This document shows, piece by piece, positions 1 through 64,000 of a DNA stretch of 64,000 bases (positions are counted from its first letter, which is position 1; the number at the start of each line of letters is the position of its first letter). Made by a program: the position numbers and the translations under genes. This DNA comes from Bordetella genomosp. 7 (GTDB lineage Bacteria; Pseudomonadota; Gammaproteobacteria; Burkholderiales; Burkholderiaceae_B), in the NCBI RefSeq assembly GCF_002261265.1, contig NZ_NEVK01000006.1, positions 248,001-312,000 on the forward strand, given 5' to 3'. The notes below the pieces were generated by a model, which was not told the DNA's origin, did not search any database, and saw only the letters and a list, made by a program, of their open reading frames with translations.

Positions 1-1215
1 TTCGGGGGTGACGAACAGTTCGTGGCGATACAGTTCCTGCGTGGCGATCACGTTGTCGCCCATGCCCGTGACTTCGGTCACCGACAGTACGCGGCGCTTG
101 CCGTTGGGCAACCGCCCGATCTGGATGATGAAGTCCAGCGCGCTGGCGATCTGGCGGCGCAGGCTGTCTTCGCTGCCCTGGAAACCGGCGAAACCCGCCA
201 GCATTTCGATGCGGTACAGGCATTCGCGCGGCGAATTGGCGTGGATCGTGGCCATGGAACCTTCATGCCCGGTGTTCATGGCCTGCAGCATGTCCATGAC
301 CTCGGCGCCGCGCACTTCGCCCACCACGACGCGGTCGGGCCGCATGCGCAGGCTGTTGCGGATCAGGTCCCGGATGGTGACCAGGCCGTCGCCGTCAAAG
401 CCGCCCTGGCGAGATTCCAGGCGCACCACGTGCGGATGGTTCAGCGACAGTTCGGCCGTGTCTTCGACCGTGACCACGCGCTCGGTACCCGGGATGAAAA
501 ACGCCAGCGCATTGAGCAGCGATGTCTTGCCCGAGCTGGTGCCGCCCGACACCAGGACGTTGCAGCGGTTGGCCACCGCCATGCTCAGCAGCCGGTGGAT
601 TTCTTCGTTGAATGTGCCCAGTGTCAGCAGGTCTGCCGGCTTGAGCGGGTCTTTGCGGAACTTCCGGATGGATACCATCGGCCCGTCGACGGCCAGGGGC
701 TCGATCACCACGTTCAGGCGGCCGCCGTCCGGCAGGCGCGCATCCACCATGGGGCAGGACTCATCCAGGCGGCGGCCGATGGGCGCCAGGATGCGGCGCA
801 CGATGCGCAGCACGTGCTGGTTGTCGGTAAAGCCCAGTTGTTCGCGCGCCAGCACGCCGCCGCGCGAGACAAACACATTGTCGTAGCCGTTGATGAGGAT
901 GTCTTCCACGGCGGGGTCGGCCAGCAGGTCTTCCAGCGGCCCCAGGCCGGCCAGTTCCTTGGTCAGGGCCTCGGCGATATGACGCATCTCGCTTTCGTTG
1001 ATGGCCACACGCCTGGTGCGCGCAAAACTGGCGACTTCGATGTCGACGAAATCCTGGATCGCTTCGCGCGCCCAGCGGCCGAATTCCGCGCCCAGCTCTT
1101 CGATGCGCGATAGCAGGTGTTCGTATGCCGCCGTCTTGACTTCCTGGTAGCGCTCCGAGCCCACAAAGCTCTTGTCGCCGTCGGGGCCGAACTGGATCGT
1201 GGCTGTCATGATCAT
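1..1215 (-). CDS. cpaF: Tad pilus assembly ATPase CpaF/TadA (3' end outside window)
   Basis: Hexameric secretion ATPase that powers Flp pilus assembly at the inner membrane. 405 codons are present and the C-terminus runs off the left edge, so roughly the last tenth of the family length is missing. Visible motifs: the conserved N-terminal segment VEDILINGYDNVFV, Walker A SGGTSSGKTSLLNAL, a Walker-B-like stretch RMRPDRVVVGEVRGAE, and the His-box region NTGHEGSMATIHANSP. The start is taken at ATG 1215, with AGGA five bases upstream; a second ATG lies two codons later at 1209. It starts 27 bases after cpaE ends, in the same transcriptional direction, as in other tad loci. The identification is firm; only the end is unseen. 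Confidence 0.95.
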   Translation of the reverse strand, partial: MIMTATIQFGPDGDKSFVGSERYQEVKTAAYEHLLSRIEELGAEFGRWAREAIQDFVDIEVASFARTRRVAINESEMRHIAEALTKELAGLGPLEDLLADPAVEDILINGYDNVFVSRGGVLAREQLGFTDNQHVLRIVRRILAPIGRRLDESCPMVDARLPDGGRLNVVIEPLAVDGPMVSIRKFRKDPLKPADLLTLGTFNEEIHRLLSMAVANRCNVLVSGGTSSGKTSLLNALAFFIPGTERVVTVEDTAELSLNHPHVVRLESRQGGFDGDGLVTIRDLIRNSLRMRPDRVVVGEVRGAEVMDMLQAMNTGHEGSMATIHANSPRECLYRIEMLAGFAGFQGSEDSLRRQIASALDFIIQIGRLPNGKRRVLSVTEVTGMGDNVIATQELYRHELFVTPE

Positions 1216-1242
1216 GTTGCGTCCTGTTGCCTGTCTGTGCCG

Positions 1243-2559
1243 TTAGCGGGCCACCACCATGCGCCGGTGCACGCCCGGCAGCCAAGTGGCCAGCCAGCTG
1301 CTGCGCCCCGAGGGCCGCGCGGTTTCGCTGCACAGCCTTTCCGCCAGCGCCTGCACGCCACGCACGTATACATCGCGCTCCGCGTCCTGGTGCAGCAGCC
1401 GTCCCTGGTTGGTGCACACCATCAGGGCAAGCGGGCGGTCCGGGAGCGTGCCGATGAGTTCGAGTTCGAACCGGTCGGCGATCTGCTGGGCGGTCATGCC
1501 GTAGCGTTCGTCGTAGCGATTGACCACCAGCCCCAGCGAACTGCGCTCGACCTGCTGGCGCTGCAGGTCCTGCAGCAAGCCTGCCAGCGCAACCAGGGAA
1601 CTGACGCTCTGGTCCGTGACGATCCAGCTCGCCGCGGAATTGCGCGCCAGCCTGGAAATGAATTCGATATTCGAGAACCCGCCCGTGTCGGTGACGACCA
1701 GGCCGAAGTACTGGCGCAAGCGCTCGAACACCAGCAGCGAATCCGACGGCGATACGTGGTTCATCTGGGACGGGTCGCGCGGCAGCGCCATCACGCTCAG
1801 GCCATCGCGGGTATGCGCCATGGCGGAAGCCAGCAGGGTCGCGTCCAGGCGTTGCAGATTGCGGGTCGCTTCGGCAAAGTCGAAATCGCTGGCCACGTTC
1901 ACATACAACTGCGCGTCGCCGATCGGCCAGCCCAGGTCAAGCAGGGCCACGCGCGACGACAACGGCAGCCCGGTATCCGCGCCGGCGTCTTTGCGCGCGC
2001 CGCCTTGTTCTGCGCGGGCCTGGGCAAAGCGGTCTTGCGTGATGCCGGCCAGATGCGCGGCCAGTGTGCTGGTGCCCACCCCCGCACGCGCGCCGATCAA
2101 CAGCACATCGCGCCGCGAGCCGCCTTCGGCACCGCCCGAGGGGGGCATGTCGAGCAGGCGCTGCACCACCTCGCGCACCTCGTGCGGCGCGACCGTGGGG
2201 TCGACAAAGTCCGTGACGCCCGCGCGCAACGCCGCGACCGCGCCCTCGGGCTGGCCCAGCAGCCCCACCGCCACTCGCGGTATGCCGGGCGCCACGCGCG
2301 CCAGCGTGCGGGCCAGGTCGGCCGAGCGCAGCAGCTTGCCCGGGTCGGCATTGCTGGCGGTGAAATCCAGGAAGATGATCTTGGGATCAATGTCCGACAG
2401 GCGCCTTCCCAACTGTTCGACAGAGGGCTGCTCTTGCGTCAGCACGCCTATGGGGCCCAGCGCCTCGACCAGCTGCGCGGCCACGGCATCGCCCTGGGAA
2501 CATAACAAGAACCGGACTCCGCTTTGCAGCCCGGGCAGTTCTGAAGAATGCGCCTTCAT
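1243..2559 (-). CDS. cpaE: Tad pilus localisation protein CpaE/TadZ, ParA-like
   Basis: 438-residue receiver-like plus ParA/MinD-like protein; in other bacteria CpaE/TadZ places the pilus machinery at the pole. The first ~130 residues look like a degenerate response-regulator fold (RFLLCSQGD start, IIFLDFTASN strand). A P-loop-like region, LLIGARAGVGTSTLAAHLAG, follows near residue 150 and then DLGWPIGDAQLYVNV. The P-loop lacks the lysines of a standard deviant Walker A (KGGVGKT), so ATP hydrolysis may be weak or absent. The start at ATG 2559 lies 5 bases after the cpaC stop; a longer in-frame reading to 2625 would run into cpaC and is not preferred. Confidence 0.88.
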   Translation of the reverse strand: MKAHSSELPGLQSGVRFLLCSQGDAVAAQLVEALGPIGVLTQEQPSVEQLGRRLSDIDPKIIFLDFTASNADPGKLLRSADLARTLARVAPGIPRVAVGLLGQPEGAVAALRAGVTDFVDPTVAPHEVREVVQRLLDMPPSGGAEGGSRRDVLLIGARAGVGTSTLAAHLAGITQDRFAQARAEQGGARKDAGADTGLPLSSRVALLDLGWPIGDAQLYVNVASDFDFAEATRNLQRLDATLLASAMAHTRDGLSVMALPRDPSQMNHVSPSDSLLVFERLRQYFGLVVTDTGGFSNIEFISRLARNSAASWIVTDQSVSSLVALAGLLQDLQRQQVERSSLGLVVNRYDERYGMTAQQIADRFELELIGTLPDRPLALMVCTNQGRLLHQDAERDVYVRGVQALAERLCSETARPSGRSSWLATWLPGVHRRMVVAR

Positions 2560-2564
2560 ATGGT

Positions 2565-3995
2565 TCACCGCGAAAAACCTGGTGCTTGTTGACCGCCGGC
2601 GGGGCCCATCAGGTAATAGCCCCATGCGTTGGTCATGGAATCGGTTCGCTCTTGCCGCTCGCCAGGCAGCGGCAATGCCACGCCACGCGCGATGGGCCGC
2701 ACCAGGCGCGGCGTCACCACGATGACGAGTTCGTGCTCTTCCTGCGAATACTCGATCCCCCGGAAGAACGCGCCGATGATGGGCAGCTCGCCCAGGAACG
2801 GCACCTTGTTGACCGACGCCTTGGTCTGCCTGGACACCAGCCCGCTGATGATGAAGCTCTCGCCATCGCCCAACTCAATGGTGGTATCGGCGCGGCGCGT
2901 GCGCAGCGCGGGAATCAACGTGGCTGTTTCACCGTTGAGGATCGGGATGCCGTTGACATAGTCCAGCTCGCTTGCTTCAGGCGCCACCTTCAGCGCAATG
3001 CGCTCGCGCGACAGCACCGTAGGCGTAACGGTCAGGCCTATGCCGAACGGCTTGAAGACGACGTTCTGCGTACCCAGCCCGCCCGACTCGGGAATGGGGA
3101 TCTCGCCGCCCGCCAGGAAGCTGGCGCTCTGCCCGCTCAGCGCCACCAGCGTGGGCTCGGCCAGCACCCGCGCCATGCCATTGGTCTGCAGCATGCGCAA
3201 TGTGGCGCCGAAGTTGTTCGAATCGAACAGCACGCTGAAGCCGTCGCCAAGCAGGCCGCGGCCGGGCAGCGCGCCCGGAACGGAAAGACTGCCCGGCGAG
3301 GTGCGGGCGCCGAACCCCCAGCTGCCCGCGCTGCCGGTCATGGACAATCCCACTTGCTTGAGCACCGAGCGGGACACTTCGACTACCTTGACTTCGACCT
3401 GGACGACGCCATTGGTGCCCGCCGTCGCGACATCCACCACCTTGTCCTCGCCCACCGCCGCCGCGGCCGCGGCCACGGAATTCTGATGCGACAGCGGCGA
3501 TGGCGCCTGGCCCGACACCACTGCATGAGCGCCCGCTACGTCCACGTTGGCGCCCCCGGCCTGTCCGCGGCGCGCCAGTTCCGACTGCACGGCGCCGCTG
3601 ACGCGCACCGTCCACACCATGGGGGTACGGCTGCCGCGCGCCCATACCTGCACCTCGGTCGACCCTGCCTTCTTGCCGATCAGCATCACCGCCGCGGGAC
3701 GGCCCGCGGCGGCGGGCAGCACCTTGACATCGGCGACGTCCGGGTCGGCCACGGCGATACGGGTCGGCGTGCCGGGCAAGGGAAGCAGATGCTGGCCCTT
3801 GACCGGCAGCGCCAGCTCCTGGGCGGCAGCCGGCGCCGGGGCGGCGTCGTTGGCGCGCGCCTGGGCGGCCACGCCGCCTGCATAGACAAGGCCGGCGACC
3901 GCCAGCGCGGAGCAAAGAAGAGAAGCGCGCATACGGGATGTGATCCGATTCGACATAGGTATGAAAAGCTCGCGACTGTGTAGGCTGGCGGCCAT
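2565..3995 (-). CDS. cpaC: Tad pilus outer-membrane secretin CpaC/RcpA
   Basis: Secretin that forms the outer-membrane channel for the Flp pilus. A signal peptide is visible (MRASLLCSALAVAGLVYAGG, ending near VAAQA), then the pilus N-terminal domain (VKGQHLLPLPGTPTRIAVAD), a BON-like stretch, and a C-terminal secretin domain with ELGDGESFIISGLVSR and VPFLGELPIIGAFFRG. The start is uncertain. ATG 3995 shares one base with the cpaB stop (TGATG) and has a GAG-type ribosome site, which suggests translational coupling. ATG 3956 and ATG 3932 would give a more usual signal-peptide n-region but lack a Shine-Dalgarno sequence. It sits between cpaB and cpaE in the standard order. Confidence 0.92.
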   Translation of the reverse strand: MAASLHSRELFIPMSNRITSRMRASLLCSALAVAGLVYAGGVAAQARANDAAPAPAAAQELALPVKGQHLLPLPGTPTRIAVADPDVADVKVLPAAAGRPAAVMLIGKKAGSTEVQVWARGSRTPMVWTVRVSGAVQSELARRGQAGGANVDVAGAHAVVSGQAPSPLSHQNSVAAAAAAVGEDKVVDVATAGTNGVVQVEVKVVEVSRSVLKQVGLSMTGSAGSWGFGARTSPGSLSVPGALPGRGLLGDGFSVLFDSNNFGATLRMLQTNGMARVLAEPTLVALSGQSASFLAGGEIPIPESGGLGTQNVVFKPFGIGLTVTPTVLSRERIALKVAPEASELDYVNGIPILNGETATLIPALRTRRADTTIELGDGESFIISGLVSRQTKASVNKVPFLGELPIIGAFFRGIEYSQEEHELVIVVTPRLVRPIARGVALPLPGERQERTDSMTNAWGYYLMGPAGGQQAPGFSR

Positions 3996-4954
3996 CAATA
4001 AGGCACTCGTTGCGTGGAATCGCCACGCAGGATTTCGATACTGCGCCCGCCGCCCGAACCGGCGCGCGCGGATCCCGTCCGTTTGACCGGCTGCGGCGCC
4101 GGGCCGTCGAGCTGCGCCAGGCTGTCGCCGGCATAAGCCCGGTTCGGACCAGCCTTCAGGGCTTCGCGCTGCTCCGGCGTCAGGCCGCTACGCTCGGGCA
4201 ACACTGCCTGGCGAACCGCGAACAGCTCGCGGTCCGGCAGCGTTTCATCGTCGGGCGCGCGCAGCGCCAATTGAATCTGGCCGGCACGGCTGGCGAGCAG
4301 CAGCTCGTTGACGTTTTCGATGGGCACGGCCAACAAGGCGGTGCGGGCGGGAGGCTGGGTCGCCGGACGCTGCACCGCGGGTTTATCGCCTTCGACGGGA
4401 GGGCCGTCGATAGACTCAGGCCCGTATGCCAGCACACGCACGCGCGACTGCAGCAGGCGCACCTGGCTGCCCTGCACTTCCTGGTCTTTCTTGAGCATGA
4501 AGAAAACATCGACCAGATCGCCCGGCATGATGCGGTTGCCCGCGCCGACGATTTCGTCCACCGGCACGGCTACCGCGCGCTCGCCCTCGTGCAGCTGGCG
4601 CGCCAAACCCTGGGCAAGCATCTGCCGGGTCACGGGCTCGCCGGGGGCGATGTCCAGGCGCACGACCTCACCGGCCAGATCTTCGGGCCGGACGTATCCG
4701 TGGCTCAGCGCCACGGGCCATTGCACGACCTCGAGCATGTCGGCTTCCAGGCGCGTGCCCGCGACCAGCGGCTTGGCGGCCAGCACCACCGGATACGTGG
4801 CCTGGGGCACTTTGGCTTCGGCGATGGCGGGCGCGGCGGGCGCAGGGGCCGGCGGCGCGGCGACGGGGCGGCTGGCCACGTAGTAGGCCAATGCCGCGAG
4901 CACAATACCTGCTGCCAGCAGAACGGCGGCGAGAATCTTACTAACGCCGGTCAT
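3995..4954 (-). CDS. cpaB: Tad pilus assembly protein CpaB/RcpC
   Basis: 319-residue periplasmic protein with an N-terminal membrane anchor (ILAAVLLAAGIVLAALAYYV), a proline/alanine-rich linker, and a SAF domain (PLVAGTRLEADMLEVVQWP to GEPVTRQMLAQGLARQL) followed by the RcpC region (VDEIVGAGNRIMPGDLVDVF). CpaB is thought to work with the secretin, possibly through cell-wall binding by the SAF domain. The ATG at 4954 overlaps the stop of the upstream TadE-like gene (ATGA), which decides the start over a longer in-frame reading to 5074. The C-terminal tail is Arg/Ser/Gly-rich. Confidence 0.92.
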   Translation of the reverse strand: MTGVSKILAAVLLAAGIVLAALAYYVASRPVAAPPAPAPAAPAIAEAKVPQATYPVVLAAKPLVAGTRLEADMLEVVQWPVALSHGYVRPEDLAGEVVRLDIAPGEPVTRQMLAQGLARQLHEGERAVAVPVDEIVGAGNRIMPGDLVDVFFMLKKDQEVQGSQVRLLQSRVRVLAYGPESIDGPPVEGDKPAVQRPATQPPARTALLAVPIENVNELLLASRAGQIQLALRAPDDETLPDRELFAVRQAVLPERSGLTPEQREALKAGPNRAYAGDSLAQLDGPAPQPVKRTGSARAGSGGGRSIEILRGDSTQRVPY

Positions 4955-5445
4955 AGCGGCTCCTGTGTAATTTGAATGGTCGCACGAGCGGATAACGTTT
5001 GCGGAATAAGCGAAGCCTGGCCACCGCGGGAGGCAAGGTCCAATAAGCTCTGGAACGATCTCAGCAGCGGCCACTGCGTCACGTCATAACGCAGCACGAC
5101 GGACATGCAACCCACCGCCGACCCGTCGGCGGCGGTCCAGGCGCAGGCAAACGGCGCGGCTGTGCGGTTGCACTCCACCTTGCTGCCCGGGCCGAATACG
5201 TTCACCGCCGCATCGCAGGCGATTGCCTGCACATCGGGCTGGCCCGCGTATTGCGCCTGCAGGCCGGCGCGCGCGCCCTCGCCCGCTGCGCCCGACAGCT
5301 GTTGCTGGGCCCAGAAAATTGCGCCATAGCCCACGATGCTCAGCAAGATCAGCAGCATCAGGGTGAGCACCATGGCGAACTCGATCGCTGCCACGCCGCG
5401 TTGGCGTTGCCGGGATGCGCGCAGGGGAACTTGCCTTGCCCGCAT
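4951..5445 (-). CDS. TadE-like pseudopilin (first copy)
   Basis: 164 residues with the TadE/TadF signature: a basic N-terminus (RASRQRQRG), the prepilin-like processing region GVAAIEFAMVLTLMLLILL with the conserved Glu at position +5 type, and one transmembrane helix followed by a periplasmic domain. Four cysteines in the C-terminal part (IACDAA, VECNRT, FACAW, VGCMS) could form disulfides. TadE proteins are minor pseudopilins processed by the TadV/CpaA peptidase. It ends in an ATGA overlap with cpaB and starts one base after the second TadE-like gene ends. Which of the two corresponds to TadE and which to TadF cannot be told from sequence alone. Confidence 0.85.
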   Translation of the reverse strand: MRARQVPLRASRQRQRGVAAIEFAMVLTLMLLILLSIVGYGAIFWAQQQLSGAAGEGARAGLQAQYAGQPDVQAIACDAAVNVFGPGSKVECNRTAAPFACAWTAADGSAVGCMSVVLRYDVTQWPLLRSFQSLLDLASRGGQASLIPQTLSARATIQITQEPL

Positions 5446-5446
5446 G

Positions 5447-5995
5447 TCAGCTCCCCGGAGCGGCGGCCAGGCTGCCCAGCCGCACGGCGGCGCGCGCGTG
5501 CAATTGCGCAGGCACGATGGCCCGCTGAATGAGCGGAAGATTCGGAATCAATGGTTGGGCGCCATAGGCATAGCTGACCACCACCTCTATCCATTCGGGG
5601 TCGTCCGCCGGTATCAGGCCGCTGCAGTTGCCGCCGTTGGCGTGGCTCAAACGCCCGTTGCCGCTGCAGACCGCGACCGACAGCGGCTCTCCGGAGATCG
5701 TGGTGATCCAGTCGGCGCGCTCCAGCGCGACATTGCGCGCCGCGTCGGCGCGCAACTGCATGTGCGTGGCGCCGGGCTGCCATTGCAGGGCCTTGCGCGC
5801 CGCATCCTGCGCGGCCAGGTTCAACGACTGCTGGGCCGTGAATATCATTCCGTACATCATGATGCCGTAGAGCACCAGGAAAAACGCCAGGAAGATCAGC
5901 GCGAACTCCACAGCATAGGCGCCACGCTGAGCGCGCCCAATGCCAGGTATGTGGCGTACGGCACCTGGCGCAGACGTTGCGGCAGCGCCCGCCAA
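5447..5995 (-). CDS. TadE-like pseudopilin (second copy, unusual start)
   Basis: The conserved part is clear: QRGAYAVEFALIFLAFFLVL followed by YGIMMYGMIFTAQQSLNLAA, the TadE processing motif plus transmembrane helix, then a periplasmic domain to residue ~180. No ATG exists near the expected start. The coordinates use an in-frame TTG at 5995, which places the start about 100 bases inside the 3' end of the prepilin peptidase gene. An ATT at 5941 would give a 164-residue protein starting just before the motif, the same length as the first copy, and a GTG at 5911 would cut into the motif. The gene is real on composition and family match; the start is not settled. Confidence 0.75.
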   Translation of the reverse strand: MAGAAATSAPGAVRHIPGIGRAQRGAYAVEFALIFLAFFLVLYGIMMYGMIFTAQQSLNLAAQDAARKALQWQPGATHMQLRADAARNVALERADWITTISGEPLSVAVCSGNGRLSHANGGNCSGLIPADDPEWIEVVVSYAYGAQPLIPNLPLIQRAIVPAQLHARAAVRLGSLAAAPGS

Positions 5996-6441
5996 CGCGA
6001 AACCGCCAGGTATATCGCCGCATGCAGGCCGGCCAGCAGGGTGCCCGCGGCGAGCACCCAGCACAGGTACTTCAGGCCGAACACCAGCCCATAGGCGGCG
6101 ATGACTTTCACATCCCCCGCGCCCATGATGCGGCGCGTCCATAGCGGCAGGAATGCAAGGGCGGCCAGGAACCCGGCGATGGCCCAGCCCCAGCCCGGCC
6201 ACAATGGCGGATACGCCCAGCCGGGCGCCACGCTGGCGGCTATCGACCACAGCACCTGAAAGCAGACGGCGGCCACCACCAGCACGTTCGGAACCCTGCG
6301 ATGGCGCCAGTCGGCTGCCATCAGCAGTACGTTCCAGAGTACGAACAATAGCCACCACAACGATTCCCCAAGGTACAACCGAACACCCTTGTGTCTGATC
6401 TGTCGGATTGAACGCAGGCGCCACGCAGCCGACGTCAACAC
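5896..6441 (-). CDS. cpaA: A24 prepilin peptidase CpaA/TadV
   Basis: Inner-membrane aspartyl protease that cleaves the Flp prepilin and TadE/F pseudopilins. 181 residues from GTG 6441, about the usual size for the short TadV form that lacks a methylase domain. Both catalytic aspartates are in view: MAADWRHRRVPN (xxDxxxxxxPN type) and MGAGDVKVIAAYGL (the GxGD motif). Around five hydrophobic helices follow. The start is uncertain: GTG 6441 gives a basic N-terminal tail (RSIRQIRHKGVRLYLGE) and a downstream TTG would start closer to the first helix. Its 3' end overlaps the likely start of the second TadE-like gene. Confidence 0.85.
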   Translation of the reverse strand: MLTSAAWRLRSIRQIRHKGVRLYLGESLWWLLFVLWNVLLMAADWRHRRVPNVLVVAAVCFQVLWSIAASVAPGWAYPPLWPGWGWAIAGFLAALAFLPLWTRRIMGAGDVKVIAAYGLVFGLKYLCWVLAAGTLLAGLHAAIYLAVSRWRALPQRLRQVPYATYLALGALSVAPMLWSSR

Positions 6442-6512
6442 GACATGCGGGCGTTTTCCCGCATGTCGTTCGCTTCAGCAGTGCGACGGCAATCCCGCGT
6501 CGACTGTGGGTA

Positions 6513-6704
6513 TTACGGCGTCGTGGTGCCGCCGCTGAGGGTTGTCAGTTTTGCGGAAATCGTACCGAAGAAATCTTCGAGCCCATCGGTCAGCGCCGTA
6601 ATCACGACAGCCAACCCCGCCACCAGCAAGGCCGCGAGAATCGCGTATTCGAGCGTGGTCACGCCCTCTTCATCGTTCCAGAACTGCAAGAATTGCTGCT
6701 TCAT
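6513..6704 (-). CDS. flp: Flp-type major pilin
   Basis: 63-residue type IVb pilin subunit of the Tad pilus. The leader MKQQFLQFWNDEEG ends in the G|xxxxE processing context (EEGVTTLEYAILAALLVAG), followed by a single hydrophobic helix and a short Thr/Gly-rich tail ending TTTP. The ribosome site GGGAGAGAG lies just upstream of ATG 6704, the strongest in this operon, as expected for the most abundant product. It is the first pilus gene of the operon and is followed by the prepilin peptidase about 70 bases on. Confidence 0.93.
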   Translation of the reverse strand: MKQQFLQFWNDEEGVTTLEYAILAALLVAGLAVVITALTDGLEDFFGTISAKLTTLSGGTTTP

Positions 6705-6741
6705 TTTCTCTCTCCCATGCGTATGCATGACTTACGGTTTT

Positions 6742-6795
6742 GGCCGCCACCATGATCTGGCGGCCGGCCCCCTGGCCCCGGCGAAAAACCGGGGC
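6742..6795 (-). repeat. Two inverted repeats between the MHYT gene and flp
   Basis: GCCCCGG/CCGGGGC (6775-6781 with 6789-6795, 7-base loop) sits directly after the MHYT stop codon, and GGCCGCC/GGCGGCC (6742-6748 with 6759-6765, 10-base loop) follows. Neither is trailed by a T run on the minus strand, so these may be weak terminators or mRNA-stabilising hairpins 5' of flp. Confidence 0.5.
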
Positions 6796-7626
6796 TTATC
6801 CGCGCCCCAGCGGCTGCGCCAGGCCATTGCCTGCGCCTCCGGGAGCACCAGATCCAATCAGCACGTCCACACGCTGCGCCATCTTCTGGCGAAACCGCAA
6901 GGACGCGCGGTGTAACTGCCAGCGCAGCAGCGCCAGCGTAACGATCGACAACGCAAACACCACATAAGGCAGCGACGACCCGCCGACGAGCCAGCCTGCG
7001 AACTCGCGCGGCGCCGTGCACACCATCACGCCCGCCGCGGCGGCGCTGTAGTGCATGCCGCACACGGCAAAAGCCATGACCGCTGCGGCCATCGCGCGCT
7101 GCCGTGCCGTGTGCACGTTGAACGCCAGCCACAATGCGGCGACGGCCGCCACCACAGCCACCACCACCGACAGCACGACCAACGGCAAGCTCCACTGGAA
7201 CACCGCGGGTATGCGCATGGCTGCGATTCCTACGTAATGCATCGCCGCGACGCCCAGGCCGGCCAACACCCCGCCAGCCACGCATCGCCATACGGCAAAG
7301 CGCGCACGGGCCACGTACCAGAGCGCGGCACCCGAGCACAGCACCGCCAGCAAGAAACTCAGCGCGGTAAGCGCCACGTCGTAGCCGGCGGAAAACGGCA
7401 TGGCCTGCGCCTGCATCCCGACGAAATGCATACTCCAGATGCCGATGCCGCCCATTGCCACCGCTGCGATCCCCACATACGGCAACCAGGGCTGGCCATC
7501 GGCGACGGCGGCGCGAACATGGGCTGCGGCGGTCAAGGCGACGTAGGCCCCGAACCCGGCCAACAGGAACGACAGCATCACTACGCCGGGTGCGAATGAC
7601 AGGGGAACGGTTTCGCCGGGAATCAT
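6796..7626 (-). CDS. MHYT-domain integral membrane sensor, no output domain
   Basis: 276-residue polytopic membrane protein. Three MHYT-type motifs are seen, each at the periplasmic end of a helix: WSMHFVGM (~residue 65), AAMHYVGI (~125) and CGMHYSAA (~190). MHYT domains are proposed to sense diatomic gases through bound metal. Here there is no GGDEF, EAL or kinase domain; after seven predicted helices only a short basic tail remains (HRASLRFRQKMAQRVDV). The family function is not experimentally settled. It is transcribed toward flp with a 91-base gap and could be co-transcribed with the pilus genes, perhaps as a signalling input. No clear Shine-Dalgarno precedes ATG 7626. Confidence 0.85.
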   Translation of the reverse strand: MIPGETVPLSFAPGVVMLSFLLAGFGAYVALTAAAHVRAAVADGQPWLPYVGIAAVAMGGIGIWSMHFVGMQAQAMPFSAGYDVALTALSFLLAVLCSGAALWYVARARFAVWRCVAGGVLAGLGVAAMHYVGIAAMRIPAVFQWSLPLVVLSVVVAVVAAVAALWLAFNVHTARQRAMAAAVMAFAVCGMHYSAAAAGVMVCTAPREFAGWLVGGSSLPYVVFALSIVTLALLRWQLHRASLRFRQKMAQRVDVLIGSGAPGGAGNGLAQPLGRG

Positions 7627-7779
7627 GAGTGAACGTGTACGTTGCGCGGCTGTCTGGGCTGCTCACTGCGGCCGTGGCGAGCGTCCGTCTGCCGCGAGCC
7701 CTGATCAGGAACAAGAGCGCGGGCGCTACACATCGGCACAACTGGAACAGGCTTATTTCTAGTCGTTTCGCTACGGTTA

Positions 7780-7879
7780 TTACGTAAATTGTTTATTTAT
7801 TTCCGACTATCCTATCCTATCCGGGCAATATGTCTAGATAATGATTGAAACCGACAACAAAATGCAGCATATACGTTAC
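7780..7879 (+). promoter_or_regulatory. TTACGTAA palindrome and ACGTTAC motif upstream of the TpsB-like gene
   Basis: TTACGTAA at 7780-7787 is an exact 8-base palindrome, and ACGTTAC at 7873-7879 is the reverse complement of GTAACGT. The same words (GTTACGTAAC, GTAACGT, GTAACAT) cluster upstream of the lipoprotein gene at 9823-9875. Possible binding sites for a shared regulator; the MarR protein at 11686 is one candidate. This is inference only. Confidence 0.4.
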
Positions 7880-7902
7880 ATATTGCTAATTTTCAAGCCT
7901 GG

Positions 7903-7938
7903 AAACCATACAGATAAGAGAAATATGTATGGTTTTTT
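7903..7938 (+). terminator. Intrinsic terminator in the leader of the TpsB-like gene
   Basis: Nine-base arms AAACCATAC (7903-7911) and GTATGGTTT (7927-7935) with a 15-base loop run into a TTTTTT tract (7933-7938). It ends 107 bases before the start codon at 8046 on the coding strand. There is no plus-strand gene upstream for it to terminate, so it could act as an attenuator. Confidence 0.6.
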
Positions 7939-8045
7939 AACGTCAAGGTGTCGGTAGCTTTTGCGTTATGGCAACATTCGAAATTCTTAGTATTGTTTCT
8001 GTTGCGAGCGGGCGCACCACGTAGCGGACCGCCGCCTTTGTTGCT

Positions 8046-9770
8046 ATGCGGCCCAATCCTGCTTCTGTGCGTACCGGCATCCTTGCCACCTCCACCCTCG
8101 CAATCCTGGTCTGCGGCCCCGCCTATGCGGACGGCCCCTTGCGCGGCAACCCGGTAGACGCGATGCCGCGCATACAAACGCCCGCCAATACGGGGGCTCC
8201 GCAGGCGCAGCCCGCGTTGCAAGCGCCCACCCCCGAACAACAGGCCGTGCAGGCGCTGCTGGCGCAACGCATCGTGCCGAGCAATTTCGATGTGTCCGGC
8301 GTACGTGCGCTGCCCTTTGACGAGGTGGCAGCCATACTGACACCGCTAGCGGGCAAGCAGACCACGATCGGCGCCCTGGTGGCAGAAGTCGACAAGATCA
8401 CGGCGCTGTATCGCGAACGAGGCTATCCGCTGTCGTTCGCGCTGCTGCAGAACCAGAGCTTCGCCAACGGACTGGTGGTTGTTACGGTGGTGGAAGGCTA
8501 TATCGGGCAGGTGCGCATCGACGGCGACATCGGCAATGCGCGCGATCGCCTGGAAGACCTTGCGGCGCCGTTGATGGAAGAACGGCCCCTGACACAGGCA
8601 ACGCTGGAGCGTGTGCTGAATTTGATGCGCACCGTACCGGGCGTGCGTTTCGAGCCGGCGCTGGACTTGCCGCGGCGGGCCGACGGCGCCACTGAACTGG
8701 TGCTGAACGCCACCCGCCGCCCCGTCACGGCCGATGGCGGCGTGGCCGACCTGGGCACCGGCATGCAGCCGCTGGTCAACGTGGGCACCAACAGCCTGAC
8801 GCCGCTGGGCGAGCAGGTGCGGCTTACTGCCAGCGTACCGCTCAACAGTGACGATGTACGCTATGTGGCCGCCGCCATCACCGTGCCGCTGGGCGCCGAC
8901 GGGCTGGCGCTGCATGTGGATGCCCATCACTACAATTCCCACCCGCAGGATGATGCGGTGGAGCGGCTGGGGTACGACCGCGAAGTCACCAACAACCGTC
9001 TGGCCGTTGCGTTGAGCTACCCCCTGCTGCTGAACAACCGGCGGTCGCTGACCGCGACGGCAGGCGTGTACGCCGTGGATGCGAAAGATCGCTACGAGGC
9101 GCGCGCAAACGACAACTGGCTGCAGCAGGACGTGGACGTGCGCGCGGCGACCGCGGAATTGCGTTACCGCGACGTGCTGCCCACGCGGTCCACCGAAATC
9201 GGGCTGGGCGTGTCGCAGGGCTTCAATGCGGCGGGCGCCAGCAAGACCGTGAAGACCAACTATGGCTACACCGGCGTACCCGACGTAAGCCTGAATTTCA
9301 CGCGGTACAACCTGGATGTGCGGCAAACGTTCAGCCTGCCCGCGCAGTTCGGGCTGGTGCTGAGCGGCGCTGGCCAGTACAGCGACGACATACTGCCCAG
9401 TTCGGAACAAGTGTCGTATGGCAGCTGGCGATACGCCATGGGCTATCCGCAAGGCGAAAAGAGCGGCGACAAAGGCGTGGGCGTGTCCGCCGAAATCAAC
9501 CGCCGCTTCAATGTGGGCTGGACCTACCTGAACAGCGTGCAACCCTATGCCATGGTGGACTACGCCCGCACCTGGTACAACAACAGCACGATCCAGAAAA
9601 ACAACCCCGGCCACCTGTCGTCTGTTGGCCTTGGCCTGCGCTTCACCGACGACAAGCATTACCTGTTCGACTTCAACGTCGCCAAGCCGGTGGGCGCGCG
9701 CACGGCGGACGACGACGACCGCGGCTTGCGCTTCAACGCCAACTACTCGTTGTTCTACGACGCCTTCTGA
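8046..9770 (+). CDS. TpsB/ShlB/FhaC-family outer-membrane transporter
   Basis: 574 residues, the usual length for two-partner-secretion transporters. A signal peptide (TGILATSTLAILVCGPAYA), a proline-rich linker, and a POTRA_2 domain (FDVSGVRALPFDEVAAILTP to VVEGYIGQVRIDGDIG, ~residues 75-170) precede a ShlB-type domain and a 16-strand-like barrel ending FNANYSLFYDAF with terminal Phe. The L6-loop region reads YAMGYPQGEKSGDKGVG, so the usual VRGY/F arginine appears replaced, while SGDKG is kept. TpsB proteins normally export a large TpsA exoprotein; none is encoded beside it. The next gene is a repeat lipoprotein. The start has no good Shine-Dalgarno site. Confidence 0.88.
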   Translation: MRPNPASVRTGILATSTLAILVCGPAYADGPLRGNPVDAMPRIQTPANTGAPQAQPALQAPTPEQQAVQALLAQRIVPSNFDVSGVRALPFDEVAAILTPLAGKQTTIGALVAEVDKITALYRERGYPLSFALLQNQSFANGLVVVTVVEGYIGQVRIDGDIGNARDRLEDLAAPLMEERPLTQATLERVLNLMRTVPGVRFEPALDLPRRADGATELVLNATRRPVTADGGVADLGTGMQPLVNVGTNSLTPLGEQVRLTASVPLNSDDVRYVAAAITVPLGADGLALHVDAHHYNSHPQDDAVERLGYDREVTNNRLAVALSYPLLLNNRRSLTATAGVYAVDAKDRYEARANDNWLQQDVDVRAATAELRYRDVLPTRSTEIGLGVSQGFNAAGASKTVKTNYGYTGVPDVSLNFTRYNLDVRQTFSLPAQFGLVLSGAGQYSDDILPSSEQVSYGSWRYAMGYPQGEKSGDKGVGVSAEINRRFNVGWTYLNSVQPYAMVDYARTWYNNSTIQKNNPGHLSSVGLGLRFTDDKHYLFDFNVAKPVGARTADDDDRGLRFNANYSLFYDAF

Positions 9771-9794
9771 TCCTTTCGACGCCGTCCTGGCGTA

Positions 9795-9818
9795 GGGCCC
9801 GCCCGGCGTTGCGGGCCC
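9795..9818 (+). terminator. GC hairpin after the TpsB-like gene
   Basis: GGGCCCGC (9795-9802) pairs with GCGGGCCC (9811-9818) across an 8-base loop, 25 bases after the stop codon. No T tract follows, so it is a terminator-like hairpin rather than a classic intrinsic terminator. Confidence 0.45.
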
Positions 9819-9822
9819 GCGC

Positions 9823-9875
9823 GTTACGTAACATCACAGGAAACGTAACGTCATGTACCCCTGAAACCGTAACAT
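9823..9875 (+). promoter_or_regulatory. Cluster of GTAAC motifs upstream of the lipoprotein gene
   Basis: GTTACGTAAC (9823-9832, a perfect 10-base palindrome), GTAACGT (9845-9851) and GTAACAT (9869-9875) recur in a 53-base stretch. Related words lie upstream of the TpsB-like gene, suggesting co-regulation of the two. No regulator is assigned by sequence alone. Confidence 0.45.
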
Positions 9876-10093
9876 TCGCAGCGACCGGAACGTCGCTAAT
9901 TTGCCAATTTCGCTTTTAAGAAAACTTCTTTGATTAGCCGGTTAGTCGTTGATTAAAAAGAGATTTTCCTGCGCTATCACATCTCGTATTTCTGCGATTT
10001 TCCAGTTGAATCAAAAGTTGGCACGGATTGTGCTTTGAAGTGGGTGTAACCGGTGCATAACCGCGCCGTCTCGTCCACAACAGGAGTGCAATC

Positions 10094-11656
10094 ATGTCTG
10101 CGAATTCTTCCGACGTACGTCGCGTCTCACGCGTGTTGGCCAAGTCGGCCATGGTAGTGGCTCTGGCCGCCGCTCTTGCCGCCTGCGGCGGTGGCAGCGG
10201 CGGCGGCAAGAAGTCGGCCGGGCTGCCCGGCGGCGGCGGGGGCGGCGGCGGTGGCAACCCGCCGGCGGGCCTGCCGGCCGGATTGCTGGAAACGACGCTG
10301 GGCAATACCGGCGACGCGGTCGACAATGCCCTGCCGCTGCAACTGGGCGATGCGCTGGGCGGCGTCGGCAAGTCGCTGGACCCGACCCTGGCGCCGGTGG
10401 TTGACACGGTTACCGGGCTGACCCAGCAAGTTGGCGCGGCCACTGGCTTGGGCGCGCCGGTCGACGGCGTGCTGACCCAAGTCGGCGGCGTCGTCAGCAA
10501 TCTGGGAGATACCGTATCCGGCACCGGCCTGCCCGGCGGCCTGGACACCGGCGTGGGCGGCCTGGTCAGCGGCCTGGGCGACACCGTCGCCAGCGTGGGC
10601 GGCCTGCTCAATGCCGACCCCGACAATCCTCAACCCCTGACCACCGTGCTGGGCAACGCCACCAATGCAGTGGGCGCGCTGACCGGCGGCCTGGCTGGCG
10701 AAGGCGGCCTGCTCAACCCGGTCACGGGCCTGGTGGGCGGATTGACCGCCGGCCTGGGAGACGGCAACACGTTGCCTATTCTGGAGCCGACGCTGGGCAA
10801 CACCGGCACGGCCGTCGACAACATCCTGCCGCTGGGCCTGAACCCGGCCCTGGGCGGCGTGGGTAAAAGCCTCGACGGCGTAGTCAGCCCCGTGGCCGGC
10901 CAGGTCGTCAGCCTGACGCAGCAAGTCGGCGGCGCGACCGGCCTGGGCGCTCCGGTGGCCGGGCTGCTGACGCAGATCGGCGGCACCCTGGCCGGCGCCA
11001 ACGGCGCGCTGCCCGACGGCACCCCGCTCGACGGCGTACTGAGCAACCTGGGCAATGCGGTTGCCAGCCTGGGCGGAGTGCTGCACGCCACTCCGCAGAA
11101 CCCCAACCCGCTGGGCGGCACGCTGGGCGGCGTGACCGGCGCGGTGGCTTCGTTGACCGGCAGCCTGGGCGGCGTGACGGGCGGCGGCGAAGGCGGGCTG
11201 CTCGCTCCGGTTACCGGCCTGCTGGGTGGCCTGGGTGGCGGTAACGGCGGCGCCAACGGCGGCCTGCTGGCTCCTGTCACCGGCCTGGTCGGCGGCCTGA
11301 CCGGCGGCCTGGGTGGCGGCACGGGCGGCGCCAATGGCGGCCTGCTGGCCCCCGTCACCGGACTGGTCGGCGGCTTGACCGGCGGCCTGGGCGGCGGCAA
11401 CGGCGGCTCCAACGGCGGCCTGCTGGCTCCCGTCACCGGCCTGGTCGGCGGCTTGACCGGCGGCCTGGGTGGCGGTAACGGCGGCGCCAATGGCGGCCTG
11501 CTGGCTCCCGTCACCGGCCTGGTGGGTGGCCTGACCGGCGGCCTGACGGGTGGAACGGGCGGCGGCACGGGCGGCGCTGGCGGCAATGCCAGCGGCGGCC
11601 TGCTGGGCGGACTGCTGGGCGGCGTGCTCGGCGGCCTGGGCGGCGGCGCCAATTAA
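10094..11656 (+). CDS. Glycine-rich tandem-repeat surface lipoprotein
   Basis: 520 residues of unrecognised function. An export signal ends in the lipobox LAAC (Cys31), followed by Gly-rich tracts. Residues 64-228 and from 229 form a tandem duplication: TLGNTGDAVDNALPL pairs with TLGNTGTAVDNILPL, and TQQVGAATGLGAPVDG with TQQVGGATGLGAPVAG. From ~367 on come 26-residue repeats of the type GGLLAPVTGLVGGLTGGL plus GGGNGGAN. Charged residues are very rare and there are no aromatics in the repeats. Automated pipelines may call it collagen-like, but Gly is not every third residue. It follows a TpsB-like transporter and precedes a MarR gene. A role as a secreted or surface-exposed structural protein or adhesin is inference. 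Confidence 0.8.
   Translation: MSANSSDVRRVSRVLAKSAMVVALAAALAACGGGSGGGKKSAGLPGGGGGGGGGNPPAGLPAGLLETTLGNTGDAVDNALPLQLGDALGGVGKSLDPTLAPVVDTVTGLTQQVGAATGLGAPVDGVLTQVGGVVSNLGDTVSGTGLPGGLDTGVGGLVSGLGDTVASVGGLLNADPDNPQPLTTVLGNATNAVGALTGGLAGEGGLLNPVTGLVGGLTAGLGDGNTLPILEPTLGNTGTAVDNILPLGLNPALGGVGKSLDGVVSPVAGQVVSLTQQVGGATGLGAPVAGLLTQIGGTLAGANGALPDGTPLDGVLSNLGNAVASLGGVLHATPQNPNPLGGTLGGVTGAVASLTGSLGGVTGGGEGGLLAPVTGLLGGLGGGNGGANGGLLAPVTGLVGGLTGGLGGGTGGANGGLLAPVTGLVGGLTGGLGGGNGGSNGGLLAPVTGLVGGLTGGLGGGNGGANGGLLAPVTGLVGGLTGGLTGGTGGGTGGAGGNASGGLLGGLLGGVLGGLGGGAN
10283..11200 (+). repeat. Tandem duplication of a ~165-codon module
   Basis: Inside the lipoprotein gene, codons 64-228 (10283-10777) resemble the following ~140 codons (10778-11200) almost end to end: each begins with LE(T/P)TLGNTG, contains GGVGKSLD and TQQVG(A/G)ATGLGAPV, and ends in GGLL(N/A)PVTGL. 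This points to an old internal duplication. Confidence 0.7.
11192..11569 (+). repeat. Direct repeats of 78 bases in the lipoprotein gene
   Basis: Units begin at 11192 (short, 66 bases), 11258, 11336, 11414 and 11492. The full units are 78 bases (26 codons) and nearly identical in DNA, with mainly synonymous changes. Such arrays can change copy number by slippage or recombination. Confidence 0.85.
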
Positions 11657-11685
11657 CCGGATCGGCGGACAAAGGAGAGTGAACC

Positions 11686-12231
11686 ATGCTGCAGCTGGCT
11701 TCGACCCCGTACCTTGGCCGCCCTTTCGCCTCGGTTTCTGAAAGTGACGAGAATCGGCCTGGCATGATCGACGAAATTGCAGTGATGCTGGGGCGGCAGT
11801 TCGCCGCCTACACGGCAGCGTGCCAGGCATCGTTGTCGGAAAAGATGGGCATTGCGCTGGCGGACCTGAAGGCGTTGGACCTCGTGCTGGAATTCGAGTC
11901 CCTGCCGACCGGCCAGCTGGCGCAATTGCTGGGCATCAGCCCCGGCGGCGCCACCGCACTCATCAACCGGTTGGAAGAGGCCGGATATGTCGAGCGCGGC
12001 CGCCACCCGCTGGACCGCCGGATCATCGTGATCCGGCCGGTGCAGGAGCAGTGCCAGGCGCTGCTGGCCGAACGCCAGGCAATCGCCCGCGAAGTGACGC
12101 TATTGGCGCGCAACTTCGATACCGCGCAACTGGAAACCATCCAGAGCTTCTTGTCGCAATGCCTGAAGGCCTTGCGGCACGACACGCGCGTATGGCTGGA
12201 AACCCGCCACATGCGCGGGCTTGACGGCTGA
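11686..12231 (+). CDS. MarR-family transcriptional regulator
   Basis: 181-residue winged-helix repressor-type protein. The HTH is visible at LPTGQLAQLLGISPGGATAL with INRLEEAGYVERGRH next, and the wing HPLDRRIIVIRP, flanked by helices for dimerisation. It has a longer N-terminus (~35 residues, MLQLASTPYLGRPF...) than many MarR proteins. An AGGAG ribosome site precedes ATG 11686 and the gene lies 29 bases after the glycine-rich lipoprotein gene in the same direction, so the two are probably co-transcribed. It may control the lipoprotein and the TpsB-like gene through the GTAAC motifs upstream of both; this is inference. Confidence 0.85.
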   Translation: MLQLASTPYLGRPFASVSESDENRPGMIDEIAVMLGRQFAAYTAACQASLSEKMGIALADLKALDLVLEFESLPTGQLAQLLGISPGGATALINRLEEAGYVERGRHPLDRRIIVIRPVQEQCQALLAERQAIAREVTLLARNFDTAQLETIQSFLSQCLKALRHDTRVWLETRHMRGLDG

Positions 12232-12258
12232 ACGGGCCGGGGCAAGCGCGCTGGCTCG

Positions 12259-13944
12259 CTAGCGCGCTTGCCCGAATGCCAGCCGTGGAACCGCCGCCAG
12301 CAGGCGGCGGGTCATTTCGTGCCGCGGCGCATGCAACACCGCATCGGCACTGCCCTCTTCCACGATCTGACCGCCATGCATGATGGCGATGCGATCCGCC
12401 AGATATTCCACGACGCCGAAGTTGTGGGTAATGAACAGATAGGCAATACCCAACTCGGCCTGCAGCTCGCGCAGCAGGTCCAGGATCTGCGCCTGCACTG
12501 ACACATCGAGCGCGGACGTGGGCTCGTCGCATATCAAGACCCGGGGCTCCACCGCCAATGCGCGCGCGATGGCGATGCGCTGGCGCTGCCCGCCGGAAAA
12601 TTCGTGCGGGTAACGGGCCGAGGTATCGGCCGGCAGACCGACGCGCCGCAAGAGATCCTGCACGCGCTCGCGCCGCTGCGCCTCGGGCATGTGCGGCTTC
12701 AGCGTGGCGATGCCCTCGTCAAGGATATCGCCCACCCGCATGCGCGGGTTCAATGACGCGTAAGGATCCTGGAATACGATCTGGATGTCCTGGCGAAGCC
12801 TGCGCAATTCGCGGCGGCCGGCATGCAGCAGGTCTTGCCCGTCCAGCAGCGCGCTGCCGCTTACCTTGGCGCCTTCAACCAGCCGCAGCAAGGCCTTGCC
12901 GGTGGTGGTCTTGCCGCAACCCGACTCGCCGAGCAGGGCCAGGGTTTCACCCGCCCTGAGGGTGAAGGTCACGCCATTGACAGCCTGCACCCACGAATCG
13001 ATGCGGCGCAGCAGGCCCTTGCGCACCGGATAGTGCACCAGCAGGTTCTGCACGTCGAGCACAACATCGCCGGCAGCCGGACGCGACGCGCAAGCGCCGG
13101 ACGCCGCCGGCGCGGCCGACTGGCCGCCTGCCAGCGGCCGGCCGCGCTTTTCATAGCTGGGAATCGCGTCGAACAACTGACGGGCATAGGGGTGTCGCGG
13201 CGCCTCGAAAAAAACGTCTGCCGGCGCGCTTTCAACAATTTCGCCGCCGCGCATCAGCGCCACGTGCTGGGCCACATTGCGCACCACCGCCAGGTCGTGC
13301 GTAATCAGAAGAATGGCCATGCCGATATCACGCTGGATATCGGCAAGCAGTTCCAGCACCTGCGCCTGCACGGTAACGTCCAGCGCCGTGGTCGGTTCAT
13401 CGGCAATCAGCAGCGCCGGCTCGGCCGCCAGCGCAATGGCAATCATGATGCGCTGCTTCTGCCCGCCGGAAAACTGGAACGGGTAGTCGTCGATGCGACG
13501 TTCGGGATCGGGAATGCCCACGCGCCGCAGCCAGTCGATCGCCCGCGCGCGCGCGGCCGAGCCCCGAAGCGATGTATGCGCCGCGAGCGTTTCCAGTATC
13601 TGGTCGCCCACACGCATGACCGGGTTCAGGCTGGTGGAGGGCTCCTGGAAGATGATGCCGATGCGTCCGCCGCGCACCCCGCGCATGGCGCTTTCGGTCA
13701 ACTGGTTCAGGTCTTGCCCGTCAAGCGCGACTTGCCCGCCCACGATGCGGCCGGCGTCAGGCAGCAGGCGCAGCATCGCCAGCGCTGTCATGCTCTTGCC
13801 GCAGCCCGACTCGCCCACCAGCGCGAAGGTCTCGCCGCGCCGGATGGCCAGCTGCAGTCGCTTGACCGCATGCGTCAGGCCGGCATCGCCCGCGATGGCG
13901 ACGTCCAGGCCGTCGACGGCCAGCAAAGGTTGGGCCGGGCTCAT
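12259..13944 (-). CDS. Peptide ABC importer, fused dual ATP-binding subunit (YejF-like)
   Basis: 561 residues containing two complete ABC ATPase domains in tandem. Domain 1 has Walker A VGESGCGKS, signature FSGGQKQR and Walker B LLIADEPTTALD. Domain 2 has LGESGCGKTTTGKALL, FSGGQRQRIAIARAL and VLICDEPTSALD. Oligopeptide-transporter C-terminal extensions (RHPYARQLFDAIPSY) follow domain 1. E. coli YejF has the same two-domain layout. The ATG at 13944 overlaps the permease stop (ATGA), which sets the start. This is the last gene of the four-gene importer operon. The substrate is probably a peptide or peptide-like compound, by family only. Confidence 0.93.
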   Translation of the reverse strand: MSPAQPLLAVDGLDVAIAGDAGLTHAVKRLQLAIRRGETFALVGESGCGKSMTALAMLRLLPDAGRIVGGQVALDGQDLNQLTESAMRGVRGGRIGIIFQEPSTSLNPVMRVGDQILETLAAHTSLRGSAARARAIDWLRRVGIPDPERRIDDYPFQFSGGQKQRIMIAIALAAEPALLIADEPTTALDVTVQAQVLELLADIQRDIGMAILLITHDLAVVRNVAQHVALMRGGEIVESAPADVFFEAPRHPYARQLFDAIPSYEKRGRPLAGGQSAAPAASGACASRPAAGDVVLDVQNLLVHYPVRKGLLRRIDSWVQAVNGVTFTLRAGETLALLGESGCGKTTTGKALLRLVEGAKVSGSALLDGQDLLHAGRRELRRLRQDIQIVFQDPYASLNPRMRVGDILDEGIATLKPHMPEAQRRERVQDLLRRVGLPADTSARYPHEFSGGQRQRIAIARALAVEPRVLICDEPTSALDVSVQAQILDLLRELQAELGIAYLFITHNFGVVEYLADRIAIMHGGQIVEEGSADAVLHAPRHEMTRRLLAAVPRLAFGQAR

Positions 13945-15407
13945 GGCTGCACCTGCGTGGTTGCGCCGGCAGCGCTGGCCTGGCGGCCAGGCCGGAAGCG
14001 GCGTGCGCGCGGATCGAACGCATCGCGCACGGCGTCGGCAAACAGGTTCGCGGCCAGCACCAGCGCCAGCAGGAAAATGAACGCCGTGAGCAGGTTCCAC
14101 CACACCATGGGATCGCGCGACATTTCGACCCGCGCCCGGTCGATCATTGAACCGAACGAGTTCATGCTGGGGTCCACGCCTATGCCCAGATACGACAGCA
14201 CGGCCTCGTAGAGCACCAGGCCGGAAAATTCAAGCACGGCGGTAATCAGCACGATATGCATCACATTGGGCAGCAGGTGCCTGCGCATGATGTGCCAGTG
14301 CGACACGCCAAAGGCGCGCGCGGCCTGCACATATTCGAGCTCGCGCAATTTGAGGGTTTCGGCTCGCAGCAGCCGGCACAGCCCCGACCAGCCCGTCAGC
14401 CCCAGGATCATGCACAGCAGGAAGAGCCGCAAGTCGGCACGCGCGGCCGAGGTGTCGAAGAGATCCGGGTGTGTGTCGATGTACACCTGCATCATCAGCG
14501 CGCAGGCCGCCACCAGCAATACACCGGGAATTGAAGTCAGCGTCGTGTACAGGTACTGGATGGCGTCGTCGACCTTGCCCTTGAAGTAGCCCGCCGCGAT
14601 GCCGAAGCCGATGGCGGGCGGCAGCATGGCCAGGGTGGTCAGGCTGCCGATGACCAGCGCGGTGCGCACGCTTTTCAGGGCCTGCCAGAGCACGTCGTTG
14701 CCGGTGCGGTCGGTGCCGAAGACGTGATACCCCGTCGCAAGGCCCGCTACGGCGCCCACGACAACGCACAGTGCGGCGTAGGTCAGCCATATGGCCCGCC
14801 AGGGAACGTCGCTGCGGTCAGCCGCGATGTCGGCCACGGCTTGCCGCCAGCCGCCATGCCTGCGGGCCAATCCGGCCGCCAGCAGCATGCCGCCGGCCAG
14901 CGCGAAAGCAAGTCCGCCCGCCAGGCCCGCGGCCAGCCGGCGCGCCACGTCGCCCGCCCATTGCGCGTCAGGGTCATCAAGGTGCGCGCCGCCGCTGCGC
15001 AAGCGTGGAAAATGGCGCAGGGGATGCCCTTCGATCAGTTCGGTTTCCTTGGTGAACTGACGGGTCGCCAGGGGAGCCGAATAGGTTTTCTCGGGCTGCG
15101 CCAGCACCGAGCCCGCCAGCAGGCTGTCCAGCGCGGATTGCACAGCCGGCGCGTAGATCGGCGGCGCGTCGGGGGCGGCTGCGGGCACCGGCGGCAGTTG
15201 CGGACGGAAATGGATGGAATCCAGCAAGCCCACCACCGCAAACGCGCACAGCACCACGGCCGAGCACATGGCGGGCGCATCGCGGCCCACGCAGGCCCAT
15301 GTCGCGCGCAGCGTACGGCTGCGCCGCACGCGCCAGAAATAGGCCAGCACACCCGCCAGCATCAGGAACAGGGCGATATCCGTCCACAGGAACACGAACT
15401 TGGGCAT
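13941..15407 (-). CDS. Peptide ABC importer permease (YejE-like), extended
   Basis: 488-residue inner-membrane permease of the OppC/YejE type. It has a transmembrane helix near residues 8-24, a second near 48-66 ending in a proline-rich periplasmic stretch, and then the binding-protein-dependent transport domain. The EAA loop is visible as QAARAFGVSHWHIMRRHLLP, the contact site for the ATPase. It is longer than E. coli YejE (about 340 residues) because of the N-terminal part and a loop up to ~residue 165. Start ATG 15407 follows the upstream permease stop by 5 bases. Operon order is binding protein, permease, permease, ATPase. Confidence 0.9.
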   Translation of the reverse strand: MPKFVFLWTDIALFLMLAGVLAYFWRVRRSRTLRATWACVGRDAPAMCSAVVLCAFAVVGLLDSIHFRPQLPPVPAAAPDAPPIYAPAVQSALDSLLAGSVLAQPEKTYSAPLATRQFTKETELIEGHPLRHFPRLRSGGAHLDDPDAQWAGDVARRLAAGLAGGLAFALAGGMLLAAGLARRHGGWRQAVADIAADRSDVPWRAIWLTYAALCVVVGAVAGLATGYHVFGTDRTGNDVLWQALKSVRTALVIGSLTTLAMLPPAIGFGIAAGYFKGKVDDAIQYLYTTLTSIPGVLLVAACALMMQVYIDTHPDLFDTSAARADLRLFLLCMILGLTGWSGLCRLLRAETLKLRELEYVQAARAFGVSHWHIMRRHLLPNVMHIVLITAVLEFSGLVLYEAVLSYLGIGVDPSMNSFGSMIDRARVEMSRDPMVWWNLLTAFIFLLALVLAANLFADAVRDAFDPRARRFRPGRQASAAGATTQVQP

Positions 15408-15412
15408 GGCGG

Positions 15413-16390
15413 TTACTCGAAACGCACGCGGGGATCAGCCAGCGTGTATGAGATATCGGCCAGTATCAGGCCCACGATATACAGCGCCGAACCCAGGAAC
15501 ACCATGGCGCGCACAATGGAAAAATCCTGCGAATTGATGGCGTCGATGGTGTAGCTGCCCAGGCCCGGAATGCCGAAGAACGACTCGGCGATCAGGCTGC
15601 CCATGAACAGCAGCGGCAGCGCCGACACGGTGCCGGTAAGTATGGGCAGCATGGCATTGCGCAGCACGTGGCGAAACAGCACGACCCGTTCGGCCAAGCC
15701 CTTGGCGCGCGCAGTGCGGACGTAATCCTTGCCGATCTCTTCCAGGAACAGTGTCCGGTAAAAACGCGCTTCCGGCCCCAGGCGGGAAACGATGGCCACC
15801 AGCACCGGCAGCGCCAGGAACTTGATGGCATCCAACCCGCCGGCAAAGCCGGAATACGGCACCAGCCGCAGCACTTTTGCAAACAGCCACTGGCCGGCGA
15901 TGATGTAGAACAGGCTGGATATCGACAACAGGATCACGCACAGCACCACGCCCCAGAAGTCCAGCCGCGTGGCCCGGAAATACACCAGCATCAACGAGAA
16001 CACCACGCTGGCGAACAGCCCCAGGAAGAACGTGGGCAGCGCCAGCGCCAGGCTGGGCCCCATGCGCATGCGGATCTCGCGGCCGATGTCGTTGCCGGCA
16101 TCAGACGACCCGAACTCGAAGGCCAGCAGGGGCACCGACCGCTGGTAGAAAACCGTCTCGGTCAGTTGCCCGACTCCTTGCGCATCGCGATTGACGAACA
16201 GCGGCTTGTCGTAGCCATGCTCGGCCTTCCAGCGCTCGATGGCCTCCTGGCTGACCCGCTGCCCGCCGATGGCCAGGCGCGCCATGTCGTCGGGCGTATT
16301 GACCGCGAAAAAAAGAATGAACGTAAAAAGATTGACGCCCAGCAGGATCAACACCCCATACAGCAGGCGGCGGACGATGTAGGCTGTCAT
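15413..16390 (-). CDS. Peptide ABC importer permease (YejB/OppB-like)
   Basis: 325-residue permease of the OppB/YejB type. The N-terminus MTAYIVRRLLYGVLILLGVN is the typical first helix, and a YejB-like insertion follows (HGYDKPLFVNRDAQGVG...). The EAA motif appears as YVRTARAKGLAERVVLFRHV, and the conserved GSLIAESFFGIPGLGSYTI region lies near the C-terminus. The ATG at 16390 overlaps the binding-protein stop (ATGA), fixing the start. It pairs with the next permease to form the transmembrane channel. Confidence 0.92.
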   Translation of the reverse strand: MTAYIVRRLLYGVLILLGVNLFTFILFFAVNTPDDMARLAIGGQRVSQEAIERWKAEHGYDKPLFVNRDAQGVGQLTETVFYQRSVPLLAFEFGSSDAGNDIGREIRMRMGPSLALALPTFFLGLFASVVFSLMLVYFRATRLDFWGVVLCVILLSISSLFYIIAGQWLFAKVLRLVPYSGFAGGLDAIKFLALPVLVAIVSRLGPEARFYRTLFLEEIGKDYVRTARAKGLAERVVLFRHVLRNAMLPILTGTVSALPLLFMGSLIAESFFGIPGLGSYTIDAINSQDFSIVRAMVFLGSALYIVGLILADISYTLADPRVRFE

Positions 16391-18645
16391 GGCAGGGGCT
16401 CCCGGGACGGCGCGGGCGGCACGGCGCCAGGTGCGGCGCCAAAGGCGGTCTGGCGCTCGCGCCGCTTGAGCGCCACGTACGATGGCCAGATCGCCAGGCC
16501 CAGCACCAGCGCCAGCAGGCCCAGCGGCCACCACACCGGCGTATTCCATTCCTGGACCTTGCTTACCCGCAGGGCGGGGTCGACCTTCACGTACTGCAGC
16601 GTGTTGCGCACCATCTGCGTGGGCTTGGCGTTGCCTACCCATTGCTGGTAGGCGCCCCCCGACATCGGGAAAAAGCCGAACATCCACGGGGCATCTCGCT
16701 GCACGATGTCTACCATGCGGGCGATGACGGCCTCTTTTTCGGGGCCGTCATCCAGGAATTTCATCTGCTCGAAAAGCCTGTCGTATTCGCTGTTGACGTA
16801 GTTGGCCGCATTCTCGCCACCGTGGCGGGCCTTGCCGTTGGGGCCATACAGCAGGAACAGGAAATTCTCGGCATCGGGGTAATCGGCTACCCAGCCCCAC
16901 AGGAACATCTGCGCCGTGCCGCGCCGCATCTTGTCCTGGAAACGGCTGTAGTCGGTGGACCGCACATCCATCTGGATGCCGATCTCGGCCAGTTGCCGGC
17001 GCATCCAGTCGAATTGCGGATTGCCGCCCCCGCCCGTCATGGCATCGAAATACAGCACCAGGGGGGCGCCCGTTTCGGCATTGCGGCCATTGGGATATCC
17101 GGCTTCGGCAAGCAGCTGCCGCGCAACGTCCAGCGATTTGCGCTGCGGCTTGCCATCGACCAGGTCGTACACCACGGGGTTGATGCCCTCGGGCAGCTCT
17201 TGGTAGCCGAGCACGCCGGGCGGCACCGGCCCATAGGCCACCATGGCCTGGCTGTTCTCGAAGACAGCCACGTACTCTTCCCAATTGAACGCAATACTGA
17301 TGGCCTGGCGCAGCTTGCGGTTCTTTTCCTGTTGCTCCGGCGTATCGCCCTTGCCCACGACGGGATCCAGCCAGTTGAAGCCCATATACCAGCTGGACGT
17401 TTCGATGGCGGTGGGCAACTGGATGCCGTGGTCGCGATAGCGCCGGGCTTTCTCGGGCGAGTCGCCGGCCGCCACGAGCATGGCTACGCCGTACTCGCCG
17501 CGCTCGACCTGAGGCATGTCGTAATAGCCCTGCATGAACTTGCCGGTCAGCGGCACCGCTTCTTTTTCGACGCTGAACACCACGCGGTCGAGAAATGGCG
17601 TGGGCTTGCCGCAATCTTCGAGCAGGCCCGCGGCGCGATCGGCCGGCTCGCCCTCGCAAGGATAAGGCTCGCCCCGGAAATTGGGATTGCGGGCCAATAC
17701 ATGGCGCCGGTTCGGATAGGATTCGGCCAGCATGAACGGGCCGGTTCCGACGGGCCACGTGTTCAGCGACAGGTCGTGCGCGGCCATGCCGGGCTGGCTG
17801 TAGAAGCGATCGGCTTCCCAGGGGATGGGGGCCGTGAAAGTCATGGCCAGCCAATACTTGAACTGCGGGTATTTTCCCTTGATGCGTATGCGCAGGGTAT
17901 GCGCGTCCACCGCCTGCACGCCGTCAAAGCCATCGTCCGGCCGCAGGTCGAGCCAGGGCAGGTCGCGCTCGCCCGCCGGCAGGTCGCGCCGCAACTCGGC
18001 ATCGCGTTCGCGCAGGCGCTCGCCGTACTCGGCCATGCCCACGACATAATCGGCCATCAGCGAGTAGATGGGCGACGCCACCCGCGGGCTGGCCAGGCGG
18101 CGAAAGCCATACACATAGTCGTGCGCGGTAAGCTCGCGGGTGCCGGTCTCGGGGAAGTCGGGAATATAGTATTTGCCGTCGAGCTCGCCCGGCTGCAGTG
18201 GAAAGTAGCTGTAGCGGCCGTCGGCCTGGCGGGCGAACGCGGGATGCGGCTGGAACAGTATGCCGGGCCGGATGGGTATGTCGTAGACGCTTTCGGCCAC
18301 CTGCTCGCCCGGCGCATCAGCGGGCAGCTCATTGCCCTGTGCATCAAGGTAGCGCGCAGGCACGACCGCAGCCGCCGCGCGCGGAATCAGCTCGTACGGG
18401 CGCTTCAGGTACTGGTAGCCGTACAGCGGTTCATAGATGTTGTAGGTGTATGGCGTTTCGTCGGTGGAATACGAGCGCGCAGGGTCCAGGTATTTGGGCG
18501 AGCGCTTGACGAAGGCAGTGTATAGCGCGTTTTCCGCCAGGTCGCCGGACTGGTACGGGCTGTTGATGGGATCCCGCGTGCAGCCGGCCAGCGCCAGCGC
18601 GCACACCAGCATCGCCATCCAGAACTGCCAGAGCCGTACACCCAT
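16387..18645 (-). CDS. Peptide ABC importer substrate-binding lipoprotein with C-terminal membrane anchor
   Basis: 752-residue family-5 solute-binding protein. A lipobox ends the signal (MLVCALALAGC, Cys22), so it should be lipid-anchored. Family features include YLDPARSYSTDETPYTYNIY near the N-terminus, WPVGTGPFMLAESYPNR and LRQAISIAFNWEEYV. Unusually a second hydrophobic segment, VWWPLGLLALVLGLAIWPSY (~residues 704-724), is followed by a basic tail (LKRRERQ), indicating a C-terminal inner-membrane anchor. It is longer than typical YejA-type proteins (~600). It is the first gene of the importer operon, with ATGA overlap to the permease. Confidence 0.9.
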   Translation of the reverse strand: MGVRLWQFWMAMLVCALALAGCTRDPINSPYQSGDLAENALYTAFVKRSPKYLDPARSYSTDETPYTYNIYEPLYGYQYLKRPYELIPRAAAAVVPARYLDAQGNELPADAPGEQVAESVYDIPIRPGILFQPHPAFARQADGRYSYFPLQPGELDGKYYIPDFPETGTRELTAHDYVYGFRRLASPRVASPIYSLMADYVVGMAEYGERLRERDAELRRDLPAGERDLPWLDLRPDDGFDGVQAVDAHTLRIRIKGKYPQFKYWLAMTFTAPIPWEADRFYSQPGMAAHDLSLNTWPVGTGPFMLAESYPNRRHVLARNPNFRGEPYPCEGEPADRAAGLLEDCGKPTPFLDRVVFSVEKEAVPLTGKFMQGYYDMPQVERGEYGVAMLVAAGDSPEKARRYRDHGIQLPTAIETSSWYMGFNWLDPVVGKGDTPEQQEKNRKLRQAISIAFNWEEYVAVFENSQAMVAYGPVPPGVLGYQELPEGINPVVYDLVDGKPQRKSLDVARQLLAEAGYPNGRNAETGAPLVLYFDAMTGGGGNPQFDWMRRQLAEIGIQMDVRSTDYSRFQDKMRRGTAQMFLWGWVADYPDAENFLFLLYGPNGKARHGGENAANYVNSEYDRLFEQMKFLDDGPEKEAVIARMVDIVQRDAPWMFGFFPMSGGAYQQWVGNAKPTQMVRNTLQYVKVDPALRVSKVQEWNTPVWWPLGLLALVLGLAIWPSYVALKRRERQTAFGAAPGAVPPAPSREPLP

Positions 18646-18717
18646 AAAGCCGCTTCCGTATCGTTATTCTGCATCGGGTCGGCGCCAAGCATAGCAAATG
18701 GCCGCGCGCCGCCCGCC

Positions 18718-18745
18718 CATGCCCGTCCGGGTGGTGCCGGGCATG
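18718..18745 (-). repeat. Inverted repeat after the thermonuclease gene
   Basis: CATGCCCG (18718-18725) and CGGGCATG (18738-18745) form an 8-base stem with a 12-base loop, 17 bases past the minus-strand thermonuclease stop. No T tract follows, so it is a possible weak terminator. Confidence 0.4.
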
Positions 18746-18761
18746 CGCGTTGGACAAGCTG

Positions 18762-19433
18762 CTAGCAGCGCCGGTTCCGCCAGCACTCGTAACGCCACTT
18801 CCAGGGCTCGACCGCCCCGCCCTGCTGCCACAGGCCCCGGCGGGCATCGCGGGCCTGCCGCTGCAGGCCCGGCATAGCGTCATCGCGCAGATATTCGCCG
18901 CGACGCGCGGTGTAGGCCCAGGCAAAGCCGGCCGCCACCTGCGCCCGGTTGGCGGAGCTACCGTCCGGCAGTATCAGCGCACACACATCGCGTTCAAACT
19001 GGTCTTCTTCATAGCACTGCGCAGTCAGCGTCATGCCGCCCACCAGCTGTTCCAGGTGACGCCTTGCGGCATCGGCATAGGGTTGGCCAGGCTGCTCGGC
19101 GCCGTGCCCGGCCTCGGGCGAGTCGATGCTGTCCAGGCGCACGCGGTGCCGCCGGCCGCCAACCTGCAGGGCCACGGTATCGCCATCGGGCACCGAGACA
19201 ACCTTGCCGGCCAGCGCATAACGCCCCGGCGGCACCGGCACGGCAGCGCCCGAGTGGGCCGACCCGTCTCGCGCCGCGGGCCGGGCCGGGTCAGGGGCCT
19301 CGGCGCGATGCGCGGGTTCGGACGGCCGATTGCCGAGTTCGGGAAACCAATGTGCGACCGCCGCGGCCAGGGCTACCGCCAATAGCCCGCCCAGCCTGCG
19401 GCCAAGGCGCCCGGATGAAAACTGCCTACGCAA
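18762..19433 (-). CDS. Thermonuclease-family (SNc) protein, membrane-anchored or exported
   Basis: Staphylococcal-nuclease-like Ca2+-dependent nuclease fold. Catalytic residues line up: PDGDTVAL (Asp), VRLDSIDSPEAG (Arg, Asp, Glu) and ERDVCALIL (second Arg). The C-terminal KWRYECWRNRRC holds cysteines that might pair. The N-terminus has a basic stretch and hydrophobic helix (LGGLLAVALAAAVAHWF), so the enzyme acts outside the cytoplasm, followed by a Pro/Ala-rich linker. TTG 19433 is taken as start because GGAAGG lies 6 bases upstream; a GTG at 19475 is the alternative. The gene stands alone between the importer operon and corA. Confidence 0.85.
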   Translation of the reverse strand: MRRQFSSGRLGRRLGGLLAVALAAAVAHWFPELGNRPSEPAHRAEAPDPARPAARDGSAHSGAAVPVPPGRYALAGKVVSVPDGDTVALQVGGRRHRVRLDSIDSPEAGHGAEQPGQPYADAARRHLEQLVGGMTLTAQCYEEDQFERDVCALILPDGSSANRAQVAAGFAWAYTARRGEYLRDDAMPGLQRQARDARRGLWQQGGAVEPWKWRYECWRNRRC

Positions 19434-19527
19434 GATGAGCCTTCCAGATCTGAAGAATGGCTCGCAGTGTGCCACAGGGCGAGGCGACAGGAACAGCCCG
19501 CCCGGCGCGTTGCCGCCCAGCCCGCCG

Positions 19528-20529
19528 CTACAGCCACCCCGCCTTGCGGAACCGCCAATACAGCACGCCGCAAGCCGCGGCGATGCCCGCCAGCGTCGCC
19601 GGATATCCCCAACGGGCCTTGAGTTCGGGCATGAATTCGAAGTTCATGCCGTATATGCCCGCCACCGCCGTGGGCACGGCCAGGATCGCGGCCCAGGCCG
19701 CGAGGCGGCGGGTGATGTCGTTCTGCTGCGTCTGCGCGATCATCATGCTGGCCTCGAAGGCGAATGCCAGGGCTTCGCGCAGGCCGCTCACGAGTTCGTC
19801 CACGCGCAGCACCCGGTCGGCCACCACGGCGAAGTACGGACGGGCCTCGCGGTCGATCACGGCCATATCCATGCTGGCCAGCCGCCGGCATATCTCGGCC
19901 AGCGGCGCGATGACCTTGTGGATACGCAGCAGGTCGCGGCGCTGCCGGTACAGCTTGCGGATGTCGGCATCCTTGGCGCCGCGGATCAGCAGCTTCTGCT
20001 CGGCCGACTCGACCACGCCCTCGAGCTGCCCGGCCGCCGCGACGTAATGGTCTACCAGCAAGTCGAGCAATTCGGAAGCAATGTAGTCGCTGCCCCGGCG
20101 CAGCAGGTCGGGCGCGGATTCCAGCCGGGCCCGCAGCGCGCGGTAATCGGATGTGGCGCCGCGCCGCACGGTAAGCAGGAACCCGCGGCCGATCACGATC
20201 TGCGTTTCGCCGAACATGGGCCGGTTGCTGCCGATCTCGACCGTAACCGCCACGACCAGCACGCAATGCCCGAAATCAATGATCTTGGGACGGCGATGCG
20301 GCTCCAGCATTTCGTCGCGCGCCTTGGGCTGTATGCCCAGGTCGTCGGCCACGCGCCGCAGCAGGTCGTCGGCGGGATTGCGCAGGCCTATCCACAATAG
20401 CGACTCATCCTGGCAGACATGCGACTTGATGTCTTCGATCGGCACATCGTGAGAACGTTCGCCCCGCACATACGCCGCCGACGCGATCACTTCGCTCTGC
20501 CAATGCGTGCCGTCTTCATGCTGCGACAT
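19528..20529 (-). CDS. corA: CorA-family Mg2+/Co2+ (or Zn2+) transporter
   Basis: 333-residue pentameric divalent-cation channel subunit of the inner membrane. A large cytoplasmic N-terminal domain rich in long helices (RRVADDLGIQPKARDEMLEP; EQKLLIRGAKDADIRKLYRQ) is followed by two C-terminal transmembrane helices. The signature YGMNFEFMPEL lies between them, giving the GMN selectivity motif. The C-terminus ends RFRKAGWL. AAGAGA precedes ATG 20529. Family members carry Mg2+, Co2+, Ni2+ or, in the ZntB branch, Zn2+; the sequence does not decide between them. It is transcribed after the helicase with a 51-base gap. Confidence 0.93.
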   Translation of the reverse strand: MSQHEDGTHWQSEVIASAAYVRGERSHDVPIEDIKSHVCQDESLLWIGLRNPADDLLRRVADDLGIQPKARDEMLEPHRRPKIIDFGHCVLVVAVTVEIGSNRPMFGETQIVIGRGFLLTVRRGATSDYRALRARLESAPDLLRRGSDYIASELLDLLVDHYVAAAGQLEGVVESAEQKLLIRGAKDADIRKLYRQRRDLLRIHKVIAPLAEICRRLASMDMAVIDREARPYFAVVADRVLRVDELVSGLREALAFAFEASMMIAQTQQNDITRRLAAWAAILAVPTAVAGIYGMNFEFMPELKARWGYPATLAGIAAACGVLYWRFRKAGWL

Positions 20530-20580
20530 GACATCTCTTGCGAAATAGCGCCCGCATGGGCACGACCCACGGATGATAGC

Positions 20581-22665
20581 TCAGGAAAACAGCTTGCGGA
20601 CCCGCTGCGCCACGTCGATGCGCGGCTGCGCTTCAGGGCGCGCTTGCCCCCGGCCGAATGGCAGCTCGGGCGGCTTGGGCAGCATCTCGAACATAGGCAG
20701 CATCGCGTCGGGAATGAACCGCGTGCGTGATCCATACACATGGCGATCGCCCATGCCGATCTGCTGGTGCACATAAAAACGCTGCGGCACGATCAGGTGC
20801 AGATATTCTTTGGCACGGGTCATCGCCACATACAACAGGCGCCGTTCTTCTTCGATTTCTTCGGCGGTGCCCGTGCTCATGTCCGAAGGAATGCAGCCGT
20901 CGACCACATTGAGCACATACACCGCCTTCCATTCCTGGCCCTTGGCCGAATGGATGGTGGACAGGATCATGTAGTCTTCATCGCGCAGCGGCGGGCCGGA
21001 TTCGGCGCTGGTGGCGTCCGGCGGATCCAGCGTGAGCTCGGTAAGAAAGCGTTCCCGGCTGGCATACCCTGCCGCGATACGCTGCAGCTGGTCCAGGTCG
21101 GCCTTGCGCACGCGCGCATCTTCATACAGCCGTTCCAGCTGCGGCGCATACCAGCGCAGGACCAGGTCCAGATCGGCCGGCCACTGCGCGCCGCCGCGCA
21201 GGGCTGCGTAGGTTTGCACAAAGGCATCCCAGTCGGCCCTGGCTGCCGAGCCCGGCTTGAATTCGCGCAGTACCTGCATTGGGTCCGCGGCGCCGGCCAG
21301 CGCGTCCATCAGGCGCCCGGCAATGGCTGGGCCGATGCCCGGCAACAGCTGCGCCACGCGAAAGCCGGCCAGCCGCCCCTGCGGGTTCTCGGCCCAGCGC
21401 AGCACCGACATTACGTCCTTGATGTGCGCGGCCTCGAGAAAGCGCAGCCCCCCGAACTTCACGAACGGAATATTGCGGCGGGTGAGCTCGAGCTCGAGCG
21501 CCGCGCTATGGTTCGACGACCGGAACAGCGCGGCCTGAGACTTCAGCGTGGCGCCGGCCTCGCGCTGCGCCAGCACCTGGTCGGCCACCCAGCGGGCCTG
21601 GCCCGCCTCGTCGCTGACCGTGACCAGGGCGGGCCGGGCCGACGAGGCGCGATCGGTCCAGAGGCTTTTGCTGTACCGCTCGGCAGCCTGAGCAATGACG
21701 GCATTGGACGCGTCCAGGATGGGTTGGGTGGACCGGTAGTTGCGCTCGAGCGTGATCACGTGCGCGGGCCGGGCGAAGTGCTGCGGGAAGTCCAGTATGT
21801 TGCGCACCGTGGCGGCACGGAACGAATAGATGGATTGGGCATCGTCGCCCACCACGGTAAGGCCGTGCCCGTCCGGCTTCATGGCCAGCAGGATGGAAGA
21901 CTGCAGCCGGTTGGTGTCCTGGTATTCGTCGACCAGCACGTGGTCGAACCGGCTGCCCACGTCGTGCGCCAGCACCGGATCCTGCATCATTTCGGACCAA
22001 TACAGCAGCAGGTCGTCGTAGTCGAGCACCTGCTGCGCCTGCTTGGCCTGCACGTAGGCGGCAAACAGCCGCTTCAGGGCGTCTTCCCATTGGGCGCACC
22101 ATGGAAAGGCCTGCTTGAGCACGTCGGCCACCGGCGCCTGGCTGTTGATGACGCGCGAGTAAATGGCCAGGCACGTGCCCTTGAGCGGAAACCGTTCGGT
22201 GGTAGACGACAGGCCGGCTTCGTGCCGCACCATGCCCATCAGGTCTTCGGCATCGCCGCGATCGTGGATGGTAAAGCTTTCGGACAGCCCGATACGCGTG
22301 GCGCAATCGCGCAACAGGCGCGCACCGATGCTGTGGAAGGTGCCCGCCCATGGCAACGACGGCGCCTGCTGGGAAGGGTGCAGCTTCATCACGCGCCGCA
22401 GCACCATGCCGACGCGGCGGTCCATTTCCAGGGCGGCGCGGCGCGAAAACGTCAGCAACAGGATGCGCTGGGGATCGGCGCCGTTGACAACCAGGTGCGC
22501 CACCCGGTGCGCCAGGGTGCTGGTCTTGCCCGAACCCGCGCCCGCGATGACGAGCAGGGCCGGCGCGTCGGCCTGGCCCGCGCCGAACTCGGCAGCCGCC
22601 CGCTGGGCGGGGTTCAGGTCGGAAAGGTAGTCGTCGGCGGGAGTTTCAGGGGTAGCGGCGGACAT
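20581..22665 (-). CDS. UvrD/Rep-family ATP-dependent DNA helicase, SOS box upstream
   Basis: 694-residue superfamily-1A 3'-5' helicase. Motifs in order: Q-motif region LNPAQRAAAE, Walker A AGAGSGKTSTLAHR (~residues 40-50), Walker B LVDEYQDTNRLQ, motif III GDDAQSIYSFRAA, motif IV LERNYRST, and motif V/VI STIHSAKGQEWKAVYV and LLYVAMTRAKEYLHL. Length matches UvrD/PcrA/Rep. Which paralogue it is cannot be settled without a tree, but the LexA box at 22686-22701, 21 bases upstream of ATG 22665, resembles control of E. coli uvrD. An in-frame upstream extension runs through the divergent gene and is not coding. The role is probably DNA repair or recombination. Confidence 0.92.
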   Translation of the reverse strand: MSAATPETPADDYLSDLNPAQRAAAEFGAGQADAPALLVIAGAGSGKTSTLAHRVAHLVVNGADPQRILLLTFSRRAALEMDRRVGMVLRRVMKLHPSQQAPSLPWAGTFHSIGARLLRDCATRIGLSESFTIHDRGDAEDLMGMVRHEAGLSSTTERFPLKGTCLAIYSRVINSQAPVADVLKQAFPWCAQWEDALKRLFAAYVQAKQAQQVLDYDDLLLYWSEMMQDPVLAHDVGSRFDHVLVDEYQDTNRLQSSILLAMKPDGHGLTVVGDDAQSIYSFRAATVRNILDFPQHFARPAHVITLERNYRSTQPILDASNAVIAQAAERYSKSLWTDRASSARPALVTVSDEAGQARWVADQVLAQREAGATLKSQAALFRSSNHSAALELELTRRNIPFVKFGGLRFLEAAHIKDVMSVLRWAENPQGRLAGFRVAQLLPGIGPAIAGRLMDALAGAADPMQVLREFKPGSAARADWDAFVQTYAALRGGAQWPADLDLVLRWYAPQLERLYEDARVRKADLDQLQRIAAGYASRERFLTELTLDPPDATSAESGPPLRDEDYMILSTIHSAKGQEWKAVYVLNVVDGCIPSDMSTGTAEEIEEERRLLYVAMTRAKEYLHLIVPQRFYVHQQIGMGDRHVYGSRTRFIPDAMLPMFEMLPKPPELPFGRGQARPEAQPRIDVAQRVRKLFS

Positions 22666-22685
22666 GGGAGACAACCAGGACAATA

Positions 22686-22701
22686 CTGTATATTCATACA
22701 G
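22686..22701. promoter_or_regulatory. LexA (SOS) box
   Basis: CTGT-ATATTCAT-ACAG at 22686-22701 fits the LexA core CTGT-N8-ACAG, and the flanks read TACTGT...ACAGAC, close to the E. coli consensus. It lies between the helicase start (22665, minus) and the DUF72 start (22744, plus), nearer the helicase. Confidence 0.85.
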
Positions 22702-22743
22702 ACTATAACGGAACTGCCGGGCCGCTGTCCCGCCGCCAGCCCC

Positions 22744-23682
22744 ATGTCCATCCTGACCGGCACCGCCTCCTGGACCGACCCCACCCTGCTCGCCTGCGGG
22801 CGCTTTTATCCCGCGCACGTGCGCACGGCCGAGGCACGCCTGCGGCATTACGCCGGGCAGTTCAGGCTGGTCGAGGCCGACTCGTCGTATTACGGCATGC
22901 CCGATGCACGCACCACGCATTTGTGGGCCATGCGCACGCCGCCCGACTTCGTGTTCAACGTAAAGGCGTTTCGCCTGTTCACAGGCCACCCGGCGCCGCT
23001 GCGCGCCCTGCCGGCCGATATCCGGCGCGAACTGCCGGAGCTGCCGGACCATGACGCGCCGGGCGTGCCTGGCGCCCACGGGCCCGGGATCCCGGTGTTC
23101 GCCAACCAGCTGCCCGCCGATCTTTACGACGAACTCTGGCGCCGCTTCCTGCTCGCCCTTGAACCGCTGCGCATGACGGGCAAGCTGGGCGCCGTGCATT
23201 TTCAATTTGCGCCATGGGTGCACGCCGACAGGCGCGGCCACGCCCTGCTCGGCGACTGCGCCCGGCGCATGCATGAACACCTGATGTCGGCCGAATTCCG
23301 CCACCGCAGCTGGTTCGCGACGCCGGCGCGCAGCGCGGCCACGCTGGATCTACAGCGCGACCTGGGCGTCGTCCACACCATCGTCGACGCGCCGCAAGGC
23401 TTTGACAACACGGTTCCCGCTGTCTGGGCCGCCACGCACCCCGAACTTGCACTGCTGCGGCTGCACGGGCGCAATGCCGCCGCCTGGAACCACCGGTCGG
23501 GCGCGTCGTCGGGCCGCTTCCAGTACGAATACACGCCGGCGGAACTGGCCGAGCTCGCCCTGCGGTTCACGCGCATCGCCGAAAGCGTGCGCACCGCGCA
23601 CGCCGTGTTGAACACCAACTACCAGGACCAGGGAATGCGCAACGCCGCGGGCCTGGCCGCCGCGCTGGCCGCGGTGCGCTGA
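22744..23682 (+). CDS. DUF72-family protein
   Basis: 312-residue TIM-barrel-like protein of the DUF72 (YecE) family, whose biochemical role is not established. Family features are visible: GTASWTDPTLL at the start, FRLVEADSSYYGMP, FVFNVKAFRLFTGHP, LGAVHFQFAPWVH, and the C-terminal LRLHGRNAAAW with VLNTNYQDQGMRNA. ATG 22744 is the first in-frame start after the LexA region. It faces away from the SOS-linked helicase, so it could share the LexA box, though the box is closer to the helicase. It ends 9 bases before the MocR gene (tail to tail). Confidence 0.88.
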   Translation: MSILTGTASWTDPTLLACGRFYPAHVRTAEARLRHYAGQFRLVEADSSYYGMPDARTTHLWAMRTPPDFVFNVKAFRLFTGHPAPLRALPADIRRELPELPDHDAPGVPGAHGPGIPVFANQLPADLYDELWRRFLLALEPLRMTGKLGAVHFQFAPWVHADRRGHALLGDCARRMHEHLMSAEFRHRSWFATPARSAATLDLQRDLGVVHTIVDAPQGFDNTVPAVWAATHPELALLRLHGRNAAAWNHRSGASSGRFQYEYTPAELAELALRFTRIAESVRTAHAVLNTNYQDQGMRNAAGLAAALAAVR

Positions 23683-23691
23683 CCGCAGCGC

Positions 23692-25197
23692 CTAGGCCTG
23701 CGCCGCTGGCTGGCTGCGCCGCGCCACGGCGGCCACACTATCCAGCACCAGTTCGAACTTGCGCGCGATGTCGCGCTCGGGCACGCACGCATACCCCAGC
23801 AGCAGGCCCGGACGGCCTGGCGTGCCGGCCGCGAAATAGCGCGACAGCGGCCGCGTCAGCACGCCGCGCGTGCGCGCCTCTTGGACGACCTGCGTGTCGT
23901 CGATGCCGTCGGGCAGGTTCACCACCACATGCAAGCCGGCATCGCTGGAATGCCGATCGAGCCACTGCGCGCCCAGGCGACGTTCTATCAGGTTGACCAG
24001 GATGGCCCTGCGCCGCCCGTACAGCATGCGCATGCGGCGTATGTGCGCCGCATAGTGCCCCTCGGCAATAAAGGTGGCCAGCGCCGCGTGCGTCATCAGG
24101 TGCCCTTCGCGATACAGCTCGGCATGCGCGGCCTGGAAGGCCTGTGTCAATGATTTGGGCAGCACCAGGTACCCCACGCGCAGGCCCGGGTACAGAGTCT
24201 TGCTGAACGTGCCCAGGTAAATAACCGGCGCATCCGGTTCCAGCCCCTGCAGCGAGGCAATGGGCCGCCCGGAAAAGCGGAACTCGCTGTCGTAGTCGTC
24301 TTCGATGATCCAGCTGCCCCAGTTGCGCGCCATGGCAAGCAACTGCCGGCGGCGCGCCAGCGACATGACCGAGCCCAAGGGGTACTGGTGCGAAGGGGTC
24401 ACGAATACAAAGCGCGGCGGCGGGCCGTCGTGCTGCGCGGGCAGCAGCATGCCTTCGGCGTCCACGGGCTGGTGCACGATGCGTATGCCGTTGGCCATCA
24501 ACACGGTGCGCGCGCCCCAGTAGCCCGGGTTCTCGACCCACGCCACGTCTCCCGTGTCGCCCAGGATGCGAGTCGCCAGGTCGATGGCCTGGTGCGAGCC
24601 TTCGACGATGATGATCTGGTCGGGCTCGCAATCGATAGACCGCGTCACGGCCAGATGCTGCGCCAGCGCCTCGCGCAGCGCAGGCAGGCCGCCGCCGTAC
24701 GAATAGCTGAGCATGGTGGGCGTCGGGTCGCGCCATAGCGCACTGAGGATGCGGCTGAACTTCTGGTGCGGAAACTCGGTGACGTCGGGCACGCCCGGCA
24801 TGAAGGCGCCCCACTGGTGCGGCGAGGCGGACGCTTCGTCGACGATCTGCGCGCCGCGCACCGACAGCGACGCGCGCGGTTGCGCGGCGGGCTCGTGGCG
24901 CCTGCCCCGCCCGCTGGCCAGATAGGCGTCCGGCACCGAATCGGTGACGAACGTGCCGTTGCCCTGCCGGCTATAGGTGTAGCCTTCGGCCAGCAGCTGG
25001 CCATACACGTGCACGACGGTGTTGCGAGCGATGCCCAGCTCGGCGGCAAGATCGCGCGTGGCGGGCAGGCGCGTGCCGGCGGGGATGCTGCCGTCGAGGA
25101 TGGCCTCGCGGATGCCACGGTACAGCCGCTTGTTCATCGGCCCATCGGATGGATCGCCAAGCCGCAGCTGCAGCAGGTCGCCGGCAAGTGTGCGCAA
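23692..25197 (-). CDS. MocR/GabR-type regulator (GntR HTH fused to aminotransferase-like domain)
   Basis: 501 residues. An N-terminal GntR winged helix (PMNKRLYRGIREAILDG; LPATRDLAAELGIARNTVVH) joins a fold-type-I PLP aminotransferase-like domain (SYGGGLPALREALAQHL; EGSHQAIDLATRIL; WIIEDDYDSEFRF; LGTFSKTLYPGLRVGYLVLP, where the Lys in FSKT is the PLP-binding residue). MocR proteins sense PLP together with an amino compound. It is divergent from gabT-gabD, which suggests it activates GABA catabolism like GabR. The start is TTG 25197, because an in-frame TAG lies just upstream and no ATG precedes the conserved N-terminus. Confidence 0.92.
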   Translation of the reverse strand: MRTLAGDLLQLRLGDPSDGPMNKRLYRGIREAILDGSIPAGTRLPATRDLAAELGIARNTVVHVYGQLLAEGYTYSRQGNGTFVTDSVPDAYLASGRGRRHEPAAQPRASLSVRGAQIVDEASASPHQWGAFMPGVPDVTEFPHQKFSRILSALWRDPTPTMLSYSYGGGLPALREALAQHLAVTRSIDCEPDQIIIVEGSHQAIDLATRILGDTGDVAWVENPGYWGARTVLMANGIRIVHQPVDAEGMLLPAQHDGPPPRFVFVTPSHQYPLGSVMSLARRRQLLAMARNWGSWIIEDDYDSEFRFSGRPIASLQGLEPDAPVIYLGTFSKTLYPGLRVGYLVLPKSLTQAFQAAHAELYREGHLMTHAALATFIAEGHYAAHIRRMRMLYGRRRAILVNLIERRLGAQWLDRHSSDAGLHVVVNLPDGIDDTQVVQEARTRGVLTRPLSRYFAAGTPGRPGLLLGYACVPERDIARKFELVLDSVAAVARRSQPAAQA

Positions 25198-25199
25198 TT

Positions 25200-25261
25200 G
25201 GTTCTACTCGTTTTGCAAAAGTGGTTCTTTTTAATAGGGCCATCTTAGCATTAAATAGAAC
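25200..25261. promoter_or_regulatory. Candidate MocR operator repeats in the gab intergenic region
   Basis: GGTTCT occurs twice as a direct repeat (25200-25205 and 25223-25228, 23 bases apart), and TAGAAC (25256-25261) is the inverted form of GTTCTA at 25201-25206. Paired repeats in a regulator-target intergenic region are typical of MocR operators. The assignment is inference. Confidence 0.45.
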
Positions 25262-25339
25262 ACTGGCAGGCGCCGCGTCACGGCGCCGCGCTTATCGCCG
25301 CCACCACGGCGCCCGTGTCTTTTTGCCATCGAGGCTGAA

Positions 25340-26605
25340 ATGCAAAACCGAGATCTCAACACCCGTCGTTCGCTGGCCACGCCCCGTGGCGTCGGCGTCA
25401 TGTGCGACATGTACGCCGTGCGCGCCGAAAACGCCACGCTGTGGGACAGCACCGGCAAAGAATATATCGACTTCGCGGGCGGCATCGCCGTGCTCAACAC
25501 GGGTCACCGCCATCCGAAGGTCAAGGCAGCGGTGGCCGAACAGCTCGAAGCGTTCACCCACACCGCATACCAGATTGTGCCGTACGAAAGCTACGTCGCG
25601 CTGGCCGAGCGCATCAACGCGCTGGCCCCCATCGACGGCGTGAAGAAGACCGCCTTCTTCACCACCGGCGTCGAAGCAGTGGAAAACGCCGTGAAAATCG
25701 CGCGCGCCTACACCGGCCGCTCGGGCGTGATCGCCTTCACCGGCTCGTTTCATGGCCGCACCATGCTGGGCATGGCGCTCACCGGCAAGGTTGCACCCTA
25801 CAAGCTGGCGTTCGGCCCCATGCCGGGCGACATCTACCACGTGCCGTTCCCCAACCAGACGCAGTCCATCAGCGTGGCCGATTCGCTCAAGGCGCTCGAC
25901 CTGCTGTTCAAGTCTGACATCGACCCGCGCCGCGTGGCCGCCATCATCATCGAGCCGGTGCAAGGCGAAGGCGGCTTCAACATTACGCCGCCCGAACTGA
26001 TGACGGCGCTGCGCAAGGTCTGCGACGAGCATGGCATCATGCTGATCGCCGACGAAGTGCAAACCGGCTTTGCCCGCACCGGCAAGCTGTTCGCCATGCA
26101 GCATCATTCGGTGCAGGCCGACCTCATCACCATGGCCAAGAGCCTGGGCGGCGGCTTCCCGATATCGGGCGTGGTGGGCCGCGCCGAAGTCATGGACGGC
26201 CCCGCGCCCGGCGGCCTGGGCGGCACCTACGCCGGTAACCCGCTGGCCGTCGCCGCCGCGCACGCCGTCCTGGACGTCATCGAAGAAGAACAACTGTGCG
26301 CACGCGCCGACCAGTTGGGCAAGCGCCTGCAAGACCACCTGAACGGACTGCGGGCACGCTGCCCGGCCATCGCCGATGTGCGCGGCCTGGGCTCGATGGT
26401 CGCCCTTGAATTGCGCGATCCCGCCACCGGCGAGCCGGATGCGGCCACCGTCAAGCGGGTGCAGGACGAGGCGCTCAAGCGCGGCCTGATTTTGCTAAGC
26501 TGCGGTGTATACGGAAACGTTCTGCGCTTCCTGTATCCGCTGACCATCCCGGACGCCCAGTTCGGCCAGGCCCTCGATATCCTTGCCGACGTCCTGACCG
26601 CCTAG
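25340..26605 (+). CDS. gabT: 4-aminobutyrate aminotransferase
   Basis: 421-residue class-III PLP aminotransferase that moves the amino group of GABA to 2-oxoglutarate, giving succinate semialdehyde. Motifs: YIDFAGGIAVLNTGHRHP, SFHGRTMLGMALTGK, the Asp that contacts the PLP nitrogen in GIMLIADEVQTGFARTGK, and the Schiff-base Lys in MAKSLGGGFPISG. Length and motifs match GabT rather than ornithine or beta-alanine transaminases, but substrate range can overlap. It is followed by gabD 95 bases on and faces a GabR-like regulator, which supports the GABA assignment. Confidence 0.93.
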   Translation: MQNRDLNTRRSLATPRGVGVMCDMYAVRAENATLWDSTGKEYIDFAGGIAVLNTGHRHPKVKAAVAEQLEAFTHTAYQIVPYESYVALAERINALAPIDGVKKTAFFTTGVEAVENAVKIARAYTGRSGVIAFTGSFHGRTMLGMALTGKVAPYKLAFGPMPGDIYHVPFPNQTQSISVADSLKALDLLFKSDIDPRRVAAIIIEPVQGEGGFNITPPELMTALRKVCDEHGIMLIADEVQTGFARTGKLFAMQHHSVQADLITMAKSLGGGFPISGVVGRAEVMDGPAPGGLGGTYAGNPLAVAAAHAVLDVIEEEQLCARADQLGKRLQDHLNGLRARCPAIADVRGLGSMVALELRDPATGEPDAATVKRVQDEALKRGLILLSCGVYGNVLRFLYPLTIPDAQFGQALDILADVLTA

Positions 26606-26628
26606 CCTGCTGTTGCAGCGAATTCTCC

Positions 26629-26662
26629 GGCCGCGTACGCCCGTTGCGGAGCGTACGTGGCC
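26629..26662 (+). repeat. Hairpin between gabT and gabD
   Basis: GGCCGCGTACGC (26629-26640) pairs with GCGTACGTGGCC (26651-26662) with one mismatch and a 10-base loop. No T tract follows. It could adjust gabT/gabD ratios by mRNA processing or partial termination. Confidence 0.5.
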
Positions 26663-26700
26663 GGTTGCCATTTAGCGCATTCTTCCATCAAGGAGTCCAC

Positions 26701-28170
26701 ATGTCGCAATTGCCTCAATCCCTCAAGCGCGCGGAATTGCTGCGCGATGCCTGCTACATCGATGGCAAATGGGTGGCGGCTGGCGACGGCGCCACCATTG
26801 CCGTCACCAACCCGTCCACCGGCAAGACAATCGTCTCGGTGCCCAAGCTGGGGCGCAAAGAGACCGAGCAGGCCATTGCCAGCGCGGCCGCCGCGCTGCC
26901 CGCCTGGGCCGCCAGAACCGGCAAAGAGCGCGCCGCCATCCTGCTGAAGTGGGCGCAGCTGATGCTGGCCAACCAGCAAGACCTGGCCACCATCATGACC
27001 TCCGAGCAAGGCAAGCCGGTAACCGAAGCCGCCGGCGAAATTGCCTATGCCGCGTCGTTCCTGGAATGGTTTTCTGAAGAAGCCAAGCGCATCGACGGCG
27101 ACGTACTGCAAAGCCCCAAGGCCGGCCAGCGCCTGATGGTGCTCAAGCAGCCCATCGGCGTCACCGCCGCCATCACGCCCTGGAACTTCCCCGCCGCCAT
27201 GATCACCCGCAAAGTCGGCCCTGCCCTGGCCGCCGGCTGCACCATGGTGGTCAAGCCGGCGCAGCAGACGCCGCTCACCGCGCTGGCGCTGGCCGTGCTG
27301 GCCGAAGAAGCCGGCGTGCCCCCCGGCGTGTTCCATGTCGTGACGGGAAGCTCGCGTGAAATCGGCGCCGCGCTTTGCGAAAGCGATGACGTGCGCAAGC
27401 TGAGCTTCACCGGATCGACCGAAGTGGGCCGCACCCTGATGGAGCAGTGCTCGCCCACCATCAAGAAACTGTCGCTCGAACTCGGCGGCAACGCGCCGTT
27501 CATCGTGTTCGACGACGCCGATCTCGACCGCGCCGTGGACGGCATCCTGGCGTCCAAGTACCGCAACGCCGGCCAGACTTGCGTCTGCGCCAACCGCATC
27601 TACGTCCAGTCGGGCGTCTACGAAGAAATCGTCAAGCGCCTGGCCGCCAAGGTCGAGGCCATGAAGGTCGGCGACGGTTTCGACGAAGGCGTGACCCAGG
27701 GTCCGCTGATCGACAGTAACGCCGTGGACAAGGTGAAGGAACACATCGCCGATGCCGTCGAGCAAGGCGCCAAGGTCGTCACCGGCGGCAAGGCGCACGC
27801 GCTGGGCGGCACGTTCTTCGAGCCGACCATTGTGCGCGATGTCACGCCGTCCATGCGTTTCGCCATTGAAGAAACCTTCGGCCCCGTTGCGCCGCTGTTC
27901 AAGTTCGACACCGAAGAAGAAGTGCTGCAGCAGGCCAACAACACCATCTTCGGCCTGGCCGCGTATTTCTACACCCGCGACTACGCGCGCGTATGGCGCG
28001 TATCCGAGGCGCTGGAGTACGGCATCGTCGGCATCAACACCGGCATCATCTCCAACGAAGTCGGTCCGTTCGGCGGCGTCAAGCAATCGGGCCTGGGCCG
28101 CGAAGGCTCCAAGTACGGCATCGAGGAATACCTCGAACTGAAGTACCTTTGCGTAGACCTGGGCGCCTGA
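26701..28170 (+). CDS. gabD: NADP-dependent succinate-semialdehyde dehydrogenase
   Basis: 489-residue aldehyde dehydrogenase that oxidises succinate semialdehyde to succinate, second step of GABA catabolism. Motifs: TPWNFPAAMITRKVGPALAA with the catalytic Asn, SLELGGNAPFIVFDDAD with the general-base Glu, and NAGQTCVCANRIYVQ with the catalytic Cys (the CVCANR form is typical of GabD), plus EETFGPVAPLF. ATG 26701 has AAGGAG upstream, so a longer in-frame reading from 26644 is rejected. It lies directly after gabT. Confidence 0.94.
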   Translation: MSQLPQSLKRAELLRDACYIDGKWVAAGDGATIAVTNPSTGKTIVSVPKLGRKETEQAIASAAAALPAWAARTGKERAAILLKWAQLMLANQQDLATIMTSEQGKPVTEAAGEIAYAASFLEWFSEEAKRIDGDVLQSPKAGQRLMVLKQPIGVTAAITPWNFPAAMITRKVGPALAAGCTMVVKPAQQTPLTALALAVLAEEAGVPPGVFHVVTGSSREIGAALCESDDVRKLSFTGSTEVGRTLMEQCSPTIKKLSLELGGNAPFIVFDDADLDRAVDGILASKYRNAGQTCVCANRIYVQSGVYEEIVKRLAAKVEAMKVGDGFDEGVTQGPLIDSNAVDKVKEHIADAVEQGAKVVTGGKAHALGGTFFEPTIVRDVTPSMRFAIEETFGPVAPLFKFDTEEEVLQQANNTIFGLAAYFYTRDYARVWRVSEALEYGIVGINTGIISNEVGPFGGVKQSGLGREGSKYGIEEYLELKYLCVDLGA

Positions 28171-28180
28171 CGCGCGCCAT

Positions 28181-28206
28181 GCGGCAGCCGCCCCGGCGGC
28201 TGCCGC
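28181..28206 (+). terminator. GC-rich hairpin after gabD
   Basis: An 11-base perfect stem, GCGGCAGCCGC (28181-28191) with GCGGCTGCCGC (28196-28206), and a 4-base loop begins 11 bases after the gabD stop. There is no T run, so termination may be incomplete or factor-dependent. Confidence 0.55.
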
Positions 28207-28278
28207 AACGGTCACGCCAGGACAAACGCCCTGTCATGCAAACATGCTAGATTTTCGACTCTTATCCATGAGTCCGGC

Positions 28279-29127
28279 ATGACCAAAACATTCTCCCGCG
28301 AAGACACCCGCCGCATTGCCGCGATCCTGGCAGAAGCCGCCCAGGCGGAAGTCATGCCGCGCTTTCGCCGGCTTGCGGCCGACGCCATCCACGCCAAGAG
28401 TTCTCCGCGCGATCTCGTCACCGATGCCGACGAGGCCGCCGAACGCTATATCGCCGCCCGCCTGTCCCGGTTGCACCCCGGCGCGGTCATGGTCGGCGAA
28501 GAGGCATCGGCCCGTAACCCCGCCCTGTTGAACATGCTGGTCGATGCCGATCTGGCGTTTCTCATCGACCCCATCGACGGCACGCGCAATTTCGTGGCGG
28601 GGCTGCCGCTGTTCGGCATGATGGTCGCGGTGTGCCATCGCGGCGATGTGCTGGCCGGCGTCATCTACGACCCCGTCGCCCACGACTGGGCCATGGCCGT
28701 GCGCGGCGAAGGCGCATGGTCCGAATCGGCTGACGGCACCCAGACGACGCTGAAAGTCGCCCAGCCGGCGCCCCCCGACGAAATGGACGGCCTGGTCGCC
28801 ACCGGTTTCCTGCCCGAGCCGCTGCGCGGCACTGTCAATGGCAACCTGGCGGCACTGGCCTCGACCGCTTCGCTGCGCTGCGCGGCGCACGAATACCGCA
28901 TGGCGGCCAGCGGGCATTGCCACGTGGTGCTGTACAACAGGCTCGAACCCTGGGACCACGCGGCGGGTTGGCTGCTGCATCGCGAAGCGGGCGGTTTCTC
29001 GGCACATTTCGATGCCAGTCCGTACAAGCCCACGCACCGCAGCGGCGGCTTGCTGTACGCGCCCGACGTCGGCAGCTGGCACGCCGTGCGGCGCGCGCTC
29101 ATGGGCGACGACTACCCGCCGTCCTGA
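28279..29127 (+). CDS. Inositol monophosphatase-family phosphatase
   Basis: 282-residue Mg2+-dependent, Li+-sensitive-type phosphatase fold. Metal-site motifs are VMVGEEA (Glu), LIDPIDGTRNFVAGLP (Asp-Pro-Ile-Asp-Gly-Thr) and LEPWDHAAGWLLHREAGG (the WDxAAG motif). The family covers inositol monophosphatase, CysQ-type nucleotidase, fructose-1,6-bisphosphatase and histidinol-phosphatase, and I cannot assign one from sequence. It is a stand-alone gene. Start is ATG 28279, with no strong ribosome site. Confidence 0.9.
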   Translation: MTKTFSREDTRRIAAILAEAAQAEVMPRFRRLAADAIHAKSSPRDLVTDADEAAERYIAARLSRLHPGAVMVGEEASARNPALLNMLVDADLAFLIDPIDGTRNFVAGLPLFGMMVAVCHRGDVLAGVIYDPVAHDWAMAVRGEGAWSESADGTQTTLKVAQPAPPDEMDGLVATGFLPEPLRGTVNGNLAALASTASLRCAAHEYRMAASGHCHVVLYNRLEPWDHAAGWLLHREAGGFSAHFDASPYKPTHRSGGLLYAPDVGSWHAVRRALMGDDYPPS

Positions 29128-29145
29128 CTCCCCGGCGCCTGCGGG

Positions 29146-29168
29146 TTATCCCCAGTTTCTGTGGACAA
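29146..29168. other. Inverted pair of DnaA-box-like sequences
   Basis: TTATCCCCA (29146-29154) and TGTGGACAA (29160-29168, reverse complement TTGTCCACA) each differ from TTATCCACA by one base and face each other across 5 bases, between two convergent genes. A two-box pair is not an origin, so this may be chance. Confidence 0.25.
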
Positions 29169-29232
29169 CCCTATGGAAAGCCTGGGGCCATCCTGAAAAA
29201 ACCGTGCTGCGCCAAGCACTTGCGCATCGCGA

Positions 29233-30111
29233 TCAGCCCTCGCCAGGAAACGGCCCGTAAAGGGCCTGCAACGCCTCAGCGCAGGGGCGCACCACCTTCA
29301 GGGCGAAAAGGTGATCGCCGCGGGTACGCCCCAGGTTAAGGGCGGCAATGGGCAGGCGGTCATCGGCGGCCGCGCGCACGTAGCGGTAGCCGGAATGCAC
29401 CATCAGCGACGAACCCACGACCAGCATGGCGTCGGCTTGCGCCAGCGCCGCACGCGCCCGCGCGCCGCGCTCGGCGGGTATGGTCTCGCCGAAGAACACC
29501 ACGTCCGGCTTGACGATGCCGGCGCAGCGCGGACACGGGGGCACCACGAAACGCGAAAAATCCACGCCTTCCAGGTCGGCATCGCCGTCGGGCGCATCAT
29601 CGGCGTCCAGCGCCGCCCATTCGGGGTTGCGGGCATCGAGCTCGGCCTGCCACGCGTGCCGCGGCGCCCGCCAGTCGCAACGCATGCAGCGCACCTCGTC
29701 CAGGCGCCCGTGCAGGTCCACCACATTGCGACTGCCGGCCGCCTGGTGCAGGCCGTCGACGTTCTGCGTCAGCAGCAGCACGATGCGGCCTTCTGCTTCC
29801 AGCCTGGCCAGCGCCCGGTGGGCCGCGTTGGGACGGGTGTGCCCGAATCGCCGCCAGCCCACCGTGGCGCGCGCCCAGTATCGCGCGCGCATCAACGCAT
29901 GCCCCATGAAATCGGGAAACTCGATGGGTGGGCTGCGCGTCCATTGCCCGTCGGCATCGCGATAGGCCGGAATGCCCGAACCGGTACTGCAACCGGCCCC
30001 CGTCAGCACAAACAGCCGCCGGTGGCGCCCGATGAACTCGCCAAGGGCCTGCAGGTCGGGCGCGAGCGCGGCCGGCTCCGGGCCCGCCGATGACTTTGCC
30101 GATATATCCAT
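29233..30111 (-). CDS. Sirtuin (SIR2-family NAD-dependent protein deacylase)
   Basis: 292-residue NAD-dependent deacylase fold. Motifs: LTGAGCSTGSGIPAYRD (NAD-binding GAGxSxxSGIPxxR), LLTQNVDGLHQAAG, LHG with the catalytic His in VVDLHGRLDEV, and VGSSLMVHSGYRYV. A zinc module with two CxxC pairs is seen (VRCMRCDW and PPCPRCAG), separated by a longer acidic insert (DADDAPDGDADLEG). Sirtuins remove acyl groups from lysines. The start is ATG 30111; a longer TTG reading would enter cysE. It lies 13 bases downstream of the serine acetyltransferase gene in the same direction, so the two are likely co-transcribed. Confidence 0.92.
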   Translation of the reverse strand: MDISAKSSAGPEPAALAPDLQALGEFIGRHRRLFVLTGAGCSTGSGIPAYRDADGQWTRSPPIEFPDFMGHALMRARYWARATVGWRRFGHTRPNAAHRALARLEAEGRIVLLLTQNVDGLHQAAGSRNVVDLHGRLDEVRCMRCDWRAPRHAWQAELDARNPEWAALDADDAPDGDADLEGVDFSRFVVPPCPRCAGIVKPDVVFFGETIPAERGARARAALAQADAMLVVGSSLMVHSGYRYVRAAADDRLPIAALNLGRTRGDHLFALKVVRPCAEALQALYGPFPGEG

Positions 30112-30124
30112 GCGCGGCGCTTTG

Positions 30125-31081
30125 CTAGGCGCCGCCAAGGCCGCAATCGGGCATATCGCTGACCAGGCTGGCCTGCGTGACGTTGCTGCCCGGGGGCACG
30201 CTGCGCGTCAGCCACACGTTGCCGCCGATGGTAGAGCCCTGACCGATGGTGACGCGCCCCAGGATGGTGGCCCCGGCGTAAATCACCACGTCGTCCTCGA
30301 TGATCGGGTGGCGCGCCAGGCCTTTTTTCAGCTCGCCGTTTTCGCCCGGCGGGAAACGCTTGGCGCCCAAGGTCACCATCTGGTAGAGCCTTACGCGGTC
30401 GCCGATGATGGCGGTTTCGCCGATGACCACGCCGGTGCCATGGTCGATGAAGAAGCTCTTGCCGATGGTGGCGCCCGGGTGGATGTCGATGCCCGTGTCC
30501 GCGTGCGCGATCTCGGCCACGATGCGCGCAAGCATGGGCACGCCCAGCCTGTACAGCACGCTGGCCAGGCGGTGATGGATCATCGCGCTTACGCCGGGAT
30601 AGCACAGCAGCACTTCGTCTACGCTGTGCGCCGCCGGGTCGCCCTGATAAGCCGCGGTCACGTCCAGGTCGAGCGCGCGGCGCACCTGCGGCAGCGCCGC
30701 GCCGAACTGGCGCACGATCTGCACGGCACGCGCCCGTATGCTGGAATCGGAATCGGGTTCGGACCCATTGCGCCCCATGTGGTGCAGTTCCAGGCAAACC
30801 TGGTGCAGCAATGCGTCAAGCGCCGCGCCAATGGTGTGGCCTACATAAAAATCCTCGACCTCTTCGCGCAGGTCGATGGGCCCCAGGCGCATGGGAAACA
30901 AAGCTCCGCACAGCTGCCGCACGATCGCGCGCAGGCTTTCCTGCGACGGGAATTCGCGGTCGCCGGCATCGTGGCGCAGGCGGCCGCGCGGGCCGCGCCA
31001 GTCGACGCGGGCCGAACGCAGGCCCGACACAATGGCATCCAGGTTCCAATGGGCCGCGGGCGAATGGGATGAATCGTTCAT
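30125..31081 (-). CDS. cysE: Serine O-acetyltransferase (EpsC/CysE type)
   Basis: 318 residues. It makes O-acetylserine from serine and acetyl-CoA, the entry step to cysteine. An N-terminal helical SATase domain (DFYVGHTIGAALDALLHQVC) precedes a left-handed beta-helix of hexapeptide repeats: HADTGIDIHPGATIGKSFFI, DHGTGVVIGETAIIGD, IEDDVVIYAGATILGRVTIG. The His/Asp of the DHGTG motif are the active site. The protein is longer than E. coli CysE (273) and resembles the EpsC branch. No cysK is adjacent; the sirtuin gene follows instead. Confidence 0.9.
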   Translation of the reverse strand: MNDSSHSPAAHWNLDAIVSGLRSARVDWRGPRGRLRHDAGDREFPSQESLRAIVRQLCGALFPMRLGPIDLREEVEDFYVGHTIGAALDALLHQVCLELHHMGRNGSEPDSDSSIRARAVQIVRQFGAALPQVRRALDLDVTAAYQGDPAAHSVDEVLLCYPGVSAMIHHRLASVLYRLGVPMLARIVAEIAHADTGIDIHPGATIGKSFFIDHGTGVVIGETAIIGDRVRLYQMVTLGAKRFPPGENGELKKGLARHPIIEDDVVIYAGATILGRVTIGQGSTIGGNVWLTRSVPPGSNVTQASLVSDMPDCGLGGA

Positions 31082-31304
31082 GGCAGCACCTTCCCGGCCG
31101 CGGCAGCGGCGATGTAGTCAAACATATCTAACAACCTCTGCAATCTGGCAGCGCCGCTCGCGCTGCGGCGCAATATCCATGAACTGTAACCCGCCCGCGC
31201 CGCAATTTGCTGGCTCGACCCGGCTTGCATTGGGGTTTTGAGCGGCCGCCGCGGCCGCCCGCGCCTACGGGAAAACGCTACATGCGGCTGCCTGGGGGGA
31301 TGCC

Positions 31305-31332
31305 TATAATCATTTCAAACAAACGTTTGAAA
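31305..31332 (+). promoter_or_regulatory. Promoter and PsrA-type operator of the fatty-acid operon
   Basis: A perfect -10 TATAAT (31305-31310) is followed by TTTCAAAC-AAAC-GTTTGAAA (31313-31332), an 8-base inverted repeat with 4-base spacer. Its core CAAAC-N4-GTTTG fits the operator reported for Pseudomonas PsrA, (C/G)AAAC-N2-4-GTTT(G/C). The site would cover the transcription start, 6 bases before the TetR-family start codon. The -35 box is unclear. Confidence 0.75.
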
Positions 31333-31338
31333 GATGCC

Positions 31339-32013
31339 ATGAACGAAATCCGCTCCGGCTCCACCCGCGAAGCCATTCTCGACAGCGCCGAGGCGCTATT
31401 TGCCCGGCAGGGTCACGACGGAACGTCGATGCGGCAGATCACCAGCGAAGCCGGTGTGAACCTGGCCGCGGTGAACTACCACTTCGGCTCCAAAGAGGCA
31501 TTGGTGCAGGCGGTGCTGAAGCGCCGGCTGGCGGTGCTGAACCACGAACGCCTGCGCCTGCTCGACGAACTCGAAGCGCGCGCCGGCGGCCAGCCGCTGA
31601 AGCCGTCGCAGATCGTGGACGCGTTCTTCGGAACAGTGCTGCGGCTGGCCGCCAGCGCCGACCCGGCCAACAAGAACTTCCTGCGCCTGCTCGAACGCAC
31701 CATGACCGACCCCACCGGTTTCATCCGCGCGCTGGTGGCCGAAGAATATGCCGAGGTTGTCGACCGTTATCAATCGGCGCTGTTGCGCGCCCTGCCCGAC
31801 GTGCCCCGGGACGAAGTAGTCTGGCGGTTTCAATTCATGCTCGGCGCCACGTCCTACGCCATCGTGGGCACCGAAGTACTGCGCCTGTGCCTGGGCTGGA
31901 ACCCGAACGACGAAGCCGATCAAACCCACGACCCCGAACGCCTGCTGCCCCGCCTGATGAGCTTCCTGCTTGGGGGCCTGCGGGCACCGCTGCCCGAGTA
32001 TCCGGCGCAATAG
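31339..32013 (+). CDS. TetR-family regulator, PsrA-like (fatty-acid responsive)
   Basis: 224-residue repressor. The N-terminal TetR HTH is clear: REAILDSAEALFARQGHDGT, SMRQITSEAGVNLAAVNYHF, GSKEALVQAVLKR. The VNLAAVNYHFGSK segment closely recalls Pseudomonas PsrA, which binds long-chain acyl ligands and represses beta-oxidation genes. The ligand domain follows (FLRLLERTMTDPTGFIRALV). ATG 31339 lies just after a PsrA-type operator, implying autorepression; a longer reading from 31207 would place the operator inside the gene. fadE follows 42 bases later, so the regulator is the first gene of the operon it likely controls. Confidence 0.88.
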   Translation: MNEIRSGSTREAILDSAEALFARQGHDGTSMRQITSEAGVNLAAVNYHFGSKEALVQAVLKRRLAVLNHERLRLLDELEARAGGQPLKPSQIVDAFFGTVLRLAASADPANKNFLRLLERTMTDPTGFIRALVAEEYAEVVDRYQSALLRALPDVPRDEVVWRFQFMLGATSYAIVGTEVLRLCLGWNPNDEADQTHDPERLLPRLMSFLLGGLRAPLPEYPAQ

Positions 32014-32055
32014 TTCCGGCCGCGGCCGGGCCATCTCTTGACGGAGGCCATCTGC

Positions 32056-34404
32056 ATGAATGTCTTGCTGCTCGTCCTGTGCGCCGTTGCGGCCCTGATC
32101 GTGGCGACGCTGTCGCTACGGCCCTTGCGGCGCGCACTGCTGACCCGGCCCTTGTTCAATGCCTATCGCAAGGTATTGCCGCAAATGTCCGATACCGAGC
32201 GCGACGCCCTGCAGGCAGGCACAGTGTGGTGGGACGGCGAGCTGTTCCGCGGCCGTCCCGACTGGGACAAGCTGCTGGCGCTGCCGAAGCCGCGCCTTAC
32301 CGCCGACGAACAGCGCTTCCTGCAAGAGCAGGTCGAAGAAGTGTGCCGCATGGTCGACGACTGGGACATCACCCACAGGCGCTACGACCTGACCCCCCAG
32401 ACCTGGGATTACCTGAAGCGGCATGGCTTCCTGGGCATGATCATCCCGCGCGAATACGGCGGCCTGGGCTTTTCTGCCTATGCGCATTCGCAGGTCGTCA
32501 CGCGGCTGTCCACGCGCTCGTCTGCGCTTGCGGTGTCGGTAATGGTGCCGAATTCGCTGGGGCCCGCCGAACTGCTGCTGCACTACGGCACCGAAGCACA
32601 GAAAAGCCATTACCTGCCGCGCCTGGCGCGCGGCGATGAGGTGCCGGCCTTCGCCCTGACCAGCCCCTGGGCAGGTTCGGATGCCGCGTCCATTCCCGAC
32701 CGCGGCATTGTCTGCAAAGGCATGTGGCAAGGCGAAGAGGTGCTGGGCATGCGGGTCAGCTGGGACAAGCGCTACATCACGCTTGCGCCCGTATGCACGC
32801 TGCTGGGCCTGGCGTTCAGGCTGTACGACCCCGACGGACTGCTCGGCGGCCCGGTGGACGTGGGCATCACATGCGCACTGGTGCCGCACGACCACCCCGG
32901 CGTGGAAACAGGCCGGCGGCATTTCCCCTTGAACGCCATGTTCATGAATGGGCCCACGCGCGGCGCCGATGTGTTCATGCCGCTGGACTTCATCATCGGT
33001 GGGCCCGCCATGGCGGGCCAGGGCTGGCGCATGCTGATGGAATGCCTGGCTGCGGGAAGGTCGATTTCTCTGCCCGCATCCAATACCGGCATGGCGCAGC
33101 TCACGGCCCGCGCTGTCGGCGCCTATGCGCGCGTGCGCAGCCAGTTCCGCACGCCGGTGGCCCGTTTCGAAGGCGTGGAAGAAGCGCTGGCGCGCATCGG
33201 CGGCCACACCTACCTGATGGACGCGGCGCGCGTCATGACCGCCGGCGCGATCGATCTCGGCGAAAAACCTTCGGTGGTGTCGGCCATCGTCAAATATCAC
33301 GTCACCGAGCGCGCGCGACAGGTCGTCAACGACGGCATGGACATCATCGGCGGCAAGGGCATCTGCCTGGGGCCTTCCAACTTCCTGGGCCGCGCGTACC
33401 AGCAGGTGCCGGTGGGCATAACGGTAGAAGGCGCCAACATCCTTACGCGCAGTCTCATCATCTTCGGTCAGGGCGCGATCCGTTGCCACCCGTATGTGCT
33501 GGCTGAAATGCAGGCCGCGGGCGACCCCGATGCGCAACGCGGGTTACGGGCCTTCGACCAGGCGTTCTGGCGCCACGTGGCATTCGTGCTCGGCAATGCC
33601 GCGCGCGCCTTGGGCCACGGCCTTACCGGGGCGCGGCTGGCGCGCGCCCCCGCGCATGCCGCCCCCGACATGCAGCCGTACTACCGGCAGCTTACGCGCT
33701 ATGCCGGCGCGTTCGCGCTGCTTGCCGATGCGTGCATGGCGTTACTGGGCGGCAGCCTCAAGCGCCGAGAGCGCCTGTCCGCGCGCCTGGGCGACATCCA
33801 CTCGCAGCTCTACCTGGCATCGGCCGTGCTCAAGCGCTATGAAGACGATGGCCGGCCAGCCGCCGACGCGCCGCTTGCACACTGGGCACTGCAAGATTCA
33901 ATGCAACGTGTACAAGATTCTTTCAAAGGTGTGCTGGACAATCTGCCGTCACGTTGGGTAGGCTCAGTGTTACGCCGTCTGCTGTTTCCCTGGGGGCCGC
34001 CGCATCATGCACCCGCTGACCTGCTTGGCCAACAAGTCGCCCGCTTGCTTGCCGAACCTGGCGACACACGCGAACGCCTTACTTCCAGTTGCCATTTGCC
34101 CGCAACGGCCGACGAGCCTGTGGGCGCGCTCGAACAGGCGTTGGCTGCCACGGTCGCAGCCGAAGCCGCCGACGCGCGCCTGCGCGCCTATGAAAAAACC
34201 GGCGACCTCGCGGGCAACCCCCGGGCCAATGTACGCGACCTGGTCGAAGCGGCCCACGCAGCGGGCGGCATCGATGCCCACGATTACGAACTCCTCCGGC
34301 GCCGCGACGCACTGCGCGACCAGGTCATCCGCGTCGACGACTTTCCTTTCGACTTCGGCATGACCGGCGTTGTGCACGCAGGTCCACAGCGCGAAGCTGC
34401 CTAG
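32056..34404 (+). CDS. fadE: Acyl-CoA dehydrogenase, FadE type
   Basis: 782-residue FAD enzyme for the first oxidation of beta-oxidation (acyl-CoA to 2-enoyl-CoA), close to the ~810 residues of E. coli FadE. The N-terminus is a hydrophobic helix (VLLLVLCAVAALIVATLSL), so it is probably membrane-bound. Conserved regions: FLGMIIPREYGGLGFSAYA, ALTSPWAGSDAASIPDRG, FIIGGPAMAGQGWRMLMEC and GITVEGANILTRSLIIFGQG, followed by the FadE-specific C-terminal domain (DUF1974-like, ending near FPFDFGMTGV). ATG 32056 has GGAGG 8 bases upstream; the in-frame TTG at 32038 is not used. It is the second gene of the operon. Confidence 0.93.
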   Translation: MNVLLLVLCAVAALIVATLSLRPLRRALLTRPLFNAYRKVLPQMSDTERDALQAGTVWWDGELFRGRPDWDKLLALPKPRLTADEQRFLQEQVEEVCRMVDDWDITHRRYDLTPQTWDYLKRHGFLGMIIPREYGGLGFSAYAHSQVVTRLSTRSSALAVSVMVPNSLGPAELLLHYGTEAQKSHYLPRLARGDEVPAFALTSPWAGSDAASIPDRGIVCKGMWQGEEVLGMRVSWDKRYITLAPVCTLLGLAFRLYDPDGLLGGPVDVGITCALVPHDHPGVETGRRHFPLNAMFMNGPTRGADVFMPLDFIIGGPAMAGQGWRMLMECLAAGRSISLPASNTGMAQLTARAVGAYARVRSQFRTPVARFEGVEEALARIGGHTYLMDAARVMTAGAIDLGEKPSVVSAIVKYHVTERARQVVNDGMDIIGGKGICLGPSNFLGRAYQQVPVGITVEGANILTRSLIIFGQGAIRCHPYVLAEMQAAGDPDAQRGLRAFDQAFWRHVAFVLGNAARALGHGLTGARLARAPAHAAPDMQPYYRQLTRYAGAFALLADACMALLGGSLKRRERLSARLGDIHSQLYLASAVLKRYEDDGRPAADAPLAHWALQDSMQRVQDSFKGVLDNLPSRWVGSVLRRLLFPWGPPHHAPADLLGQQVARLLAEPGDTRERLTSSCHLPATADEPVGALEQALAATVAAEAADARLRAYEKTGDLAGNPRANVRDLVEAAHAAGGIDAHDYELLRRRDALRDQVIRVDDFPFDFGMTGVVHAGPQREAA

Positions 34405-34412
34405 GGGCCGCC

Positions 34413-35702
34413 ATGGCATTCGATCCTATCTATGTCATCGACGGCGCGCGCACGCCGTTTCTCAAGGCCCGCAACGCGCCTGGCCCATTCTCGGCGGCGG
34501 ACCTGGCCGTACAGGCGGGACGCGCCCTGCTGATGCGGCAACCCTTCGCGCCCGCCGACCTGGATGAAGTCATCGTCGGCTGCGCCGCACCTTCTGCCGA
34601 CGAAACCAACATCGGCCGCGTGATCGCGCTGCGCCTGGGCTGCGGCCACCGCGTGCCCGGCTGGACCGTAATGCGAAATTGCGCGTCCGGCATGCAGGCC
34701 CTGGATTCGGCCATCGCCAATATCCACACCGGGCGCGCCTCGCTGGTGCTGGCGGGCGGCGTGGATGCGCTGTCGCGCGCGCCGTTGCTGGTGTCCGACG
34801 ACATGACCCGCTGGCTCGCGGGGTGGAATGCCGCGCGCGGCATGGGCGAGCGCATCAGGGCGCTGCGCGGCTTTCCGTGGCGCGGTCTGGCGCCCGTCAT
34901 CGGCTTGCTCAAGGGGCTTACCGATCCCGTGGTGGGGCTTTCGATGGGCCAGACCGCCGAAAACCTGGCGACTCGTTTCGGCATCAGCCGCGCCGACATG
35001 GATGCCTATGCCGCGCGCAGCCATGCGCGCGTGCTGGCCGCGCGCGAGCAGGGCCGGCTGGACGAAGTCGTGCCCCTGGTCGATACGCGCGGAACCTTGT
35101 ATGCGCACGATGATGGCGTGCGAGAAGACTCCACGCCAGAACGCCTTGCGCGCCTGCGCCCCGTATTCGACAAACCATGGGGCAACATCACGGCCGGCAA
35201 CAGTTCGCAAGTGACCGATGGCGCCGCAATGCTGTTGCTGGCCTCTGCCGACGCCGTGCGGCGCTGGAACCTGCAACCGCTCGGGCGCATTGTCGACGCC
35301 CAGTGGGCAGCGCTGGACCCAGCCCAGATGGGCCTGGGTCCGGTGCACGCCGCCACGCCCCTGCTGCAGCGGCACGGCATGGGCCTGAACGATCCCGATC
35401 TGTGGGAAATCAACGAGGCTTTTGCCGCCCAGGTGCTGGGCTGCCTGGCCGCCTGGAACGATGAATCTTATTGCCGCGAGCACCTGGGCACCGGCGCCTG
35501 GGGCACGCTGGACCAAAGCCGCCTCAACGTCGATGGCGGCGCCATTGCCATCGGCCACCCGGTGGGCGCGTCGGGCGCGCGCATCGTCCTGCATTTGCTG
35601 CAGGCCCTGCACGCACGGGGCCTGCGCCGCGGCATGGCCGCCATTTGCATAGGCGGCGGCCAGGGCGGCGCCATGCTGGTCGATACGGACACCACGCCAT
35701 GA
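34413..35702 (+). CDS. Acetyl-CoA acyltransferase (FadI-like thiolase)
   Basis: 429-residue thiolase cleaving 3-ketoacyl-CoA with CoA. The nucleophilic Cys is in VMRNCASGMQALDSA, the catalytic His in GGAIAIGHPVGASGARI, and the second Cys in AAICIGGGQGGAM; NEAFAAQVLGCLA is also present. A longer central loop (PLLVSDDMTRWLAGWNAARG) resembles FadI/trifunctional-beta thiolases. Its TGA overlaps the ATG of the next gene (ATGA), so thiolase and the ECH-HAD fusion are probably translated together as partner subunits, as in FadI/FadJ. Confidence 0.92.
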   Translation: MAFDPIYVIDGARTPFLKARNAPGPFSAADLAVQAGRALLMRQPFAPADLDEVIVGCAAPSADETNIGRVIALRLGCGHRVPGWTVMRNCASGMQALDSAIANIHTGRASLVLAGGVDALSRAPLLVSDDMTRWLAGWNAARGMGERIRALRGFPWRGLAPVIGLLKGLTDPVVGLSMGQTAENLATRFGISRADMDAYAARSHARVLAAREQGRLDEVVPLVDTRGTLYAHDDGVREDSTPERLARLRPVFDKPWGNITAGNSSQVTDGAAMLLLASADAVRRWNLQPLGRIVDAQWAALDPAQMGLGPVHAATPLLQRHGMGLNDPDLWEINEAFAAQVLGCLAAWNDESYCREHLGTGAWGTLDQSRLNVDGGAIAIGHPVGASGARIVLHLLQALHARGLRRGMAAICIGGGQGGAMLVDTDTTP

Positions 35703-37663
35703 ACCCTGATACGACGTCCTCCTGGCGCCATTGGCGGCTCGAACGCCATGCCGACGGCCTGGCCTGGCTCACCATCGACCGGGCCGACGCGGCCGTCAAT
35801 GCCCTGTCTGCCGAAGTGCTGTCCGAATTCGGCGCCGTACTCGACGAGCTGCAGGCTCGTCCGCCCGCGGGCCTGATCATCCGCTCGGGCAAGGCGGCCG
35901 GCTTCATAGCCGGCGCCGATGTCGAGGAATTCGCCGACCTCACCACGCCCGAGCAGGCTCGGCAACTCGTCGAACGCGGCTGGAACCTGTTCGACCGCCT
36001 GGCCGCCGTGTCCTATCCCACCCTGGCGCTGATACACGGCCATTGCCTGGGCGGCGGCCTGGAGCTGGCATTGGCCTGCCGCTACCGGCTTGCCATCGAT
36101 CAGCCCGGCACATCGCTGGCCCTGCCCGAGGTCATGCTGGGCATCTTCCCCGGCTGGGGCGGCATGCGCCGGCTGCCCGCGCTGATCGGCGCGCCCGCCG
36201 CGCTGGACATGATGCTGACGGGCCGCCCCGCCGACGCGCGCCGCGCCGCGGCGCTGGGGCTGGTCGACGCGCGCGTGCCCCCGCGCCTGACCGATGCCGC
36301 CGCGCGTCAGCATGTGCAAAGCGGCCGGCCCGCGCGCCGGGCGCGCGGCATCGCCGGATGGCTGAACCGCTGGCCTCTCAAGTTGCTGGCGGCCAGGCGC
36401 GCCCATCGCCAGATCGCCGCCAAAGACCCGCAGCGTCATTACCCGGCCGCGCCGGCCATCGTGACGCTCTGGGCCCGCCACGGCGGCAATGCGCTGCGCG
36501 CGCCCGAGATCGTGCACGACATCCTCACGTCCGATACGGCGCGCAACCTGCTGCGCGTGTTCCGCCTCCAGGAAAGGCTGAAGGCATATGGCAAGCCGGG
36601 CAACGCGCCACCTGCGCAGCATGTGCACGTGGTGGGCGCCGGAACCATGGGAGGCGATATTGCCGCGTGGTGTGCGTTCAAGGGTCTGACCGTCACGCTG
36701 CAAGATCAGGACGCCGAACGCATCGCGCCCGCGCTGGGCCGGGCCGCCGCCCTGTACGCGCGCAAGCTCAAAGATCCGCGCGCCGCGCGTGCGGCATTCG
36801 ACCGGCTCGTCCCCGATCCGCAGGGCAACGGCGTTGCGCGCGCAGACATCGTGATCGAAGCCATCAGCGAACAGGCAGACGCCAAGCGGGCGCTGTACCG
36901 CGCGCTGCAGCCGCGCATGAAACCCGATGCGCTGCTGGCCACCAATACATCCAGCCTGTCGCTGGCTGACCTGCGTGCGGGACTCGACCGCCCCGGCCAA
37001 TTGATCGGCATCCATTTTTTCAACCCGGTGGCCAGCATGCCGCTGGTGGAAGTCGTGCAGGCCGGCGCCGACCATGGCCAGGCGCAGGCGCGCGCCTGCG
37101 CCTTCGTGGGGCAGCTCGGCAAGCTGCCCCTGCCCGTGCGCGACGCACCGGGGTTCCTCGTCAACGCGGTACTGGCGCCGTACATGCTCGAGGCCATGCG
37201 CTGCGTGGACGAAGGCATCGAGCCTGCCGTCATCGACCGCGCCATGACCGATTTCGGCATGCCCATGGGCCCGCTCGAACTGGCCGACACCGTCGGGCTG
37301 GATATTGCGCTGGCCGCCGGGCGCCAGCTTGCGGGCCAGGACGAGCCGCCGCGCTGCCTGGCCGAACGCATCGCCCGCAACGACCTCGGCCGCAAGACGG
37401 GCCGGGGGTTCTATGCCTGGCATGACGGCAAGCCCCGCAAAACCGCCACGGATTCCGCACCGCCCGGCCTGGCGCGGCGCCTGGTGCAGCCGCTGATCGA
37501 CCGCACCCGGCAACAGGTCGACAGCGGCGTGGTGGCCGACGCCGACCTCGCCGATGCCGGCGTGATTTTCGGAACCGGTTTCGCGCCCTTCACGGGCGGC
37601 CCGCTGCACCTGCGCGCCGCCTCCCATCCACCCCTTACCGAGCCAGATCCAGCACGTCCATAA
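35699..37663 (+). CDS. Enoyl-CoA hydratase / 3-hydroxyacyl-CoA dehydrogenase fusion (FadJ/FadB-like)
   Basis: 654 residues, with the hydratase at the N-terminus and the dehydrogenase at the C-terminus. The crotonase half has both catalytic Glu: GHCLGGGLELALACRYR and LPEVMLGIFPGWGGMRRL. The dehydrogenase half has the NAD motif VVGAGTMGGDIAAW, NTSSLSLADL and the catalytic His in GIHFFNPVASMPLVEVV, then two C-terminal helical domains (FLVNAVLAPYMLEAM; GRGFYAWHDG). It is about 60 residues shorter than E. coli FadJ (714). ATG 35699 overlaps the thiolase stop. It catalyses steps two and three of beta-oxidation. Confidence 0.93.
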   Translation: MNPDTTSSWRHWRLERHADGLAWLTIDRADAAVNALSAEVLSEFGAVLDELQARPPAGLIIRSGKAAGFIAGADVEEFADLTTPEQARQLVERGWNLFDRLAAVSYPTLALIHGHCLGGGLELALACRYRLAIDQPGTSLALPEVMLGIFPGWGGMRRLPALIGAPAALDMMLTGRPADARRAAALGLVDARVPPRLTDAAARQHVQSGRPARRARGIAGWLNRWPLKLLAARRAHRQIAAKDPQRHYPAAPAIVTLWARHGGNALRAPEIVHDILTSDTARNLLRVFRLQERLKAYGKPGNAPPAQHVHVVGAGTMGGDIAAWCAFKGLTVTLQDQDAERIAPALGRAAALYARKLKDPRAARAAFDRLVPDPQGNGVARADIVIEAISEQADAKRALYRALQPRMKPDALLATNTSSLSLADLRAGLDRPGQLIGIHFFNPVASMPLVEVVQAGADHGQAQARACAFVGQLGKLPLPVRDAPGFLVNAVLAPYMLEAMRCVDEGIEPAVIDRAMTDFGMPMGPLELADTVGLDIALAAGRQLAGQDEPPRCLAERIARNDLGRKTGRGFYAWHDGKPRKTATDSAPPGLARRLVQPLIDRTRQQVDSGVVADADLADAGVIFGTGFAPFTGGPLHLRAASHPPLTEPDPARP

Positions 37664-37724
37664 ATACCTGACCATCACTTTCTGCACGACAAGTGCATTT
37701 TTCGCCTGCCTAAGGAGGAGACAC

Positions 37725-39011
37725 ATGAACAAGGCATCGTGGGCAATGAGCACTCTGTCAGCCGCTATCGCGGCCGGCATTGCGGGAACGGCACAGGCCG
37801 CGGGGTTCCAGCTACTGGAACAGAACGCCAGCGGCCTGGGCAATGCCTACGCCGGTTCTGCCGCCGTCGCGGAGAACGCCAGCACGATCTACTTCAATCC
37901 GGCGGGCATGACTTACTTGCCCGGGTTCAACCTGTCGGCCGGCGTCAACGCCATACGTCCTTCGTTCAAGTTCCGCGACAACGGCAAAAGCACCAACCCG
38001 CTTGCACTGGGCGGCGGCTCCCCCACGGGCGGCAACGGAGGCGACGCCGGCAGCTGGGGCATCGTGCCCAATGCCTATTTTTCATGGCAGCTCAACGAAA
38101 AGTGGTTTGTCGGCGTGGGCGTGGGCGCCCCGTTCGGGCTGATGACGGAGTACGACGATGGCTGGGTGGGCCAGTACCATTCCACCAAGTTCGATATCAA
38201 GACCATCAATATCAACCCGTCCATCGCATACAAGGTCAACGAACAATTCTCGATGGGGGTGGGCCTGAACTGGCAGCACATCGATGCCCAGTACACCAAA
38301 AGCGTCGTGGTGCCGGCCGGCCCGGCAATGTTCTTACCGGGCGACGCCGATCTGAACCTGGATGGCGACGCGTGGGGCTGGAACGCCGGCATCATGCTGC
38401 AGCCCACCGAAGACACGCGCATCGGCCTTTCGTACCGTTCCAAGATAAAACACACGGCACGGGGCGACACCAAGATCGACGGTTTTGCCCCCGGGCAGTC
38501 GCTGTCCTATGACGCCAAGGCCAAAGTAAACCTGCCCGACACGCTCATCCTGAGCGCCCAGCACCGGCTCAATGAGCGCTGGGAATTGCTGGCCGATATT
38601 TCCTGGACGGGCTGGAGCAGCATTCCCCAACTGAAGATCCAGAACGAAGGCGGGCCCACCGACACACTGCCGCTGGACTTCCGTGACTCGTGGCGCGTCG
38701 CCCTTGGGGCCAACTACCAGTTCGCGCCGCAATGGAAATGGCGCTTCGGCGTAGCCTGGGACCAGTCGCCGGTGCACAACCCGTCTGACAGGCCCACGTC
38801 ATTGCCCGACAACGACCGCTGGTGGTTCTCTACCGGAGTACAGTATCAGGCGGGCAAACACACGAGCATCGACGTAGGCTATACCTACCTGTACCTGCGC
38901 GACACCGACATCGACACCGACTCGGGCGACCCGCTGACGCGCGGCCGCGTCGCCGGCGACTATCGCAGCAAGGGCAACATCTTTGGTATCCAGGTGTCCA
39001 CCCGGTTCTGA
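37725..39011 (+). CDS. fadL: OmpP1/FadL-family outer-membrane fatty-acid transporter
   Basis: 428-residue outer-membrane barrel that brings long-chain fatty acids or other hydrophobic compounds across the outer membrane. The signal peptide (TLSAAIAAGIAGTAQA) is followed by the classic mature N-terminus AGFQLLEQNASGLGNAYAGS, then NASTIYFNPAGMTYLPGF, the hatch-domain hallmarks of FadL. The C-terminus ends in a beta-strand with final Phe (NIFGIQVSTRF). A strong AAGGAGGAG site precedes ATG 37725. It sits in the middle of the beta-oxidation operon, which supports fatty acids as cargo. Confidence 0.94.
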   Translation: MNKASWAMSTLSAAIAAGIAGTAQAAGFQLLEQNASGLGNAYAGSAAVAENASTIYFNPAGMTYLPGFNLSAGVNAIRPSFKFRDNGKSTNPLALGGGSPTGGNGGDAGSWGIVPNAYFSWQLNEKWFVGVGVGAPFGLMTEYDDGWVGQYHSTKFDIKTININPSIAYKVNEQFSMGVGLNWQHIDAQYTKSVVVPAGPAMFLPGDADLNLDGDAWGWNAGIMLQPTEDTRIGLSYRSKIKHTARGDTKIDGFAPGQSLSYDAKAKVNLPDTLILSAQHRLNERWELLADISWTGWSSIPQLKIQNEGGPTDTLPLDFRDSWRVALGANYQFAPQWKWRFGVAWDQSPVHNPSDRPTSLPDNDRWWFSTGVQYQAGKHTSIDVGYTYLYLRDTDIDTDSGDPLTRGRVAGDYRSKGNIFGIQVSTRF

Positions 39012-39082
39012 CCACGCATGACATCCGCCGCGGCGCACACCGTCATACCCGGCGGTGGGCGCCGCCCCATCAGGAGATCGCC

Positions 39083-41476
39083 TTGAGCAGCAACTTCAAC
39101 GTCAAACACGCCGCCGTACTGGGCGCCGGCGTCATGGGCGCCCAGATCGCCGCCCACCTTGCCAATGCGGGCGTACCGGTCACCCTGTACGACCTGACCG
39201 CGAAAGAAGGCGACCGCAACGCCATCGCCCTGAAAGCGCTGGCCGGCCTGAAAAAGCTCGAACCGGCGCCGCTGGCCAGCCCGTCCCGGGCAGCCCTGAT
39301 CACGCCGGCCAACTACGACGACCACCTGGACCGCCTGCGCGAATGCGACCTGGTGATCGAAGCCATCGCCGAACGCATGGACTGGAAAGCGGCGCTGTAC
39401 GAGCGCATTGCGCCGCACGTCGCCGACGGCGCCATCCTGGCCTCGAATACATCGGGGCTGTCGATCAGCGAGCTGGCCGGCGCCTTGCCGCAGGCCTTGC
39501 GCGGCCGCTTCTGCGGCGTGCACTTCTTCAATCCGCCGCGCTACATGCGCCTGGTGGAACTGATCGCCACGCCCGACACGAACCCGGGCGTGCTCGACCA
39601 CCTGGAAAGCTGGCTGACCACGCGGCTGGGCAAAGGCGTCATCCGGGCGCTGGATACGCCCAACTTCATTGCGAACCGCATCGGCGTCTTCTCGATCCTG
39701 GCCGCGCTGCACCACACCGAACGGCTGGGCCTGGGATTCGACGAGGTCGACGCGCTCACCGGCCCGCGCATCGGCCGACCCAAGAGCGCCACCTACCGCA
39801 CGGCCGATGTCGTGGGGCTCGACACGCTGGCGCACGTCGTGGGCACGATGCGCGACAAGCTGCCCGATGACCCCTGGCACGCGTATTTCCAGTTGCCGGG
39901 CTGGCTCAACACCCTGATCGAGCGCGGCGCGCTCGGACAGAAGAGCGGCAAGGGCGTATACCAGAAGGTGGGCAAAGAAATCCGCGTGCTGGACACGGCC
40001 AGCTTCGACTATCGGCCGGCGGCCGGCGCCATCGCCGACGAAGTCGACGCCATCCTGAAGCAGCGCGACCCCGCCCTGCGCTTCGCTGAACTGCGGGCCT
40101 GCGCGCATCCGCAAGCGCAGTTCCTGTGGAGCGTGTTTCGGGACATTTTCCACTACAGCGCATTCCAGCTCGAACACATCGCCGACAACGCGCGCGACGC
40201 CGACCTGGCAATGCGCTGGGGCTTCGGCTGGTCCATGGGGCCCTTCGAAACCTGGCAGGCCGCGGGCTGGCAGAACGTTGCCGCCGCCATCGCCGACGAT
40301 ATCGCCGCCGGCCGCGCGATGAGCCAAGCGCCATTGCCTGCGTGGGCGGCCGACCCCGCCCGCAAGGGCGTGCATGATGCGCATGGGTCGTATTCGGCGC
40401 GCGGCCAGCGGCAACAGCCGCGCTCGACCCTGCCGGTTTACGAGCGGCAGCTGTTGCCCGAAAGGCTGGCGGGCGAACCTACGGCCGATCGCGGCGCCAC
40501 GCTCTGGGAAAACGATGGCGTGCGCCTGTGGCACTTGCCGGATATCGATGCGCGCATCGGCATCCTGTCGTTCACCTCCAAGATGCACACCATCGGCGGC
40601 GAAGTGCTCGACGGCGTGCTGCATGCCGTCCAGTACAGCGAACAAGAGCTGGACGCGCTGGTCCTATGGCACGATGCCCCGTTCGCCGTGGGCGCCAACC
40701 TTGCGCAGGTGGCGCAGGCCTGCGCGGCGGGGCAATTCGACATGCTCGAGGCCATAGTCGAGAAATTCCAGCGCGCCTCACTGGCTCTGCATTATGCGCG
40801 CGTGCCCACCGTGGCGGCCGTGCAAGGCATGGCGCTTGGCGGCGGCTGCGAATTCCTGATGCATTGCAGCCATCGCGTACTGGCGCTGGAAAGCTACATC
40901 GGCCTGGTAGAGGCCGGCGTAGGGCTGGTGCCCGCTGGCGGCGGCAGCAAGGCGCTGGCGGTACGCGCCGCCGCGCTGGCGGCCGCCACCGCCACGCCCG
41001 CCGAAGTCTTTCCCTTCCTGCAGCCGGTGTTCCAGAACATCGCCACCGCCCAGGTCGCCAAGAGCGCGCTGCACGCCATCGATATGGGGTACGCCCAAGC
41101 GGCCGACACGGTGGTATTCCATCCCGACGAACTGCTCTGGGTGGCGTTGCGGCAGGCGCGCGCGGCGGCCGACATCGGCCACGTCGCCCCCTTGCGGCCG
41201 CAGCGCGTGCCCGTGGCCGGCCGCACCGGTATCGCCAACTTCGAGATGGTGCTCGTCAATATGCGCGAAGGCGGCATGATCAGCGCGCACGACTATCGCG
41301 TGGCGCGCGGCGCCGCTGCGGCGCTGTGCGGCGGCGAGGTCGAGGCCGGCACGCAAGTCGACGAAGCCTGGCTGCTCGCCGTGGAGCGGCGCGAATTCAT
41401 GGCGCTGCTGCGCACGGCCGAAACCCAGGCGCGCATCCGCCACACCCTGGAAACCGGCAAACCGCTGCGCAACTAG
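39083..41476 (+). CDS. 3-hydroxyacyl-CoA dehydrogenase / enoyl-CoA hydratase fusion (FadN-like)
   Basis: 797 residues with the opposite domain order to the fusion upstream: dehydrogenase first, crotonase last, as in Bacillus FadN. NAD motif VLGAGVMGAQIAAHLANAG, ILASNTSGLSISEL and the catalytic His in GVHFFNPPRYMRLVEL lie in the first half; the crotonase has both Glu residues (GMALGGGCEFLMHCSHR and GLVEAGVGLVPAGGG). The start is TTG 39083 with CAGGAG seven bases upstream; no ATG fits. A longer in-frame reading lies inside fadL and is not coding. It is paired with the thiolase that follows 25 bases on. Confidence 0.92.
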   Translation: MSSNFNVKHAAVLGAGVMGAQIAAHLANAGVPVTLYDLTAKEGDRNAIALKALAGLKKLEPAPLASPSRAALITPANYDDHLDRLRECDLVIEAIAERMDWKAALYERIAPHVADGAILASNTSGLSISELAGALPQALRGRFCGVHFFNPPRYMRLVELIATPDTNPGVLDHLESWLTTRLGKGVIRALDTPNFIANRIGVFSILAALHHTERLGLGFDEVDALTGPRIGRPKSATYRTADVVGLDTLAHVVGTMRDKLPDDPWHAYFQLPGWLNTLIERGALGQKSGKGVYQKVGKEIRVLDTASFDYRPAAGAIADEVDAILKQRDPALRFAELRACAHPQAQFLWSVFRDIFHYSAFQLEHIADNARDADLAMRWGFGWSMGPFETWQAAGWQNVAAAIADDIAAGRAMSQAPLPAWAADPARKGVHDAHGSYSARGQRQQPRSTLPVYERQLLPERLAGEPTADRGATLWENDGVRLWHLPDIDARIGILSFTSKMHTIGGEVLDGVLHAVQYSEQELDALVLWHDAPFAVGANLAQVAQACAAGQFDMLEAIVEKFQRASLALHYARVPTVAAVQGMALGGGCEFLMHCSHRVLALESYIGLVEAGVGLVPAGGGSKALAVRAAALAAATATPAEVFPFLQPVFQNIATAQVAKSALHAIDMGYAQAADTVVFHPDELLWVALRQARAAADIGHVAPLRPQRVPVAGRTGIANFEMVLVNMREGGMISAHDYRVARGAAAALCGGEVEAGTQVDEAWLLAVERREFMALLRTAETQARIRHTLETGKPLRN

Positions 41477-41501
41477 TCTACGCAAGCTTGAAGGAATCGC
41501 G

Positions 41502-42698
41502 ATGAACCGACAGATCCAAGACGCCTATATCGTGGCCGCCACCCGTTTGCCGGTTGGCAAGCGCAACGGCATGTACAGAACCACGCGTCCGGACGACATG
41601 CTGGCCGCCGCACTGCGTGCCGTACTGGCGCAGGCGCCCGCGCTCGACCCGGCGCGCATCGAAGACGTGATCGCGGGCTGCGCCATGCCCGAGGCCGAAC
41701 AAGGCATGAACGTGGCGCGCATGAGCCTGCTGCTGGCCGGGTTGCCCGACACCGTGCCCGGCGTCACGCTGAACCGCTTCTGCGCATCCGGCCTGCAGGC
41801 CGTGGCCGACGCCGCCGCCCGCATCCGGCTGGGCTCGGCCGACGTCGTCATCGCCGCGGGCACCGAATCCATGAGCGCCATGCCGCAGATCATGGGCAAC
41901 AAGGTCGCGCTCAACCCCCGCATTTTCGCCAGCGACGATAACATAGGAATGGCCTACGGCATGGGCCTGACCGGCGAGAAAGTCGCCGCCCAATGGAAGA
42001 TCTCGCGCGAAGACCAGGACGCGTTTGCCCTGGCTTCGCACCAGAAGGCCTGCGCAGCCATCGCGGCCGGGCACTTTCGCGACGAAACCACGCCTTACCG
42101 CACCATCAGCCATGTACCGGGCGAAGGCGGCGCGGTGCGGCGAGTGGAAAACCTGTGCGAACACGACGAAGGCCCGCGCCCCGACACCACCGCCGAGGCG
42201 CTGGCCCGGCTCAAGCCGGTATTCGCCGCGCGCGGGTCGGTTACTGCCGGCAACAGCTCGCAGATGTCCGACGGCGCCGGCGCCGTCCTGCTGGTATCCG
42301 AGCGCGTGCTGAAAGAACTGAACCTCTCGCCGCTGGCGCGTTTCGTGGGCTTCTCGGTGGCCGGCGTGCCGCCGCAGATCATGGGCATAGGGCCCAAAGT
42401 GGCCATCCCCAGGGCCCTGGCCGCCAGTGGCATCCGCCAGCAAGATCTCGACTGGATCGAACTGAACGAAGCCTTTGCCGCCCAGTCGCTGGCCGTCATC
42501 CGCGACCTGGATCTGGACCCGGCCAGGATCAACCCGCTGGGCGGCGCGATCGCACTCGGCCACCCGTTGGGGGCCACCGGCGCCATCCGTACCGCCACGC
42601 TGGTGCATGGTCTGCGCCGCACCGGCGGCAAATACGGCATGGTCACGATGTGCGTGGGCACCGGCATGGGCGCGGCCGGCATCTTCGAGGCGCTGTAG
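41502..42698 (+). CDS. fadA: Acetyl-CoA acyltransferase (FadA-like thiolase)
   Basis: 398-residue thiolase of the FadA/AtoB size class. Catalytic Cys in TLNRFCASGLQAVADAA, NEAFAAQSLAVIRDL, the His in GGAIALGHPLGATGAIRT, and the second Cys in GMVTMCVGTGMGAAGIF. It completes the FadN-FadA pair and carries out the final cleavage to acetyl-CoA. It is the second thiolase of this operon; the first (34413) has the longer FadI-like loop. The following thioesterase-like gene begins 11 bases after the stop. Confidence 0.92.
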   Translation: MNRQIQDAYIVAATRLPVGKRNGMYRTTRPDDMLAAALRAVLAQAPALDPARIEDVIAGCAMPEAEQGMNVARMSLLLAGLPDTVPGVTLNRFCASGLQAVADAAARIRLGSADVVIAAGTESMSAMPQIMGNKVALNPRIFASDDNIGMAYGMGLTGEKVAAQWKISREDQDAFALASHQKACAAIAAGHFRDETTPYRTISHVPGEGGAVRRVENLCEHDEGPRPDTTAEALARLKPVFAARGSVTAGNSSQMSDGAGAVLLVSERVLKELNLSPLARFVGFSVAGVPPQIMGIGPKVAIPRALAASGIRQQDLDWIELNEAFAAQSLAVIRDLDLDPARINPLGGAIALGHPLGATGAIRTATLVHGLRRTGGKYGMVTMCVGTGMGAAGIFEAL

Positions 42699-42709
42699 CG
42701 CCTGCGGCC

Positions 42710-43228
42710 GTGAAGCCCTATTGGCTAAAGCGCCTGCCGCCGGCATGGCGCGCCCGCCTGATGCGCGCAGGCTTCAATCTGCACCCGGCGTTCCGCGCCA
42801 CGGGCGGGCGCGTCACTCACGTGTCGCCCGACTTTCTGCACCTGCGCGTGCGCCTGCGGCTGGCTCGGCGCACCCGCAATATCGTCGGTTCGATGTATGG
42901 CGGCTCATTGTTCGCCATTACCGATGGCGCGCACCCCACCCTGCTCATGGCCGCATTGGGCGCCGACGCCATTGTCTGGGACAAGGCGGCCACCATACGC
43001 TACCGCAAGCCGGCATACACGACGCTGTACGCCGACTTTCGCCTCGATCCGGCCGACATCGCCGCCATCCGTCACGAACTCGCCGAGCGGCGCGAGACGA
43101 CCCGCGTATATATCGTCGAACTGAAAGATCGCCACGGCGCGGTCTATGCCGAGGTGGAACGCACCGTGTATATCGCCGACAAGCAGTTCTATAAAACCAA
43201 GGTTCGCGGCGCCCGCGCCGACGCCTGA
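42710..43228 (+). CDS. DUF4442/PaaI-type hotdog-fold protein (probable acyl-CoA thioesterase)
   Basis: 172 residues from GTG 42710. The hotdog signature is the stretch NIVGSMYGGSLFAITDGAHP with KAATIRYRKPAYTTLYADFR after it, as in DUF4442/YiiD-like thioesterase proteins; the N-terminus (WLKRLPPAWRARLMRAGFNL) is amphipathic. Within a beta-oxidation operon a thioesterase could release stalled acyl-CoA and recycle CoA, but activity is not shown. No clear Shine-Dalgarno; the 11-base gap after fadA suggests translational coupling. fadD follows 19 bases later. Confidence 0.8.
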   Translation: MKPYWLKRLPPAWRARLMRAGFNLHPAFRATGGRVTHVSPDFLHLRVRLRLARRTRNIVGSMYGGSLFAITDGAHPTLLMAALGADAIVWDKAATIRYRKPAYTTLYADFRLDPADIAAIRHELAERRETTRVYIVELKDRHGAVYAEVERTVYIADKQFYKTKVRGARADA

Positions 43229-43247
43229 ACCCGCGAGCATTACCGAC

Positions 43248-44924
43248 ATGGAACGCATCTGGCTCAAGAGCTATCCGCCCGGCGTGCCCGCCGAGATCGA
43301 CATTTCCCGCTACGACTCGCTGCTGGACATCTTTCACGACAGTTGCGCGCGCTTTGCCCGGCGCCCGGCCTACACCAGCCTGGGCGTTACCATCACCTAT
43401 GCACAGCTCGACCGGTGGTCGCGCGACTTTGCCGCGTGGCTGCAATACCGGGGCCTGAAAGCCGGCGACCGCGTCGCACTGATGCTGCCCAACCTGCTGC
43501 AATACCCCGTATGCCTGTTCGGCGCCCTGCGGGCAGGCTGCGTGGTCGTCAACTGCAACCCCCTGTACACCGCTCACGAGCTGGCCCACCAGCTCGCGGA
43601 TGCCGGGGCCCAGGCCATCGTCATCTCTGAAAACTTCGCGCGCACGTTGCAGCGCGCCCTGCCCGACACGGCATTGCGGCATATCGTCGTTACCTCGGTG
43701 GGCGAGCTGCTGGGCCCCCTGAAGGGCCGCGCCGTCGATTTCGCAGTGCGCTACGTCAAGCGCAAGGTGCCGGCCTGGCAACTGCCGCAAGCGACACGCC
43801 TGCGCGTGGCGCTCAGCCAGGGACGCGGCAGGCCATTGCGCACCCCGGCGCTCACCCCTTCCGATCCTGCCTTTTTGCAGTACACCGGCGGCACCACCGG
43901 CGTGGCCAAGGGCGCGGTGCTTACGCACGGCAACATGCTGGCCAACCTGAGCCAGGCTCATGCCTGGATCCACGGCCTGGTGCGCGAAGGCGAAGAATGC
44001 ATCGTCACGGCATTGCCGCTCTATCACGTGTTTGCGCTTACGGCGAACTGCCTCACCTTTCTCAAGTTGGGCGCGCGCAACCTGTTGATCGCCGATCCGC
44101 GCGACATGCCGGCCTTCATCCGGGCGTTGCGCGGCACGCCTTTCAGCGCCATCACGGGTGTCAACACACTGTTCAACGCGCTGCTGAACCACCCGGATTT
44201 CGCCAGGCTGGATTTTTCGCGGCTGCGGCTGACGCTGGGCGGCGGCATGGCCGTACAACGAGCCGTTGCACAGCGCTGGCGCGAAGTAACCGGCGTATCG
44301 CTGGCCCAGGCCTATGGCCTGACCGAGACCGCGCCGGCGGTCACGCTCAATCCGCTCGATGTGGAAACGTTTACCGGCTCGATCGGCCTGCCCGTGCCCT
44401 CCACCGAACTGTCTGTGCGCGACGATGAAGGCCGCGAAGTTTCCCAGGGCGAAACGGGCGAACTTTGCGTGCGCGGCCCCCAAGTCATGGCCGGCTACTG
44501 GAACCGCCCCGACGAAACCGCGCAGGTGCTCCACCCCGACGGCTTTCTGCGCACCGGCGACCTGGGCTACATGGACGAGCGCGGCTACGTGTTCCTGGTC
44601 GATCGAAAGAAAGACCTGATCCTGGTCTCAGGCTTCAATGTCTATCCCAACGAAGTCGAGGACGCCGCCGCCCTGCACCCGGGCGTACGCGAAGTGGCCG
44701 CCGTCGGCGTGCCCGACGCGAAGTCCGGCGAAGCCGTCAAACTCTTTGTTATCCGGCGCGACCCGACGCTGGAGGCCGCCGAGCTTATCGCCCACTGCCG
44801 CCAGCACCTCACCGGCTACAAAGTTCCGCGCCACGTCGAATTCTGCAACGACCTGCCGCGCACGCCCGTGGGCAAGATCCTGCGGCGGGCGTTAAGAACA
44901 CCGCCGGCCGCGCCCGCACCCTGA
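43248..44924 (+). CDS. fadD: Long-chain fatty acid-CoA ligase
   Basis: 558-residue AMP-forming acyl-CoA synthetase, the same length class as E. coli FadD. P-loop-like motif LQYTGGTTGVAKGAVLTHGN, AYGLTETAPAVTLNP, hinge/A8 region LRTGDLGYMDERGYVFLVDR with KDLILVSGFNVYPNEVED, and the C-terminal catalytic Lys in RTPVGKILRRALR. The fatty-acid signature FNVYPNEVE supports a long- or medium-chain substrate. The start at ATG 43248 is preferred over a longer reading that overlaps the thioesterase-like gene. It is the last gene of the operon and supplies activated substrate to FadE. Confidence 0.93.
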   Translation: MERIWLKSYPPGVPAEIDISRYDSLLDIFHDSCARFARRPAYTSLGVTITYAQLDRWSRDFAAWLQYRGLKAGDRVALMLPNLLQYPVCLFGALRAGCVVVNCNPLYTAHELAHQLADAGAQAIVISENFARTLQRALPDTALRHIVVTSVGELLGPLKGRAVDFAVRYVKRKVPAWQLPQATRLRVALSQGRGRPLRTPALTPSDPAFLQYTGGTTGVAKGAVLTHGNMLANLSQAHAWIHGLVREGEECIVTALPLYHVFALTANCLTFLKLGARNLLIADPRDMPAFIRALRGTPFSAITGVNTLFNALLNHPDFARLDFSRLRLTLGGGMAVQRAVAQRWREVTGVSLAQAYGLTETAPAVTLNPLDVETFTGSIGLPVPSTELSVRDDEGREVSQGETGELCVRGPQVMAGYWNRPDETAQVLHPDGFLRTGDLGYMDERGYVFLVDRKKDLILVSGFNVYPNEVEDAAALHPGVREVAAVGVPDAKSGEAVKLFVIRRDPTLEAAELIAHCRQHLTGYKVPRHVEFCNDLPRTPVGKILRRALRTPPAAPAP

Positions 44925-44970
44925 CCCGATCCATGGAGGTCCCGGCGCCGCCCATGCGCTTTTGGGGGGC

Positions 44971-45030
44971 GTGACCCCGGCCAGACTCCTCTATATAATT
45001 CCCCGCTATCAAGAATAGTTCTTATTCTTG
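44971..45030 (+). promoter_or_regulatory. Promoter with palindromic operator for the TonB receptor
   Basis: GTGACC (44971-44976), 17 bases, and a perfect TATAAT (44994-44999) form the promoter. CAAGAATA-GTTCT-TATTCTTG (45010-45030), an 8-base inverted repeat, covers the expected transcription start. It is AT-rich and Fur-like in position and symmetry but not a close match to the GATAATGATAATCATTATC consensus; a second CATTATC-like stretch follows at 45034. Confidence 0.6.
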
Positions 45031-45062
45031 CAACCATTATCGTCATTACGCAGGGGAATATA

Positions 45063-47171
45063 TTGAAGACTCGATCGCGCGCCGCTAGCGCACGCCTCGC
45101 ACGGGCCTGCGCCATTGCCATGGTGGCGGGACTGGCCGCCCCCGGAGCCCATGCCCAGAACGCCGCCGCAGACACCACGGCCACGCTGCCGGCGGTGCAG
45201 GTGACCGGCACCCAGGAAACCGCCACGAGTCCGGTGGCCGGGTACGTGGTGCGGCGCAGCGCCACCGGCACGAAAACGGACACGCCTTTGCGCGAAACCC
45301 CGCAGGCCATTACCGTCATCCCGCGCGACCAGATCGTGGACCAGGGTGCGCAGAACGTACAGGACACCCTCAATTACGCGGCGGGTGTGCGGCCCAACGC
45401 CTACGGCGTGGACAACCGCGCCGACTATGTCCGCGTGCGGGGCGTGGAGCCCGTGCAGTATATGGACGGCCTGCGCCAGTTCTTCAACTACAACAACCCG
45501 CGCACTGAAGTCTATGCGTTGGAACGCGTCGAAGTGCTGCGCGGGCCGTCTTCGATGCTGTATGGCCAGGGAAGTACGGGCGGGGTGCTCAACCTGGTCA
45601 GCAAGCGCCCGCAGCCCGAAGCGCAACGCGAGATAGGCGTCGTCCTGGGCAACCATAACCGCAAGGAAATCCATGCCGACCTTACCGGCCCGGTGACGGA
45701 AGACGGGCAATGGCTGTATCGCGTGGTGGCCGTCGCCCGCAACAGCGACACCCAGGTGCAGCACGCCCCCGACGATCGCCTGCTGCTTGCCCCTTCGCTT
45801 ACCTGGCAACCCAGCGCGGCCACATCGCTGACCCTGCAAGGCTATTTCCAGAAAGACAAGGCCGGCACTACGCAATCGTTCCTGCCCTGGAGCGGCACGG
45901 TCAGCTACAACCCGAACGGCCAGATCCCCACCCGCCGATTCACCAGCGAGCCGGGTTTCGACGCCTATGACACCGAGCAATTCAGCCTGGGCTGGCTGTT
46001 CGAACACCATTTCAACGATCGCTGGACGTTTCGCCAGAACTTCCGCAACACCATCAGCAAGGTCGACTACAAGTCGATGTATCCGGATGCTTATTCGAAC
46101 CCCGAAGCGCCGTACATCGACCCGCGCCAGCAGGTGCTCAATCGCTATTTCTACGTCAACAAGCCGCGCATGCGCACGATGCTGGCCGACCAGAACCTGG
46201 AAGGCAAGCTTAACTGGGGCGCCACGGAACATACGCTGTTGTTCGGCGCCGACTACAGCCGCTATCGCGAAACTGGCGAAACGGCATCCGGCGTGGGCAG
46301 CCCGTTGAACGTCTACCATCCCGTCTACGGCAACATTCCCGACTACCAGACCACCGACACGCCCAAGAACAAGCAAGAGCAGCTGGGCTTCTACGCGCAG
46401 GACCAGATCCGCTACCGGAACTGGATATTCCTGGCGGGCGTCCGCCACGATCGTGCCCGCAACGATCTTGAAGGCAGCGACCGCGAAACCGACAATGCCA
46501 CCACCAAGCGGTTCGGCCTGCTCTATGCCGCGGATAACGGCCTGTCGCCCTATATCAGCTACAGCGAGTCATTCACGCCCATTGCCGGCACGGACGTGAA
46601 CAGCAATCGCTGGAAGCCCATGCGCGGCAAGCAATGGGAACTGGGGCTGAAATACATGCCACCCAACCGCGATCTGGAAGCCACCGCCGCCATCTACGAC
46701 CTGCGCGAGAAAAACCGCCAGGTGCCCGACCCTTCCAATCCGAACAACCAGGTCCAGACCGGCAAGACCAAGACGCGCGGCGTCGAACTTGAACTGCGCG
46801 GCCGCGTCACCAAGCAGATGGACGTGATCGCCAACTACATCTATACCGATATCGATCCGGCGCTGGAAGGAGTGCCCAAGCACATGGCGTCTCTCTGGGG
46901 CAAGTACCGGTTCAACGTGGCAGGCATGTCGGGCTTCTCGGCCGGAGCGGGCGTACGCTACCTGGGCGCATTCACCGACGGCGGCGCGCCCGAAACACCT
47001 TCGGTGACGCTGTTTGATGCGATGCTGGCCTATGACAGCGGCGCGTGGCGCTACGCGCTGAACGTCAACAACATCGCCGACCGTACCTACGAGGTCACTT
47101 GCCTGCGCCGTGGCGACTGCTTCTACGGGCAGCGCCGCACCGTGACGCTCAGCGCCGCGTATCGATTCTGA
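45063..47171 (+). CDS. TonB-dependent siderophore receptor
   Basis: 702-residue outer-membrane receptor for ferric-siderophore uptake (FpvA/FhuA-type). Signal peptide ending AHAQ, then a TonB-box-like region (LPAVQVTGTQETA), the plug domain (ETPQAITVIPRDQIVDQGAQ; LERVEVLRGPSSMLYGQGST; GGVLNLVSKRP) and a 22-strand barrel ending RRTVTLSAAYRF. A Cys pair near the C-terminus (EVTCLRRGDCFYGQRR) is typical of this receptor class. The start is TTG 45063 with AGGGG upstream. No siderophore biosynthesis or permease gene is next to it. The promoter carries a palindrome and the gene ends in a strong terminator, so it is a single-gene unit. Confidence 0.93.
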   Translation: MKTRSRAASARLARACAIAMVAGLAAPGAHAQNAAADTTATLPAVQVTGTQETATSPVAGYVVRRSATGTKTDTPLRETPQAITVIPRDQIVDQGAQNVQDTLNYAAGVRPNAYGVDNRADYVRVRGVEPVQYMDGLRQFFNYNNPRTEVYALERVEVLRGPSSMLYGQGSTGGVLNLVSKRPQPEAQREIGVVLGNHNRKEIHADLTGPVTEDGQWLYRVVAVARNSDTQVQHAPDDRLLLAPSLTWQPSAATSLTLQGYFQKDKAGTTQSFLPWSGTVSYNPNGQIPTRRFTSEPGFDAYDTEQFSLGWLFEHHFNDRWTFRQNFRNTISKVDYKSMYPDAYSNPEAPYIDPRQQVLNRYFYVNKPRMRTMLADQNLEGKLNWGATEHTLLFGADYSRYRETGETASGVGSPLNVYHPVYGNIPDYQTTDTPKNKQEQLGFYAQDQIRYRNWIFLAGVRHDRARNDLEGSDRETDNATTKRFGLLYAADNGLSPYISYSESFTPIAGTDVNSNRWKPMRGKQWELGLKYMPPNRDLEATAAIYDLREKNRQVPDPSNPNNQVQTGKTKTRGVELELRGRVTKQMDVIANYIYTDIDPALEGVPKHMASLWGKYRFNVAGMSGFSAGAGVRYLGAFTDGGAPETPSVTLFDAMLAYDSGAWRYALNVNNIADRTYEVTCLRRGDCFYGQRRTVTLSAAYRF

Positions 47172-47180
47172 AGTTCCAGG

Positions 47181-47246
47181 CCCGCCCGCCTTTGGGCGGG
47201 GCCGGCCACTCTATCTGCCCAGGGCGCACACCGTGCGCCCTTTTTT
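47181..47246 (+). terminator. Double terminator after the TonB receptor gene
   Basis: CCCGCCC (47181-47187) and GGGCGGG (47194-47200) form a first hairpin. GGGCGCAC (47222-47229), ACC loop, GTGCGCCC (47233-47240), then TTTTTT (47241-47246) is a classic intrinsic terminator, the clearest in the window. Confidence 0.9.
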
Positions 47247-47360
47247 ACGTCGCCGCCACGGTGGCGCGCGCGCCCCATTCCCGGTCTCTGACCCCTCGCC
47301 CCCGTTGAAAACCGGGGCTCGCACCGGTGCGTTATACGGGTTTCTCCGGATTCGCCCAAA

Positions 47361-47378
47361 CTGTACACAGAATATTAT
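47361..47378 (+). promoter_or_regulatory. Candidate promoter/operator of the dehydrogenase-dioxygenase operon
   Basis: CTGTACACAG (47361-47370), a CTGT/ACAG inverted repeat, lies just upstream of a TATTAT -10-like box (47373-47378); the -35 is weak (TTCGCC, 47351-47356). The TACACA word recurs in the operator-like region of the GntR gene (51522-51527), so the FCD regulator may bind both. Low certainty. Confidence 0.35.
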
Positions 47379-47425
47379 TCAGCACGTGATGCAGTTTAAT
47401 TGCCGTAGCAATGGGAGAGCACCCA

Positions 47426-48937
47426 ATGACGACCCTGACCGCCTGCCCCGCCGATCCGGCCCATGCGCCGCTGGCCGGGCAACTCCAGCATTCCTACCTG
47501 CTGCAACAGGGTGGATTCATAAATGGCCAATGGGGATCGGCCGCGGCGCACGCCTGCCTGCCCGTCACAGACCCTGCCACGGGGCAACGGCTGGCCACGT
47601 TGGCCGCGAGCTCGGTCGGCGATGCTCGCGAGGCGGTTCGCGGCGCCAGCGCGGCCCAGGCTGGCTGGGCGGCGTTGCCGGCCCGGGAACGGGCGGCATT
47701 GCTGATGGCCTGGCATGCCCAGATAATTGCGCATGCGGACGATCTGGCTTTGCTGATGACGCGCGAACAGGGCAAGCCCCTGGCGGAAGCGCGCGGCGAA
47801 GTAATGTTCGGGGCCAGCTTCGTGGCGTGGTATGCCGAAGAAGCCAAGCGCGTCCATGGCGAGGTATTGCAAACCTACAGTGCCGACCGGCGGGTGCTGA
47901 CATTGCGGCAGCCGGTAGGAGTCGTCGTGGCCATCACGCCATGGAACTTTCCAAGCGCCATGATCACGCGCAAGTGCGCGCCGGCACTGGCGGCTGGCTG
48001 CAGCATCGTGCTCAAACCCTCCGAAGAAACTCCCCTATCGGCCATCGCACTGTGCGTTCTGGCGCAACGCGCCGGCATTCCGGACGGCGTGATCAACCTG
48101 GTGCTGTGCACGCGTGACAACGTGGCCGAAGTGGGCCGGGCGCTATTGGAAGACAGCCGCGTGCGCAAGTTGTCATTTACCGGCTCTACGCAGACCGGCA
48201 AGACCCTGATGCGCCTGGCCGCCGATAACGTGCTCAAGGTCAGCCTGGAACTCGGCGGCAATGCGCCGCTGATTGTGTTTGACGATGCCGACCTGGACCG
48301 CGCCGCCGACGGCGCGCTGGCCAGCAAGTTCCGCAACATGGGCCAGACCTGCACATGCGCCAACCGCATCCTGGTGCAGCGTTCGGTCTATGAGGCCTTC
48401 GCGGCCAAGCTGGTAGAGCGGGTGCGAAACCTGAAGGTCGGGCCGGGTACCGAGCCCGGCGTCACCCAGGGCCCGCTGATCAATCACCAGGCGGTGCAGA
48501 AAGTGCAGCGGCATGTGGCCGACGCACTTGCGCACGGCGCCCGCGCCGTCTTGGGCGGCAAGCCAGATGCACGGGGAGGCCTGTTCTTCCAGCCTACGGT
48601 ATTGCTCGATGTCACGCCGCGCATGCGCATCTGCCACGAAGAAACCTTCGGGCCCGTCGCGCCGTTGCTGGCTTTCGATACCGAAGAAGAAGCTCTGGCG
48701 CTGGCCAACGACTCCAGCTACGGCCTTGCGGGATATTTCTACACACGCGACCTGGCGCGCGCCCTGCGCATGGCGGAGCGCCTGGAACTGGGCGCGGTGG
48801 GCGTGAACGAAGCCGTGATCTCGTCCGAAGCGGTGCCCATCGGCGGCGTAAAGCAGTCGGGGATCGGGCGGGAGGGCGCGCACCACGGCATCGATGAATT
48901 CCTGGAAACCAAGCAAATCACGATTGGAGCCTTGTAA
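47426..48937 (+). CDS. NAD(P)-dependent semialdehyde dehydrogenase (GabD-like paralogue)
   Basis: 503-residue aldehyde dehydrogenase of the succinate-semialdehyde group. Motifs: TPWNFPSAMITRKCAPALAA, KVSLELGGNAPLIVFDDAD with the general-base Glu, NMGQTCTCANRILVQ with the catalytic Cys, EETFGPVAPLLAF. It is clearly related to gabD at 26701 but has a longer N-terminus and differs throughout. ATG 47426 is preferred because GGAGAG is 6 bases upstream; ATG 47411 is the alternative. It heads an operon with a PhyH dioxygenase and an MHS symporter, so the aldehyde may be a product of the dioxygenase reaction rather than of GABA. Substrate unproven. Confidence 0.9.
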   Translation: MTTLTACPADPAHAPLAGQLQHSYLLQQGGFINGQWGSAAAHACLPVTDPATGQRLATLAASSVGDAREAVRGASAAQAGWAALPARERAALLMAWHAQIIAHADDLALLMTREQGKPLAEARGEVMFGASFVAWYAEEAKRVHGEVLQTYSADRRVLTLRQPVGVVVAITPWNFPSAMITRKCAPALAAGCSIVLKPSEETPLSAIALCVLAQRAGIPDGVINLVLCTRDNVAEVGRALLEDSRVRKLSFTGSTQTGKTLMRLAADNVLKVSLELGGNAPLIVFDDADLDRAADGALASKFRNMGQTCTCANRILVQRSVYEAFAAKLVERVRNLKVGPGTEPGVTQGPLINHQAVQKVQRHVADALAHGARAVLGGKPDARGGLFFQPTVLLDVTPRMRICHEETFGPVAPLLAFDTEEEALALANDSSYGLAGYFYTRDLARALRMAERLELGAVGVNEAVISSEAVPIGGVKQSGIGREGAHHGIDEFLETKQITIGAL

Positions 48938-48997
48938 TCGCCTGGCCTGTACGGCAGTCGCCGACTTTCCTTTCTTACCTTGATGAGGACACTAGCC

Positions 48998-49816
48998 ATG
49001 CTGACCCCCGAACAAATCCATTCCTACGACGAGAACGGGTTCCTGGTCCTGCGGGACCTGCTCACTCCGCTGGAACTGCGCGCCCTGCAGGAAGACGCCA
49101 TCGTGCTGCGCAGCGACCAGCGCGGCCACCCCGATGCGAACGTGCTCGAAAAAGACGGCACGACCGTACGCGCCGCCTGGGCCGTCGAGCTCGATTCAGA
49201 GGCGTGCGCCCGCGTCTACCGCCTGCCCCGCGTGTTGGGCGCAATCAAGCAATTGCTGGGGCAGGTCTATTTACACCAGTCGCGGCTGAACTACAAGGCA
49301 GCCGGCACAGGCGACATCTTCCAGTGGCACCAGGACTATGCAAGCTGGGTGCATGACGGCCTGCCATACGGGGGGCATCGCGACATGCTCACGGTGCTGA
49401 TCACGCTTGACGATTCCACGCCCGACAACGGCCCGCTGCGTTTCATACCCGGTTCGCACAAGCACGGCCTCATCGATCCCTTCTACGACACAACGACCAC
49501 CAGCTATCCCCTGCACATTGTCCCCGATGAATACATGGAAACGCATTTCTCGCACATACCCGTGTACGAATGCACCTTTCCGGCCGGCACGGTAGTGCTG
49601 TTCTGCGGCAACCTTGTACACAGCTCGAAAGAAAACCGCTCGCAGCAAGGACGCCGCAATCTTTACTTTGCCTACAGCCGCGACGGCAACCGGCCTACCG
49701 GCAAGGTCACGCGCAAGCACAAGAACGCCTACATCATGAATCCGGCGCCCTACGTGCTGCAGGAAATCGACGACAGCAGCCTGGCCGACTATGCACGCGG
49801 CCTGATGCCTGCCTGA
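48998..49816 (+). CDS. Phytanoyl-CoA dioxygenase-family Fe(II)/2-oxoglutarate enzyme
   Basis: 272-residue non-haem iron dioxygenase of the PhyH family. The HxD iron motif is in FQWHQDYASWVHDGLPYG; the 2-oxoglutarate and distal-His region is NLVHSSKENRSQQGRRNLYF with the conserved Arg; the jelly-roll stretch LDDSTPDNGPLRFIPGSHKH is typical. YLHQSRLNYKAAGTGD recalls the EctD (ectoine hydroxylase) pattern, but no ectoine genes are near. The family hydroxylates small molecules or cleaves C-N/C-P bonds; this substrate is unknown. It lies between a semialdehyde dehydrogenase and an MHS transporter. ATG 48998 is chosen, with GAGG ten bases upstream. Confidence 0.88.
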   Translation: MLTPEQIHSYDENGFLVLRDLLTPLELRALQEDAIVLRSDQRGHPDANVLEKDGTTVRAAWAVELDSEACARVYRLPRVLGAIKQLLGQVYLHQSRLNYKAAGTGDIFQWHQDYASWVHDGLPYGGHRDMLTVLITLDDSTPDNGPLRFIPGSHKHGLIDPFYDTTTTSYPLHIVPDEYMETHFSHIPVYECTFPAGTVVLFCGNLVHSSKENRSQQGRRNLYFAYSRDGNRPTGKVTRKHKNAYIMNPAPYVLQEIDDSSLADYARGLMPA

Positions 49817-49848
49817 TGCCACGTCCAACACCATAAACAGGGGAAATC

Positions 49849-51459
49849 ATGGAAACGCTGGCCGGCTCATTAAACGACACCTCGACCACCAGGCCTTTGC
49901 GCTCCAGGGAAATGCGCAAGGTGATCTGGGGCGCATCGCTAGGCACCGCCTTCGAGTGGTACGACTTCTTTGTCTATGGCGCGTTGGCGGCCGTGCTGGC
50001 GCCACTGTTCTTTCCGCCCAGCATGGGCCAGACAGCCGCTTTCCTGGCCAGTCTGGCCACGTTCGGGGTCGGGCTGGTGCTGCGGCCGTTCGGATCGCTG
50101 GTGTTCGGCCGCCTGGGGGACCTGGTGGGGCGCAAGTACACCTTCCTGATCACGATCGTGATGATGGGCATCGCCACAATAGGCGTGGGACTGCTGCCCA
50201 CATATGCCACTGCAGGAGCCTGGGCGCCAGCCCTGCTGGTGCTGCTGCGTTGCATCCAGGGGCTGGCCCTGGGCGGCGAGTATGGCGGCGCGGCCACTTA
50301 CGTCGCCGAGCATGCCGAAGACGGCAAGCGCGGCCAGCACACTAGCTGGATCCAGGCCACCGCGACCGTGGGCTTTCTGTTGTCGCTGCTGGTCGTCACG
50401 CTGACGCGCTACGCCACCACTGCCGAACAATTCAACGCCTGGGGCTGGCGCATACCATTCCTGTTTTCGGTCGTGCTGCTCGGCGTATCCATCTACATAC
50501 GCGCGAAGCTGAATGAGTCGCCGGTGTTCTTGCAGATGAAGGCGGAAGGCAAGACATCACGACAACCCATACGCGACGCGTTCGGGAACTGGGCCAACCT
50601 GAAGTACGTGCTGCTCGCACTGTTCGGCACCGTCGCCGGTGTAACCGTGCTGTGGTACACGGGCCAGTTTTTCGCGCTGATCTTCCTGATGAAATGGCTC
50701 AAGGTCGAGCCCACCACAGCGTACATGCTGGTTTCGGTAGCATTGCTGCTCGGCACGCCCTTCTTCGTCCTGGCGGGCTGGATGGCGGATCGCTGGGGCC
50801 GCAAGCCGGTGATTGTGTGCGGCTTTATCGTCGGCGTGCTGGCGGTGATACCCATATTCAAGGGCCTTACCCACTATGCCAATCCGGCGCTCGAACGCGC
50901 CATCGCGACGGCCCCGGTAACACTGGAATCTTCGGAATGCCGGCTGCGCTTGTTTTCGGGCCCCGAAAACGCCTGCGAACGGGCCCGCGAGCAGCTCAAC
51001 AGCGCCGGCGTGCCCTATACCCTGACGCCGTCCGACCAGCCTGGCGCCACGGTGCGAGTGGCAGGCATCAATGCGGATGGCGCCGACACCGCCGCAGTGG
51101 CCCGCGCCCTGTCACAGGCCGGGTATCCGGCCCAGGCCAAGGCCGACGAAATCAACCGCCCCATGGTCGTGGCGCTGATCTGGCTGCTGGTGGTCATAGG
51201 GTGCGTGGTCTATGGCCCCAACGGCGCTTATCTGGTGGAGCTCTTTCCCACCAAGGTCCGCTACTCCAGCATGTCCATGGCATACCATATCGGAACCGGG
51301 TACTTCGGCGGCTTCGCCCTGTACTTTGCCACGCTGATCTCTACCACCACGGGCAATATCTACGCTGGCCTCTATTACCCCATCGTCATCGCCGCGATAT
51401 CCATCGCCGTGACCATCTTCCTGCTGCCCGAAACGCGCAACTGGAAGCTGAACCGATGA
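49849..51459 (+). CDS. MHS-family metabolite:H+ symporter with large loop insertion
   Basis: 536-residue major-facilitator transporter of the metabolite:H+ symporter group (ProP/KgtP/ShiA relatives). Hallmarks: GASLGTAFEWYDFFVYGALA at the first helix, FGRLGDLVGRKYTFLITIV, LLRCIQGLALGGEYGGAATY and VELFPTKVRYSSMS. Residues ~341-434 form a hydrophilic insert between helices 8 and 9 with two Cys (SSECRLRLF; ENACERAREQ) that is not found in short MHS members. Such symporters carry organic acids or betaines. Its place between a dioxygenase and a GntR regulator suggests it imports the pathway's substrate. Confidence 0.9.
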   Translation: METLAGSLNDTSTTRPLRSREMRKVIWGASLGTAFEWYDFFVYGALAAVLAPLFFPPSMGQTAAFLASLATFGVGLVLRPFGSLVFGRLGDLVGRKYTFLITIVMMGIATIGVGLLPTYATAGAWAPALLVLLRCIQGLALGGEYGGAATYVAEHAEDGKRGQHTSWIQATATVGFLLSLLVVTLTRYATTAEQFNAWGWRIPFLFSVVLLGVSIYIRAKLNESPVFLQMKAEGKTSRQPIRDAFGNWANLKYVLLALFGTVAGVTVLWYTGQFFALIFLMKWLKVEPTTAYMLVSVALLLGTPFFVLAGWMADRWGRKPVIVCGFIVGVLAVIPIFKGLTHYANPALERAIATAPVTLESSECRLRLFSGPENACERAREQLNSAGVPYTLTPSDQPGATVRVAGINADGADTAAVARALSQAGYPAQAKADEINRPMVVALIWLLVVIGCVVYGPNGAYLVELFPTKVRYSSMSMAYHIGTGYFGGFALYFATLISTTTGNIYAGLYYPIVIAAISIAVTIFLLPETRNWKLNR

Positions 51460-51505
51460 CGTCCTGCCCTTTCGCCCGGTTTGGCGCCGTGCACGCCCGC
51501 CTGGA

Positions 51506-51537
51506 TATAATACAGTCCGGTATACACATTATCGGAC
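51506..51537 (+). promoter_or_regulatory. Promoter and candidate autoregulatory operator of the GntR gene
   Basis: A perfect TATAAT (51506-51511) with a TTGGCG -35-like box (51481-51486, 19-base spacer) precedes GTCCG (51515-51519) and its inverted partner CGGAC (51533-51537), which enclose GGTATACAC. A GTATAC core is common in FCD-type GntR operators. The gene therefore has its own promoter in addition to operon read-through. Confidence 0.55.
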
Positions 51538-51543
51538 GAGACA

Positions 51544-52278
51544 ATGACCCAGGCAGGCAAGCATGCCTTGACCGCTTCCGCCGACGAGGCGACAGCGGCA
51601 CCGCGAAAACGCACGTCGCTGAGCTCTTCTGCCATCTATGAGCGCATCAAGAACATGGCAGCCACCTACGAGTTCAAGCCGGGCGAGCGCATCAACGAAA
51701 TCGAGCTGTCCAAGCAGCTCGAGGTCAGCCGCACCCCTTTGCGCGAAGTACTGAATCAGCTCATGGTCGAAGGCTTCCTCGAGCGCACCGCGAACAAGGG
51801 CTTCACCAGCCGCCCGCTGGACGCCAAGCAAGTGTTCGACCTGTACGAATACCGACTGGGCATCGAAACCGCCATTGCGCGCCTGGCTTGCAGACGCGCC
51901 ACCGACGCCGAGATCGAGGCGCTGGCCGCCGCGACACAGCGCGACACCTCGATGCCCGACGATGCCGATTCGGCCCAGCTGCTGGCGCTGGACGAAGACT
52001 TCCACATGGGCCTGGCCCGCCTGACGCACAACGAGGAGTACGTGCGCGCGCTGGCCAACATCAACGCGCGCATCCAGTATGTGCGGTGGATCGACATGCG
52101 CAACGGCAGGCGGCCCTATACGCAGGCCGAGCACGTCGGCATCATCGAGGCCTTGCGTGCGCGCGACGAAGCGGCGCTGGTCAACCTGCTCGAATCGCAC
52201 ATCGGACGCCGTCAGGACCAGATCACCGAAGTCATCAAGCTGGGCTACTCCGAAATCTACACGCGCAACCGCGCCTGA
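51544..52278 (+). CDS. GntR-family regulator, FCD (FadR) subfamily
   Basis: 244-residue regulator: N-terminal winged helix (IYERIKNMAATYEFKPGERI; LSKQLEVSRTPLREVLNQLM; EGFLERTANKGFTSRPLD) and an all-helical FCD ligand domain with the metal-site pattern (LDEDFHMGLARLTHNEEYV; AEHVGIIEALRARDEAAL; ESHIGRRQDQ). FCD proteins usually sense carboxylic acids. It follows the MHS transporter gene and has its own TATAAT promoter with a palindrome, so it probably autoregulates and controls the dehydrogenase-dioxygenase-transporter genes. ATG 51544 is the start used; the first ~25 residues are disordered. Confidence 0.9.
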   Translation: MTQAGKHALTASADEATAAPRKRTSLSSSAIYERIKNMAATYEFKPGERINEIELSKQLEVSRTPLREVLNQLMVEGFLERTANKGFTSRPLDAKQVFDLYEYRLGIETAIARLACRRATDAEIEALAAATQRDTSMPDDADSAQLLALDEDFHMGLARLTHNEEYVRALANINARIQYVRWIDMRNGRRPYTQAEHVGIIEALRARDEAALVNLLESHIGRRQDQITEVIKLGYSEIYTRNRA

Positions 52279-52295
52279 ACCCCACCACAGGGCCC

Positions 52296-52760
52296 ATGAT
52301 GGAAATCGAAGCGACTATTTCGTGGAAACGCCAGCCGCACGAAGCGTTCTCGGACCAGCGGTACAGCCGCGCCCACACGTGGCGCTTTGACGGCGGTGCG
52401 CAAGTCGCGGCATCGTCGTCGCCGCACATCGTGCCGCTGCCCTATTCCGAACCCGCCTTCGTGGATCCGGAGGAAGCCTATGTGGCCTCGCTGTCGAGCT
52501 GCCACATGCTGGTGTTCCTGGCCATAGCGGCCAGGCAAGGCTATGTGATCGACGGCTACGACGACCGCGCCACGGGCGTCATGGAAAAAAACGAGCAGGG
52601 CCGCCTGTACGTCAGCCGCGTCACCCTGCGCCCGCGCGTGCTTTATCGCGGCGCGGCGCCCGATGCCGCCACCGACCATGCGCTGCACCACCAGGCCCAC
52701 GAACAATGTTTCATTGCCAACTCGGTACGTACCGTTGTTGAAACGGTGCTGCAACACTGA
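52296..52760 (+). CDS. OsmC-family peroxiredoxin-like protein
   Basis: 154-residue OsmC/Ohr-superfamily protein. The two redox cysteines are visible: SLSSCHMLVFLAIAARQG and AHEQCFIANSVRTVVE. The central Arg/Glu region is present around FVDPEEAYVA. OsmC proteins reduce organic hydroperoxides; this one resembles the OsmC subgroup rather than Ohr. Two ATGs stand in tandem (52296 and 52299). The gene lies 17 bases after the GntR gene and so is probably in the same transcript, which ends at the bidirectional terminator downstream. A protective role against peroxides made during catabolism is inference. Confidence 0.88.
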   Translation: MMEIEATISWKRQPHEAFSDQRYSRAHTWRFDGGAQVAASSSPHIVPLPYSEPAFVDPEEAYVASLSSCHMLVFLAIAARQGYVIDGYDDRATGVMEKNEQGRLYVSRVTLRPRVLYRGAAPDAATDHALHHQAHEQCFIANSVRTVVETVLQH

Positions 52761-52785
52761 CGGCGCAACCGCCGCTGGCGCAAAG

Positions 52786-52816
52786 AAAAAGGGCCTCGCA
52801 ATGGAGACCCCTTTTT
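52786..52816. terminator. Bidirectional terminator between osmC-like gene and tRNA-Arg
   Basis: AAAAAGGGCCTC (52786-52797) pairs with GAGACCCCTTTTT (52804-52816) with one bulge. It has a T run on either strand, so it can end both the plus-strand operon and the minus-strand tRNA transcript. Confidence 0.75.
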
Positions 52817-52820
52817 GAAT

Positions 52821-52897
52821 TGGCGCGCCCGGCAGGATTCGAACCCACGACCCCTTGGTTCGTAGCCAAGTACTCTATCCAACTGAGCTACGGGCGC
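52821..52897 (-). tRNA. tRNA-Arg (anticodon ACG)
   Basis: On the minus strand a full cloverleaf is read: acceptor GCGCCCG with CGGGCGC, D arm GCTCAGTTGGATAGAGT, anticodon stem CTTGG/CCAAG with loop CTACGAA (anticodon ACG, decoding CGU and, after A-to-I editing, CGC/CGA), T arm GTGGGTTCGAATCC, discriminator G and an encoded CCA. Length 77 bases with CCA. Confidence 0.96.
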
Positions 52898-52929
52898 TGG
52901 TAAAGAGGCGAAATTATAACGGAATCAGT

Positions 52930-54204
52930 TTATTTGTCCAGCGGAGTATCGGCGCGCCCTAATTGCGGCCCTAACGGCACACGGACGGCGCGGGGCGCCT
53001 TGCGTTCGATATCGGGCAGCAGAAAGGCCACCAGGCCCAGCAGGGGCAGGTACGCACACACCTCGTAGACGAACGCGATGTCGGTCATGTCGGCCAGCTT
53101 GCCCAGCGCGGCCGCCCCCAGTCCGCCCATGCCGAACGCAAAGCCGAAGAACAGGCCCGCGATCATGCCGACGTTGTTCGGCACCAGCTCCTGGGCATAC
53201 ACCACAATGGCCGAAAATGCCGAGGCCAGCACCACGCCGATGATCACCACCAGTACGCCGGTCCAGAACAAATTGGCGTGCGGCAGCATCAGCGTGAATG
53301 GCGCAACGCCCAGTATGGACACCCAGATCACGATTTTGCGGCCGATGCGGTCGCCCACCGGCCCCCCTGCCACCGTGCCGAACGCCACCGCGGCCAGGAA
53401 CAGGAACAAATACAGCTGCGCCGAGCGCACCGAAAGATCGAATTTGTCGATCAGGTAAAAGGTGAAATAGCTGTTCAGGCTGGCCAGGTAAAAATACTTG
53501 GAGAAAATCAGCACCCCCAGTATGGCCAGCGCGAACATGACCTTGCGGCGACCCGGCGCATCGGCGCCGCTGGCCGCGCGGGCCTTGGGCTTGAGCAGCG
53601 CACGGTTGGCGCCATACCAGCGGCCGATGCCGATCAGCACAATCATCCCGAACAGCGCCGCCAGCGAAAACCAGGCCACGCTGGCCTGCCCGTGGGGAAT
53701 GATGACCAGCGCCGCCAGCAACGGCCCCAGGGCGGACCCGACATTGCCGCCGACCTGGAACAGCGACTGCGCCAGCCCGTGCCGGCCGCCCGATGCCATG
53801 CGCGCCACGCGCGAAGATTCGGGGTGGAACACCGACGAGCCCGTGCCCACCAGCGCGGCGGCGACCAGCAGGTAAGGCAGCGACGGCGCGTAAGCGAGCA
53901 ACAACAGGCCCACCAGCGTGAAACCCATGCCCACCGGCAGCGAGTACGTCGTCGGCCGTTTATCGGTATAAAGGCCGACGCAGGGTTGCAACAGCGAAGC
54001 GGCCAGCTGGTAGGTCAAGGTGATCAGGCCGATCTGGGCAAAGCTGAGATCGAACGACTCTTTCAGCATGGGATAGATGGCCAACAGGATCGACTGGATC
54101 ATGTCGTTCATCATGTGCGCCACGCTGATGGCGCCCAGTACCTTGAAGGCTGTGGCGGGCGGCGCGGTAGCCGGCGCGGGGCCGGTGGAGGACGAGGCAG
54201 TCAT
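52930..54204 (-). CDS. MFS transporter, fosmidomycin-resistance (Fsr) type
   Basis: 424-residue, 12-helix drug:H+ antiporter-like protein. The Fsr hallmark is seen in the stretch GTGSSVFHPESSRVARMASG with GRHGLAQSLFQVGGNVGSAL next. Other signs: ISVAHMMNDMIQSILLAIYP at the first helix, the MFS motif GGPVGDRIGRKIVIW between helices 8 and 9, and a basic cytoplasmic loop (LLKPKARAASGADAPGRRK) in the middle. E. coli Fsr is an exporter of fosmidomycin; real cargo here is unknown. The gene is divergent from an AraC regulator with a 153-base gap, a pairing that suggests local control. Confidence 0.88.
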   Translation of the reverse strand: MTASSSTGPAPATAPPATAFKVLGAISVAHMMNDMIQSILLAIYPMLKESFDLSFAQIGLITLTYQLAASLLQPCVGLYTDKRPTTYSLPVGMGFTLVGLLLLAYAPSLPYLLVAAALVGTGSSVFHPESSRVARMASGGRHGLAQSLFQVGGNVGSALGPLLAALVIIPHGQASVAWFSLAALFGMIVLIGIGRWYGANRALLKPKARAASGADAPGRRKVMFALAILGVLIFSKYFYLASLNSYFTFYLIDKFDLSVRSAQLYLFLFLAAVAFGTVAGGPVGDRIGRKIVIWVSILGVAPFTLMLPHANLFWTGVLVVIIGVVLASAFSAIVVYAQELVPNNVGMIAGLFFGFAFGMGGLGAAALGKLADMTDIAFVYEVCAYLPLLGLVAFLLPDIERKAPRAVRVPLGPQLGRADTPLDK

Positions 54205-54357
54205 GGTGTCGCAGGTCTGGAAACTACACTGGAATCAGCAATACGCACGCATGCCTGGCGCGCGCTGTTTCAGTGTATAAAGCCCTGGACTCGCCGAAGT
54301 GCCAAACTTCGTCGCTTAAATGACATAACAAGCGCCATTCCTGTCGCCCCGCCTCTC

Positions 54358-55188
54358 ATGCCCCGTTACTCTCCTGCGCCCGCCGACGCTCTGCGCAGCC
54401 GCCGGGCCGACGATTACCAGCACGGGCCCAGGCCGGTTACCGCCATGGCCAAGGACTTCCTGCCCAGCGCGCACACCGGCCCGCACAGCCACCCGCGCGG
54501 CCAGCTCGTGTATGCGATTGAAGGCATGATGCGGGTCAGCACGCCCGACGGCTTCTGGACCTTGCCGCCTCTCAGGGCCCTGTGGGTGCCCCCCGGCGCG
54601 ACGCATGCAATCCAGATGGTGGGCGCGGTGCGGATGCGCACACTGTACGTGCATGCCGACGCCGCGGCCGTACTGTGGGACCGCTGCCAGGTCATCGAAG
54701 TCCCGGGCCTGCTGCGCGAACTGATCCTGGCGCTGGCAGCCGAACCGGTGGAATACGCCATGGATGGCCGCGGCGGGCAGATCGCCGCCTTGCTGCTGAC
54801 GGAACTGCGCCGGGCGCCCGTGATCCCGATGCGCATACCCTGGCCCGGCGACCGGCGCCTGCAGACGGTTTGCCGCGCCATTCTCGAGCAGCCGGGCACC
54901 GTGCGCACCATTGATGACTGGGGCGATGAAGTGGGCGCCAGCGGCCGCACGTTGATACGCCTGTTCCAGGCCGAGCTCGGGCTGAACTATCGCCAGTGGG
55001 TGCAGCAGGTGCGGCTTGCCGAAGCCTTGCGCCGCCTGTCGCTGGGCCACTCCGTGGCACGCATCGCCGCCGAACTCGGCTACCGCAGCCCCAGCGCGTT
55101 CACGGCGATGTTTCGGCGCGCCCTCGGTGCGCCTCCCCAGGACTATCTGCGCGACAGCCAGCGGCGCGCACATGGCCGCGCCATATAG
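54358..55188 (+). CDS. AraC-family regulator with N-terminal cupin
   Basis: 276 residues. A cupin ligand domain (HTGPHSHPRGQLVYAIEG; PLRALWVPPGATHAIQM) is followed by two AraC HTH motifs: TIDDWGDEVGASGRTLIRLF and HSVARIAAELGYRSPSAFTA, then MFRRALGAPPQDYLR. A longer in-frame reading lies antisense to the MFS gene and is not coding; ATG 54358 gives the expected size. Being divergent from the Fsr-like exporter, it most likely controls that gene. Its stop codon TAG overlaps the first base of the GTTGATT palindrome that stands before the next gene. Confidence 0.9.
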   Translation: MPRYSPAPADALRSRRADDYQHGPRPVTAMAKDFLPSAHTGPHSHPRGQLVYAIEGMMRVSTPDGFWTLPPLRALWVPPGATHAIQMVGAVRMRTLYVHADAAAVLWDRCQVIEVPGLLRELILALAAEPVEYAMDGRGGQIAALLLTELRRAPVIPMRIPWPGDRRLQTVCRAILEQPGTVRTIDDWGDEVGASGRTLIRLFQAELGLNYRQWVQQVRLAEALRRLSLGHSVARIAAELGYRSPSAFTAMFRRALGAPPQDYLRDSQRRAHGRAI

Positions 55189-55202
55189 TTGATTAAATCA
55201 AC
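55188..55202 (+). promoter_or_regulatory. Palindrome A (GTTGATT-A-AATCAAC), candidate MarR operator
   Basis: A perfect 15-base palindrome, in the wider context ATATAGTTGATT...AATCAACAATAT. It includes a TTGATT that can act as -35 (55190-55195) with AAGAAT 16 bases downstream as -10, before the nitronate-monooxygenase-like gene. Related sites stand at 59207-59221 and 63262-63276. Confidence 0.65.
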
Positions 55203-55228
55203 AATATCGGCAAGAATAGGGCAACTCG

Positions 55229-56212
55229 ATGTCCCGCGACAGGATTGCCCACACCATGCTCCAGACCCGCCTGACCCGCCTGCTCGGCCTGCGCTACCCC
55301 ATCATCCAGGGAGGCATGAGCTGGGCGTCGTCCAACGCCGCGCTGCCGCTCGCGGTATCGCGCGCCGGAGGCCTGGGCACCATTGCGGCTGGCCCCATGT
55401 ACCCTGAAGACTTGCTCGTTGCCATTCGCGCCGTGCGCGCAGGCACCGACGCGCCATTCGCGGTCAACATCCCGCTGTACAACAAGCGGGCGCAGGAACA
55501 CCTGGACATTGCCATCTCCGAACGCGTCCCGGTAATCATCGGCTCGCAAGGGGGGCCGCAAAAGCACCTGTCGCGCGCGCACGATGCCGGCATCAAGTGG
55601 CTGCAGGTCGTGGCCAGCCCGGCACATGCCCGGAAGGCGCAGGCAGCCGGCGTGGATGCCGTCATCGCCGTGGGCCTGGAAGCGGGCGGGCATCCCGGCC
55701 CCGACGAGGTGGGCACGCTGGTGCTGGCCCGCGCCGTGGCCCGCGCCGTGGATATCCCATACGCCGTCGCGGGAGGCATTGCCGATGGTGCCGGCCTGGC
55801 GGCCGCGCTGTGCCTGGGGGCCGATGGCGCCCAGCTGGGCACACGCTTTCTGCTCACTCACGAGTCCAACCTGCATCCGGCGTACAAACAGGCGGCACTC
55901 TGGGCCGGCGTCGCCGACACGACCCTGGTGGGTCGCGGCCGATCGCCGGTACGCATGTTGCGCAACGTGTTCGCCCAGGAATATGCGGCGCTCGAGCGCG
56001 CCGGCGCCTCGGATGCCGAACTGGACGCCTTGTTCGGCACACGATCCCTGAAGCAATCGGCCAAAGACGGCGATGTGGATCATGGCAAGGTGGAAGCAGG
56101 CCAGAGCGTAGGACTCATCGATGCCCTGCGCCCGGCTGGCGACGTCGTTGCCGACCTGGCCAGCGAGGCGTTGCAGGCGCTGGCGCGGGTCGTCGAACCC
56201 GCCCGCGCCTAG
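55229..56212 (+). CDS. Nitronate monooxygenase-like FMN enzyme (NMO/FabK family)
   Basis: 327-residue TIM-barrel flavoprotein. Motifs: RYPIIQGGMSWASSNAALPL at the FMN site, AVNIPLYNKRAQ, VIIGSQGGPQKH, GLEAGGHPGPDEVGTLVL with the catalytic His, AGGIADGAGLAAALCLGADG and GTRFLLTHES. The family includes nitronate monooxygenase and FabK enoyl-ACP reductase, and many members act in acyl-CoA catabolic clusters with unknown roles. Start ATG 55229 (ATG 55256 possible). Its promoter holds a perfect palindrome shared with the minus-strand catabolic genes beyond it, suggesting it belongs to the same pathway. Confidence 0.85.
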   Translation: MSRDRIAHTMLQTRLTRLLGLRYPIIQGGMSWASSNAALPLAVSRAGGLGTIAAGPMYPEDLLVAIRAVRAGTDAPFAVNIPLYNKRAQEHLDIAISERVPVIIGSQGGPQKHLSRAHDAGIKWLQVVASPAHARKAQAAGVDAVIAVGLEAGGHPGPDEVGTLVLARAVARAVDIPYAVAGGIADGAGLAAALCLGADGAQLGTRFLLTHESNLHPAYKQAALWAGVADTTLVGRGRSPVRMLRNVFAQEYAALERAGASDAELDALFGTRSLKQSAKDGDVDHGKVEAGQSVGLIDALRPAGDVVADLASEALQALARVVEPARA

Positions 56213-56222
56213 GCCTGCGGTG

Positions 56223-57191
56223 CTATTGCTTTACCAGCCCTGCGCCCTGCACCAGATCGGTCAGCACCCGCTGGTCTTCCAGTACGAACTCGGTCGCTTC
56301 ATCCGGCGTCATGCTCCACAGCTCGACGCCTTGCGATGCCATCTGATCGCGATATTTCGCGTTCTGGTTCACCGCATTGACGGCATCATTCAACCGCTGA
56401 ATCACCGCATCCGGCGTGCCGGCAGGCGCGGCCAGGCTATACCACGAGGCCGACTCGGCCGATTCGATGCCGGCTTGCGCCATGGTCGGCACGTCGGGCA
56501 ACAGGGGTGAGCGCTCGCGGGCCGCATAAGCCAGCGGTATCAGGCGATTATCTTTAATGAAAGGCAGGCTGGCGGCCAGATTCAGTACCGCCGCGTCCAC
56601 CTGTCCGCCCACCAGGTCGTTGATGGCCGGCGCGGCGCCCTTGTACGGGATATGCACCAGGTCGATGCCGGCCCGCTTGCGGAACAGTTCCGCGCCAAGG
56701 TGCGGCGAGCTGCCCGGCCCGGCCGAGCCGTAGTTCAGTTGCCCCGGCTTCTCGCGAGCCAATGCGATCAGTTCCTGCACGGACTTGACCTGCAGCTTGG
56801 GATGCACGACCAGCATGTTCGGCTGATTGCCGACAATGCCGATGAAACGAAAGTCTTTCACGCCGTCATATTGCGTGCGCTGCATCAGCGGCGTCACGAT
56901 ATGCGCGGCCGCGGTTCCCAACAGCAGTGTGTAGCCATCCGGCTGGGCGCGCGCCACGATCTGCGACCCTATTGATGCCCCGCCCCCGCCCTTGTTCTCT
57001 ACCACCACGGGCTGGCCCAGCTGGGTTTCCAGTTCGCGCGCGAGCGCGCGCCCCAGCGTATCCGCGGGCCCGCCGGCAGCGTAGGGGTTGACCAGCGTAA
57101 TGGGTTTGGACGGGTAAGCATCCGCGCCCACGGCCGTCCCGCATGTGGCGGTGAGCGCGGCAACGGCAATGAATTTTCCTAGTGCATGCAT
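56223..57191 (-). CDS. Tripartite tricarboxylate transporter substrate-binding protein (Bug family)
   Basis: 322-residue periplasmic binding protein. Signal peptide (KFIAVAALTATCGTAVGADA) and Bug landmarks: YPSKPITLVNPYAAGGPADT, ENKGGGGASIGSQIVARAQP, DGYTLLLGTAAAHIVTPLM, NYGSAGPGSSPHLGAELF, VHIPYKGAAPAINDLVGGQV. Bug proteins bind carboxylates for TctAB-type transporters, but no tctA/tctB gene is in this window. ATG 57191 has AGGAG eight bases upstream. It follows the CaiB-type gene by 52 bases in the same direction and is probably the last gene of the operon, delivering the carboxylate that the operon degrades. Confidence 0.92.
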   Translation of the reverse strand: MHALGKFIAVAALTATCGTAVGADAYPSKPITLVNPYAAGGPADTLGRALARELETQLGQPVVVENKGGGGASIGSQIVARAQPDGYTLLLGTAAAHIVTPLMQRTQYDGVKDFRFIGIVGNQPNMLVVHPKLQVKSVQELIALAREKPGQLNYGSAGPGSSPHLGAELFRKRAGIDLVHIPYKGAAPAINDLVGGQVDAAVLNLAASLPFIKDNRLIPLAYAARERSPLLPDVPTMAQAGIESAESASWYSLAAPAGTPDAVIQRLNDAVNAVNQNAKYRDQMASQGVELWSMTPDEATEFVLEDQRVLTDLVQGAGLVKQ

Positions 57192-57243
57192 TTCATGTCT
57201 CCTGGTTGATGTTATTGGCTGGCTTGCGGCGTATCGCAAGCGT

Positions 57244-58440
57244 TCATATGGCGCCTTGCTCGCGCAAGGCGGCTATGTCACAGTCATCCAGACCCAGGCG
57301 TTGCCTGAGCACGTGGTCGGTGTGTTCGCCCAGCAGCGGGGGCCGGCCCGTCTCGGGGTGCTCGTAACCATCGAACTTGAAGGGCACGGGCACCGCGCCG
57401 AAACGTCCCAGCTGGGGGTGCTCGTACCCGGCGACCATGCCGCGCGCCCGCACATGCTCATTGGCGAAGATTTCGTCTACAGACAGAATTGGCCCGGCCG
57501 GCACGCCCGCGGCATCGCAGCGCGCGCAGAGCGCATCGCGGTCGATTTTCCGGATGGCCTCGGCCAGCCCGGCCATGACCTCCTCGCGCCGAGCCACGCG
57601 GTTGGCGTTGCGAGCCAGTTCCGGATCGTCGCGCCATGCGACCAGCCCCAGCAGTTCACACAATGGCTTCCAATGCTGGTCGCTGCCCGTGATCTGTACC
57701 CACTTCCCGTCGCGGCACTCAAAGGCTGCCGACGGCACCCGGCCCGGATGCTCGGTGCCCATGCGCGCAGGCACCTCTCCCAGTGCGAAAAAGCGCGCCG
57801 CCGCGAGCGACAGCAGGCCGACCTGGCCATCGAGCATCGAGAAATCCACATGACATCCCGGGCCGCCACGTTCGCGCCCCAGCAGGGTGGCCAGGATGCC
57901 GATGGCCACCCACAGGCCCGACGTCAGGTCGGCCACCGGCAGCCCGGGCTTGACGGGTCCGCCGCCTCGTTCGCCCGTCAGGCTCATGATGCCGCCCATT
58001 GCCTGGAACACGGTGTCATATCCCTTGCGCGGCGCATACGGGCCGGTCTGCCCGAACCCCGTGCAGGAACAGTAGATCAGGCCGGGGTTATCGGGTGCGA
58101 TGTGTTCGCGGTCCAGCCCATACTTCTGCAATGTGCCCACCGGGAAGTTCTCGACGACGACGTCCGCCTGCGCCGCCAGTCTGCGAATCAGCGCCTGCCC
58201 CTCCGGGTGGCGGAAGTTCACCGTGATCGACTGCTTGCTGCGGTTGAAGGCCAGGTAGTAAGCCGATTCGCTGCCCCCGGGCCCCTGCACGCGCGGCTCG
58301 AAACTGCGCGTTTCGTCGCCCGCGCCCGGCTGCTCTACCTTGATCACCGTGGCGCCCAGCTCGGCCAATATCATCGATGCGAACGGGCAGGCGAGCACGC
58401 GCGAAAGATCCAGGATGGTGACGCCGTCCAGCGGTTTCAT
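57244..58440 (-). CDS. CaiB/BaiF family class III CoA transferase
   Basis: 398 residues. These enzymes move CoA between acyl-CoA and a free carboxylic acid. Motifs: LDGVTILDLSRVLACPFASM at the N-terminus, LGATVIKVEQPGAGDETR, VVVENFPVGTLQKYGLD, the catalytic Asp in RKGYDTVFQAMGGIMSLTGE, and AGVPAGPILSVDEIFANEHV. Full length for the family. It overlaps the upstream crotonase gene by ATGA, indicating tight co-expression. Together with the AMP-forming ligase further upstream the cluster has two means to activate acids. The substrate is unknown. Confidence 0.92.
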   Translation of the reverse strand: MKPLDGVTILDLSRVLACPFASMILAELGATVIKVEQPGAGDETRSFEPRVQGPGGSESAYYLAFNRSKQSITVNFRHPEGQALIRRLAAQADVVVENFPVGTLQKYGLDREHIAPDNPGLIYCSCTGFGQTGPYAPRKGYDTVFQAMGGIMSLTGERGGGPVKPGLPVADLTSGLWVAIGILATLLGRERGGPGCHVDFSMLDGQVGLLSLAAARFFALGEVPARMGTEHPGRVPSAAFECRDGKWVQITGSDQHWKPLCELLGLVAWRDDPELARNANRVARREEVMAGLAEAIRKIDRDALCARCDAAGVPAGPILSVDEIFANEHVRARGMVAGYEHPQLGRFGAVPVPFKFDGYEHPETGRPPLLGEHTDHVLRQRLGLDDCDIAALREQGAI

Positions 58441-59171
58441 TGGCCACCTCCGCCCCCGAAGCTGCGCATGATGGTGTTCGCGTCGCGGCCCACCGCCAGC
58501 GCCTCGGCCAGCCCCAGGTCCGCCGCCCGGTGAAACGAACGCTTCGTCAGCTTCATGGCGGCCGGGTCCCAGGCCGCCATGCGGCGCGCCAGTTCGAGCG
58601 CCGTGTCACGCACCTGGCCAGCCGGCACCACGCGGTTGGCCAGGCCCAACGCCAGCGCGCGCGCGCCGTCGATAGGCTCGGCCAGGGCGACCAGTTCGAA
58701 CGCCTGCTTGCGGCCGACCTGCCGAACCAGGTTCGCCATGACCACTGCGGCGACAATGCCATGGCGCAGTTCGGGATAACCAAAACGCATGTCGTCGGCC
58801 GCCACGGTCATGTCGCACGCCAGCGCCAGCCCTGCCCCGCCCCCAAGCGCATTGCCGTGCACCGCGGAAACAACCGGTTTGCCCATCAGCGAAAACACCT
58901 GGTGAAGCTCGGTCGTCAGCTCGGCGCGCCGCGATACCGCATCGGCATGCTGCGCCGTCAGTCCTGCGAACTCCCTGGTGTCGGCGCCGGCGCAGAATGA
59001 ACGTCCATTGCCCGCCAGCACCACCGCGCGCACAGTGCTGTCGCGGTCGGCCGCGCGCAGGGCATCCAGCAAGGCCTGCGTCAGCGCGGTATTCAGCGCG
59101 TTGTGCTTATCCGGGCGATTCATGCAAAGAATGCGCACGGCATCCTGGTTCTCGATCTGCAGTTCGGTCAT
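58437..59171 (-). CDS. Enoyl-CoA hydratase/isomerase-family protein (variant active site)
   Basis: 244-residue crotonase. Landmarks: ILCMNRPDKHNALNTALTQ, GNGRSFCAGADTREFAG (oxyanion region), VHGNALGGGAGLALACDMTV and GYPELRHGIVAAVVMANLVR. In bacterial and mitochondrial hydratases the first catalytic Glu sits in GGGCELA; here that position is Gly (GGGAGLA), while the second Glu (YPEL) is kept. Such single-Glu crotonases are often isomerases or have other activities. ATG 59171 has GAGGA upstream, overruling a longer reading to 59213. It heads an operon with the CaiB-type and Bug genes, 44 bases below a palindromic half-site. Confidence 0.9.
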   Translation of the reverse strand: MTELQIENQDAVRILCMNRPDKHNALNTALTQALLDALRAADRDSTVRAVVLAGNGRSFCAGADTREFAGLTAQHADAVSRRAELTTELHQVFSLMGKPVVSAVHGNALGGGAGLALACDMTVAADDMRFGYPELRHGIVAAVVMANLVRQVGRKQAFELVALAEPIDGARALALGLANRVVPAGQVRDTALELARRMAAWDPAAMKLTKRSFHRAADLGLAEALAVGRDANTIMRSFGGGGGQ

Positions 59172-59206
59172 CCGATCCTCGTCATGGCATTGCGATTGGC
59201 AAATTA

Positions 59207-59226
59207 ATTGCAAAAATCAACTATAT
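59207..59226 (-). promoter_or_regulatory. Site B, GTTGATT half-palindrome upstream of the crotonase-CaiB-Bug operon
   Basis: On the minus strand ATATAGTTGATT (59215-59226) is identical to the left half of palindrome A, followed by TTTGCAAT, a degenerate right half. It is 44 bases upstream of the crotonase start at 59171 and 33 bases past the MarR stop at 59259. Confidence 0.5.
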
Positions 59227-59258
59227 GGACGCGCCGCCGGGCAGGCGGGCGCGTCAGT

Positions 59259-59792
59259 TCAGCGGGGTCCGGCGCTTCGACCCCGTCGGGCCGGGATCTC
59301 GCTTTTCAATTCATGAAACATCTCGAGCGCCCGTCCCGTCAGCTTGTCCAGCGCCCGCTCGAGCGCTTCGCGCTCGGCCGGGCTCAGCACTTCGAGCAAG
59401 GCTTCGTTACGCTGCACCGCCGCGGGAAACATCTCCTGGTACAGGCGCCGGCCGGCAGCGGTCAGGTCCAGGCTGATGCCCCGTCCGTCCTGCGCATCGG
59501 CGCTGCGGCGGATCAGCTTCTTGTCGATCAGTTCCGACACTGTGCGGCTGGCCTGGCTTTTGTCGATATTCGACTCGCGCGCCAGGGCATTCAACGACAT
59601 GGGCGCCTCGGCGCCCAGCAACGCCACAATGCGCCATTCGCGCGGACCCACCTGATAGCGGCTCTGGTTCAGCCCCGCGGCAATGCGGCTCGACACATAC
59701 GCCAGCCGGTTCAGGCGATACGAAAACAGGTCTTTCAGGCCGCTTGGGGCGGCGCGCGGCGCCACGGTCTTGGCGGCGGTACGAGTGGCCAT
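59259..59792 (-). CDS. MarR-family transcriptional regulator of the catabolic cluster
   Basis: 177-residue winged-helix regulator. HTH seen in MSLNALARESNIDKSQASRT followed by VSELIDKKLIRRSADAQDGR, with the wing DGRGISLDLTAAGRRL, and dimer helices at both ends (LFSYRLNRLAYVSSRIAAGL). ATG 59792 is chosen; a longer reading to 60224 lies antisense-like within the lyase gene and has no family match. It stands between two groups of catabolic genes on the same strand and next to palindromic site B. It is the best candidate for binding the three GTTGATT sites, but this is inference. Confidence 0.88.
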   Translation of the reverse strand: MATRTAAKTVAPRAAPSGLKDLFSYRLNRLAYVSSRIAAGLNQSRYQVGPREWRIVALLGAEAPMSLNALARESNIDKSQASRTVSELIDKKLIRRSADAQDGRGISLDLTAAGRRLYQEMFPAAVQRNEALLEVLSPAEREALERALDKLTGRALEMFHELKSEIPARRGRSAGPR

Positions 59793-59890
59793 AGTCGAAG
59801 GTTTCCAGGCTTGGGGCGCACACGCCGGGCGGCCGTGTGCCAACGCGCACATCATAAACAAAGGATGCAGCCCTGCCGGACGGGCCGTCA

Positions 59891-60823
59891 TCATGGGCGC
59901 AGCGCCAATGGATTGAGCCCGCTGGCCGCCACGCGGCTGTGCAGCTCGCGCCCCAGCGCCTGCTGGCAGAGCCGGGACACTTCCAGCAACTGCTGCAGGT
60001 CCAGGCCGGTGCGCACGCCCATGGACTCGAACAGGCTCACCAGGTCTTCCGTGGCCACGTTGCCGGTATGCCCGCCGCCGTATTTCACTTTGTCGGGATG
60101 GCCGCCGACGCCGCCGAAAGCGCTGTCGAAATAGCGCACACCGGCTTCCAGGGCCGCGACGTAATTCACCAGGCCGGTGCCGCGCGTATCGTGGAAATGC
60201 GCCACCAGCGCCAGTTGGGGGCATTCGCGCAGCAACACGCGGAACAGGCCCTGCACCGCCTGCGGCGCAGCCATGCCTGTGGTGTCGCCCAGCGTCACCG
60301 CGTCGACGCCAAGTTCGGCAAAGCGGCGCGCGTCGTCAACCACAGTGGCTTCGTCGACCCGGCCTTCGAAGGGGCAGCCGAACGCCACCGAAATCGTGCC
60401 CACCATGCGAAAACGTCCGTGAGCACGCTCTGCCATGGCGGCAACATTGCGCCATTGTTCCTCGCGAGTGCGCTTCAGATTGCGTTGTGAATGCGATTCG
60501 CTAGCCGACACCAGCAGGCTGATCTCGTTGGCGCCGTGCCCCGCGTCAAGGTCGGCCAGGGCACGCTCGACCGCCCGCACATTGGCGCAAGTGGCCTTGT
60601 ACCAGACGCCTTCGCGCCGGGGCAGCGTGGCCAGCAACTCGCTGGCGTCGGCAAATTGCGGAACGACGGCGGGATTCGAGTACGAAGTCGCCTCGATGCG
60701 CTCGAATCCCAGCGCTGCAAACCGCTGGATCAGGTCCGCCTTGACGGAAGTATCAATAAAGCGCGCCTCGTGCTGCAGGCCATCGCGCGCATAGCATTCG
60801 CAAAGGATCACGTCGCGCGTCAT
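59891..60823 (-). CDS. Hydroxymethylglutaryl-CoA lyase-like enzyme with altered catalytic loop
   Basis: 310-residue DRE-TIM metallolyase. The active-site Arg-Asp is kept (CYARDGLQHEARF, in place of the usual EVGPRDGLQNE), as are the metal-binding HxH in LVAHFHDTRGTGLVNY and VTLGDTTGMAAPQAV. The catalytic-loop Cys of true HMG-CoA lyases (GGCPYA) is replaced by His: FGGVGGHPDKVKYGGG, then HTGNVATEDLV. It therefore probably cleaves a different 3-hydroxyacyl-CoA or uses another acid. Its ATG overlaps the ligase stop (ATGA). It is the third gene of the crotonase-ligase-lyase operon. Confidence 0.88.
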   Translation of the reverse strand: MTRDVILCECYARDGLQHEARFIDTSVKADLIQRFAALGFERIEATSYSNPAVVPQFADASELLATLPRREGVWYKATCANVRAVERALADLDAGHGANEISLLVSASESHSQRNLKRTREEQWRNVAAMAERAHGRFRMVGTISVAFGCPFEGRVDEATVVDDARRFAELGVDAVTLGDTTGMAAPQAVQGLFRVLLRECPQLALVAHFHDTRGTGLVNYVAALEAGVRYFDSAFGGVGGHPDKVKYGGGHTGNVATEDLVSLFESMGVRTGLDLQQLLEVSRLCQQALGRELHSRVAASGLNPLALRP

Positions 60824-62445
60824 GCCGGCTGCTCCAGCCCGAAACGCTGCAAGGCATATTCGCGCAGCTTGGTTTTCTGCACTTTGGAACTACCCGTCAT
60901 GCCGATATGCTCGAAGCTGTCGACCACATCCAGATAGCGCGGCACCTTGAAGTTGGCGCAACGCGCCTTGCACCAGTCGACCAGTTCGTCGGGCGTGGCC
61001 ACACGGCCAGGCTTGAGCAGCACAAACGCGGCGGGCACTTCGCCCAGACGCGCATCGGGCACCCCCACGACCTGCGCCAGCTGCACGGCCGCGTGCGTGT
61101 GCAGCACTTCTTCGATCTCCAGGGGCGCCACGTTCTCGCCACCCACCCTGAACATGTCTTTCAGGCGGCCCACCATGCGCAGCCGTCCTTCGCTGTCCAT
61201 TTCGCCCAGGTCTCCGGTGCTGAGCCAGCCGTCGGCGCTCAACGCGCGCGCCGTGGCTTCGGGCATGTTGTAGTAGCCCTTCATGACGCTCCATCCCCTG
61301 GCCTGGATCTCGCCGCGTTGTCCCGCGGGCAAGCGGGCTCGCGTGGCTGGATCGACAATGCGCACCTCCATGCCGGGGTGCGGAAACGCCCAGCCCATGG
61401 CGCGCAGCGAGAAATCGTCGTCGTACGAAGACATGGTTACATTGGGCGAGGCCTCCGACTGGCCATAGGCATTGCAGATCGACGGCACGCCCATTACGTC
61501 GCGGATCTTCTGCATGACCTCGGGCCCGGCCGCTGCCCAGCCGCCGCGCAGGTGCAGGCGCCGGGCGTCGAAGTCCGGGTGGCCCATCAGCATCAGGAAG
61601 ATCGTGTCATTGCCCGAGGTGAGCGTACAGCGTTCCTCGTCCAGCATGCGCAATGCCTGGCCCACGTCGAAGCGCGGCAGCGTCAGCAGGCAGCAGCCCG
61701 TGACCAGGCTGACCAGGATGGACAAGGTGGTGCCCGCCACGTGGAAATACGGCCGTATGCTGAAGTAGCGATCTTCGGGCGTGACCCCCATGCGCCTGGA
61801 TGCCGCCCACGCGTTGGTCAGCATGTTGGCGTGCGTCAACATCACGCCCTTGGGGAACGACGTCGTGCCCGATGTGAATTGAATAAGAAGTACATCGTCG
61901 GGCTGCACGCTCGCACACGCCGCATCCAGTTCGGCCTGTGGCACAGCCTGCCCCTGCTCGATGAACGCCGCGTAGCCGACGGCGCCGGCCGGAGGCTGCG
62001 ATCCCACGACCACGAGCTGGCGCAGCACGGGCAGCGACTGCCCCGGCAGGCCGGTGTCGATGGCAGGCTCCACCTGCCGGAGCAGCTCCAGGAAATCAAT
62101 GCCCAGGAACTCATCGGCCGTGATCAACAGGCTGATATCCGCCTGCTTCAGGCAAAAACTCAACTCGCTGCTTTTAAAGCGCGTATTGACCGGCACCGCC
62201 ACCGCCCCCAGGCTGGCGCAACCATAGAACACCTGCACCCACAGCGCGCTGTTGCCCAGCAAGATGCCCACGTGGTCGCCACGGCGCACGCCCATGGCAT
62301 GCAGTGCTGCGGCAACGCGGCGCGCCTCGCGCGCCATGTCGGCCCAGGTCTGACGCCCGTCGGGCGCCACGAAAGCCTCGGCCTGCCCGCGCTGCAAGGC
62401 GGTTTCGGCCAATTGCCCGGGCAAGGTCGTCGGCTCAACCAGCAT
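60820..62445 (-). CDS. AMP-forming acyl-CoA ligase
   Basis: 541-residue ANL-family ligase. Motifs: LIQFTSGTTSFPKGVMLTHA (P-loop-like), YFHVAGTTLSILVSLVTG, CNAYGQSEASPNVTM (A5, with YGQSE rather than the usual YGxTE), LSTGDLGEMDSEGRLRMVGR (A7/A8), and the C-terminal Lys in GSSKVQKTKLREYAL. It activates a carboxylic acid with ATP and CoA; the chain or ring type cannot be read from sequence. It overlaps the crotonase gene upstream by 11 bases and the lyase gene downstream by 4, so the three are translated from one mRNA. Confidence 0.92.
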   Translation of the reverse strand: MLVEPTTLPGQLAETALQRGQAEAFVAPDGRQTWADMAREARRVAAALHAMGVRRGDHVGILLGNSALWVQVFYGCASLGAVAVPVNTRFKSSELSFCLKQADISLLITADEFLGIDFLELLRQVEPAIDTGLPGQSLPVLRQLVVVGSQPPAGAVGYAAFIEQGQAVPQAELDAACASVQPDDVLLIQFTSGTTSFPKGVMLTHANMLTNAWAASRRMGVTPEDRYFSIRPYFHVAGTTLSILVSLVTGCCLLTLPRFDVGQALRMLDEERCTLTSGNDTIFLMLMGHPDFDARRLHLRGGWAAAGPEVMQKIRDVMGVPSICNAYGQSEASPNVTMSSYDDDFSLRAMGWAFPHPGMEVRIVDPATRARLPAGQRGEIQARGWSVMKGYYNMPEATARALSADGWLSTGDLGEMDSEGRLRMVGRLKDMFRVGGENVAPLEIEEVLHTHAAVQLAQVVGVPDARLGEVPAAFVLLKPGRVATPDELVDWCKARCANFKVPRYLDVVDSFEHIGMTGSSKVQKTKLREYALQRFGLEQPA

Positions 62446-63211
62446 CGGTCACCCCCGCCGATTTTGCGCCAAACCCCGCCAGCGCGCCCTTCCAGTCGGT
62501 GCCGCGCAGGTTTTCTTCGATCGCCAGGAGCTCTACCGCCATGGCGCCTTCGCGCGTGGTGGCCAGCCCCTGGTCGACGCTGCGCTTGGTCAGCCGTACC
62601 GTCAGCGGCGTGGCGCGCGCGATGTGCGCAGCCATTTCGGCGGCCTGGGCCGCCAGTTCGTCGGGCGGGTATACGTGATTCACCAGCCCGATCTCGCGTG
62701 CTTCCCGGGCGTCGAACTTGCGCCCGGTGAACAGCAACTCTTTGGCCATCCGCGCCCCCACTGCCCGGGGCAGCCGTTGCGTCGCGCCTATTGTTCCCCA
62801 CCCCACCTCGGGATAGCAGAACCGCGTGCCCTGCGCCGCCAGGATGAAATCGCAGGCGCCGGCGATCTCGCAACCCGAGCCGAACGCCGCGCCATGCACC
62901 ACCGCGATGGCCGGCTGGGGCAGGCGTTCTATAGCCGCATAAGCCGCAAAGCCGGCCACGCGTCGCGCCGTCATGTCCTGATCCGTCATGGTGCGCCGTT
63001 CTTTCAGGTCGGCGCCGGCGCAGAACACCGGCCCCGCCCCGCGTATCACGACCACATGCACCTGCTCGTCAGCGGCCAGCGCGGTACACGCGGCTACGAG
63101 TTCCCGGCACATGCGCAGGCTCAATGCGTTGCGGTTCTCGGGGCGGTTAAGCGTCAACGTCGCCACATGCCCGGCGACGTCCAGCGCCACAGTTTCATAG
63201 GCAGCACTCAT
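62435..63211 (-). CDS. Enoyl-CoA hydratase-family protein
   Basis: 258-residue crotonase with both catalytic Glu positions filled: VVHGAAFGSGCEIAGACDFI and CYPEVGWGTIGATQRLPRAV; the oxyanion-hole region is GAGPVFCAGADLKERR and the N-terminal signature TLNRPENRNALSLRM. A hydratase function is therefore more likely than for the other crotonase of the cluster. GGAG precedes ATG 63211. It is the first gene of the operon with the ligase and lyase, and its promoter overlaps palindrome C. Confidence 0.92.
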   Translation of the reverse strand: MSAAYETVALDVAGHVATLTLNRPENRNALSLRMCRELVAACTALAADEQVHVVVIRGAGPVFCAGADLKERRTMTDQDMTARRVAGFAAYAAIERLPQPAIAVVHGAAFGSGCEIAGACDFILAAQGTRFCYPEVGWGTIGATQRLPRAVGARMAKELLFTGRKFDAREAREIGLVNHVYPPDELAAQAAEMAAHIARATPLTVRLTKRSVDQGLATTREGAMAVELLAIEENLRGTDWKGALAGFGAKSAGVTDAG

Positions 63212-63246
63212 TCAGGCTCCTGCTGGTTGCGTAAAGGCATGCGGCA

Positions 63247-63281
63247 ACTATACGGCAATTAGTTGATTAAATCCACTATAT
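63247..63281 (-). promoter_or_regulatory. Promoter with palindrome C upstream of the crotonase-ligase-lyase operon
   Basis: On the minus strand TGGATT (63270-63275), 17 bases and TATAGT (63247-63252) form a promoter. The -35 lies inside GTTGATT-A-AATCCAC (63262-63276), a 15-base palindrome with one mismatch and a close copy of palindrome A. The context ...ACTATAT also matches in mirror form. Confidence 0.65.
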
Positions 63282-63429
63282 CCGCGACATGCCGCAACCC
63301 CACCCACACCGGGATTCCGCAACGCGCAAGGCGCTATGCGCGGCGCGGGCACGACGCTATAGTATTCAGGCCCGCAGCCGCCTGCCGGCGGCGCGCGCAG
63401 CCCCGACTGTTTGCACAATGGAGTCATCC

Positions 63430-63819
63430 ATGGCGAATAAAACCTGTGTCCCGACGCTGGCCGCGCTGGCGTGCGCGGCGGCGCTCGCATCTTCGGCGTG
63501 GGCGCACCACGGCTGGTCCTGGGCCGATGCCGAGCCCATCCAACTGCAAGGCACCGTCCAGCAGGTGCAGATCGCGCCGCCCCACCCCTGGCTGGACGTA
63601 AAAGCCGCCGACGGGGTATGGCGAGTGGAACTGGGCAATCCGTCGCAGACCCGCCGAGCCGGATTCGTCGAAGGTTCCGCCAAACCCGGCGACACCGTCT
63701 CCGCCACCGGCAACCGTGCGCAAGACCACAACGAAAAACGCATGAAGGCCGTACAGATCACGGTAGAGGGCAAAACCTACGACATCTACCCCGAACGCAT
63801 CAAATCGTCGGGACAGTAG
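63430..63819 (+). CDS. DUF6152-type exported protein
   Basis: 129-residue protein with a signal peptide (TLAALACAAALASSAWA) and a short all-beta-like domain beginning HHGWSWADAEPIQLQG, the HHGW start typical of DUF6152 proteins, and ending TYDIYPERIKSSGQ. It contains GTVQQVQIAPPHPWLDVKA and KPGDTVSATGNR, reminiscent of OB-fold-type metal or ligand binding. Function unknown. ATG 63430 has GGAG upstream; ATG 63418 is possible, and a longer reading to 63289 overlaps promoter sequence. The next gene starts right after the stop codon (TAGATG). Confidence 0.8.
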   Translation: MANKTCVPTLAALACAAALASSAWAHHGWSWADAEPIQLQGTVQQVQIAPPHPWLDVKAADGVWRVELGNPSQTRRAGFVEGSAKPGDTVSATGNRAQDHNEKRMKAVQITVEGKTYDIYPERIKSSGQ

Positions 63820-64000
63820 ATGCTGGAATGGCTGGCCGCCCTGCCGCCTGCCGCAATGCTGCGTCGCTGGGATACCGCCTACCTGCTGGTCAACGCCGCG
63901 CACATTGCGGCCATCGGCCTGCTGTTCGGCAGCATCGCCGCGCTGGACCTGCGCCTGCTGGGGCTCATGCGGCAGATGTCGCAGGCGGATGCGGCGGCGT
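63820..64000 (+). CDS. Small membrane protein next to DUF6152 (5' part; DUF6644-like)
   Basis: The ATG at 63820 follows the DUF6152 stop without a gap. The 60 codons visible encode a hydrophobic protein: TAYLLVNAAHIAAIGLLFGS then IAALDLRLLGLMRQMSQADA, a first transmembrane helix with a conserved-looking His and Asp-Leu-Arg-Leu-Leu-Gly motif. From memory, DUF6152 genes are often followed by such a multi-helix membrane protein (DUF6644). It is cut by the right edge. Confidence 0.65.
   Translation, partial: MLEWLAALPPAAMLRRWDTAYLLVNAAHIAAIGLLFGSIAALDLRLLGLMRQMSQADAAA

Follow-up and report, generated by a model that had tools for sequence, protein, structure and literature searches.

Lipoproteins with the Collagen_mid domain have been described as Bcc-CLP adhesins (PMC10224339, PMC10303873). 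Of the published genes, bcal1524, 1523, 1522, and 1520 form a possible operon next to flp genes, in which BCAL1522 is an outer-membrane protein gene listed as heme-utilization related and BCAL1523 is predicted in the cytoplasmic membrane (PMC10224339). BCAL1524 was detected in outer-membrane vesicles, its surface location being deduced from vesicle gels; a deletion mutant autoaggregated less and had altered virulence in wax-moth larvae, with biofilm and antibiotic susceptibility unchanged (PMC10303873). BCAL1524-1520 was also presented as a putative operon of a pilus cluster, partially controlled by quorum sensing (PMC2753556), and BCAL1520, 1523, and 1524 were induced together with flp genes by contact with host-membrane vesicles (PMC7970998). 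The available sections of the Bcc-CLP papers mention no TpsB role, sigma-54 promoter, or palindrome (PMC10224339, PMC10303873), and in the open-licence literature the transporter described below was not found named as a partner of the lipoprotein, nor was a TpsB role found for the pairing.

The locus analyzed here lies in a window of 64,000 nucleotides of Bordetella genomosp. 7, the window being the whole stretch of DNA that was analyzed, and its features are collected in Table 1. Similar to the Bcc-CLP loci, a Collagen_mid lipoprotein is encoded near flp/Tad pilus genes; a difference is that the window lipoprotein matches only part of Collagen_mid. As in type Vb systems (FhaC/FHA, CdiB/CdiA), the neighboring transporter combines POTRA_2 and ShlB and aligns with CdiB (6wim; the profile alignment spans positions 34 to 528 of 568). 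Unlike in those systems, the partner is a lipoprotein, a lipid anchor being unusual there, the genome has no TPS-domain match, and the Arg of the VRGY motif is replaced by Met465. The lipid-anchored autotransporters NalP and SphB1 show that a type V passenger can be lipidated, but unlike the window pair, they are single-chain type Va proteins. In Slam (DUF560), lipid-anchored proteins are moved by a barrel of the outer membrane (PMC9090332), as is proposed here from sequence; however, the window transporter belongs to a different family, with ShlB and POTRA_2 as the only domains among its Pfam matches up to E 0.1 and no Slam/DUF560 domain among them. As the searches for a TPS partner and for a Slam domain were both negative, the pair was placed in neither type Vb nor Slam. 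Judged by size and place, BCAL1522 is probably the same transporter. The original prediction had called the system undescribed, which was only partly right: the lipoprotein family had already been published as Bcc-CLP adhesins (PMC10224339, PMC10303873), and its pairing with the transporter suggests a little-known route of adhesin display.

Table 1. Features of the transporter–lipoprotein locus and the adjoining pilus genes, in window positions.
Feature	Position	Strand	Remarks
Tad/Flp pilus locus	1..6728	-	Left of the MHYT gene
TadA-like ATPase	1-1215	-	Tad/Flp locus
Gene in TadZ position	1243-2625	-	Tad/Flp locus; no Pfam match; presumably TadZ, named by position
Secretin	2565-3998	-	Tad/Flp locus
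CpaB/RcpC	3995-5074	-	Tad/Flp locus
Two TadE-like genes	within 1..6728	-	Tad/Flp locus
CpaA-like peptidase	5896-6441	-	Tad/Flp locus
Flp pilin	6513-6728	-	Tad/Flp locus
MHYT-domain membrane protein gene	6796..7626	-	Pfam
TpsB-like outer-membrane transporter gene	8046..9770	+	574 aa; ORF call, Pfam
Palindrome GTTACGTAAC (9823-9832) with GTAAC half sites at 9845 and 9869	9823..9873	+	Lipoprotein gene; presumed upstream activating sequence
Sigma-54 type -24/-12 promoter TGGCACGGATTGTGCT	10019..10034	+	GG 10020-10021, ten bases, GC 10032-10033
Gly-rich repeat lipoprotein gene	10094..11656	+	520 aa; ORF call, Pfam Collagen_mid, lipobox
78-bp tandem repeat	11228..11545	+	4.1 copies; encodes the LAPVTGLVGG repeat of the lipoprotein
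MarR-family regulator gene	11686..12231	+	181 aa; 29 bp past the lipoprotein gene; Pfam

The open reading frames of the transporter, the lipoprotein, and the MarR regulator were found where the original prediction had placed them, and its full-length TpsB-type transporter was confirmed by Pfam, with ShlB at 65.6 bits and POTRA_2 at 61.7 bits, both above the curated cut-offs. The protein comprises a signal peptide, a conserved GNPVDxLP segment, one detected POTRA domain (POTRA_2, residues 79-151), and the ShlB barrel (244-533), and it is encoded by the single ShlB-family gene of its genome. The nearest named records by transporter identity were Bordetella petrii and a Bordetella sp. (87% and 85%, respectively). 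In a tree of 40 window-type transporters and 22 others, the former made up one clade with a support of 100/100, apart from the 22 other TpsBs; the latter comprised 20 sampled TpsBs and two matches from the own order (L170 and L171) that grouped with them, and L169, L261, and some others had long branches. The tip of loop L6 carries the Arg of the VRGY/F motif in all 22 other TpsBs and in all six clade rows from outside the own order, whereas the Arg is replaced in 30 of the 34 own-order rows and present in four. Because it is retained in both of those groups, its loss is probably derived within the clade. This Arg was termed essential to FhaC activity in a review (PMC5422565); thus, with its replacement in most own-order members, the pore may work differently or may not transport. 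The Asp partner of the Arg is variable (Asn394 in the window), and the alignment at this position is unsure in the other TpsBs.

The lipoprotein had been described as a lipobox-bearing, charge-poor, Gly/Leu-rich tandem-repeat protein, and each of these points was borne out. The lipobox LAAC places the lipidated residue at Cys31 (codon 10184-10186), the composition is 31% Gly and 17% Leu with no W, Y, or F, and the mature chain holds 24 K/R/D/E residues; the 78-bp tandem repeat lies in its gene. Among the lipoprotein homologues, 90 of 96 had a lipobox, and residue +2 was never Asp; the six misses comprised two badly chosen starts, one non-standard box, and three proteins without a box. Collagen_mid (PF15984) was matched at 66.8 bits (cut-off, 31.1), in two stretches (10292-10615 and 10643-11086), the better of which corresponds to profile positions 92-197 of 198, so that the match is partial. 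PF01391 was unmatched in the window lipoprotein, and since its longest Gly-X-Y run comprises only four triplets, the protein is not regarded as a triple-helix collagen. Among solved structures, two weak matches (E 0.0036 and 0.0052) were judged to be low-complexity chance.

Of 151 genomes of the own family, 41 have a close transporter (E 1e-127 or better) and 42 a Collagen_mid match; both were present in 40 genomes, the transporter only in one, the lipoprotein only in two, and neither in 108. The sole transporter-only genome (G141) consists of 550 contigs; of the lipoprotein-only genomes, one carries the gene on a 3.6-kb contig (G037) and the other was below the cut-off (G147). The pair was linked in all 40 genomes (36 wide loci and four short ones, L040, L041, L054, and L056), and in the wide loci the two genes adjoin, except in L120, where a MarR gene lies in between. 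In a second family (f31; 100 genomes, transporter threshold E 1e-25), 46 genomes had both genes and 54 neither, with no discordant genome; seven genera contained both-state and neither-state genomes, and none of them a genome with one gene alone. Transporter and Collagen_mid genes lay within 5 kb of each other in 40 of these 46 genomes. In the other six, all from genus g146, the pair is unlinked yet co-occurs, and no such lipoprotein was found in the 14 kb around the transporter; since the assembly of one of them (G459) consists of a single contig, the genes are truly separated in that genome. The Fisher values of the co-occurrence were 6e-33 and 1e-29, both inflated by shared ancestry. Rare co-occurrence, which had been named beforehand as evidence against the partnership, was thus not what the two families presented.

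Beyond these families, 250 genomes of the own order yielded 13 transporter matches at E 1e-30, of which three were in the first family and ten outside it (L162-L171). At L162-L168, a Gly-rich lipobox protein adjoins the transporter, with one ORF between them at L168. The lipobox proteins of L166-L168 had no Collagen_mid match but carried LAPVT-type repeats, that of L168 has true collagen triplets, and a pairwise search with the window lipoprotein recovered only L162-L166. At L169, a candidate lipoprotein lies on the other strand, about 2.4 kb off. A search of 398 genomes of the phylum gave 14 transporter matches at E 1e-40, and six of these came from families beyond the own order (f55 and f58); among these six loci, the lipoprotein was found by pairwise search in four and by lipobox and glycine content only at L257, and no recognizable lipoprotein was beside the transporter at L261, a distant clade member. 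With a co-occurrence that is near-exceptionless and kept through changes in gene order, the transporter and the lipoprotein are, judging from the genomes compared, very probably functional partners, as the original prediction had proposed.

The pair usually adjoins a Tad/Flp pilus locus, which had not figured in the original prediction. Counting a locus when at least two Tad genes were present within the fetched stretch, Tad genes were found at 33 of 36 first-family loci (absent at L106, L107, and L120, the last of which begins at a contig end), at all 34 named loci longer than 8 kb, at four of eight order loci (L162-L169), at eight of 14 transporter-bearing f31 loci, and at two of six loci outside the order, the named and first-family sets overlapping in species. 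Three gene orders were seen, namely, Tad-transporter-lipoprotein, lipoprotein-transporter-Tad, and Tad-lipoprotein-transporter, and in many close relatives the Tad locus and the transporter are separated by an MHYT gene. In genus g146, the lipoprotein genes, away from the transporter, adjoin Tad in the two of six genomes that were opened (L215 and L216).

On these grounds, it is somewhat more probable than an even chance that the TpsB-like pore displays lipid-anchored, Gly-rich repeat adhesins of the Bcc-CLP family beside a Tad/Flp locus, with translocation of the lipoprotein as a substrate being the most economical mechanism and, to us, a moderately probable one. Translocation is favored since the lipoproteins differ in number, length, and repeats, as would be expected of substrates, and since they have an outer-membrane type lipobox and a surface-linked homologue. 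The lipoprotein would cross the inner membrane by Sec, be lipidated, and reach the outer membrane via Lol. The POTRA domains may then take up the unfolded Gly-rich chain through a non-TPS signal, perhaps the Collagen_mid region, and the chain would be threaded through the barrel while the lipid holds the lipoprotein on the cell, as a lipid-anchored counterpart of type Vb. One transporter would probably serve several lipoproteins, and the displayed repeats would promote cell-cell adhesion. Counting against display are the lack of a TPS domain in the lipoprotein, the replacement of the VRGY Arg in 30 of the 34 own-order rows, the 60 of 134 f31 Collagen_mid hits that lie more than 6 kb from a transporter or on another contig, and the exceptions L261 and L169. 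The unaltered biofilm and antibiotic susceptibility of the BCAL1524 mutant, the indirect placement of BCAL1524 at the surface (PMC10303873), the predicted cytoplasmic-membrane location of BCAL1523 (PMC10224339), and the lack of genome-wide enrichment of the palindrome described below weigh on the same side.

Alternatively, the lipoprotein might act as an accessory to the transporter or as its plug, and the cargo of the transporter would then be another molecule, such as a Tad-related product. LptE is such an accessory of LptD, and the tight pairing, the Tad neighborhood, the lipid anchor, and the missing VRGY Arg would all suit this arrangement. However, 44 of the 46 f31 genomes have a single transporter with one to five Collagen_mid hits per genome, the lengths and repeats of the lipoproteins vary widely, and the homologue BCAL1524 acts in autoaggregation (PMC10303873), so that the lipoprotein looks substrate-like, not subunit-like. 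Pairs without Tad genes in the fetched stretch (L106, L107, L166-L168, and L258-L260) also count against this alternative. An accessory role is thus considered unlikely, although it deserves more weight than any of the alternatives below.

The original prediction had also proposed a co-regulated unit on the basis of a shared GTAAC/TTACGTAA motif. In the window, TTACGTAA does occur twice, ahead of the transporter gene at 7780 and ahead of the lipoprotein gene at 9824; however, the transporter copy is conserved in close relatives only, in five of 81 homologous 450-bp regions (the window, L002, L037, L136, and L137). Of 94 regions upstream of the lipoprotein, 71 carried the full palindrome unchanged and 84 carried it with no more than one mismatch, compared with 1.9% of shuffled sequences; the sets include near-duplicate species (69 of the 94 regions were left after thinning). 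In a 300-bp scan, 76 of 83 palindromes sat 207-286 bases ahead of the lipoprotein start. A sigma-54 promoter lies between the palindrome and this start; with consensus weights taken from recall, the window promoter scored 31.5 of 33, and 81 of 94 lipoprotein regions scored 29 or more, against 0.6% of shuffles. Such a promoter was seen at none of 82 transporter regions and three of 67 MarR regions. Moreover, 31 of 67 transporter–lipoprotein gaps contain an intrinsic terminator ahead of the palindrome (shuffles, 0.6%), and none was recognized in the gap of the window itself. The idea of one co-regulated unit was therefore abandoned: palindrome and promoter are features of the lipoprotein gene rather than of the transporter gene, and the lipoprotein gene is predicted to be sigma-54 dependent, with a -24/-12 promoter and an upstream activator site.

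Other signals in the region were examined as well. Sigma-70 promoters and terminators in the window were at chance level, no riboswitch or other known RNA of Rfam was matched in 7400-12800, and the leader fold was ordinary (z -0.88). An IHF-like TTGATT lay between palindrome and promoter in 35 of 94 regions, an uncontrolled count that was not taken as evidence of an IHF site. Across the own genome, the palindrome was found at three places against seven for a reversed control pattern and is not enriched; one of the two other places resembles part of a terminator hairpin. In the case of ten unlinked f31 genes, four had both elements, and L276 had the promoter with a two-mismatch palindrome. Sigma-54 site and palindrome were not recognized at the g146 loci L215 and L216, where another start gave a site cluster at L216, or, but for single sites, at the outside-order and f25 genes.

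As for the reader of the palindrome, a sigma-54 activator with HTH_8 was found near Tad genes in three of four regions inspected. In the own genome, TadA, two T2SSF genes, a TPR protein, and a TadG-like gene are followed directly by a sigma-54 activator with a Fis-type helix-turn-helix, and at L247 and L248, one from each family, the activator lies 5 to 6 kb past TadA, with near-identical recognition helices. In L249, a motif scan did not find the activator. This activator is the likeliest reader of the palindrome, and together with sigma-54, it would switch the adhesin on, plausibly alongside the pili.

The MarR regulator could instead read the GTTACGTAAC palindrome and control both genes. 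Its gene, confirmed where it had been predicted to follow the lipoprotein gene, is present at 32 of 36 first-family loci (of the four without it, L127 is truncated at the end of a contig), and it is duplicated together with the lipoprotein in six (L108-L112 and L114); its protein retains a D-R-R stretch conserved among relatives, and MarR, Tad, and palindrome are jointly absent from L106 and L107. The constancy of MarR ended outside the first family, where a strong relative (227 bits) was found in only two of 13 transporter-bearing genomes (G420 and G459, both g146) and the other 11 had none or weak matches of up to 47 bits. A genome without the transporter (G428) had a MarR match of 79 bits. 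Seven loci with the palindrome within one mismatch (L162, L163, L165, L209, L210, L212, and L214) belong to genomes whose MarR matches did not exceed 47 bits, against 227 in the two cassette genomes, and conservation of the site does not extend to the region ahead of the transporter. As a general reader of the palindrome, MarR was rejected in view of such palindrome-bearing genomes without a close MarR, and control of both genes through it is considered improbable.

It was also asked whether the true partner of the transporter might be a conventional TpsA whose gene lies elsewhere in the genome, as the transporter's membership in the ShlB family would allow. The original prediction had noted that no TpsA exoprotein lies beside the transporter and had named a distant TpsA gene as a possible real partner. 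The TPS domain (PF05860) gave no match anywhere in the own genome, and the built-in controls of that search were silent there; the negative result is credible because the same search matched 67 of the 151 family genomes. Among the 41 clade genomes of the first sample, some TPS-domain protein was found in 28, which would suit such a partner, but none in the other 13, that is, the own genome and 12 further ones. As the clade is moreover distinct from the 22 sampled other TpsBs, a TpsA encoded elsewhere appears very unlikely. Least probable of all is that the two genes are unrelated neighbors carried along with the Tad locus, since, although the whole block Tad-MHYT-transporter-lipoprotein-MarR-ABC is conserved in close relatives, the pairing survives altered gene order and the loss of flanking genes, and co-occurrence persists in g146, where the pair is unlinked.

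Returning to display by the TpsB-like pore, a broader form of this reading stands at about even chances: a dedicated TpsB-like clade, apart from Slam and classical type Vb, would export families of TPS-less, Gly-rich repeat lipoproteins, one transporter serving several, with sigma-54 switching the adhesins on together with Tad pili. Surface delivery of lipoproteins in Gram-negative bacteria is known for just a few systems, and the near-perfect co-occurrence of the clade and the lipoprotein offers a two-gene test of a further display route. If true, it would mean that a TpsB-like pore recognizes a substrate without a TPS domain, would account for the display of published Burkholderia adhesins such as BCAL1524, and would tie these adhesins to Tad pili through the predicted sigma-54 control.

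Within the same genome (C8, locus L246), left of the window, a TadG-like gene was directly followed by a sigma-54 activator gene and then by a gene encoding a DUF2968 protein. The helix-turn-helix of this activator was resembled by those found in L247 and L248, relatives' loci from one family each. The position of the MHYT-domain gene between the Tad locus and the transporter gene was conserved in many close relatives.

In genus g146 of the second family, the lipoprotein–MarR cassette adjoined the Tad locus (L215 and L216), and the transporter was encoded at a separate genomic place. The cassette was tandemly duplicated downstream of a single transporter gene in the first-family loci L108–L112 and L114.

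The transporter-proximal lipoprotein of L168, from another family of the order, carried true collagen triplets (PF01391) fused to LAPVT repeats, whereas the window lipoprotein was devoid of such triplets. Gly-rich relatives without a lipobox adjoined lipobox members in L110, L111, and L164, and these proteins apparently carry ordinary signal peptides.

Coordinates of the genes described
Feature	Locus	Position	Domains
Sigma-54 activator	L246	10952-12376	PF00158, HTH_8
MHYT-domain protein	window	6796-7626	MHYT
Transporter-proximal lipoprotein	L168	4412-6124	
Lipobox-less Gly-rich protein	L110	10322-11128	
Lipobox-less Gly-rich protein	L111	10771-11814	
Lipobox-less Gly-rich protein	L164	7672-8505
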